A stretch of 33,545 nt of DNA from an uncultured Bacilli bacterium. Lineage in GTDB: Bacteria > Bacillota_I > Bacilli_A > RF39 > UBA660. Location of the stretch: assembly GCA_944358405.1 (NCBI GenBank), contig CALVQX010000002.1:1-33545 (forward strand). Direction: 5' to 3'. The position numbers were made by a program, and so were the translations under genes. Positions 1 to 33,545 of this stretch are shown piece after piece (the stretch's first letter is position 1; each line of letters opens with the position of its first letter). The notes under the pieces were generated by a model. The model searched no databases. It was not told the DNA's origin and saw only the letters and a list, made by a program, of their open reading frames with translations.

Positions 1-1
1 T

Positions 2-148
2 TGGGGAAAGATTTATATCGATACAGTGAAAGAGTTTATTGCATTATCAAATATTTCTAAGGATGCTTTAGCAGAGATAGAAAATGCAATTTCTTCATAT
101 ATGATGGAAGAAAAAAAGAAGTATGGTACCAATCCAATACAGAAATAA
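2..148 (+). CDS. C-terminal fragment of an unrecognised protein (cut by window start)
   Basis: Frame 2 is open from the first base to a TAA at 146-148, giving 48 residues (WGKIYIDTVKEF... ending NPIQK). The composition is ordinary coding (mixed charged and helical residues, Lys-rich tail). The start lies outside the window. No family is recognised and no function is assigned. The next gene starts about 50 bp later from its own promoter-like sequence. Confidence 0.55.
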   Translation, partial: WGKIYIDTVKEFIALSNISKDALAEIENAISSYMMEEKKKYGTNPIQK

Positions 149-169
149 CTTTTTTTATTTCTTTTTTTT

Positions 170-178
170 TGATATACT
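170..178 (+). promoter_or_regulatory. Extended -10 promoter of the 197-1438 gene
   Basis: TGATATACT reads as TG-n-TATACT, an extended -10 with TATACT at 173-178. It lies in a T-rich stretch about 19 bp before the ATG at 197. No good -35 is visible. The same TGATATAAT/TGATATACT form recurs before several genes in this window. With this promoter the 5' leader would be very short. Confidence 0.4.
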
Positions 179-196
179 GATTATAGTGGTGGTCTT

Positions 197-1438
197 ATGA
201 AAAAACTTTTACCAATTTTAGTTTTTTTAGCATTTCTTGCTTTTGGATATCAGATTATTGTTACTTTTTTTATTACTGAGCATCATGTTAAATATTCTTT
301 AATATCATCTGATCAACGACATTATACTATTTCTGAGAGTTATCAAAGAACAGGAAAAAGACATCATTATTCTTTTTTTATAAAATCTAAAAATAAGGCC
401 TATTCGACTGCAGTTTTTAATGATTTTAACAAACAGGATAGAATTATTACAGATATTAAGTATTATAAGAAAAATAATTTACAATGTATTTTTCCAATTT
501 ATAAAAAAAATCATACTTTTGATGTATCATGTTTGCTAGATGATCGGCAGGTTTCTTCTTTCTATTTGGAAAAAACAAAAAACGAAGATTTTTCTTTTAT
601 TACAAAAAAATTTAAAGAAGATGGTTATGATGAAATTTATTTTCACTTTGATGATGAGGCTACTAAAGAAGATAATTTGTCTATTTATTATGATTATATT
701 CCAGAAAATTATTTATTTACAATATGGAATTATCGGGGAATTTATGTCATTAATTCAGAGGGGATAGAAAACAAAGAGTTTTTAAATGAAGATCATTATG
801 AAAATACTTTATCCATTATTGCTGGAAAATATTATGTTACGATTAATACGGATGAAGAAGAGGAAAAATTAAATTATAATCAAATTATTCTTTATAATTT
901 GCAAGATGGGAGAAAGACATTAGTTGACGTTGAGTTGTCTCAGGATTCTTACTTTAATGGTACGGTTAATGGTAAAGTGTATATTACAGATCCTAGGTCA
1001 AAAGTTCAGTATGTATTAGATCCAAGTAATAAAAAAATTCAAGAAGTAAGTAATCCAAAAGAGGTTGTTAATTCAAAGTTAAAAAATGCAGGGAAAGATT
1101 TTTTTGATACTTCTCATGTCGATTCTAAAAAAGTTGCTAATAAAAAAATAACTTCTTTATATGATACTACAGATATTAAGGGAAATAATGGTGACTTTTA
1201 TTTTAAGACTAACGACGGAAAACTATATCGGATAATTCAGAATAAATATGAATATCCTATTTTATTATGTCAATTTGATGATATTAAAGAGTGGCAAGTT
1301 CATGATGATGGACTTAGTTTTATAGTTGATGATACTTTGTATTTTTATAGTGATTTGTATGGTGTTAAACCGATAGTTAAAAATTTAGAGTTTAATTATA
1401 ATTATAAAAATATTACACATTTTATTAGAGAGGAATAA
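197..1438 (+). CDS. Membrane-anchored extracytoplasmic protein of unknown function
   Basis: 413 residues. An N-terminal Lys pair and one hydrophobic segment at about residues 4-26 (LLPILVFLAFLAFGY...) look like an uncleaved signal anchor. No lipobox Cys is obvious. The rest is hydrophilic and rich in Tyr, Asn, Asp and Lys, with repeated short beta-strand-like blocks such as YVINSEG, IILYNLQDG and LYFYSDLYGV. This suggests an extracellular beta-rich, possibly propeller-like, domain. That fold is inference; I recognise no family. The SD before ATG 197 is weak (GGTGG). The gene is monocistronic, with a terminator overlapping its last codons. Confidence 0.75.
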   Translation: MKKLLPILVFLAFLAFGYQIIVTFFITEHHVKYSLISSDQRHYTISESYQRTGKRHHYSFFIKSKNKAYSTAVFNDFNKQDRIITDIKYYKKNNLQCIFPIYKKNHTFDVSCLLDDRQVSSFYLEKTKNEDFSFITKKFKEDGYDEIYFHFDDEATKEDNLSIYYDYIPENYLFTIWNYRGIYVINSEGIENKEFLNEDHYENTLSIIAGKYYVTINTDEEEEKLNYNQIILYNLQDGRKTLVDVELSQDSYFNGTVNGKVYITDPRSKVQYVLDPSNKKIQEVSNPKEVVNSKLKNAGKDFFDTSHVDSKKVANKKITSLYDTTDIKGNNGDFYFKTNDGKLYRIIQNKYEYPILLCQFDDIKEWQVHDDGLSFIVDDTLYFYSDLYGVKPIVKNLEFNYNYKNITHFIREE

Positions 1439-1452
1439 AATCCTCTTTTTTT
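1429..1452 (+). terminator. Rho-independent terminator after the 197-1438 gene
   Basis: A six-base stem AGAGGA/TCCTCT with loop ATAAAA is followed by a run of T. The stem overlaps the last codon and stop of the preceding gene. Confidence 0.75.
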
Positions 1453-1485
1453 CATATTATGAACTAAGAAAATATAAAATTATTG

Positions 1486-1514
1486 TTGAAATTTTATTTT
1501 AGCTTTGATATAAT
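1486..1514 (+). promoter_or_regulatory. Promoter of the tRNA-Cys/tRNA-Gly unit
   Basis: -35 TTGAAA (1486-1491), 17-bp spacer, -10 TATAAT (1509-1514) with an upstream TG (extended -10). Transcription would start near 1521, a few bases before the tRNA-Cys. Confidence 0.8.
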
Positions 1515-1525
1515 CTTAAGTGCAT

Positions 1526-1599
1526 GGGGCTTTAGCCAAGTGGTAAGGCGTGGGTCTGCAACACCCTGATCACCGGTTCAAATCCGGTAGGCCCCTCCA
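1526..1599 (+). tRNA. tRNA-Cys (GCA)
   Basis: 74 nt including encoded CCA (1597-1599). The acceptor GGGGCTT pairs with AGGCCCC (one G-T pair). The anticodon loop CTGCAAC gives GCA, and the T arm is CCGGTTCAAATCCGG. The discriminator is T (U73), as is typical for tRNA-Cys. It is cotranscribed with the tRNA-Gly six bases downstream. Confidence 0.95.
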
Positions 1600-1604
1600 A
1601 ATTT

Positions 1605-1679
1605 GCGGATGTAGTTTAGTGGTTAGAATACGGCCTTGCCAAGGCTGTGACGGGGATTCGATTTCCCTCATCCGCTCCA
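1605..1679 (+). tRNA. tRNA-Gly (GCC)
   Basis: 75 nt with encoded CCA. The acceptor GCGGATG pairs with CATCCGC. The anticodon loop centred on TTGCCAA gives GCC, and the T arm is GGGGATTCGATTTCCC. Two hairpin terminators follow. Confidence 0.95.
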
Positions 1680-1688
1680 TTTGAAGAC

Positions 1689-1722
1689 AACTTACGGACT
1701 AATTGAAGTTCGTAAGTTTTAA
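1689..1722 (+). terminator. Terminator after the tRNA-Gly
   Basis: A 12-bp stem (1689-1700 with 1707-1718, outer arms AACTTACG/CGTAAGTT, one G-T pair) and a six-base loop are followed by a T-rich stretch. Confidence 0.7.
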
Positions 1723-1735
1723 TTTATAAAAATAT

Positions 1736-1765
1736 CCTATATCACTCGTTGATATGGGGTTTTTT
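1736..1765 (+). terminator. Second terminator after the tRNA pair
   Basis: Stem CCTATATCA/TGATATGGG (one G-T pair), loop CTCGT, then GTTTTTT. Together with the preceding hairpin it makes a tandem stop between the tRNAs and the accessory region. Confidence 0.75.
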
Positions 1766-1770
1766 ATGTT

Positions 1771-1849
1771 GGAAAGGAGGTTTACTTAAATAAAAGTAAC
1801 CATAGAACAATTAGAATTTTTTTATGTGTTAAAGAAAAAAACAAAATAA
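1771..1849 (+). pseudogene. Possible decayed leader: strong SD but no start codon
   Basis: GGAAAGGAGG (1771-1780) is a very strong ribosome binding sequence. The reading frame behind it (1790-1849) encodes IKVTIEQLEFFYVLKKKTK and then stops. Its only possible first codon is ATA, because the codon before that is TAA. It may be the remnant of a short gene. Nothing else is seen between 1766 and the promoter at 1871. Confidence 0.2.
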
Positions 1850-1870
1850 ATTCGATAAAGATAAATATAC

Positions 1871-1899
1871 TTTACTTCAAATAAATACCTAGATATGAT
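1871..1899 (+). promoter_or_regulatory. Promoter of the 1927-2574 gene
   Basis: -35 TTTACT (1871-1876), 17-bp spacer, -10 TATGAT (1894-1899), about 27 bp before the start codon. Confidence 0.5.
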
Positions 1900-1926
1900 A
1901 AAATTATATCAACTGGAGATGATAAT

Positions 1927-2574
1927 GTGGAAAATAAAATCTTTTTATATTTATATCCTATACAAGAATTTAATAAAGTTTTTTTATTTCCAAATGAATT
2001 TTATGAAGAAATGAAAAGAGAAAAACCATTTGATGTTCTTAATGAGTGTATAAATGAAAGATACAGAAAGCAAGGTTATCAAATAGTATATGCCTTATAT
2101 CCTGATAAAGAAATATTTGGAATTAAACCTATGTCAAACGATAAAATTATATATTCTGATATTACCTTTAAAGAAGCTAGTGGATATAATGAAGATGGAA
2201 CTGAAAAAGAAGTTAAAGATATAAAATATCCAAATGAACAATACTTAATTACTCAACTTGGTTTTGTAGATAAAATTGTTATTGGAGGATTTCACTTTAG
2301 TGATTGTGTAAAACGTGTTGCAGAATGTTGTTTAGAAAATGGAATTGATACTTTAGTAGATTTAGATTTAACAGATCTTTTCTTTTTATTATATTATCAA
2401 AAAAATTATTTTAAAAAGGATGAATATAGTCCAGAGAGATATAAAGAATATTGGCAACAAAAAGCAAATAGATATGGGGAAAATATAGATTTTATTGAAA
2501 AATGTTTTAGAAGAACATATGGAAGTCCTGTATATAAATTTTATACCGATAATGAAATAACAAGAAAAAAATAA
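1927..2574 (+). CDS. Hypothetical protein, 215 aa
   Basis: A GTG start is chosen at 1927 behind CTGGAGATG. An ATG at 1925 is in another frame and closes early. The product is soluble-looking, with no signal peptide or membrane segment. It has mixed alpha/beta segments, a Tyr-rich character (LYLYPIQEF, YALYPDKE) and a C-terminal half with a Cys pair (AECCLENG), a hydrophobic run (LTDLFFLLYYQ) and a basic C-terminus. I recognise no family. It has its own promoter and terminator, so it is a single-gene unit in the accessory stretch. Confidence 0.7.
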   Translation: MENKIFLYLYPIQEFNKVFLFPNEFYEEMKREKPFDVLNECINERYRKQGYQIVYALYPDKEIFGIKPMSNDKIIYSDITFKEASGYNEDGTEKEVKDIKYPNEQYLITQLGFVDKIVIGGFHFSDCVKRVAECCLENGIDTLVDLDLTDLFFLLYYQKNYFKKDEYSPERYKEYWQQKANRYGENIDFIEKCFRRTYGSPVYKFYTDNEITRKK

Positions 2575-2630
2575 TGTAAGGAGCGCTAATTATTTATGTT
2601 AGGAAAGATAATATTTTGATGTATTCAATT

Positions 2631-2652
2631 GAGCAATAAATTGCTCTTTTTT
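2631..2652 (+). terminator. Terminator after the 1927-2574 gene
   Basis: Stem GAGCAAT/ATTGCTC with a two-base loop (a tight hairpin) is followed by TTTTTTG. Confidence 0.75.
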
Positions 2653-2672
2653 GTTGTCTAAAAAGAAAGAAG

Positions 2673-2843
2673 ATGAACTTTGTTAACTACTTTTTTGAAG
2701 TAGTATTACTATAAATTCTTGATTATTTTGAAAGAAATAATGAACAAGTAACTAATCATTTTCTATTAGAAATATTAAAACATGATAAAAAATATCAAGA
2801 ACAAATTAAAATAATTTTAGAAAACATCAAACGATATTTTTAA
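2673..2843 (+). pseudogene. Small ORF broken by one in-frame stop
   Basis: ATG at 2673 behind AAAGAAAGAAG opens MNFVNYFFEVVLL. It stops at TAA (2712-2714), then continues in the same frame for 42 sense codons (ILDYFERNNEQV... ending ILENIKRYF) to TAA at 2841-2843. The downstream part reads like a genuine soluble helical protein (KHDKKYQEQIK), so I read this as a decayed short gene. It could also be chance. Nothing further is seen between 2843 and the promoter at 3082 except AT-rich sequence. Confidence 0.4.
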
Positions 2844-3081
2844 ATAGTCATAGTTGTTAAATATTGAATTTTGACAATTTAGAAACACACTTGCACTATA
2901 TCTTTATTAAATTTAAATATCCAGAAGATTTTTGATATTATCTATTTGTTTTAGCTTTTGTTTTCTGATGCTTTCATTTGATTCATAATATTTTTATTTC
3001 GTAATATTTTGATAGTTTATAATATCAATTGTTTATTTATAAGTTTAGTAATTTGAGATAAATTAGAAATGATTTTATCAA

Positions 3082-3110
3082 TTTACTGAATGCATTATGC
3101 GTGATATAAT
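3082..3110 (+). promoter_or_regulatory. Promoter of the 3137-3751 gene
   Basis: -35 TTTACT (3082-3087), 17-bp spacer, extended -10 TGATATAAT (TATAAT at 3105-3110), followed 26 bp later by the ATG. Confidence 0.7.
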
Positions 3111-3136
3111 AATCGATATGAAGGAGATATTAAGAT

Positions 3137-3751
3137 ATGGGAATAAAAGAGCAATATGATGAAATCGTGTTAGCAAGGAAAGAAATTATAGAGCAAATTA
3201 AAATTTTGGCGGACGATGAAACTGTAAAAAAGTATTTGGAATTATGTAAATCAAATGATCAATTGTCTAATAAACAAAGAGATTTATATAGTCAGCTAAA
3301 GACTGAAGAATATTCATCTTGCAATCATATTTGGGTTAATACATTGCATGATTATGATCGTTGGGAAGGTCGCTCATATAATTATTATGGATGTATAAAA
3401 TGTGGTTTGGACCAAAGAGTTTTTAACTTAATGGAAAATCGTAATGATTTAAGATGGTTATCAATGGATCAACAAATAATGTATAATTTTATGAAAAATC
3501 GAACTTATGATGGTGATGGTATTGTTACCAAAGTATTATGTGATTTAGATTTAGCAAAAGCTATATATTCAAAAATAAAAGAAGCACACCCTGATATAGA
3601 TGATGAAACTGCTAGAAAGTATTTTGAAATTGCACTTGATGATATAAGGGAAATTAAAGTAAGTGAAGAAAGAAAAGCAAATAGAGCCAAAAGATTATCA
3701 TTAGAAACTAAATTTAATAAATGGACTGGTTGGGATATTCGTAGTAATTAA
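3137..3751 (+). CDS. Hypothetical protein with a putative Cys/His metal site, 204 aa
   Basis: The start ATG at 3137 follows GAAGGAGATATTAAGAT. Residues 1-55 are charged and helical, probably coiled-coil. Near residue 60, SSCNHIW supplies Cys and His. About 30 residues later YGCIKCGL supplies a CxxC knuckle. Together these could bind one zinc ion. The C-terminal third is helical (EAHPDIDDETARKYFEIALDDI) and ends basic. I do not recognise a family; similar Cys-His plus CxxC layouts occur in small zinc ribbons of unknown role. It is monocistronic and sits just before the palindrome/GTCGAA regulatory island. Confidence 0.7.
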   Translation: MGIKEQYDEIVLARKEIIEQIKILADDETVKKYLELCKSNDQLSNKQRDLYSQLKTEEYSSCNHIWVNTLHDYDRWEGRSYNYYGCIKCGLDQRVFNLMENRNDLRWLSMDQQIMYNFMKNRTYDGDGIVTKVLCDLDLAKAIYSKIKEAHPDIDDETARKYFEIALDDIREIKVSEERKANRAKRLSLETKFNKWTGWDIRSN

Positions 3752-3915
3752 TAATTATAAAAGATAAATTAGTTTTAATGACAGGCCATTTTTTATTCAA
3801 CTTATCTTGGACTTTTTCTTATGAAGCTGAAAGTTGTATGCTTGTTATATATATGTATGTTTTATGAAGCATTTTTTAAGGAGTAGTGATTGTAATTTTT
3901 GCAGGGAAAATAAAA

Positions 3916-3944
3916 AGATACTAATAGATATTCTATTACTATCT
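3916..3944. promoter_or_regulatory. 29-bp near-perfect palindrome (operator-like)
   Basis: Thirteen-base arms AGATACTAATAGA and TCTATTACTATCT flank a three-base centre. Only one position in the arms fails to pair. It is followed without a gap by the first of three phased GTCGAA repeats. There is no T-tract, so it is a poor terminator and a better candidate for a dimeric protein site. The remainder of the 3752-3915 gap is AT-rich with nothing convincing. Confidence 0.5.
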
Positions 3945-3970
3945 GTCGAATTTTGTCGAAATTCGTCGAA
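3942..3970 (+). promoter_or_regulatory. Three tandem GTCGAA boxes at 10-bp spacing (Spo0A-box-like)
   Basis: GTCGAA occurs at 3945-3950, 3955-3960 and 3965-3970. Extended to nine bases the boxes read TCTGTCGAA, TTTGTCGAA and TTCGTCGAA. The middle one is identical to the published Spo0A box consensus TTTGTCGAA and the others differ at one position. Ten-base spacing places all three on the same DNA face, as in tandem 0A boxes. An extended -10 (TGATATACT, 4001-4009) lies 31 bp downstream. Whether this organism has Spo0A cannot be seen here; another regulator with a similar half-site is possible. Confidence 0.5.
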
Positions 3971-4012
3971 CCATCTTCTCTAGAAAACACTTCTTAAATG
4001 TGATATACTAGT

Positions 4013-4132
4013 TTACGAGATATGTTCTTGCCTGGACATGTCTTTTTTGTTTTGAATAATGATCCATTCGTTTTTATATTTAAAAATGATTTGATCTATT
4101 TCTAGATTTAAGTTTATATAGAATATTTTCAC
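4013..4132 (-). CDS. Small ORF, 39 aa, strong SD
   Basis: GTG at 4132-4130 is preceded by AAAAGGAGGAACTT, a near-ideal SD with 5-base spacing. It encodes MKIFYINLNLEIDQ..., ending SRQEHIS. The peptide is amphipathic and basic with no membrane segment. It lies downstream of, and in the same direction as, the XRE gene, so it may be the last gene of that unit. Its 3' end (4018-4049) also contains a hairpin with a T-tract when read on the plus strand. Function unknown; support is SD plus an open frame only. Confidence 0.4.
   Translation of the reverse strand: MKIFYINLNLEIDQIIFKYKNEWIIIQNKKDMSRQEHIS
4018..4049 (+). terminator. Plus-strand hairpin with T-tract inside the 39-aa ORF
   Basis: Eight-base stem AGATATGT/ACATGTCT (one G-T pair), loop TCTTGCCTGG, then TTTTTTG. 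It sits immediately after an extended -10 (4001-4009) on the same strand, so that promoter would make an RNA of only about 35-40 nt before termination. That RNA would be antisense to the 3' end of the minus-strand small ORF. Confidence 0.45.
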
Positions 4133-4168
4133 AAGTTCCTCCTTTTTTTCTTTATTAAAAGAGGAAAA

Positions 4169-4220
4169 TTAGCTAGTATCGAACATTGCTCCTCCTAATT
4201 TTAAATATCCGATACTGCTA
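4169..4220 (-). promoter_or_regulatory. Hairpin with an SD and a 5-codon mini-ORF
   Basis: Arms 4170-4181 and 4210-4220 pair (TAGCTAGTATCG with CGATACTGCTA, one bulged base). On the minus strand the loop carries AGGAGGAGCA directly before ATG (4186-4184), which opens MFDTS and a stop (TAA 4171-4169). It lies between the XRE stop codon and the 39-codon ORF. It could be a translated leader or a translational switch for the downstream small ORF. The pairing and SD are visible; the role is inference. Confidence 0.3.
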
Positions 4221-4232
4221 GATATTTCTTTT

Positions 4233-4604
4233 TTAGTTGTTACTTTCATCAATCATATCCAAGATTGATTTTATTGCTGTTGCTATGGTTTGTTGTTTTT
4301 CAAGGGGTAAATTTTTAATAGAATCGATCTTGTTTTTATTTGTATATAGTATGTTTTCTAGTGGACTTTGCTTTTCTAGTTCTTCTTTTTTGACTTCTTT
4401 TATTTGCTTTGAATAATTTAGTAAAACATTTGGTTCTGTGTTTGTTATTTTGCATATTTTTTCAATAATAAGTGCATCTGGTTTTGTTTTATTATTTTCC
4501 CAGTCGCTTACGGTGTTGTCTTTTACTCCACAATATGTCCCTAGTTCTCGTTGAGTTAATTTTGCTTTTTTTCTAGCTTCTTTAATTCTTTCACCAAGGC
4601 TCAT
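4233..4604 (-). CDS. XRE-family (Cro/CI-type) transcriptional regulator
   Basis: 123 residues. Residues 3-62 form a classic HTH_3 domain: GERIKEARKKAKLTQREL, then YCGVKDNTVSDWENNKTKP as turn and recognition helix. The C-terminal half is Lys/Glu-rich and helical (KEVKKEELEKQ, then LPLEKQQTIATAIKSILDMI), probably for dimerisation. No peptidase domain is present, so this is not a LexA/CI autoprotease. The start ATG follows AAAGGAGGGTTCT. It is divergent from the 79-aa gene at 4795 across a 190-bp region with two matching operator-like sites, the usual layout of a self-regulated phage or accessory switch. Confidence 0.92.
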   Translation of the reverse strand: MSLGERIKEARKKAKLTQRELGTYCGVKDNTVSDWENNKTKPDALIIEKICKITNTEPNVLLNYSKQIKEVKKEELEKQSPLENILYTNKNKIDSIKNLPLEKQQTIATAIKSILDMIDESNN

Positions 4605-4622
4605 AGAACCCTCCTTTTTTTT

Positions 4623-4651
4623 AATATAGCATAATAATTGTGTTAAGTAAA
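4623..4651 (-). promoter_or_regulatory. Promoter of the XRE gene
   Basis: On the minus strand: -35 TTTACT (4651-4646), 17-bp spacer, -10 TATATT (4628-4623), shortly before the SD AAAGGAGG. The upstream operator-like site (4657-4673) abuts its -35. Confidence 0.5.
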
Positions 4652-4656
4652 TTAAA

Positions 4657-4673
4657 TTTCGTTTATTCCGAAA
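4657..4673. promoter_or_regulatory. Operator-like site 1 between the divergent promoters
   Basis: TTTCG-N7-CGAAA, a 17-bp inverted repeat whose core TCGTTTATTCCGA matches site 2 (TCGGTTATTTCGA) at 11 of 13 positions. It lies between the -35 elements of the two divergent promoters. It is a likely XRE binding site (inference from position and symmetry). Confidence 0.5.
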
Positions 4674-4681
4674 AAAATATA

Positions 4682-4710
4682 TTGACTATGGATAAAAATA
4701 TAATTATACT
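4682..4710 (+). promoter_or_regulatory. Promoter of the 4795-5034 gene
   Basis: -35 TTGACT (4682-4687), 17-bp spacer, -10 TATACT (4705-4710). This is one of the best sigma-A-type promoters in the window. Operator-like site 2 lies at the expected start point, so bound repressor would block it. Confidence 0.7.
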
Positions 4711-4720
4711 AAAATATATA

Positions 4721-4733
4721 TCGGTTATTTCGA
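4721..4733. promoter_or_regulatory. Operator-like site 2 at the start point of the plus-strand promoter
   Basis: TCGGTTATTTCGA shares the pattern TCGKTTATTYCGA with site 1. It covers about +4 to +16 of the promoter at 4682-4710, a standard repression position. Confidence 0.5.
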
Positions 4734-4794
4734 AGTTTTATATTAATGCATTTTCCTTTTTACAGAGGGAACACTAACTTTAAGAGGTGTTCTT

Positions 4795-5034
4795 ATGAAA
4801 ATTAAGGATCATGTGGATTTAAAAAAATTAGAAGCTTATGGATATCGGTATCAAGAAAATTTATTATATCCAACTTATCGTAAGGTAGTTTATCTAGGAA
4901 GGCAAAAGTTTGTTATAGAAATTTTAGTTATGAATCGAGTGATTTTTGTGAATCGATGTTTTGCATTTTCTAAGTCTTATCTTCCTTTTTTTAAGGATTT
5001 GTTTTTAATCCATTATATTGAAACAAAAAGATAA
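4795..5034 (+). CDS. Hypothetical protein, 79 aa, divergent from the XRE gene
   Basis: ATG at 4795 follows AAGAGGTGTTCTT. The product is basic and aromatic-rich (KLEAYGYRYQENLLYPTYRKVVYLG, shown here in part as AYGYRYQENLLYPTY). It has hydrophobic strands such as FVIEILVMNRVIFV and no clear membrane helix or signal. No family is recognised. Its position opposite the XRE gene, behind a strong promoter flanked by two operator-like sites, suggests that it is the gene repressed by that regulator. Confidence 0.65.
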   Translation: MKIKDHVDLKKLEAYGYRYQENLLYPTYRKVVYLGRQKFVIEILVMNRVIFVNRCFAFSKSYLPFFKDLFLIHYIETKR

Positions 5035-5069
5035 GTAGAATATATGTCTTGGCGGACTTCTACTTATCT
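5029..5069 (+). other. 12-bp perfect stem at the 3' end of the 79-aa gene
   Basis: AGATAAGTAGAA (5029-5040) pairs perfectly with TTCTACTTATCT (5058-5069) across a 17-base loop. The stop codon of the 79-aa gene lies inside the left arm. No T-tract follows on the plus strand, whereas the minus-strand reading ends in TTTTTG. It could be an mRNA 3' stabiliser, a weak terminator, or a terminator for minus-strand transcription. Confidence 0.5.
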
Positions 5070-5164
5070 TGAAATGAACTCACTAAAAGTAAATTCTTTT
5101 TTATTTTATCAAAGAGAAGTTTCTTTTTCAAGTGAGAATTATGTATTTTGAGAGGAGCTTCTTT

Positions 5165-5290
5165 ATGAAATGGTTTATTTCTTTCTTTTTTGAGGAAGAG
5201 GAAAAAGATTTTATTCCCTTTTATATTTTATTAATAAAAATGATTATTTTATATTTTATTTTTCTTTTAGGAAGTTTTTTCTTTTTTTAA
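5165..5290 (+). CDS. Small membrane protein, 41 aa
   Basis: ATG at 5165 follows AGAGGAG with 7-base spacing, an excellent SD. The peptide begins MKWFISFFFEEEEKDF, has an acidic patch, then one hydrophobic segment (about residues 16-41, FIPFYILLIKMIILYFIFLL) to the C-terminus. This is the profile of a single-pass small membrane protein. It is too short for family assignment. It may be expressed from the 79-aa gene's promoter or on its own. Nothing else is seen up to the promoter at 5364. Confidence 0.5.
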   Translation: MKWFISFFFEEEEKDFIPFYILLIKMIILYFIFLLGSFFFF

Positions 5291-5363
5291 TTTTACATTT
5301 TTTTACATTTTTAATTTTAAAAACTTTTATCTGGTATTTTTTCTCTTATTTTATTTACAATTA

Positions 5364-5372
5364 TGATATAAT
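5364..5372 (+). promoter_or_regulatory. Extended -10 of the hydrolase-murF-ddl operon
   Basis: TGATATAAT with TATAAT at 5367-5372, 18 bp before the ATG at 5391. No good -35 is visible. The leader would be about 12 nt or less. Confidence 0.55.
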
Positions 5373-5390
5373 TTAGGTGTAGGTGATGCT

Positions 5391-6110
5391 ATGAAGATAA
5401 AAGTTAAGAATTTGACAGTCAATTACATACAATATGGTGAGGGTAGTGATATTTTACTTTTGCATGGTTGGGGTCAAAATATTGAAATGATGAAGCCTAT
5501 TGGAGATCAGTTATGTTCTAATCATAGAATCACTATTATTGACTTTCCTGGATTTGGTAAGAGTGAAGAGCCTCTTGTTCCTTGGACAATTCAGGATTAT
5601 TCTTATTGTGTAGAAGATGTGGTGAAGCAATTACAGATAAAAAAGCCTACTGTTATTGGTCATTCTTTTGGGGGAAGAGTTGCAATTCATTATTGTTCTA
5701 ATCATCCTATCAAAAAATTGGTTTTATTTGGTAGCCCTTGTATTAGAGAACAGTCATCACTTCCACTTTCTGTGAAATTTTTAAAGCAAGTAAAGAAATT
5801 TCCAGGGATGGATGCTTTTGGTGAGAAGATGAAAAAATATATTGGTTCTAGGGACTATAAGGCTGCTAGTCCGATTATGAGAAAGACTTTAGTTTCTGTT
5901 GTGAATGAAGATTTGTCAAGATTTGCTAGACAAATTGAGGAACCAACTTTATTGATATGGGGAGAACATGATACTGAGGCTCCGCTTGCTGATGCCAGAG
6001 AGTTGGAGAAGATTATGGTGGATGCAGCTTTGATTGTTTTGCCAGGTACCCATTATGCTTATTTAGAAAATTTACCTCAAGTAATTAGGATTTTGAATGA
6101 ATTTGTGTAG
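5391..6110 (+). CDS. Alpha/beta-hydrolase fold protein
   Basis: 239 residues, the usual length of a single-domain alpha/beta hydrolase. It has the oxyanion motif HGWGQ (25-29), DFPGFGKS (51-58), the nucleophile elbow GHSFGG with Ser92, acid Asp194 in LIWGEHD, and His221 in PGTHYAY, so the triad is complete. There is no signal peptide or lid insertion of note. The substrate cannot be told from sequence; esterase or lipid hydrolase activity is possible. It is the first gene of an operon with the MurF-like ligase, which starts 10 bp after its stop and whose SD overlaps that stop, suggesting coupled translation. Confidence 0.9.
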   Translation: MKIKVKNLTVNYIQYGEGSDILLLHGWGQNIEMMKPIGDQLCSNHRITIIDFPGFGKSEEPLVPWTIQDYSYCVEDVVKQLQIKKPTVIGHSFGGRVAIHYCSNHPIKKLVLFGSPCIREQSSLPLSVKFLKQVKKFPGMDAFGEKMKKYIGSRDYKAASPIMRKTLVSVVNEDLSRFARQIEEPTLLIWGEHDTEAPLADARELEKIMVDAALIVLPGTHYAYLENLPQVIRILNEFV

Positions 6111-6120
6111 GAGAGTGTTT

Positions 6121-7731
6121 ATGTTAATTAATTGTTTATTGGTAGTATCTTTTATTTTTGTAACGTTTTTTAAAACAAAACGTTCTTTGCATATGTTGCA
6201 ACAAAATTTATATAATGAAAATCAAAGATATTTAAAGTGGGTGTTAAAAAACTATAAGCAGTTTATGGATTTGGATATTCTATTAGTTATTATATCTTTG
6301 ATTGGAGCTTTTGTTATTTATGATTTGGAGAGTGTTTCTTTTATTGCTTATCTTTTTTTGATTGCTATTTCCTTCTTTTTAGGATATTGTTGGATTCAAA
6401 AAATGAATCATGATCAAAATAAAAAGCCTTTGGTTGTTACGGCGCGTATTAAGCGCTTAATTGTTACGATATTTATTTTATATTTTATTCCTGTATGCTT
6501 CTGGAATTATCATTTTGATGATGTTCAATTCGTTTGGGGAATGATTTTATTAGTTAGTATTATGATTTATTTAAATACTTTTGTCGTTTTTGTTGCTAAT
6601 ATCATTAATTATCCAATAGAAAGAATGATTTATCATTATTATAAACATAAGGCACAATCTAAGCTTCGTAGTATGAATCATTTAAAAATTATTGGTATTA
6701 CAGGTAGTTATGGAAAAACTAGTAGTAAAAATATTTTGAGCGATATATTAAATATTAAATACAATGCTTTGCCAACACCTAGAAATTTAAATACTTATAA
6801 TGGTTTGATTATGACTGTAAATAATGATATGGATAAATTTACTGATATTTTTATTGCTGAGATGGGTGCTTATGTTAAAGGGGAGATTAAAGGACTTTGT
6901 GATTTAGTTAAACCAAAGTATGGAATTTTAACAAGAATAGGTACGGCTCATTTAGAATCTTTTGGCAGTGAACAAAATATTATTGATGGTAAGTTTGAAT
7001 TAATTGAATCTTTACCTAAAGATGGTTTTGCCATATTGAATGGAGATGATGAGAAGCAACTTCATTATCCTTTGAAAAATCCAGTTCGTACAATTTGGAT
7101 TGGTATTGATAATCCGGATGTTGATGTTTTAGCAAAGGATATTCATTGTTCTAATAAGGGGACTGAATTTACGGTTGTTTTTAAAGGGGATAAGAAGAAG
7201 CATCATTTTCAAACTAAGTTATTAGGAAATCATAATGTTTATAATATTTTGGCGGCCATTGCATGTGGACGGGAATTTGATATTGAAATTGATGATTTAA
7301 TTCAGGCGGTGAAAATGGTGAGGCCGGTAGAGCATCGTTTAGAGTTGAAACGTTTAGGCAATTTTTATCAAATTGATGATGCATATAACTCTAATCCTGT
7401 GGGTGCTGAAAATGCTTGCAAAGTATTGGGAATGATGCCTGGGATTCGAGTGGTAGTAACGCCGGGAATGATCGAGTTAGGCAAAAAAGAAAATGAGTAT
7501 AATCGTACATTTGGAACTCAAATTGCAGAGGTTGCTGATTATGTGGTATTGATTGGTGAGAAGAAGACGAAACCTATTTATCAGGGATTAATACAAAAAG
7601 GTTTTGATAAAGATAAAATCGTTGTGTTTAATGACGTTAGAGATGCATATCCTTTTATTGAGACATTAACTGGAAAAGAAGAGGTGTATGCACTATTTGA
7701 AAATGATTTGCCAGATACTTATAATGAATGA
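6121..7731 (+). CDS. MurF-like Mur ligase with an N-terminal membrane domain
   Basis: 536 residues from ATG 6121, chosen for its SD GTAGGAGAG; an ATG at 6097 overlaps that SD and the previous stop. Residues 1-165 contain about five hydrophobic segments (1-17, 51-68, 72-90, 112-128, 137-161) in place of the soluble MurF N-domain. The Mur ligase core follows: P-loop GITGSYGKTS (192-201), EMGA (247-250), TRIGTAHLESFG with His277, and the C-terminal domain with DDAYNSNP. MurF joins D-Ala-D-Ala to UDP-MurNAc-tripeptide. Ddl, which makes that dipeptide, is the next gene, which supports the role. Membrane anchoring is unusual; a related amide ligase is the alternative. Confidence 0.85.
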   Translation: MLINCLLVVSFIFVTFFKTKRSLHMLQQNLYNENQRYLKWVLKNYKQFMDLDILLVIISLIGAFVIYDLESVSFIAYLFLIAISFFLGYCWIQKMNHDQNKKPLVVTARIKRLIVTIFILYFIPVCFWNYHFDDVQFVWGMILLVSIMIYLNTFVVFVANIINYPIERMIYHYYKHKAQSKLRSMNHLKIIGITGSYGKTSSKNILSDILNIKYNALPTPRNLNTYNGLIMTVNNDMDKFTDIFIAEMGAYVKGEIKGLCDLVKPKYGILTRIGTAHLESFGSEQNIIDGKFELIESLPKDGFAILNGDDEKQLHYPLKNPVRTIWIGIDNPDVDVLAKDIHCSNKGTEFTVVFKGDKKKHHFQTKLLGNHNVYNILAAIACGREFDIEIDDLIQAVKMVRPVEHRLELKRLGNFYQIDDAYNSNPVGAENACKVLGMMPGIRVVVTPGMIELGKKENEYNRTFGTQIAEVADYVVLIGEKKTKPIYQGLIQKGFDKDKIVVFNDVRDAYPFIETLTGKEEVYALFENDLPDTYNE

Positions 7732-7745
7732 GGAGGTTTTTGATT

Positions 7746-8969
7746 ATGAAAATTAGAGTAGGTGTTATTTTTGGTGGAGAGTCTGTGGAGCATGAGGTAA
7801 GTATTATTTCGGCGATTCAGGCGATGAATAAGTTAGATCAGGAAAAATATGAGACTATTCCAATTTATATTACAAAAGATAGGGAATGGTATACGGGAGA
7901 GATGTTACGTGATATTGAAATATATCAGGATTTATCTTTAGTAAAAAAATATGGAAAAAATGTTGTGTTATATTATAAAAAGGGAAGTTATGTTCTACAA
8001 AAGAAAACATTCCCAAGAAGAGTTATCAAAGAAGTAGATATTATTTTCCCTATTGTTCATGGTACTAATGTGGAAGATGGGGTTTTGCAAGGTTACTTGC
8101 AGACAATTGGTATTCCTTTTGTTGGAAGTAATGTGTATGGTTCTGTTGTTGGGCAGGATAAGACTTATATGAAGGATATTTGGGCTGAAGCAGATCTTCC
8201 TATGACGAAATATGTATGGTTTTATGATGTTGATTATAAAAAAGATAGTGAGGAAGTTTTAAAGAAGATTTCTAAGTTGAGGTTTCCAGTAATTGTAAAA
8301 CCAGCTACTACTGGTTCTAGTGTTGGAATTATGGTATGTGATGATCAAGAAAGCTTGATTGAAGGAATTGATGATGCCATTCAATATGATAATAAGATTA
8401 TTGTAGAAGAAGTTGTTGAAAATTTAAAGGAAGTTAATATTGCTGTTATGGGAAATTATGAGCATCAAAGAGTTAGTGAGATTGAGGAAGTTTTATCTAG
8501 TAACAAGTTTTTAACCTATGCTGATAAATATATCGGAAATGGAAAAGGTAAGCTTAAGGGGAGTAAAGCTCCAGTTAAAAATTCTTCTAAAGGTATGGCC
8601 TCTGCAAATCGTAAATTACCAGCAGATTTAAGCGATAAAATGAGAAAAGAAGTAGAAGAAATTGCAATTAAAGCATTTAAAGTGTTAGGATCTTCTGGAA
8701 ATAGTAGAATTGATTTTTTAATCGACGATGCGAAGAAAAAAGTATATATTAATGAAATTAATTCTATTCCTGGTAGTTTAGCATTTTACTTATGGGAAGC
8801 AAAAGGAATTGATTTTTCTAGTATGCTAGATGATATGATTCAAATTGGAATTAAAGATTATAAAAAAAGAGTTAGTAAGACACACTCTTTTGAAACTAAT
8901 ATTTTAAAAGGATTTGCTGAACATGGTGGACTAAAAGGTATGAAAGGAGTCAAAGGAAAGTTAAGATAA
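7746..8969 (+). CDS. ddl: D-alanine--D-alanine ligase
   Basis: 407 residues from ATG 7746, behind GAGGAGG, which overlaps the murF stop; the ATG at 7728 lies within murF. It is an ATP-grasp enzyme making D-Ala-D-Ala for the peptidoglycan stem. Motifs: GGESVEHEVSIISA near the N-terminus, VIVKPATTGSSVGI (ATP-grasp), IEEVLSSNKFLTYADKY then GMASANRKLPADL (omega loop), and YINEINSIPGS (metal ligands Glu and Asn). The omega-loop region holds an extra basic Gly/Lys segment (GNGKGKLKGSKAPVKNSS) of about 20 residues. The C-terminus carries a basic Gly-rich tail (GGLKGMKGVKGKLR). Both make it longer than the usual 310-370 residues. Confidence 0.95.
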   Translation: MKIRVGVIFGGESVEHEVSIISAIQAMNKLDQEKYETIPIYITKDREWYTGEMLRDIEIYQDLSLVKKYGKNVVLYYKKGSYVLQKKTFPRRVIKEVDIIFPIVHGTNVEDGVLQGYLQTIGIPFVGSNVYGSVVGQDKTYMKDIWAEADLPMTKYVWFYDVDYKKDSEEVLKKISKLRFPVIVKPATTGSSVGIMVCDDQESLIEGIDDAIQYDNKIIVEEVVENLKEVNIAVMGNYEHQRVSEIEEVLSSNKFLTYADKYIGNGKGKLKGSKAPVKNSSKGMASANRKLPADLSDKMRKEVEEIAIKAFKVLGSSGNSRIDFLIDDAKKKVYINEINSIPGSLAFYLWEAKGIDFSSMLDDMIQIGIKDYKKRVSKTHSFETNILKGFAEHGGLKGMKGVKGKLR

Positions 8970-8988
8970 TACTTTCTTTTTGTATTGG

Positions 8989-9582
8989 ATGAAAATTTTA
9001 TTGTTAATTCGAAAGGAAAATACGGAAGAGGCAAATAAGTGTTATCAGATGGCAATCGAAAAATTTGGTGGGGAAGTAGTATTACTTTATGATTTCGAAT
9101 CGGTTGATAGTGCCAGAAAAATTCTTGAGACAGTAGATGGAATATTACTTCCAGGAGGGGATGATGTTGGAGTTCTAGACTTTTTTCTGATCGAATATGC
9201 CTTAAAGAATCGATTGCGTCTTTTAGGAATTTGTCAGGGAATGCAGTCCATGGCATTATATCATACTAGTAATTCATTGGTATCTATAGGAAATTTATCG
9301 CATCAGCAGGAAGAAGGATATGTTCATTCTGTTACTTTGGAGGATGGCAGATTGAAAATGATTGTGGGAAGAAAGAAAATTTTTGTCAACTCTCATCATG
9401 TTCAAACGGTTCTAGAAAGTCCTTGTTTTGCTATTGTTGGAAAAAGTGAGGATGGTTTGATTGAAGCAATTGAAAATTCAGAGCACTTTTTTCAAATTGG
9501 AGTACAATGGCATCCAGAGAGAATGTTAGAGTATGATCGTGTGAGCAATTTATTATTTCAAGAATTTTTACATTCATTTTAA
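8989..9582 (+). CDS. Class I glutamine amidotransferase-like hydrolase (peptidase C26 / PuuD-like)
   Basis: 197 residues from ATG 8989; a TTG three codons upstream is possible and the SD is poor, suggesting coupling to ddl 19 bp upstream. It has LLPGGDD (54-58 region), nucleophile Cys82 in LGICQGMQ, VNSHHVQ, and the His and Glu of GVQWHPE near the C-terminus. These are the catalytic features of gamma-glutamyl-gamma-aminobutyrate hydrolase-like proteins. At 197 residues it is about 50 shorter than PuuD, with the loop between LLPGGDD and GICQG compressed. Its place after murF and ddl hints at gamma-glutamyl peptide handling in wall metabolism, but that is inference. Confidence 0.88.
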   Translation: MKILLLIRKENTEEANKCYQMAIEKFGGEVVLLYDFESVDSARKILETVDGILLPGGDDVGVLDFFLIEYALKNRLRLLGICQGMQSMALYHTSNSLVSIGNLSHQQEEGYVHSVTLEDGRLKMIVGRKKIFVNSHHVQTVLESPCFAIVGKSEDGLIEAIENSEHFFQIGVQWHPERMLEYDRVSNLLFQEFLHSF

Positions 9583-9683
9583 TTATAAATTAAGAATAGA
9601 TATACATATTTTTATATAAAAACTGAATGGATAATAGTTTTAAGAAGCAATAGAAAATTGAAAAACTATAAATTAATGGAAAA

Positions 9684-9718
9684 AGATGATTAGAGATAGA
9701 ACTTGCAATCATCCTTTT
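9684..9718 (+). terminator. Probable terminator of the hydrolase-murF-ddl-C26 operon
   Basis: Stem GATGATT (9684-9690) with AATCATC (9706-9712), loop of 15, then CTTTTACTTT. It is moderate: the T-tract is broken. The rest of the 9583-9790 gap is AT-rich and shows nothing else. Confidence 0.45.
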
Positions 9719-9791
9719 ACTTTACATAAATATTAGATTATTTTTGAAAGCATCAAGAATTGTATGGTAATCATAGAGAGAATGGATATAA

Positions 9792-9847
9792 ATAAAAAAC
9801 CAACTCTAATTGAGTTGATCTAATATAAAAGTTCGAAAATATCGAAC
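9792..9847 (-). terminator. Tandem terminators of the tRNA-Lys unit
   Basis: On the minus strand, GTTCGA-N5-TCGAAC (9847-9831) is followed by TTTTATAT. A second hairpin CAACTCAATTAGAGTTG (9817-9801) is followed by GTTTTTTAT. The second is a strong intrinsic terminator; the first is weaker and could alternatively be a trailer-processing structure. Confidence 0.75.
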
Positions 9848-9858
9848 AAAATACTAAC

Positions 9859-9934
9859 TGGTGGGCTGTTAGGGATTCGAACCCTAGACCCACTGATTAA
9901 GAGTCAGTTGCTCTACCAACTGAGCTAACAGCCC
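9859..9934 (-). tRNA. tRNA-Lys (CTT)
   Basis: 76 nt with encoded CCA. The acceptor GGGCTGT pairs with ACAGCCC. The D arm is GCTCAGTTGGTAGAGC. The anticodon stem ACTGA/TCAGT holds loop CTCTTAA (anticodon CTT). The T arm is TAGGGTTCGAATCCCTA. It lies downstream of the transglutaminase-like gene on the same strand. Confidence 0.95.
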
Positions 9935-10027
9935 ATAAACCTATAAAATCGATTTACTCGTTTAGTGTATCACAAAAGGAAAAAAAATGGAAGACCTAAA
10001 TTTTATTTTTTAATGAAAGTTGTAATT

Positions 10028-10693
10028 TTATCTTCTTTTTTGTTCTTTCTCTCTGCCTTTATATTTTTGAATTGTTTCCACATCTGGGAAAAACGTTTTT
10101 TCATCGTCATCTCTGATTTTTGGACTTTTAATACGTTCGAAATCTGTATCTTCTCTTCCTACTACAAGGTGCACAAAAAGGCTGGATAAAGGAACGAAGT
10201 TTTGATTTCTTAATATAGGGATCAATCCTTGACCCAATGCTTTAGCGTCTTCCAAATCATAATCAAAAAAATCTTCCTCTGTTCCTCGTTTTACAATGAC
10301 ACTAGTAGCATCATCAAAAGATAGAGTTTCATCTTCGTTTTGAACTAATAAAATCTGATGGATGACTTCACTTCCATCATGACATAAAATACACATAGAA
10401 TAAATATTTTCTTTTTCTAGTAATAATTTATAAACCTGAGAAATAGAACTACATATTCCAATTTTTTCCGTTAATAGTTTTTCTATTTCTTGAGCATTAT
10501 TACGGGAAGCGGTATGATCCATAATTTGTACTAATAATTGATAGTCATATTTTACATTTTTAACTAAAAAATCAAATATCAATTTTCTTTTTTGATAAGG
10601 TGATAAATTCTGCTTTTCTACTTGACAAAAAATCGTATCTAACCATGAATTTAACATAATATCCACATTTTTCCACTCTAATGAATCAAACAT
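10028..10693 (-). CDS. Transglutaminase-like superfamily protein
   Basis: 221 residues. The papain-like transglutaminase core is visible: EKIGICSSISQVYKLLLE with Cys81, EVIHQILLV with His112, and LSFDDATS with Asp127, spaced as in bacterial transglutaminase/protease-like domains. The N-terminal 70 residues are helical. There is no signal peptide, so a cytoplasmic location is likely. The C-terminal 40 residues are charged and end in KGREKEQKRR. Substrate unknown. ATG at 10693 follows AAAAGGAAGAG. An opposite-strand frame (9965-10189) is a shadow of this gene. Confidence 0.8.
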   Translation of the reverse strand: MFDSLEWKNVDIMLNSWLDTIFCQVEKQNLSPYQKRKLIFDFLVKNVKYDYQLLVQIMDHTASRNNAQEIEKLLTEKIGICSSISQVYKLLLEKENIYSMCILCHDGSEVIHQILLVQNEDETLSFDDATSVIVKRGTEEDFFDYDLEDAKALGQGLIPILRNQNFVPLSSLFVHLVVGREDTDFERIKSPKIRDDDEKTFFPDVETIQKYKGREKEQKRR

Positions 10694-10729
10694 ACATTCT
10701 CTTCCTTTTCTCTATAATAGTATATCTTG

Positions 10730-10738
10730 ATTATAACA
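10730..10738 (-). promoter_or_regulatory. Extended -10 of the transglutaminase-like gene
   Basis: On the minus strand TGTTATAAT, with TATAAT at 10735-10730, about 37 bp before the start codon. No clear -35. Confidence 0.5.
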
Positions 10739-10786
10739 TATTATAAATAAATAGAAAAAGTGCTTTCTCTTCATATGATAAAAACC

Positions 10787-10815
10787 TTTACATTTTTACC
10801 TTTCTGTATTATAAT
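10787..10815 (+). promoter_or_regulatory. Promoter of the 10867-11277 gene
   Basis: -35 TTTACA (10787-10792), 17-bp spacer, -10 TATAAT (10810-10815). Back-to-back with the promoter of the minus-strand transglutaminase-like gene. Confidence 0.75.
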
Positions 10816-10866
10816 TTGAGTTACCGCTAAAATAGGGGCTATTTTTAAATAATGAAAGGAAATTTT

Positions 10867-11277
10867 ATGATTGAATTAAAACGTAATGAATTAAAAGGAA
10901 ATAATTTTACTTTTCCTATGACATTTGTAGAGAAAAAAGATAAGGAAGAATCTTTTCCTTATCATGCTATTTTTATTGATGCTGACAAAAGAGAGAAATT
11001 TCTTTCCTTGCTGCCATCTGAATTATATTTATGTGTTGCTTCTTTGCCAGAATTCAAAGATGAGCAAGATATGATTCGCTATGTGATTGAAATTTCTAGA
11101 GATGATCAAAAAAATTCTTTACAGTCTTTGTTGATTAGTGAAAAACAAGATCTTGTTATTTTTGCAGAACATGTAGGGATTGATTCTTGTTTTGTGAATA
11201 ATGGATATAACGATAACATAGATTACACTACTACTTATGAAGTTCCTGATATAAAACGATTAGTTCGTACAAAATAG
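10867..11277 (+). CDS. Hypothetical protein, 136 aa
   Basis: ATG 10867 is chosen because the SD GAAAGGA lies just before it; the ATG at 10852 overlaps that SD. The product is soluble and acidic with alternating strands and helices (IELKRNELKGNNFTFPM, HAIFIDADKREKFLSLLP, QDLVIFAEHVGIDSCFV) and no membrane segment. I recognise no family. It has its own promoter and terminator and no functional link to the ATPase downstream. Confidence 0.7.
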   Translation: MIELKRNELKGNNFTFPMTFVEKKDKEESFPYHAIFIDADKREKFLSLLPSELYLCVASLPEFKDEQDMIRYVIEISRDDQKNSLQSLLISEKQDLVIFAEHVGIDSCFVNNGYNDNIDYTTTYEVPDIKRLVRTK

Positions 11278-11280
11278 AGG

Positions 11281-11314
11281 AAAAGACATTTTACAGCGAG
11301 ATGTCTTTTTCTTT
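11281..11314 (+). terminator. Terminator after the 10867-11277 gene
   Basis: Stem AAAAGACAT/ATGTCTTTT, loop of 11, then TCTTTT. Confidence 0.75.
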
Positions 11315-11341
11315 TGGAACATGTACTATTTTTTTAAATTG

Positions 11342-11350
11342 TGATATAAT
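11342..11350 (+). promoter_or_regulatory. Extended -10 of the P-type ATPase gene
   Basis: TGATATAAT with TATAAT at 11345-11350, 24 bp before the ATG at 11375. The -35 (TGTACT at 11322-11327) is weak. Confidence 0.55.
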
Positions 11351-11374
11351 TTGATTAGTATTCGGGGTGATTCA

Positions 11375-13699
11375 ATGAAGAATATAGAAAGATATTCTCC
11401 CAACATTCAAGAGGGTTTAACTAATCAACAAGTAGAAGAGAGAATTCAACATCAATTAGTCAATTATAATGTAGAAGTTTCTACTAAATCAGTAAAAGAA
11501 ATTATTCGTAGTAATGTAGTTACATTGTTTAATATGATTAATATTATTTTAGCTATTGCGGTAATTTGTGTTGGTTCTTTTAAAAATTTGACATTTATGA
11601 TTATTATCATTGTTAATACTTTAATTAGTATTATCCAGGAATTACGTAGCAAAAAGACTCTAGATCGATTAAAGGTAGTTTCTGCTTCTAAAATTAAGAC
11701 TATTCGTAATAAAAAAGTATTAGAATTAGATATTCATGAGTTGGTTCTTGATGATATAATTCAAGTAGAAATTGGAAATCAAATTGTTGTAGATAGTATT
11801 ATTCGAGAAGGGGAAGTAGAAGTAGATGAATCCTTTATTACAGGAGAATCTGAGACCATTTTTAAGAAAAAAGGAGACATGCTATTATCTGGTAGCTTTG
11901 TTGTTAGTGGAAGAGCATTTTGTCAGGTGGAGCATATTGGAAAAGATAATTATACAGCAAAGATAGCAAGTGATACAAAATATATTAAACCAATATCTTC
12001 TGAGATTATGCGTAGCTTAAATAAAATTGTTTCGACGATTTCTTTTTTAATTGTTCCAGTAGGAATCTTACTCTTTTCTAGGCAACTACATATTGAGGGA
12101 AATTCATTTTCCCAGGCAGTTGTTTCTACAGTTGCAGGATTAATTGGTATGATTCCTGAAGGATTGGTCCTTCTTACTAGCACAGTATTAGCGGTAAGTG
12201 TCATTCGCTTATCTAGTAAGAAAGTGTTAGTTCAAGATTTATACTGCATTGAAACTTTAGCCAGAGTAGATACCATTTGCTTAGATAAAACAGGTACAAT
12301 CACCGAAGGATGTATGGAAGTAGTAGATGCAGTGCTGTTAGAAGACGTGAATTTAGAAGAAATCATCGCTAATATTAATGCTAGTCTAGATGAAGAGAAT
12401 CCTACAGCTTTAGCATTAAAAGATAAGTATGGAAAGAAAAATACTTTTCAGGTAATAGAAAAAATCCCGTTTTCTTCTGCTAAAAAGTATTCGGGAGTTG
12501 TTTTTGAAAAAGAGACTTATGTAATTGGTGCTAGTGAATTTATTTTAAAAGATAAAGTAAAGAAATATCAAAAAGATTTAGAACAGTATAGCAAAGATTA
12601 TCGTGTCATCTTAGTTGCTTCGGCAAAAGATAAAAAGTTAACAGGAATTAAGCCATTAGCTTTTCTTTTATTACGTGACAAGATCCGAAAAGAAGCTTTT
12701 GCAACTCTAGATTATTTTAAACAACAAGGAGTTCGATTAAAAGTCATTTCTGGAGATAACCCTAAAACTGTTTTGGGAATTGCTCTACGTGCGGGATTTT
12801 CTAAGGATACAAAAGAAATTGACGCTACTACCTTAAAAACAGATCAGGATATTTATGATGCAGTGGATCAATATGATGTCTTTGGACGTGTTACGCCAGA
12901 ACAGAAGAAAAAATTTATTTTGGCTTTGCAGCGAAGAGGGCATACTGTTGCGATGACTGGAGATGGTGTAAATGATGTTCTAGCATTAAAAGAAGCGGAT
13001 TGTTCAGTTGTCATGGCAAGCGGAAGTGATGCTACGAAAAATGTTAGTCAATTAGTTCTTTTAGATTCTAATTTTGCTTCTATGCCTTATGTTGTAGGAG
13101 AAGGTAGGAGAACAATCAATAATATTCAACGCAGTGCATCTTTGTTTTTAGTAAAAACTATTTATGCTACTTTATTAGCTTTAATTTTTATTTTTATTGA
13201 TATGCCATATCCATTTATTCCAATTCAATTGACTTTGGCAAGTGTTGTAACGATCGGAATTCCATCCTTTATCTTAGCTTTGGAACCTAACTATGAGCGA
13301 GTAGAGGGCCATTTTTTAAAGAATGTTCTAAAAAGAGCAATTCCTCCAGCAGTAACTATTGTTTTGAATATTTTAGTTGTGTTTATTGCTAGTAATATCT
13401 TTGATTTTTCTTATGAAGAGACTTCAACTTTATCTGTAGCAATTACGGGATATACTTCTTTCATTTTATTATATAAAACTTGTTCGCCATTAAATCCTTT
13501 ACGAACTATTTTATTTATTCTAATGTTTACAGCTTTTGTTTTTGGATTTGTTGGATTGAGAAATTTATTCTCTTTTGCATATTTAAATGTAGTAATGATC
13601 TTGGTTATTTTAGTATGTATTGTCTTATCACATGCACTATATTCTTTGATCGAGCAAACTGTAGACGACATTTTTCAGTATTTAGAAAGAAAAAAGTAA
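11375..13699 (+). CDS. P-type cation-transporting ATPase, CtpE-like
   Basis: 774 residues from ATG 11375 behind CGGGGTGA. Motifs: actuator TGES (156-159), PEGL in the M4 helix (261-264), phosphorylated Asp304 in CLDKTGT, and hinge TGDGVND (528-534). Ten hydrophobic segments are arranged as in P-type pumps, with about six after the hinge. The stretch IPEGLVLLTSTVLAVSVIRL followed by VLVQDLYCIETLARVDT closely follows my memory of mycobacterial CtpE, which is linked to Ca2+ uptake; SERCA-type pumps usually have PEGLP. There is no heavy-metal-binding N-domain. A membrane cation pump is certain; calcium as substrate is inference. Confidence 0.92.
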   Translation: MKNIERYSPNIQEGLTNQQVEERIQHQLVNYNVEVSTKSVKEIIRSNVVTLFNMINIILAIAVICVGSFKNLTFMIIIIVNTLISIIQELRSKKTLDRLKVVSASKIKTIRNKKVLELDIHELVLDDIIQVEIGNQIVVDSIIREGEVEVDESFITGESETIFKKKGDMLLSGSFVVSGRAFCQVEHIGKDNYTAKIASDTKYIKPISSEIMRSLNKIVSTISFLIVPVGILLFSRQLHIEGNSFSQAVVSTVAGLIGMIPEGLVLLTSTVLAVSVIRLSSKKVLVQDLYCIETLARVDTICLDKTGTITEGCMEVVDAVLLEDVNLEEIIANINASLDEENPTALALKDKYGKKNTFQVIEKIPFSSAKKYSGVVFEKETYVIGASEFILKDKVKKYQKDLEQYSKDYRVILVASAKDKKLTGIKPLAFLLLRDKIRKEAFATLDYFKQQGVRLKVISGDNPKTVLGIALRAGFSKDTKEIDATTLKTDQDIYDAVDQYDVFGRVTPEQKKKFILALQRRGHTVAMTGDGVNDVLALKEADCSVVMASGSDATKNVSQLVLLDSNFASMPYVVGEGRRTINNIQRSASLFLVKTIYATLLALIFIFIDMPYPFIPIQLTLASVVTIGIPSFILALEPNYERVEGHFLKNVLKRAIPPAVTIVLNILVVFIASNIFDFSYEETSTLSVAITGYTSFILLYKTCSPLNPLRTILFILMFTAFVFGFVGLRNLFSFAYLNVVMILVILVCIVLSHALYSLIEQTVDDIFQYLERKK

Positions 13700-13737
13700 G
13701 AAAAGGACAAAAAAAGCTTGACTTTCTTACTTTTTTT
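13691..13737 (+). terminator. Terminator of the P-type ATPase gene
   Basis: Thirteen-base perfect stem AAAAAGTAAGAAA/TTTCTTACTTTTT with a 19-base loop and T-run. The ATPase stop codon is inside the left arm. Confidence 0.75.
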
Positions 13738-13791
13738 ATAGTATCCTATTATTGCAATTAGGAATTACCTGAAAAAATATAAAAATTCTTA

Positions 13792-13820
13792 TTGCAAAAG
13801 TAAAAAAAATAGTGTAAAAT
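13792..13820 (+). promoter_or_regulatory. Promoter of the tRNA-Ile-Asn-Glu operon
   Basis: -35 TTGCAA (13792-13797), 17-bp spacer, -10 TAAAAT (13815-13820), about 21 bp before the first tRNA. Confidence 0.6.
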
Positions 13821-13841
13821 AAAATGGTAGCAATTATTCAT

Positions 13842-13918
<77 letters not shown>

Positions 13919-13923
13919 TAATT

Positions 13924-14000
13924 GCCTCAATAGCTCAGCTGGTTAGAGCACTTGACTGTTAATCAAGGGGTCCTAGGTTCAAGTCCTAGTTGGGGCGCCA
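13924..14000 (+). tRNA. tRNA-Asn (GTT)
   Basis: 77 nt with encoded CCA. The acceptor GCCTCAA pairs with TTGGGGC (one T-G pair). The anticodon is GTT in GACTGTTAATC, and the T arm is CTAGGTTCAAGTCCTAG. The discriminator is G. Confidence 0.95.
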
Positions 14001-14003
14001 TTT

Positions 14004-14080
14004 GGCGAGTTGGTGAAGTGGCTTAACACACTGCCCTTTCACGGCAGCATTCACGGATTCGAATTCCGTACTCGTCACCA
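14004..14080 (+). tRNA. tRNA-Glu (TTC)
   Basis: 77 nt with CCA. The acceptor GGCGAGT pairs with ACTCGTC (one G-T pair). The anticodon stem CTGCC/GGCAG holds loop CTTTCAC, anticodon TTC. The T arm is ACGGATTCGAATTCCGT. A terminator begins 12 bp downstream. Confidence 0.95.
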
Positions 14081-14091
14081 ATTTGAAAACG

Positions 14092-14117
14092 AAAAAACTC
14101 GGTATGAGTTTTTTTCT
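14092..14117 (+). terminator. Terminator of the tRNA-Ile-Asn-Glu operon
   Basis: Stem AAAACTC/GAGTTTT with loop GGTAT, followed by TTTCTTTT. Confidence 0.8.
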
Positions 14118-14125
14118 TTTTGTTG

Positions 14126-14154
14126 TTGACAACTTTAAAATTATCCTGTAATAT
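14126..14154 (+). promoter_or_regulatory. Promoter of the tRNA-Ser
   Basis: Consensus -35 TTGACA (14126-14131), 17-bp spacer, -10 TAATAT (14149-14154). The separate terminator and promoter make tRNA-Ser its own unit. Confidence 0.65.
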
Positions 14155-14182
14155 TATATGTACGGACGCATAATGAGGAAAT

Positions 14183-14273
14183 GGAGTAGTACTCAAGAGG
14201 CTGAAGAGGCGCCCCTGCTAAGGGTGTAGGTCGGGCAACTGGCGCGAGAGTTCAAATCTCTCCTACTCCGCCA
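14183..14273 (+). tRNA. tRNA-Ser (GCT)
   Basis: 91 nt with encoded CCA. The acceptor GGAGTAG pairs with CTACTCC. The anticodon is GCT in CCCTGCTAAGGG. A long variable arm (TGTAGGTCGGGCAACTGGCG region) is typical of class II tRNAs. The T arm is GAGAGTTCAAATCTCTC. Confidence 0.95.
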
Positions 14274-14283
14274 TAAAAAAATT

Positions 14284-14309
14284 ACTTGAACAATATCGTT
14301 CAAGTTTTT
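14284..14309 (+). terminator. Terminator of the tRNA-Ser
   Basis: Perfect 8-bp stem ACTTGAAC/GTTCAAGT, loop AATATC, then TTTTGTTTG. Confidence 0.85.
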
Positions 14310-14364
14310 GTTTGCCAAATTTTATTACTATGAGATGTAGTTTATTATTTTACAAATTTTTTTG

Positions 14365-14410
14365 ATGAATTCTTTTCTTCGATTATGAATTCTTTTCTTC
14401 GATTATGAAT
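14365..14410 (+). repeat. 20-bp tandem repeat upstream of the glucan synthase promoter
   Basis: TCTTTTCTTCGATTATGAAT occurs twice in direct succession (14371-14390, 14391-14410), preceded by a partial copy ATGAAT. It ends 5 bp before the -35 at 14416. It could be a binding site duplicated by slippage or simply recent slippage. Confidence 0.85.
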
Positions 14411-14415
14411 AAAAC

Positions 14416-14444
14416 TTGTTTTTGTTCTTTTCTTTTGATATAAT
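14416..14444 (+). promoter_or_regulatory. Promoter of the cyclic glucan synthase-like gene
   Basis: -35 TTGTTT (14416-14421), 17-bp spacer, extended -10 TGATATAAT (TATAAT 14439-14444), 21 bp before the ATG. Confidence 0.75.
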
Positions 14445-14465
14445 TTTCTCAGGAGTGAAGTAGAT

Positions 14466-17400
14466 ATGGCTAATTTGGTAAAAAAATTTTTAACGGATTT
14501 CGAAGATATTAATGAATATTATAATTTTTTAGTCGAGAAAACAAAAAAGTTAGAGTACGTAGGAATTACAAATGAATGGTTAATTGACAATTTTTATTTG
14601 TTAGTAGAACATAAAACAAATATCATTCATGATAAAAAACAAATTCTAAAGCAGATTAAGAATGCCGAGAGCATCTATTTTTGTATTAAAGAAATTGTAG
14701 TGGCAAATAATTATAATATTAGTTTCCAACTTTTAACTACGGAATTAAATAAGTATCAAAAAGAAACGAAGAAATATCTTTCTTATAAAGAAATCGAGTG
14801 TATTAATGAGGTATTATTATTCCTATACGTAGAGAGATTAAATGCTTTATGTAAAGAAGAGTATCGTAAATTATTAGATAAAGAAACTGTCTCTCGTATT
14901 ATTAAGGAAAGAGAAGATAAGGAAATTGAGTTAAGTAACTTTATTAAAGATGATTTTTCTATCGAGTCACATAAGGATTATGTGTTTGAACTAAATTATC
15001 AATTAAAAGAACTTGGAGCTAAAAGCAATAAGATTTTTAAAGAGCTAAATGAATTATTAGAAGAAAAACAAGTTAGCTTGAAAGAATTAATTAATGAAGA
15101 ATATCAAAGAAAGATAGATAATGATATTTTAATTTCTAATATTTTTAATGATTTAAAAGAGTTTTTTGAATTTACGGATGAAGATTTATTTGAAAAAATT
15201 TCTAAGACAGAAAAAATGCTAATGGATGATGAAGTGTATAGTATGATGACTTCTGAATCAAAAGATCTTTATCGTAGAAGATTGTTAAAATTAGCAAAGA
15301 GAAACCGTTACACAGAAGTAGAATACTTAGAAAAAATTTTACAACAGGCTGATCGTGAGGATTATCATGTTGGATTTCAGTTATTTAAACAAAGAGATCG
15401 AGGATTTTTTGTATTTCTTTATATTTTAGGAATTTTTTTAGTTACGGTGGGTGCTAGCTTCTTCTTATCTAATTATTTTCTTCCTAATCGAATCCTTGGC
15501 TTTCTTTTATTACTGATTCCAGTTAGTCAATTATTTGTTCAAATATTGAATCAAATCTTGATCTATGTTGTTCCTACAGAACCATTACCAAAATTAGATT
15601 ATTCTGAAGGAATTCCTGAAGAATCAGCAACTATGGTAGTAATTCCAACTATTGTTTCTAGCAAGGAAAAGATCAAAGATATGTTTGATACCTTGGAAAC
15701 ATTTTATCTAATTAATAAAACAGATAATTTATATTTTACATTATTAGGAGATGTAAAAGCTGGAGATCAGGAGTTTTATCCTTTTGATAAGGAAATTTCT
15801 GAATATGGAGTAGAATATGCTACTAAATTAAATCAGAAATATAAAAAAGATTTATTCTATTTTATCTATCGTAAAAGAATATGGAATGAAAAAGAAAATT
15901 CTTACCTAGGCTATGAACGCAAAAGAGGTGGATTATTACAATTTAACCAAATTTTGCTTCATCAAATGGATAAAGTTTCTGAGAAGAAGTATTTTAACGT
16001 AAATATGCTAAGTAAGCATGATTTGAAAATTAAATATGTCATTACTTTAGATACAGATACTAGATTAGTATTGAATACTGCTTTAAATTTGGTGGGTGCC
16101 ATGGCCCATCCTATGAATCATCCTGTACTTAATAAAGAAGGTACTAAAGTTATTCGTGGATACGGTTTGATGCAACCAAGAGTTAGCGTCGATATTGAAG
16201 CTACAAACAAAAGCTTATATAGTCAGATTTTTGCCGGTATTGGTGGTTTCGACACTTATAGTGCCATCGTACCAAATGTTTATCAAGACTGTTTTGCGGA
16301 AGGTAGCTTTGTTGGAAAAGGAATTTATGACTTAGAGGTTTTTCAACAGGTATTAGCCCATACTTTCCCAGATAATTTGATTTTGTCTCATGATTTATTG
16401 GAAGGAAATTATTTACGCTGTGGCTATGTTTGCGATATCGAATTAATCGATGATTTTCCATCTAAATTTTTGACAGATATTACAAGGCATCATCGTTGGG
16501 CTCGTGGAGATGTGCAAATTATTTCTTGGCTTTTAGGTCATGTTCGCAATCAAGAAGGAAAAAAAGTTAAAAATCCAATTAACTTACTAGGTAAATTCAA
16601 AATATTTGATAACCTTGTTCGCATGTTTTTACCTATTACTTTACTATTAATTTTACTTTGCGCAGTTTTATTTAGTAAGGTAAATCCATTATGGTGGGTT
16701 GGATTTGTTGTATTAGAGATTGCTGTGCCAATTATCTTCTTCTTGAGAAGTAAGATTTATCGTCAAGGCAAAGAGAAGACTACAGTATATTATAAAAATT
16801 TATTCTTTGGCGGAAAAAGTTTATTACTTCGTTCCTATATCGTATTATCAGATTTACCATTTTATACAAAACTTTATATGGATGCTTTTTTCCGAACTCT
16901 TTATCGTCTGTTTATCAGTCATAAGAATTTGTTGAATTGGATTACGGCAGAAGAAGTAGAAAAAACAGTAAAAGGGGATTTGAAAAGTTATCTTCGCAAC
17001 TTTGTTCCTAATTTTATCTTTGTTGTAGTATTTATTCTTATTGGAATTTTTACAAATAACTATATTTCATTCGTTTTAGCAATTATTTTCTTTTCTTCTC
17101 CATTTGTTTTATATAGAGTTAGCTTAGATATTGATCATAATCGCATTGAATTAAGTGATTCTGAGGTTGCTGAAGTTCGAGAGATTGCTTTTAAGACTTG
17201 GAAGTATTTTGAGGATAATTTAAAAGAAGAGTATAGTTATCTAATTCCTGATAACTATCAAGAAAATCGAGAGCAAAAATTAGATTTGAGAACATCTCCT
17301 ACTGGAATTGGTTTTTCTTTAGTTAGTGTTGTTGGTGCTTATGAGTTGGAGTTTATTACTTTGGAAAAAGCAGTTTCTTTAATTGAACATATTTTAGATA

Positions 17401-20400
17401 CAGTGAATTCTTTGGAAAAATGGCATGGACATTTATATAATTGGTATGATATTAAAACAAAAAAGGTGATGCATCCCGGTTTTGTTTCTACGATTGATTC
17501 TGGTAATTTCGTTGCTAGTGTTATCGTAGTAAGAGAATTTTTAAATGATCATGATCAAGTAGCTTTGGTAAAGTTATGTGATAGATTAATTCACAATACC
17601 AATTTTAAAAAGTTATATACCAAAAAGGAAGTATTTAGTATTGGTTATGATGAAACAGAAGGGAAACTTTCTATCTATAATTACAATAAGTTTGCTAGTG
17701 AATCTAGACTTACTAGTTATTTGGCAATTTGCCTTGGAGATGCGCCTAGTAAACATTGGTTCTGTTTAGATAAATCACTTACGACTTATAAGGGCAGAAA
17801 AGGTCTAATTTCTTGGTCTGGGACTTCTTTTGAGTATTTTATGCCATTATTATTTATGAAAAATTATCCAAATACTTTATTGGATGAGACATATCATTTC
17901 GCAAGATTCTGTCAAAAAGATTATATTGAAAGTGTTTCTCATAAATTACCATGGGGAATCAGTGAATCAGCTTATAATGAATTAGACAATGCTTTGAACT
18001 ATAAGTATCGTGCATTTTCTACTCCATATTTAAAAGCGAAAGAAGATAAAGAAAACAGAGTGGTATTATCTCCATATTCTTCTTTGATGGCAATTGAAAT
18101 GTTTCCTGAAGATGTGTATGAAAATATTCAAAAATTTGAAAAGTTGGATATGCTAGGAAAATATGGTTTCTATGAAGCTTATGATTATGATAATAAAGGT
18201 GTTGTCAAAGCATTCTTTGCTCACCATCAAGGGATGAGTTTAGCGGGCCTTGTAAATTATTTAAAACCAGATGCGATTAAGAACTATTTTCATGAGAATG
18301 TAAACATCAAAACTTTTGATATCTTGTTAAAGGAAAAAGTTCAAGTGAAAACAAGTATTGATATGAAGATGGCACGTTATAAAAAATATGACTATCAGAA
18401 AGAGACCATTGAAAATGATATTCGTGCATTTAATTATATTTCTTATATGCCTGAAGTCAGTGTGTTATCGAATAAAAAATATTGTTTGTTGATGAATGAT
18501 CGTGGAAACAGTTTTTCTAGATATCGGACTTTACAATTGAATCGGTATCGAAAAGTTACAGAACAGGATTATGGTATTTTCTTATATGTAAAAGATTTAG
18601 ATACAGATTATGTGTGGAGTAATACATATGCTCCAATGAATAAGAAACCAGATAAATATGAAGTGGTTTTTGCTGCAGATAAGATTAAATTTTTACGTAC
18701 TGATGGGAAGGTTTCTACCAAGACAGAAATTGTTGTTACTAAAAACCATCATGCAGAGATTCGTAAGATTACTTTCAAAAATGAAAGCGATCAAACCAAA
18801 TTTTTGGAACTTACGACTTATACCGAACCTATTTTATCTGAGAATATGGATGATATCAGTCATAGAGTATTTAATAACATGTTTATGTCTAGCGAATTTG
18901 ATTCTCGTACTAACTCTTTGATTATGCGTCGCAAAAGTCGAGGAGAAAGCAATGTTAATAGTTATATGTTAACTCGCTTATTAGTTCTTGATCCGATTAC
19001 AGAATACTCTTATGAAACAGAAAGAAGTCAATTTATTGGAAGAAATCATACGCCTTCTAATCCTATCGCATTAAGTCAGTCTTTGACCAATTATAGTGGG
19101 GATAATTTGGATCCAGTGATGAGTATGAGAAATCAAGTAGCAATTGAACCAAATAGTTCTACGACTGTATATCTAATCGTTGGATTCGGTAGAAGTAGAG
19201 AGCAAATTGATGACATTATTCAATCTTATTGTGATGAGGCTACGATTGAAAAAGCATTCCGTGTCTCTACCTTAATGAACATTATTAATACGAAAAATTT
19301 AAATATTACTGGGGAAGATATGCGTGTATTTAACATTATGCTAAATTACTTATATCAAACCACACGAATTTCTGTAAATGAAGAGCGAATGGATCTCCTT
19401 CGAAAGAATGCACTAGGACAGTCTGGTTTATGGAAATTTGGAGTCAGTGGAGATAGGCCAATTATTCTAGTAGAAATTAGTGATATCAGTGATCTATCTT
19501 TCGTGCTTGAAATATTAAAGGCCTTTGAATATTATAAAAACAATTCCATTTTTGTCGATATTATCATTATTAATAGTGAATCTAGTCAGTATGCTAAAAT
19601 TATTAAAAAAGAAATTGATGATGAAATGTATCGTATGTATACGTTGAATAGTTTTTATCATACCCCTGGTTCTATTACCGTAATTAATAGTGATAACATA
19701 ACCAGAGAAGAACGTAGCTTACTTAATATGGTACCAAGACTTCGTTTTGTAATTGAAAATCATATTTCATTAAAAGAAGCAGTTGAAGAATTACAAAAAA
19801 ATAATCGCATTAGTAATTATGAATATTCTCCAATGGAAGAAAATATTGTTCCTACTTTGCATGAACGGTTAACTTTTGATAATGGTTTTGGAGGTTTTAA
19901 AAATAATGGTCGAGAATATGTCATCTATAATAAAAACACACCAACACCTTGGGTAAATGTTATTGCGAATAAAAACTTTGGAACGATTATTACTAATAAT
20001 GGTTGCGGGTATACTTATGCTTATAATTCATCTGAGTTTAAAATTACTGCTTGGACAAATGATATAGTGGTAAACGATAAGTCAGAAGGATTTAAATTTA
20101 ATGGAAAAATGTTTGATCCAGAAAAGTGTACACATGGTTTTGGTTATAGTATTTTAGAAAGTGAAACGAAAGAGTTACGAAAAGAAATTACGGAATTTGT
20201 AGCTTTAGAAGATAATATCAAGTTATATTTAGTGAAACTTACCAATAAACAGAAAAAAGTTGCTAATGTAGAAATTAATTTCTGGATTAATCCAACGTTT
20301 GGTAATTTTGAAGAAAAAACTTCTAGACATATTCTAACAGAATTTATGGGTGATGATAATTACCTTAAGATGCGAAATGTCTATAGTATTAATTATGGTG

Positions 20401-22121
20401 ATGTCAATATCTTTATGTCTTCTAGTGAACCGATCGAATATGTTACTAGTGATAAAATTCTAGTAAAAAGCATCAATACAAAAGTAAAATTAAATGGGGA
20501 AGAAGAAAAATTTATTGTCTTCCAATTGGGATGTGGTTTGAAGGATTCCGAGAATGTTGCTATGATTCAAAAATATTCGAACATTACTACTGTCAAAAAA
20601 GAATTAAAAGCAGTTAAGGAATACTGGAATAAAACATTAAGCGTAATTGAAGTCAATTCTCCTGATACTAGTTTTAATTACATGCTAAATGGTTGGTATT
20701 TATATCAAACAATTTCTTCTCGTATTATGGCAAAAGCTGGTTTTTATCAAGTCAGTGGTGCTTTTGGTTATCGTGATCAATTACAAGATGCAATGAACAT
20801 TGCTATGGTAAAACCTGATTTTACAAGAGAACAGATTTTAATCAATGCTGCCCATCAATTTATGGAAGGTGATGTTCTACATTGGTGGCACGAAAAGAAT
20901 CGTTTTGGTTTGCGAAGTCGATATAAAGATGATTATTTGTGGTTAGTATATGCAACAGTTTATTATATTGAAATTACTGGAGATACTGCTATTTTAGAAG
21001 AGAGCATTCCTTATGTGTTAGGTGATAGTCTAAGCGATTATGAGCACGAAAAAGGAATCGTTTTCCAATATTCTTCTGAGAAGGAAACCTTATTAGAACA
21101 TTGTATTAAATCTTTACAATTGTCTATGAAATCCTTAGGACGTCATAAGATTCCTTTAATGGGTGGAGGAGACTGGAATGATGGAATGAATAAGGTTGGT
21201 ATCAAAGGAAAAGGAGAAAGTGTTTGGTTAGGATTTTTCTTATATTATGTCATTGATTTATTTGTTAAGATGATGAAAAAATATGACAAAAAGTTTGATG
21301 TTAGTGACTATGTTCAATTTAATGAAAAATTGAAAGAAAATTTAAATAAGAAGACCTGGGATGGTAATTATTATTTAAGAGCTTTCTTCGATAATGGAGA
21401 TAAACTAGGTAGCCATGAAAATAGTGAATGTAAAATCGATTTAATTTCACAAAGCTTTTCTATTTTAAGTGGAGTAGCTCCGAAAGAGAGAGTTCAACAA
21501 GCAATTACGGCGGTAGAAGAGAACTTAGTAGATGATGATAGTAAAATTGTAAAATTACTTACTCCACCATTTGAAAAGTCTTTAAATAATCCAGGATATA
21601 TTATGAATTATCCAAAAGGAATTCGTGAAAATGGAGGACAATATACGCATTCTGTTGCTTGGTATTTGATGGCTTTGATTAAAGCAGGATATCATGATCG
21701 AGCATATCGTTATTACCAAATGATCAATCCTATTAATCGAAGCTTAACAGAAGAAGATGTTGCACAATATCAGGTAGAACCATACGTTGTAACAGCCGAT
21801 ATCTATTCTGCAGAACATTATCCTGGACGTGGTGGTTGGACATGGTATACAGGATCTGCTGGATGGTTTTATCGAGTTGGTATTTATGATTTGTTAGGAT
21901 TAAGGAAACAAGGAAATACTTTGAGAATGATTCCTAAAATACCAATTGCATGGGACGGATATCAAGTTACCTATCATTATATGGATACTTCATATTTTAT
22001 TGAAGTAATCAAGGATTCGAAAAAAGATGGAATTGTCTTAGATCGTAAAAAACAAATTAGTAATTTTATTGAACTTGAAAATGATGGAAAAGAACATCAT
22101 GTAACCGTTTATATAAAATAG
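14466..22121 (+). CDS. Cyclic beta-1,2-glucan synthase-like protein (GT84-GH94 architecture)
   Basis: 2551 residues from ATG 14466 behind CAGGAG. Order: a helical charged N-terminal region (1-310); two hydrophobic segments (about 312-370); a GT84-type glycosyltransferase with D529-x-D531 in ITLDTDTR and RHHRW (674-678); membrane segments near 720-765 and 855-890; a glycoamylase-like middle domain (SPTGIGFSL, WGISESAYNELD, GFYEAYDY, AHHQGMSLAG); then a C-terminal GH94 phosphorylase-like domain with WWHEKN (2140-2145), DDYLW (2155-2159) and GGDWNDGMN containing D2236. This matches NdvB/ChvB/Cgs proteins (about 2800 residues), which make UDP-glucose-dependent cyclic beta-1,2-glucan. The catalytic motifs are intact. 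No NdvA-type ABC exporter is in the window. A linear product is possible. Confidence 0.92.
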   Translation: MANLVKKFLTDFEDINEYYNFLVEKTKKLEYVGITNEWLIDNFYLLVEHKTNIIHDKKQILKQIKNAESIYFCIKEIVVANNYNISFQLLTTELNKYQKETKKYLSYKEIECINEVLLFLYVERLNALCKEEYRKLLDKETVSRIIKEREDKEIELSNFIKDDFSIESHKDYVFELNYQLKELGAKSNKIFKELNELLEEKQVSLKELINEEYQRKIDNDILISNIFNDLKEFFEFTDEDLFEKISKTEKMLMDDEVYSMMTSESKDLYRRRLLKLAKRNRYTEVEYLEKILQQADREDYHVGFQLFKQRDRGFFVFLYILGIFLVTVGASFFLSNYFLPNRILGFLLLLIPVSQLFVQILNQILIYVVPTEPLPKLDYSEGIPEESATMVVIPTIVSSKEKIKDMFDTLETFYLINKTDNLYFTLLGDVKAGDQEFYPFDKEISEYGVEYATKLNQKYKKDLFYFIYRKRIWNEKENSYLGYERKRGGLLQFNQILLHQMDKVSEKKYFNVNMLSKHDLKIKYVITLDTDTRLVLNTALNLVGAMAHPMNHPVLNKEGTKVIRGYGLMQPRVSVDIEATNKSLYSQIFAGIGGFDTYSAIVPNVYQDCFAEGSFVGKGIYDLEVFQQVLAHTFPDNLILSHDLLEGNYLRCGYVCDIELIDDFPSKFLTDITRHHRWARGDVQIISWLLGHVRNQEGKKVKNPINLLGKFKIFDNLVRMFLPITLLLILLCAVLFSKVNPLWWVGFVVLEIAVPIIFFLRSKIYRQGKEKTTVYYKNLFFGGKSLLLRSYIVLSDLPFYTKLYMDAFFRTLYRLFISHKNLLNWITAEEVEKTVKGDLKSYLRNFVPNFIFVVVFILIGIFTNNYISFVLAIIFFSSPFVLYRVSLDIDHNRIELSDSEVAEVREIAFKTWKYFEDNLKEEYSYLIPDNYQENREQKLDLRTSPTGIGFSLVSVVGAYELEFITLEKAVSLIEHILDTVNSLEKWHGHLYNWYDIKTKKVMHPGFVSTIDSGNFVASVIVVREFLNDHDQVALVKLCDRLIHNTNFKKLYTKKEVFSIGYDETEGKLSIYNYNKFASESRLTSYLAICLGDAPSKHWFCLDKSLTTYKGRKGLISWSGTSFEYFMPLLFMKNYPNTLLDETYHFARFCQKDYIESVSHKLPWGISESAYNELDNALNYKYRAFSTPYLKAKEDKENRVVLSPYSSLMAIEMFPEDVYENIQKFEKLDMLGKYGFYEAYDYDNKGVVKAFFAHHQGMSLAGLVNYLKPDAIKNYFHENVNIKTFDILLKEKVQVKTSIDMKMARYKKYDYQKETIENDIRAFNYISYMPEVSVLSNKKYCLLMNDRGNSFSRYRTLQLNRYRKVTEQDYGIFLYVKDLDTDYVWSNTYAPMNKKPDKYEVVFAADKIKFLRTDGKVSTKTEIVVTKNHHAEIRKITFKNESDQTKFLELTTYTEPILSENMDDISHRVFNNMFMSSEFDSRTNSLIMRRKSRGESNVNSYMLTRLLVLDPITEYSYETERSQFIGRNHTPSNPIALSQSLTNYSGDNLDPVMSMRNQVAIEPNSSTTVYLIVGFGRSREQIDDIIQSYCDEATIEKAFRVSTLMNIINTKNLNITGEDMRVFNIMLNYLYQTTRISVNEERMDLLRKNALGQSGLWKFGVSGDRPIILVEISDISDLSFVLEILKAFEYYKNNSIFVDIIIINSESSQYAKIIKKEIDDEMYRMYTLNSFYHTPGSITVINSDNITREERSLLNMVPRLRFVIENHISLKEAVEELQKNNRISNYEYSPMEENIVPTLHERLTFDNGFGGFKNNGREYVIYNKNTPTPWVNVIANKNFGTIITNNGCGYTYAYNSSEFKITAWTNDIVVNDKSEGFKFNGKMFDPEKCTHGFGYSILESETKELRKEITEFVALEDNIKLYLVKLTNKQKKVANVEINFWINPTFGNFEEKTSRHILTEFMGDDNYLKMRNVYSINYGDVNIFMSSSEPIEYVTSDKILVKSINTKVKLNGEEEKFIVFQLGCGLKDSENVAMIQKYSNITTVKKELKAVKEYWNKTLSVIEVNSPDTSFNYMLNGWYLYQTISSRIMAKAGFYQVSGAFGYRDQLQDAMNIAMVKPDFTREQILINAAHQFMEGDVLHWWHEKNRFGLRSRYKDDYLWLVYATVYYIEITGDTAILEESIPYVLGDSLSDYEHEKGIVFQYSSEKETLLEHCIKSLQLSMKSLGRHKIPLMGGGDWNDGMNKVGIKGKGESVWLGFFLYYVIDLFVKMMKKYDKKFDVSDYVQFNEKLKENLNKKTWDGNYYLRAFFDNGDKLGSHENSECKIDLISQSFSILSGVAPKERVQQAITAVEENLVDDDSKIVKLLTPPFEKSLNNPGYIMNYPKGIRENGGQYTHSVAWYLMALIKAGYHDRAYRYYQMINPINRSLTEEDVAQYQVEPYVVTADIYSAEHYPGRGGWTWYTGSAGWFYRVGIYDLLGLRKQGNTLRMIPKIPIAWDGYQVTYHYMDTSYFIEVIKDSKKDGIVLDRKKQISNFIELENDGKEHHVTVYIK

Positions 22122-22146
22122 TTATTCCACTAGGGATGACTATTTT
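22117..22146 (+). terminator. Terminator of the glucan synthase-like gene
   Basis: A 12-bp stem (22117-22128 with 22133-22144, two G-T pairs) and loop ACTA run into TTTTTC. The stop codon of the preceding gene is in the left arm. Confidence 0.8.
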
Positions 22147-22169
22147 TCTTTTCTTCTAGCTAGATTTCG

Positions 22170-22178
22170 TGTTATAAT
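22170..22178 (+). promoter_or_regulatory. Extended -10 of the pgi gene
   Basis: TGTTATAAT with TATAAT at 22173-22178, 28 bp before the ATG at 22207. The -35 region (TTTCTT) is weak. Confidence 0.55.
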
Positions 22179-22206
22179 GTTTATATCATTCGGAGGGATA
22201 AATATT

Positions 22207-23403
22207 ATGGTAACATTTGATTTTTCAATTTCCTGTAATTCTTTTTTGAATACGATGGATATCAAGCGTGAGATGGAGAGAAAGGGAGAAGTTTTTTCTT
22301 CTTTTGAAAAGAGTAGTATGATTGGTTGGATGGATCCAGTAGATGCCACCTTAATAGAGAAAATATTCCATATTAGAGATCGAATTAAGCAAAATTCTAA
22401 GTGTTTGGTTGTGATTGGAATTGGGGGCTCTTTTTTAGGCAGTTATGCGATGAAGGAGATGTTTTCTGACTATTTTTCCAAAGAAGAATTTCCAATTATC
22501 TATGCTGGTACTAGTTTATCTAGTCAATATATGGATCAATTACTTTCTTATCTGAAAACAATTGATTTTTCCGTACAAGTCATCAGCAAAAGTGGGACTA
22601 CGATGGAGACGATGATTACTTATCAGTTAGTAAAGCAATTGATGGAAGAGAAATATTCTAAGGAAGAATTAAGAAAGCGCATTATTATAACTACAGATAG
22701 CAAGGAAGGATCTTTACGTAAGGAAGCAGAAACAGAAGGATATGATGCATTTATTATCCCTAATAATATTGGTGGAAGATATTCTATTACAACTCCTGCT
22801 CATTTGCTTGCTATGTCATTTTTCCTTGATATTTCTAAGTTTTTAGAGGGATTTTATCAAGGATTAAAGAGACAAGAAGAAGCTTATCAATATGCTGTAG
22901 TTCGTAAATTATTGTTTGAACGTGGAAAATATATAGAAAATTTTTGTGTTTATGAACCAAAATTATATTATTTTACAGAATGGTTAAAACAGTTATTTGG
23001 TGAGACAGAAGGAAAAGAACAAAAGGGGATTTTTCCTGTCTCTACTGTTCATACCCGCGATTTACATTCTTTAGGCCAATTTATTCAGGAAGGAAATCCT
23101 ATTCTTTTTGAAACTTTTTTTAAGATTCATCATTCTACGAAAATACTTTACAATCAATTAGAATTGCATCATATTAATAATGTTGTTCTAGATTCTGTAG
23201 TAGATGCCCATATCTCTGGTGGAGTTCCTTGTAATTTAATTGAACTAGATCAAATTGAAGAAGATACGATTGGCCAATTATGTGCCTTTTTCATGCTAAG
23301 TGCGGCATATAGTGGATACTTATTTGGAGTAGATCCTTTTAATCAACCAGGAGTAGAAGTTTATAAAAAACGTATTCGTGAAAATTTAGAGTTGCATTTT
23401 TAA
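22207..23403 (+). CDS. pgi: Glucose-6-phosphate isomerase
   Basis: 398 residues. ATG 22207 is chosen because CGGAGGG lies 8 bp before it; an ATG at 22177 precedes this SD and sits in the promoter. It interconverts glucose-6-P and fructose-6-P. Motifs: GIGGSFLG (71-78) and SKSGTTMET (127-135) for phosphate binding, NNIGGRYSITTPA (PGI signature 1), GQFIQEGN, and GYLFGVDPFNQPGVEVYK (signature 2). It is shorter than the ~450-residue Bacillus enzyme but all signatures are present. It lies directly after the glucan synthase-like gene, which needs glucose-phosphate-derived UDP-glucose, though each has its own promoter. Confidence 0.95.
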   Translation: MVTFDFSISCNSFLNTMDIKREMERKGEVFSSFEKSSMIGWMDPVDATLIEKIFHIRDRIKQNSKCLVVIGIGGSFLGSYAMKEMFSDYFSKEEFPIIYAGTSLSSQYMDQLLSYLKTIDFSVQVISKSGTTMETMITYQLVKQLMEEKYSKEELRKRIIITTDSKEGSLRKEAETEGYDAFIIPNNIGGRYSITTPAHLLAMSFFLDISKFLEGFYQGLKRQEEAYQYAVVRKLLFERGKYIENFCVYEPKLYYFTEWLKQLFGETEGKEQKGIFPVSTVHTRDLHSLGQFIQEGNPILFETFFKIHHSTKILYNQLELHHINNVVLDSVVDAHISGGVPCNLIELDQIEEDTIGQLCAFFMLSAAYSGYLFGVDPFNQPGVEVYKKRIRENLELHF

Positions 23404-23433
23404 CTATTTAAAAAATAAGAGAGGAGATAAAAT

Positions 23434-23475
23434 ATGATAATAAAATATTTTGACAAAGAGATATCATATGAGTAA
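23434..23475 (+). CDS. 13-codon ORF overlapping the PAP2 start (possible coupling leader)
   Basis: ATG 23434 is preceded by AGAGGAGATAAAAT, the only good SD in this gap. It encodes MIIKYFDKEISYE and stops at 23473-23475, overlapping the out-of-frame PAP2 start at 23468 by eight bases. Terminating ribosomes could restart on the PAP2 ATG, which has only a poor SD of its own. Confidence 0.4.
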   Translation: MIIKYFDKEISYE

Positions 23476-24094
23476 AAAAAGATTAATTTTTCTTTTTGCT
23501 TTCCTCCTTCTTTTTTTCGTATTTGCAACACTAGTTTTTACAGGATGTTCAGATATCATTGATATTCCTGTATATGATTTTATTTTTTCCTTTCGAAGTG
23601 ACTTTTTAGATCATTATTTTATATTTATTACAAAATTTGGCAATACTTTGACGATTCTAATTGTAGTTTTTGCCTTTTTATTACTTGTCCGAAATGCCTA
23701 TGCTATTTTTTTAGGAGCCTCTGCTTGTACTTGCATTCTTTCTAATACGTTGATTAAACAGATAATTCGAAGAATTCGTCCAGAGCATCTTCGATTAATT
23801 GTTCAAGGAGGGTACTCTTTTCCAAGTGGTCATGCCATGATTTCTGTTTGTGTTTATGGATATCTTCTACATTTTGTTTGGAAGAAAGTCTCTAATCGAT
23901 ACTTAAGAGGAATTCTAGTATTTTTCTTGATTTTTTTGATTTTCTCGATAGGATGTAGTAGAATTTATGTAGGAGTGCATTATCCTACGGATGTATTGGC
24001 AGGATATTGTTTGGCTATATCAGAAGTTTTGTTGATTATCGAGATTGCAGATCGAATTTATGCCAAAGGGGGAGATGATAAATGTATAAATTAG
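23468..24094 (+). CDS. PAP2-family membrane phosphatase
   Basis: 208 residues from ATG 23468; a TTG at 23450 in the same frame would add six residues. About six hydrophobic segments are present. The acid phosphatase signature is complete: KQIIRRIRP (K-x6-RP), YSFPSGH (PSGH) and SRIYVGVH (SR-x5-H). Such proteins dephosphorylate lipid substrates at the outer membrane face, for example undecaprenyl pyrophosphate or phosphatidylglycerol phosphate. Which one cannot be told here. It follows pgi and overlaps the next gene by 13 bp, so the two are cotranslated. Confidence 0.9.
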   Translation: MSKKRLIFLFAFLLLFFVFATLVFTGCSDIIDIPVYDFIFSFRSDFLDHYFIFITKFGNTLTILIVVFAFLLLVRNAYAIFLGASACTCILSNTLIKQIIRRIRPEHLRLIVQGGYSFPSGHAMISVCVYGYLLHFVWKKVSNRYLRGILVFFLIFLIFSIGCSRIYVGVHYPTDVLAGYCLAISEVLLIIEIADRIYAKGGDDKCIN

Positions 24095-24822
24095 TGGTAA
24101 GCAATTTTTATGGAACGTTAATTGATCATAACGAATCTATTCCTATTTCTACAATGTTAGAAATTGATCGAATTCGCAAAGCTGGAGTATTATTTTGTAT
24201 TGCTACCAGTCAGATTTTAAAAACAGTATTAGATTATAATCGATCTTTTCCATTTTTAGATTATATTATTGCTTTAAACGGAGCTTATATTTATGATGTA
24301 AATCATGAAAAAGTGATTTATAAAAAAGTTCTCAAGCCTTCTGTAATTAAGAAAATTTATTCTCTGTTTTCTTCCTTCCCAATTTATTTTTGTACAGATT
24401 CTAAAAGAATTTTAGTAGATGATTTTTCATCTATTTATCAGAATGAAAAACAAAATATTTATAAAATAGAAATTCATGTAACGAAGAAGAAAGAGGGAGA
24501 AGAGATTTTAAGAAAATTAAAAGAAGTAGAGCTAGATATTTGTTCTTATTTGCAATCTTACGAAAACCATTTCTTTATCGAGATTTTTAGTCAAGATATA
24601 GATAAATTTTTAGGAGTAGAAAAGATTTGTAAATTAGGAAGGTTTTCACTAGATTCTGTTGTTGCAATTGGTTCTTCTTCTACTGATGTTAAAATGATAG
24701 GTAAAGTTGGATATGGAGTAGCAGTTGACAATGCTTGTGCAGCAGTAAAGAAAAAAGCAAAGGAGATTACTTCTTCTAATGATTGTAAGGGGATCGAAAA
24801 AATTATTCGTAAGTATTTTTAA
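24082..24822 (+). CDS. Cof-type HAD-superfamily protein lacking the catalytic aspartates (putative pseudoenzyme)
   Basis: 246 residues, ATG 24082 behind GGGGGAG, overlapping the PAP2 gene. Fold cues of HAD class IIB: an N-terminal GTLID, then FCIATSQ (motif II position), YIIALNGAYIYD, a cap domain, and VVAIGSSSTDVKMIGKVGYGVAVDNA at the motif IV position. Motif I is normally DxDGTL but here reads N8-F-Y10-G-T-L, so both the nucleophile and acid/base Asp are gone. Motif IV normally has GDGxND but here reads G197-SSST-D202. Phosphatase activity is therefore unlikely; a structural or regulatory role with the PAP2 phosphatase is possible. The reading frame is otherwise intact. Confidence 0.85.
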   Translation: MYKLVVSNFYGTLIDHNESIPISTMLEIDRIRKAGVLFCIATSQILKTVLDYNRSFPFLDYIIALNGAYIYDVNHEKVIYKKVLKPSVIKKIYSLFSSFPIYFCTDSKRILVDDFSSIYQNEKQNIYKIEIHVTKKKEGEEILRKLKEVELDICSYLQSYENHFFIEIFSQDIDKFLGVEKICKLGRFSLDSVVAIGSSSTDVKMIGKVGYGVAVDNACAAVKKKAKEITSSNDCKGIEKIIRKYF

Positions 24823-24876
24823 AGTTCACAAGATTTTCACAAAGTCTTGCTAGGCTAATGATGGGAGGAAATAAAA

Positions 24877-26583
24877 ATGAAAGAAAAGTTTATGAAGTGG
24901 AGTAGACCAATTGGGATTGTTTTAGCGGTAGTTTTAGCATTTATTTTGGTTTATAAGGGTTCTAATATGTTGATGGATCGAATTATGGAAAAGAATCTAG
25001 AGGATATTGATTGGATTCGTGGCAATGTTTCTCTAGATTTAGATTCTACTCTTGGTTCCAATATTTATTCTGTGACAAGAGAGGAACATATTTCTATTTA
25101 TAATATGAAGTATCAACAAGTAGTGGGAGAATATCTGGATGCTTTATTAAATGATACAGATTATACGATGGAAGATCCTCTTATTGTGTTTAATCCGTAT
25201 GGTACTAATAATTTTGGAGCTAATATTTACTTTGATACGGAGGAAGAGGCTCTAGTTTCTTATACAATTTCAGTAGAAGAAGATGATATTTCTGATTTTC
25301 AACGAAATTTAAAAAATTCTGGTGAAGATAATTATACAACGAATCATTCTTATCAGTTGATTGGCTTTGTTCCAGGGTATTTGAATCATGTTCGCCTAGA
25401 AGCAAAGAATAGAGATGGTGATGTAATTGCTACTAAAGAGTTTACTGTAGACTTAAGTGATACTAGTGTTGCTTCTGAGGTGATTCTAGAAAAAGAAGAT
25501 GGAGAAAGTGATGCAGAATTATCTAATGGTTTATATACTATTTTAGGAAATGATTCAGATGAACAAGATTATGTCTTTATGTATGATAATGATGGAATTA
25601 TTCGCTATGAGATTCCAATTATAGGATATCGTGCTCATGCCATATTATTCCGCGATGATAAAATGTATTTTAGTATTTCTCAAACTAGAATCGTTGAAAT
25701 TAATTCTTTAGGAGAGGTTAGTCGAATTTATCGAACAGGAGAGTATCAGTTGCATCATGACTATACTTTTGATGAGGATGGTAATCTATTAGTTTTAGCT
25801 AATAATACGAACAAGGATACAGAAGAAGATTGTATTATTAAAATTGATTTAGATTCTGGTGATGTTAGTGAAGTGATTGATTTTGAAGATATGTTTCAAT
25901 CCTATGTTGATACTTGTACATTAGATACTACTAGCACCAGAGATGAAGGGGAAGATGGATTAGACTGGTTACATTTAAATTCTATTGAATATGTAGATGG
26001 TGATGTATTCTTAAGTAGTAGAGAGACTTCTTCTATTTTGAAAGTTGCTGATATAGAAACCGATCCAAAGCTAGTTTATATTCTATCTGATCCTAAAATA
26101 TGGGAAGATACTGAATTTTCAGAATATGTTTATGAAAAACAAGGAGACTTTAAAATTCATGCAGGACAACATAGTGTTCGCTATTCTGAAGGAGAAGAAG
26201 ATGGTGTTTACTATTTAACATTCTTTGATAATAACTATGGTAGAGCAAATAGTCAGCCAGATTTTGATTTCTCTGAAATCGGAATTACTAATGATAATGC
26301 TTTTCAAGGGGATGAATCTTATTATTATGTTTATAGGGTAAATGAAAATGATCGTACTTTCGAATTAGTAGATAGTTTTGATGTAATTTATTCTGGTATC
26401 GTTAGTAGTGTTCAAACTATGGATAATGATAATATTATTGTTGATTCTGGTACCGCAGGAACATTTGCAGAATATGATTCTGATCATCAAATGATTCAAC
26501 GTTTTACAACGAAAATGAACAAATATATGGTATACCGAGTTTTAAAATATGATTTTAATGACTTCTGGTTCTACGAAGCATAA
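24877..26583 (+). CDS. Membrane-anchored arylsulfate sulfotransferase-like (ASST) protein
   Basis: 568 residues, ATG 24877 behind ATGGGAGGAAAT. One N-terminal hydrophobic segment (about 10-27) with a Lys/Arg-rich start indicates a signal anchor with the rest outside. The body is acidic and beta-rich, as in the six-bladed ASST propeller. Conserved ASST stretches: HHDYTFDEDGNLLVLAN, DWLHLNSIEY (His366) with SSR (Arg382), and GQHSVRY (His432) followed by FDNNYGR. In E. coli AssT the equivalent histidines and arginine form the PAPS-independent sulfuryl-transfer site. I infer the correspondence from motifs and spacing. Substrates are unknown. No disulfide-forming partner genes are in the window. 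Confidence 0.85.
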   Translation: MKEKFMKWSRPIGIVLAVVLAFILVYKGSNMLMDRIMEKNLEDIDWIRGNVSLDLDSTLGSNIYSVTREEHISIYNMKYQQVVGEYLDALLNDTDYTMEDPLIVFNPYGTNNFGANIYFDTEEEALVSYTISVEEDDISDFQRNLKNSGEDNYTTNHSYQLIGFVPGYLNHVRLEAKNRDGDVIATKEFTVDLSDTSVASEVILEKEDGESDAELSNGLYTILGNDSDEQDYVFMYDNDGIIRYEIPIIGYRAHAILFRDDKMYFSISQTRIVEINSLGEVSRIYRTGEYQLHHDYTFDEDGNLLVLANNTNKDTEEDCIIKIDLDSGDVSEVIDFEDMFQSYVDTCTLDTTSTRDEGEDGLDWLHLNSIEYVDGDVFLSSRETSSILKVADIETDPKLVYILSDPKIWEDTEFSEYVYEKQGDFKIHAGQHSVRYSEGEEDGVYYLTFFDNNYGRANSQPDFDFSEIGITNDNAFQGDESYYYVYRVNENDRTFELVDSFDVIYSGIVSSVQTMDNDNIIVDSGTAGTFAEYDSDHQMIQRFTTKMNKYMVYRVLKYDFNDFWFYEA

Positions 26584-26594
26584 AATATTGAACT

Positions 26595-26630
26595 AAAAAA
26601 TAGTTTCTAAACTTCTAGAAACTATTTTTA
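26595..26630. terminator. Bidirectional terminator between ASST-like gene and the minus-strand gene
   Basis: TAGTTTCTA/TAGAAACTA stem with six-base loop, flanked by A-run and T-run so that it works in both directions between convergent genes. Confidence 0.85.
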
Positions 26631-26981
26631 CTTTGTTCTTATGTTTTGTTTATTTTTTGTATGTGAGATTCTAATATAACCTTTTTGTTCTTCTTGATTG
26701 AATTCTATAAGCGTTCCATCTTCCATTGCTAATAAAGTTAAGAAGAATACCTCATTACTATGATAAGAAACTTTCGTATCTTGGATCTCATCAATAATTG
26801 AATTATTTTGAACAAAATCTAAAGTATCAATAATTTTTTCGTCTTCGTTGCTTTCCTCTAACTCCTTTTTTAAGTTTTTATAGGTAGCTACTATGCTAAT
26901 AATTTCTCTTAATGGTAAATAGTATTGATATTGTTCTTTATATCTTTCATTTGCTTTTATTACTTGTTCTTGATAATCCAT
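26628..26981 (-). CDS. Hypothetical protein, 117 aa
   Basis: ATG 26981 behind AGAAGGGATGAAAAG. The product is acidic and soluble. The N-terminal 55 residues are helical and probably coiled-coil (YQEQVIKANERYKEQYQYY; KNLKKELEESNEDEK). A beta-rich C-terminal part follows (SNEVFFLTLLAMEDGTLIEF). No family recognised. It is alone on the minus strand and convergent with the ASST-like gene. Confidence 0.65.
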   Translation of the reverse strand: MDYQEQVIKANERYKEQYQYYLPLREIISIVATYKNLKKELEESNEDEKIIDTLDFVQNNSIIDEIQDTKVSYHSNEVFFLTLLAMEDGTLIEFNQEEQKGYIRISHTKNKQNIRTK

Positions 26982-27054
26982 CTTTTCATCCCTTCTTTTT
27001 TTTCGTATTATGGTAACATATTTTCCCTTTTTTGTCTAGAAGAATGAAAATTTA

Positions 27055-27083
27055 TTTGTAAATTGTAAAATATATGTTATAAT
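27055..27083 (+). promoter_or_regulatory. Promoter of the rimP-nusA-ylxR-infB operon
   Basis: -35 TTTGTA (27055-27060), 17-bp spacer, extended -10 TGTTATAAT (TATAAT 27078-27083). Transcription would start near 27090, giving a leader of about 57 nt. Confidence 0.7.
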
Positions 27084-27096
27084 AGTTGCAGAAAGG

Positions 27097-27120
27097 AGTG
27101 GGAAAGGAATTTATCCCACT
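27097..27120 (+). promoter_or_regulatory. Leader hairpin of the nusA operon
   Basis: Seven-base stem AGTGGGA/TCCCACT with a 10-base loop lies between the likely start point and the rimP SD (GGGAGGTG). The left strand and its neighbour contain SD-like GAAAGGAG and AAAGGA. There is no strong T-tract (it is followed by TCTTATTATTTC). It could be a pause or attenuation element responsive to NusA; this is inference. Confidence 0.45.
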
Positions 27121-27146
27121 TCTTATTATTTCTGGGAGGTGATTAT

Positions 27147-27407
27147 GTGAAGGAACAAATTCATGCAATTGTTGGAGAGGCGATTTCTCCATATCAGGTT
27201 TTTGTTTATGATGCTTTTATCGAGACAGTAGAAGGAAAGAAAGTTTTTAATATTGTTCTAGATAGTGAAGATGTGATCGATTTGAATAAAATTACAGAAG
27301 TATCTAGAATTATTAATGCTATTTTAGATGAGCATGAAGAAGTTTTATGTGATGCAGATGAGTTAGATATTTATTCTAGAGAGAAAGGTGATGGAGAGGA
27401 TGAATAG
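27147..27407 (+). CDS. rimP: Ribosome maturation factor RimP, N-terminal domain only
   Basis: 86 residues from GTG 27147 behind GGGAGGTG; the overlapping ATG at 27145 is followed at once by TGA. The N-terminal alpha/beta domain is recognisable: a strand pair (VFVYDAFIETVEGKKVFNIVLDSED), then DLNKITEVSRIINAILDE and a final strand before an acidic end. RimP normally has about 150 residues with a second SH3-like domain after a LEVSSPGxDRPL-type motif. Both that motif and the domain are missing, and the gene runs directly into nusA. Position upstream of nusA supports the assignment. RimP acts in 30S subunit assembly. Confidence 0.75.
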   Translation: MKEQIHAIVGEAISPYQVFVYDAFIETVEGKKVFNIVLDSEDVIDLNKITEVSRIINAILDEHEEVLCDADELDIYSREKGDGEDE

Positions 27408-28614
27408 TAAAGAGTTTAAAAAAGCCCTTGATAATATCGTAAAAGAAAAAAATATAGATCCAGATGTGGTATATGATGCAATGGAATTAGCTCTTACTTC
27501 TGCTTATAAAAAGAATTTTAATTCTAAAACTAATGTAAAAGTGCTATTTGATCGTGATACTGGAGAAATTAAAGTTTATTCTTACATGACTGTTGTTCCA
27601 GATGATAAAATGACCAAAGAAGAATATGAGGATTATTTATTTGAACATTATACAGATGAAGATGAAGATGAGGAAGAAGAGAAAAAGGATTCTCTTGATG
27701 AAAATTCAGAAGATTCTATAGAAGATGGAGAAAATAAAGAAAAAGAAAAGATTTCTTTCTTCAATCCTGAATTGGAAATAAAACTTAGTGATGCTAAGAA
27801 AATTGATAAAACTTTAGAAGTTGGAGATACTATTGATACGGAAGTAACACCAAAAGATTTTGGTCGTGTGGCAGCTTCTACAGCAAAGCAAGTAGTGATT
27901 CAAAAAATTAGAGAAGCTGAAAGAAATAGTATTATGGAAGAATTTGGAGATAAGCAAGATGAACTTTTAATTGGTACTGTTGCTTTAGAAGATACGGATA
28001 ATTATTTTATTGATTTAGGGAGAACGAATGGAATTTTGCCTAAGAAAGATATTATTCCGGGAGAAAAGATTGAAATGGGTTCTCAAATCAAAGTTTATGT
28101 TTCCAAGGTAGATAATTCAGGAAAAGGTCTATTAATTTTATTAAGCAGAACTCATTACGGATTTGTAAAAAGATTATTTGAATTAGAGATTCCTGAGCTT
28201 TCTGATGGAACTGTTATGTTGTATAGTGTTGCAAGAGATCCAGGAAATCGTAGTAAAGTTGCTGTTTATTCGGAAAATCCAAAAGTAGATCCAATTGGTG
28301 CTTGTATTGGTGAAAAGGGAAGTAGAATTGCACGTATCATTGAGGAGCTACATGGAGAAAAATTAGATGTTGTAAAATATGATAAGGATCCAGCTGTATT
28401 TATTGCGAATGCCTTATCTCCTGCGAAAGATTTGACTGTTGCTATTACAGATCCTAAGAAACAGGAGGCAATGGTGATTGCAGATGGTGATAATTTTTCT
28501 TTAGCCATTGGTAAAAAAGGACAGAATGCTAGATTAGCTAGTCGCTTGACCCATTATAAGATCGATATTAAGAATACAGAACAAGCAAGAGAAGCAGGAA
28601 TTAATTTTCGATAG
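27400..28614 (+). CDS. nusA: Transcription termination/antitermination factor NusA
   Basis: 404 residues from ATG 27400; starts at 27388 (GTG) and 27391 (ATG) are alternatives. It overlaps rimP by 8 bp. Domains: the N-terminal RNA polymerase-binding domain (1-175), S1 (about 188-250, IGTVALEDTDNYFIDLG), KH1 (IGACIGEKGSRIARI) and KH2 (LAIGKKGQNARLASRL). NusA modulates pausing, termination and antitermination. The oddity is an acidic, low-complexity insertion at about 70-118 (runs of D and E) within the N-terminal domain, replacing the usual short link before ISLEEA-like sequence (here IKLSDAKKID). There is no C-terminal acidic repeat domain, as usual for Gram-positives. Confidence 0.95.
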   Translation: MNSKEFKKALDNIVKEKNIDPDVVYDAMELALTSAYKKNFNSKTNVKVLFDRDTGEIKVYSYMTVVPDDKMTKEEYEDYLFEHYTDEDEDEEEEKKDSLDENSEDSIEDGENKEKEKISFFNPELEIKLSDAKKIDKTLEVGDTIDTEVTPKDFGRVAASTAKQVVIQKIREAERNSIMEEFGDKQDELLIGTVALEDTDNYFIDLGRTNGILPKKDIIPGEKIEMGSQIKVYVSKVDNSGKGLLILLSRTHYGFVKRLFELEIPELSDGTVMLYSVARDPGNRSKVAVYSENPKVDPIGACIGEKGSRIARIIEELHGEKLDVVKYDKDPAVFIANALSPAKDLTVAITDPKKQEAMVIADGDNFSLAIGKKGQNARLASRLTHYKIDIKNTEQAREAGINFR

Positions 28615-28622
28615 GAGGATTT

Positions 28623-28886
28623 ATGAAAGTTAGAAAAATACCTCTTAGAAGTTGTGTAGTAACAAAAGAAAAATTACCTAAGCAAGAGCTTTTAAGAATC
28701 GTACGAACTCCAGATGGGCATGTAGTTGCTGATGAAACTGGAAAGTTAAATGGTCGAGGTGCATATATTAAAAAGGATGTTATGGTTTTAGAAAAGGCTA
28801 AAAAAAGTAATATCCTAGAAAAAAGATTAGAATGTAAAATAGAGGATAGTGTTTATGAAGAAATAAAAAAGATAATAGAAAAGTGA
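28623..28886 (+). CDS. ylxR: YlxR family RNA-binding protein
   Basis: 87 residues, ATG 28623 behind TAGGAGG. The YlxR/DUF448 signature is clear: KIPLRSCVVTKEKLPKQELLR, RIVRTPDG and LNGRGAYI. It sits in the canonical place between nusA and infB. The family is a small basic nucleic-acid-binding protein often in this operon. The ylxQ (L7Ae-like) gene that commonly follows is absent. Confidence 0.93.
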   Translation: MKVRKIPLRSCVVTKEKLPKQELLRIVRTPDGHVVADETGKLNGRGAYIKKDVMVLEKAKKSNILEKRLECKIEDSVYEEIKKIIEK

Positions 28887-28897
28887 GGTGAGTCTCT

Positions 28898-31033
28898 ATG
28901 ATGACGTTAGAAGACTATGCATTGGATGTTGGAAAAACTTTAGATGAAGTTGAAGCTTTATGTGATAAAATTGGAATTGAATATGTAGATGGAACTACGA
29001 AACTAAGCGAGACGGATATTATACTATTGGATAATGAAATGCAGGATGAAGAAGACTATATTACTGGCGATGTAGAAGATTTGGAAGAAAAATTATTGGA
29101 TGAAGAAGTTACTGATAAAGCGGAAGAGTTAGCGATGAATACCCGCTTCGATCTTGATAATCAACAAAGCTTTGAGAGGGTAAAAAGTAAACCTGTAAAG
29201 AAGAATGATAATAAAAAGGATTTCTTAAAAGAGAGAAAGAAAATTTATAAGCATCGTGAAAAATTACAAAGTAATGAAGCGGTGCCAGATGAAAACGTCA
29301 TTTTGTATAAAGAAGGTATGAGTGTTTCTGATTTGGCAGATGTATTGGAGGTTCCAGCAGTTGAGGTTGTAAAAAAATTAATGGGCCTTGGTACGATGGC
29401 TTCTGTAAACCAAGCCATTGATTATGATAGTGCAGAGGTAGTTGCATCTTTATATGATAAGGTATTAAAGAAAGAAGAAGCAGCTGATATTTCTAATTTT
29501 GAGAATTTAGAAATTGAAGATAAAGAAGAGGATTTGGTTGCACGTCCACCAGTAGTTACTATTATGGGACATGTAGATCATGGAAAAACGACTCTTTTGG
29601 ATGCTATACGTAAGACGAATGTAGCATCATCAGAAGCTGGGGGAATTACTCAAGCAATAGGAGCATATTCTGTTTCTTGTAATGGCAAGAAAATTACTTT
29701 TATTGATACTCCAGGACATGCTGCTTTTACAGAGATGAGGGCGCGTGGAGCTTCTATTACAGATATTGTAATTATTATCGTAGCTGCAGATGATGGCGTG
29801 ATGCCACAAACAAAAGAAGCAATTGATCATGCAAAAGCTGCGAAAGTTCCAATTATTGTTGCTATCAATAAAATTGATAAACCGGAAGCAAATATAGACC
29901 GAGTTATGACGGGGTTAGTAGAGAATGGACTTACTCCAGAAGAATGGGGTGGAGATATTCTTGTCAATAAGATTTCAGCTGTTACTGGAGAGGGAATCAA
30001 TGAATTGTTAGAAAATATTTTATTAGTAGCAGAAATGCAAGAGTATAAAGCAAACCCATCCCGTTATGCCACTGGTGCTGTCATTGAATCGAAGAAAGAT
30101 AGCAAAGTTGGATCAGTAGCTACTTTGTTAATTCAAAATGGTACGCTACGTTTGGGAGATCCTATTGTTGTTGGTACTACGTATGGTAAGGTTCGTACTT
30201 TAAAAAATGATCTTGGGCAAAACATCGTTGAGGCTGGTCCTTCTACGCCTGTAGAGGTTACTGGTATTTCTGATGTACCTAGTGCAGGAGATAAGTTCAT
30301 GGCATTTGAATCGGAAAAGCAGGCTAGACAGATTGCAGAAGAGAGAAGATTACGTAACAAGACGCAAGATTCTAATTTTAGTGGTATGAGTCTAGAAGAT
30401 TTATTTGGTAGAATTCAAGAAGGAATTAAAGAGATTAATGTCGTATTAAAAGCAGATGTGAATGGTTCTTTAGAGGCAGTTAAGAATTCCTTGGAAAAAA
30501 TAGACGTTGAAGGAGTTAAAATTCATGTGATTCGTGCTGCAGTTGGTTCTATTACAGAAAGTGATGTTGTTTTAGCAACAGCATCTGATGCGATGATTAT
30601 TGGATTTAATGTCCGGGCTAATGCCAAAGCAGTAGATGAAGCCAAACAATATGGTGTATCTATTCAAACTTATGATATTATTTATAAAGTTGTAGAAGAT
30701 ATGGAAGCAGCAATGAAAGGAATGCTAGATCCCGAATACGAAGAAAAAGTCATGGGAACATTAGAAGTTCGTCAAATCTTTAAGTTTTCTAAAATTGGTC
30801 TAATTGCTGGTTGTCATGTTACTGATGGTATTGTAAAGAATAATCAGAAAGCTCGTTTAATTCGCGATGATGTAATTATTTATAATGGATCAGTCAAATC
30901 TTTACAACATGAAAAAGATCAGGTAAAAGAAGTAAAAAAAGGGATGGATTGTGGTATCACTTTAGAGAACTGTCAAGACTATAAAGAGGGAGATATCATT
31001 GAAGTCTATGAATTGGTAGAAATACAGCGATAA
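28898..31033 (+). CDS. infB: Translation initiation factor IF-2
   Basis: 711 residues, ATG 28898 behind GAGGTG, 12 bp after ylxR. The N-terminal 190 residues are charged and helical and include an IF2_N-like module ([25 protein letters not shown]). The GTPase has G1 GHVDHGKTT (224-232), G2 [11 protein letters not shown]3 DTPGHAAF, G4 NKID and G5 SAVTG. Domains II to IV follow, to YELVEIQR. It delivers fMet-tRNA to the 30S P site. The N-terminal region is short, as in low-GC Gram-positives. A terminator follows, so rbfA is not in this operon. Confidence 0.97.
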
Positions 31034-31093
31034 GAACTAGTTATTAGAACTTTGGTTCTTTTTCTTTTTAGAAGTTGTAAAACTTCTTTTTTT
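31033..31093 (+). terminator. Two hairpins ending the infB operon
   Basis: AGAAC-TTTG-GTTCT (31046-31058) followed by TTTTTCTTTTT, then AGAAGTT-GTAA-AACTTCT (31070-31087) followed by TTTTTTTG. Both are intrinsic-terminator-like and close the operon right after infB. Confidence 0.8.
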
Positions 31094-31112
31094 GTCTGAA
31101 GGAGGGGGAGTT

Positions 31113-31541
31113 ATGAAGGAGACAATGGCAGAAGAAATGACTGTTTCTGTTGTTAGAGAAGAACTAATCAATGATAATGCTTTATTAAGATTTGTCTATG
31201 ATAATCCTAGAGATAAAGAGAATTTTTGTTGTACTATTTATGTAAGATATATTCAAGATAAGGCAATTCATGAAACAAAGATAGGTTGTATTACTTTAGT
31301 AGGTTCTTTGGAGCAACAACAAGATGATGGGATGTGTATTTATGGCAGTAACAATTCTTTATTAGAATATAATCAAAAAGGAATTGCTTATTTTTCTTAT
31401 TATGAGGATGGCTCCTTATTTTATTCTCGTGTTTTTGATTTTAGAAATTATCGTTTTGTAGATAAAGAATATGAAATGGGAATTTATCAAAGACTTTTTT
31501 CTTCTAGGCAAATTCCAGCAGTACAGAAAAGAAAAATTTAG
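31113..31541 (+). CDS. Hypothetical protein, 142 aa
   Basis: ATG 31113 is chosen behind GAAGGAGGGGGAG; a start at 31092 would lie in the terminator. The product is soluble and mildly acidic with beta-strand pattern and many Tyr/Phe (CCTIYVRYIQDK, GIAYFSYYEDGSLFYSRVF). There is no signal peptide, and the C-terminus is basic. No family is recognised. It converges on the tandem-HTH gene. Confidence 0.7.
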   Translation: MKETMAEEMTVSVVREELINDNALLRFVYDNPRDKENFCCTIYVRYIQDKAIHETKIGCITLVGSLEQQQDDGMCIYGSNNSLLEYNQKGIAYFSYYEDGSLFYSRVFDFRNYRFVDKEYEMGIYQRLFSSRQIPAVQKRKI

Positions 31542-31548
31542 ACATTTT

Positions 31549-31577
31549 AAAGGAATGAGTTTATCATTCCTTTTTAT
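31549..31577. terminator. Shared terminator between convergent genes
   Basis: Perfect 10-bp stem AAAGGAATGA/TCATTCCTTT with loop GTTTA, followed by TT on the plus strand. The TGA stop of the minus-strand tandem-HTH gene forms part of the right arm. Confidence 0.7.
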
Positions 31578-33545
31578 ATGTTTTATTATTAGTTGTAGAC
31601 GTTGTCTTTTCAAAATTTTCAATTAATGTATTTACGGATTCTACATTTTCTTGGAACATATCGGCAAGTTCTTCATTTTTAAATGGTATTTGTTCTAAAA
31701 GTTCTAGATGAAGTGCTAACATTATTTTTTGTTTTGAATTACAAGTTTGTAAAAAGGCTTGATTGTCTAATTCTTCTAACTTTTGTAATCCTTGCTGAAG
31801 ATGTGCTTTGATATTTTTTTGTCTAGTGGTTAGTTTTTCTTGATCTTGTATTGTCTTTGGATGATTCTTTATCTTTTTACTATCAATTTGATGTATGATT
31901 GGAGTAAGATATGGTGTAAGTTGCATGTTTTTAATTGTTTCTTTATTTTTTTGTTTGATGTCTTCTAACAAAGTAGGATATTCTGTTAAAATTTGTTCTT
32001 TATAACTTTCTTCTGCTTCTAATTTTTCTAATATTTTTTTCTTATGGTAATTTATATTGGTTATTTTTAATTTTCCAGTAATTTCTTTTTGCCTAAGGTA
32101 TAAATCATTTTCTTTTTGAAATAATAATTTTAGAAGTTCAATATCAGTTTGAATTTTCTTTTTCTTTTTTTCTTGCTGTTTTTCTTTTATAGTTGAGATC
32201 TTTTTTTGTTGTTTTGTTTTTGAACTTAGAATTCTTTTTTCTTCCATATCTTCTGATAGGGTTGGATAATGTTGTAATATTTGTTGTTTATAAGGTTCAT
32301 CCGTTTGTAATTTATTTAATATTTTTTTCTTTTGTGTGCTTATATTTGATTGGGTGGTTGCTAATTTTTGGGCAATTTCATTTTGCGTAAGATAGTTTTC
32401 TTCTTGTTTTTCAAATAGTAATTTTAATATTTTGATATCGTTTTGAATATTTTTTTCTCCAAGTATTTTTGTTTTGATATCTTCTAATAGAGTAGGATAG
32501 TATTCTAATATTTGTTGTTTATAAGTTTCATCTGTTTGTAGTTTATTTAGTATTTCTTTCTTCTTGTGACCTAGACTTTTTTCTTTGATTGCTAATTCAT
32601 GGGCGATCTTTTTTTGAGTAAAATAAGTTCCTTCTTGTTTTTCAAATAGTAATTTTAATATTTTGATATCGTTTTGAATATTTTTTTCTCTAAGTATTTT
32701 TGTTTTGCTTTTTGTTTCTATATCTTCTAGTAAGGTTGGATAATAGTTTAATATTTGTTGTTTATAAGTTTCATTTGTTTGTAGTTTATTTAATATTTTT
32801 TTCTTTTGGTAGCTTATTTTTGCTTGGCTGATTACTAATTTTTGGGCAATTTCATTTTGCGTAAGGTAGTTTTCTTCCTGTTTTTCAAATAGTAATTTTA
32901 AGAGTTTTATGTCTTCTTGAATATTTCCATTTTTTCTCTGAGGTGTTTTTGTGTTGTTTTTTGCTTCTATATCTTCTAGGAGAGTAGGATAATATTTTAG
33001 TATTTGTTGTTTATAAGTTTCATCTGTTTGTAATTTGTTTAGTATTCTTTTCTTTTGAACACTTATTCTTGGTTGGGTAATTGCTAATTTTTGGGCAATT
33101 TCATTTTGCGTAAGGTAGTTTTCTTCCTGTTTTTCGAATAGTAATTTTAAGATTTTAATATCTTTTTCCATACTTTTTTCTTTTTGAGGTATGACTAAAT
33201 TTTTTTCTTCTATTTGAGATAATGTGGTTTTGGTTTGTTTTTTTATTTCCATATCTTCTAGGAGAGTAGGATAATATTTTAGTATTTGTTGTTTATAGGT
33301 TTCATCTGTTTGTAGTTTATTTAGTATTTTTTTCTTTTGCGTGCTTATACTTGATGGGCTGATTGCTAATTTTTGGGCAATTTCATTTTGTGTAAGGTAG
33401 TTTTCTTCCTGTTTTTCGAATAGTAATTTTAAGAGTTTTATGTCTTCTTGAATATTTCTTCCTTTTTCTTTTATTTGAGATAATTTGATTTGCTTTTTTA
33501 TTTCCATATCTTCTAGGAGAGTAGGATAATAATTTAGTATTTGTT
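31564..33545 (-). CDS. Tandem helix-turn-helix repeat protein (5' end outside the window)
   Basis: The frame is open from the window edge to TGA at 31566-31564, over 659 codons. The first ATG (33507) is inside a repeat, because the 12 codons before it spell the end of another unit (QILNYYPTLLED), so the true start lies beyond the window. There are six full units (about 77-96 residues) plus that partial one. Each has a DIKxLKLLFEKQ helix, an LTQNEIAQKL-x-I-x5-IS helix-turn-helix, KKILNKLQTDE, and YKQQIL-x2-YPTLLED. Units are joined by Lys-rich linkers. The HTH resembles sigma-70 region 4. A 131-residue tail ends with another HTH-like stretch (NEELADMFQENVESV). No signal peptide. Probably multivalent DNA or RNA binding; function unknown. 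Confidence 0.85.
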   Translation of the reverse strand, partial: QILNYYPTLLEDMEIKKQIKLSQIKEKGRNIQEDIKLLKLLFEKQEENYLTQNEIAQKLAISPSSISTQKKKILNKLQTDETYKQQILKYYPTLLEDMEIKKQTKTTLSQIEEKNLVIPQKEKSMEKDIKILKLLFEKQEENYLTQNEIAQKLAITQPRISVQKKRILNKLQTDETYKQQILKYYPTLLEDIEAKNNTKTPQRKNGNIQEDIKLLKLLFEKQEENYLTQNEIAQKLVISQAKISYQKKKILNKLQTNETYKQQILNYYPTLLEDIETKSKTKILREKNIQNDIKILKLLFEKQEGTYFTQKKIAHELAIKEKSLGHKKKEILNKLQTDETYKQQILEYYPTLLEDIKTKILGEKNIQNDIKILKLLFEKQEENYLTQNEIAQKLATTQSNISTQKKKILNKLQTDEPYKQQILQHYPTLSEDMEEKRILSSKTKQQKKISTIKEKQQEKKKKKIQTDIELLKLLFQKENDLYLRQKEITGKLKITNINYHKKKILEKLEAEESYKEQILTEYPTLLEDIKQKNKETIKNMQLTPYLTPIIHQIDSKKIKNHPKTIQDQEKLTTRQKNIKAHLQQGLQKLEELDNQAFLQTCNSKQKIMLALHLELLEQIPFKNEELADMFQENVESVNTLIENFEKTTSTTNNKTYKKE
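31960..33545 (-). repeat. Tandem ~230-290-bp coding repeats of the HTH unit
   Basis: In transcription order: the end of one unit (33545-33508), then units at 33507-33253, 33252-32971, 32970-32722, 32721-32479, 32478-32248 and 32247-31960. Units 1, 2, 3 and 5 are nearly identical through FEKQEENYLTQNEIAQKL, also at the DNA level. Unit 4 keeps the frame but has a changed HTH (TYFTQKKIAHELAIKEKSL). Unit 6 is the most diverged, with a long Lys-rich linker. The pattern suggests recent expansion by unequal recombination from the upstream end, with the oldest unit nearest the C-terminus. Confidence 0.9.

Follow-up and report, generated by a model that had tools for sequence, protein, structure and literature searches.

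A tandem array of sigma region 4-like helix–turn–helix units in a protein of an uncultured Bacilli bacterium

A sigma factor or a helix–turn–helix (HTH) regulator normally has a single DNA-reading domain or a pair of them, and the question raised by the present locus is what might be done by a protein in which such a domain is repeated many times over. The window, that is, the whole stretch of 33,545 bases that was analysed, is contig C2 of the genome that we call G000, and a minus-strand frame of 659 codons runs off its end. A reading of this frame from its sequence, made before any database search, had described at least 659 codons with at least six repeated HTH units ending in a conserved YPTLLED; we found six complete units, each an HTH followed by a tail that reads YPTL[L/S]ED, along with the last part of one more and, at the C-terminus, a further HTH domain (Table 1). 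That reading was limited to the array, for which it put forward periodic DNA sites, nucleoid organisation or decoy or antisigma-like behaviour as possible roles; it did not give the strand, nor did it touch on the sigma-2-like N-terminal domain, the conserved sigma-4-like domain at the C-terminus, the infB/rbfA neighbourhood or the variability of the recognition helix described below. Tandem Repeats Finder reported a 249-bp period in the frame, with 3.9 copies and a 79% match. The description of the units as near-identical holds for most of them but not for units 6 and 8, which have diverged. In the open-licence literature that we searched, we found no account of proteins with region 4 or HTH domains arrayed in tandem or in multiple copies, and the architecture is a new one, built from known domains.

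In order to obtain the complete gene, the start of which and further units of which had been expected to lie outside the window, the sequence was extended upstream through a second contig, C43, the first 102 bases of which are exactly the final ones of C2. The joined frame encodes a protein of 1069 residues and starts at an ATG codon with GGAAGTGG before it. The gene lies between infB, with the small orf149, and rbfA, on the strand opposite to both; the join is supported by the finding that infB and rbfA adjoin in most genomes of the host's family. Because the two contigs meet within the repeat, the eight array units counted are a minimum for this genome. An assembly artefact, which would have accounted for the repeats trivially, was rejected in view of the exact overlap, the infB–rbfA neighbourhood and the recurrence of the gene elsewhere; independent genomes have the same gene beside rbfA with different repeat sequences, which makes such an artefact unlikely. 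Between orf149 and the array gene there is a terminator-like inverted repeat (one found, against 0.1 expected in shuffled sequence), and a promoter scan upstream of the array gene gave no pattern match on the gene's own strand.

Table 1. Features of the array gene and its surroundings. Positions are those of the window unless another contig or locus is named.
Feature	Position	Strand	Residues	Recognition helix	Remarks
infB	28898..31033	+			Conserved neighbour on one side
orf149	31092..31541	+			Small protein without assigned function, between infB and the array gene; outside the array
Terminator-like inverted repeat	31549..31573	.			Between orf149 and the array gene; 10 pairs, T-rich tail on the + strand
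Array gene, 3' part	31564..33543	-	411-1069 + stop		ORF and C2/C43 join
C-terminal HTH domain	31567..31743	-	1011-1069		Family-conserved; sigma region 4 match
Array unit 8	31960..32145	-	877-938		Diverged, two residues shorter
Array unit 7	32248..32439	-	779-842	QSNISTQKKK	
Array unit 6	32479..32670	-	702-765	EKSLGHKKKE	Diverged
Array unit 5	32722..32913	-	621-684	QAKISYQKKK	
Array unit 4	32971..33162	-	538-601	QPRISVQKKR	
Array unit 3	33253..33444	-	444-507	PSSISTQKKK	
Array unit 2	33508..33543	-			End only (QILNYYPTLLED)
Array gene, 5' part	contig C43, L006:103-1330	-			C2/C43 join
rbfA	L006 about 1438-1800				Conserved neighbour on other side

The full protein contains 11 HTH domains, eight of them array units. 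From the N-terminus, a four-helix domain of ~75 residues is followed by two diverged HTH domains, the eight array units and the C-terminal HTH domain, which in most relatives has the motif CT..QK..LALRLGY. The array units are ~64 residues each, the Lys-rich linkers between them are 13 to 34 residues long, and lysine makes up 183 of the 1069 residues of the protein.

The proposal that the units are of the sigma-70 region 4 type was supported by several kinds of comparison. Against Pfam Sigma70_r4 the array scored an E of 3e-21 and 75 bits (cut-off 24), with four stretches passing alone; the units also matched the NCBIfam sigma models, the sigma70-ECF superfamily above its cut-off, and, when a 442-residue model of the N-terminal half of the protein was searched with Foldseek, the best 50 PDB matches were all sigma factors or sigma-containing complexes (best E 0.02). 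hhalign placed the C-terminal domain in register on sigma region 4, with an E of 5.6e-7 and a probability of 92%, and a region 4 HTH is therefore found both in the array, by Pfam, and in the C-terminal domain, by hhalign. Secondary Pfam matches of the units were to GerE/LuxR, MarR_2 and HTH_24, with which they have the tri-helical HTH core in common; members of these families, however, carry one or two HTH domains and a sensor or dimerisation part, neither of which is seen in the array protein.

The N-terminal domain proved less easy to place. Its predicted model is confident (pLDDT 90, pTM 0.76), and nearly all of its best 50 Foldseek matches were sigma domains or sigma-containing complexes, at a TM of about 0.5 and E values of 0.2–5, none individually significant. 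A profile of the domain, searched against the PDB, gave as its top two matches sigma factors over region 2 (SigI6, E 0.015, and the N-terminal domain of SigE, E 0.14), and its match to the sigma region 2 profile was weak (hhalign probability 16%, E 0.0017). Pfam Sigma70_r2, which found the five ordinary sigma factors (region 2 genes) of the same genome, gave no match at the array gene up to E 10, and was likewise absent from the Pfam matches of 19 N-terminal domains. The domain thus appears, weakly but consistently in profile and model comparisons, to be sigma-2-like while falling short of a sigma region 2 proper, and, because a region 2 detectable in sequence, as expected of the sigma-70 family, was not found, the protein cannot be filed as a sigma factor. 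Compared with the sigma-70 factors (SigE/SigK/SigI and ECF; sigma2–sigma4), it shares region-4-type HTH units and the C-terminal domain, and its four-helix domain appears to resemble region 2 most by fold and, weakly, by profile; it differs in that sigma-70 factors have one region 4 HTH, whereas proteins of the array family have about 5 to 19 HTH domains and an N-terminal domain that the Pfam model of region 2 fails to detect.

The resemblance of both ends to the two core-binding sigma domains raises the alternative of a polymerase or sigma decoy, in which the sigma-2-like head and sigma-4-like units would lower transcription in an anti-sigma-like manner, by occupying core RNA polymerase or the beta flap in competition with sigma. 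Region 4 of sigma factors binds the beta flap (PMC4598750), and the five ordinary sigma factors of this genome are there to be competed with. We nevertheless consider a decoy very unlikely: one flap needs one region 4 rather than eight, and competition gives no reason for the array to have diversified at the residues predicted to contact DNA, as described below.

When between 291 and 386 genomes from the host's family or order were searched with profiles, 18 of them, in five genera of one Bacilli family (f1), proved to contain long relatives. A class-wide search of 346 genomes gave, outside that family, just short weak matches (best E 2.5e-5), and a scan of named-record contigs gave one contig (L130, 'uncultured Bacilli bacterium') when the G196 protein was the query and no matches when the window protein was. 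In all but one of the 18 genomes a copy lies beside rbfA, on the other strand; the exception is G365, where it is near infB, and the L130 copy adjoins alpha/beta hydrolase, murF and ddl genes. Two tandem array genes are present in G343 (L121:7314-12427), the second with nearly identical units that have one common recognition-helix sequence, while G342 has a copy at the locus containing a second set of C-terminal features and another copy elsewhere. In most genomes of the family infB and rbfA are found without the array gene. On an infB tree of 41 genomes, its presence needs 4 changes, against 11.4 with shuffled labels; this fits an old gene lost several times, and transfers are also possible. 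A phage, plasmid or defence origin received no support, in that tblastn with the G017 homolog found no match among 50,697 phage records, PHROGs and viral structures gave just weak general HTH or sigma matches, and PADLOC defence models matched weakly over HTH stretches alone. Separately, a contig-start fragment in G073 (L046:1-531) contains short VANNSDKKVGNV-like repeats and, after them, a domain similar to the C-terminal domain of the array family.

The number of HTH domains per protein ranges across the family from about 5 to 19, so the variation in copy number anticipated from the closeness of the repeats is seen between species. The repeats have expanded separately in several genera: the units of G000 are 79% identical on average among themselves, but their identity to units from other genera never exceeds 45%, and those of the second G343 copy are 75% identical within the protein as against 39% to other genera. 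G196 and L130 share one repeat type (0.63–0.74 within, up to 0.70 between). Such free variation in unit number, the high lysine content and the dispensability of the gene, absent as it is from most genomes of the family, would all be in keeping with a nucleoid-associated or architectural protein, in which numerous HTH units, each of low specificity and joined by Lys-rich linkers, would coat or bridge AT-rich DNA, its exact sequence being immaterial.

Whether sequence matters can be approached through the positions at which the units differ. The structure prediction places the second HTH helix at unit columns 19–26 and the start of the recognition helix at column 30 (model numbering being off by one residue); contact positions were predicted from this helix and from the alignment with sigma-70 region 4. 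The most variable columns of the G000 array include 31, 32 and 35, which we take to align with Glu585, Arg586 and Gln589 of Escherichia coli sigma-70 region 4.2, presumably residues that contact DNA. Ten recognition-helix columns, picked after the G000 and G196 profiles had been seen, were compared with the other columns, L130 and G365 being tested after that choice; with unit pairs pooled that are not independent, the differences between units were 0.44 versus 0.16 in G000 (p 0.002), 0.62 versus 0.33 in G196 (p 0.0008) and 0.73 versus 0.17 in L130 (p 0.0001, from three usable units alone), and the excess in G365 was borderline and not significant (p 0.058). Variation in the G000, G196 and L130 arrays is therefore concentrated at the residues predicted to contact bases. 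The pN/pS ratios in these three best arrays were 0.87, 1.00 and 1.09 in the recognition helix, compared with 0.18, 0.41 and 0.43 elsewhere, and silent divergence is present in both parts of the unit, so that recent copying alone does not account for the conserved scaffold. In the C-terminal domain, compared across the family, the recognition-helix columns and the remaining columns are equally conserved (0.393 versus 0.396). A protein that coats DNA needs no such pattern of a constrained scaffold (pN/pS 0.18–0.43) with contact positions that vary by unit, nor does its role sit easily with the retention of sigma-like ends, and we regard the architectural explanation as unlikely.

A pN/pS value near 1 could reflect relaxed constraint as well as selection for new specificity, and the same observations must therefore be weighed against neutral repeat turnover, according to which an unstable tandem repeat in an ancestral sigma-like or HTH regulator has been homogenised by gene conversion and the recognition helix varies because it is not used. 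That the ratio is about 1 and not clearly above it, that the family is patchy, with the gene probably lost several times, and that some units are diverged or shortened would all fit such turnover. An unused helix, however, should drift between orthologs as well as between units, and this is not what was found: close orthologs keep their recognition helices (0/48 differences between G077 and G424, 3/48 between G077 and G476), and in distant ones, at about 50% divergence, the bias is absent or small (1.0–1.25-fold). The scaffold is conserved, as are the hydrophobic helix positions within the recognition helix itself, and frames remain open over 1000–1600 codons in many genomes. On this evidence we think neutral turnover an improbable explanation of the array.

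Our preferred reading, which we put forward tentatively as one that could well be correct, is that the protein is a regulator derived from a sigma factor, with an array that reads a long composite DNA site and ends that plausibly dock on polymerase. A sigma-2-like head and a sigma-4-like tail are retained in every intact member, and the sigma-4-like HTH array between them would gain and lose units by tandem duplication. Each unit would use its own recognition helix to touch a few base pairs of the major groove, and with the units joined by flexible Lys-rich linkers the whole array would read a long composite site; after duplication, the recognition helices would diverge between units while the scaffold was held constant. 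The differences between recognition helices from unit to unit, as predicted from sequence, fit composite-site recognition better than recognition of one repeated site, and would fit a simple decoy poorly. Polymerase docking is the weaker, if plausible, part of this reading: RNA polymerase is probably where the head and tail attach (at the beta-prime clamp and the beta flap), which would make the protein a sigma-like factor or a polymerase-bound regulator, or they may be relics. Counting against this reading, the sequences examined yielded neither a target site nor a periodic site nor a co-varying partner, the second G343 copy has units with identical recognition helices, and the excess in G365 is not significant; the region upstream of the gene, searched for repeats as possible binding sites, contained no direct repeats and one weak AT-rich inverted pair.

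Since the copies differ most at the residues predicted to touch DNA, the array may be a natural modular DNA-recognition array. TAL effectors consist of tandem near-identical repeats that differ at base-contacting positions, and the array likewise consists of tandem near-identical repeats differing at positions predicted to contact bases. By way of difference, the TAL repeat is a superhelical one of 34 residues, whereas that of the array is a whole HTH of ~64 residues with linkers; there is no sequence relation between them. It is conceivable, if rather doubtful, that sigma region 4 units have here given rise to a natural modular recognition system, its length and helices rewired by tandem duplication and selection to provide each species with a polymerase-linked reader of a long DNA address. 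Sigma-like ends combined with a region 4 HTH multiplied to about 19 domains, expanded separately in related genera and differing mainly at the predicted contact residues, would show how a modular DNA-binding array can arise from a transcription factor, and the family would provide an HTH-based counterpart to the TAL effectors, its many natural arrays being material in which to look for a recognition code.

Some observations on other genes were made in passing. In G125, a protein of 803 residues (L043:6996-9404) combines a complete RpoD-like sigma part with an extension at its C-terminus that resembles the C-terminal domain of the array proteins, of which it is a possible relative or ancestor type. 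The 1.3-Mb genome of the window encodes, on contig C56 (L016), a SigE-like sigma factor of 230 residues and, next to it, a membrane protein with the look of SpoIIGA. The product of orf149 and that of a 138-residue ORF near pnp (L006:4220-4636) appear by eye to form one small family, and G073 has an orf149 match at the same infB–rbfA position. Elsewhere in the window, a single ORF of 2551 residues (14466-22121) has the look of a large glycosyltransferase/phosphorylase-type protein.
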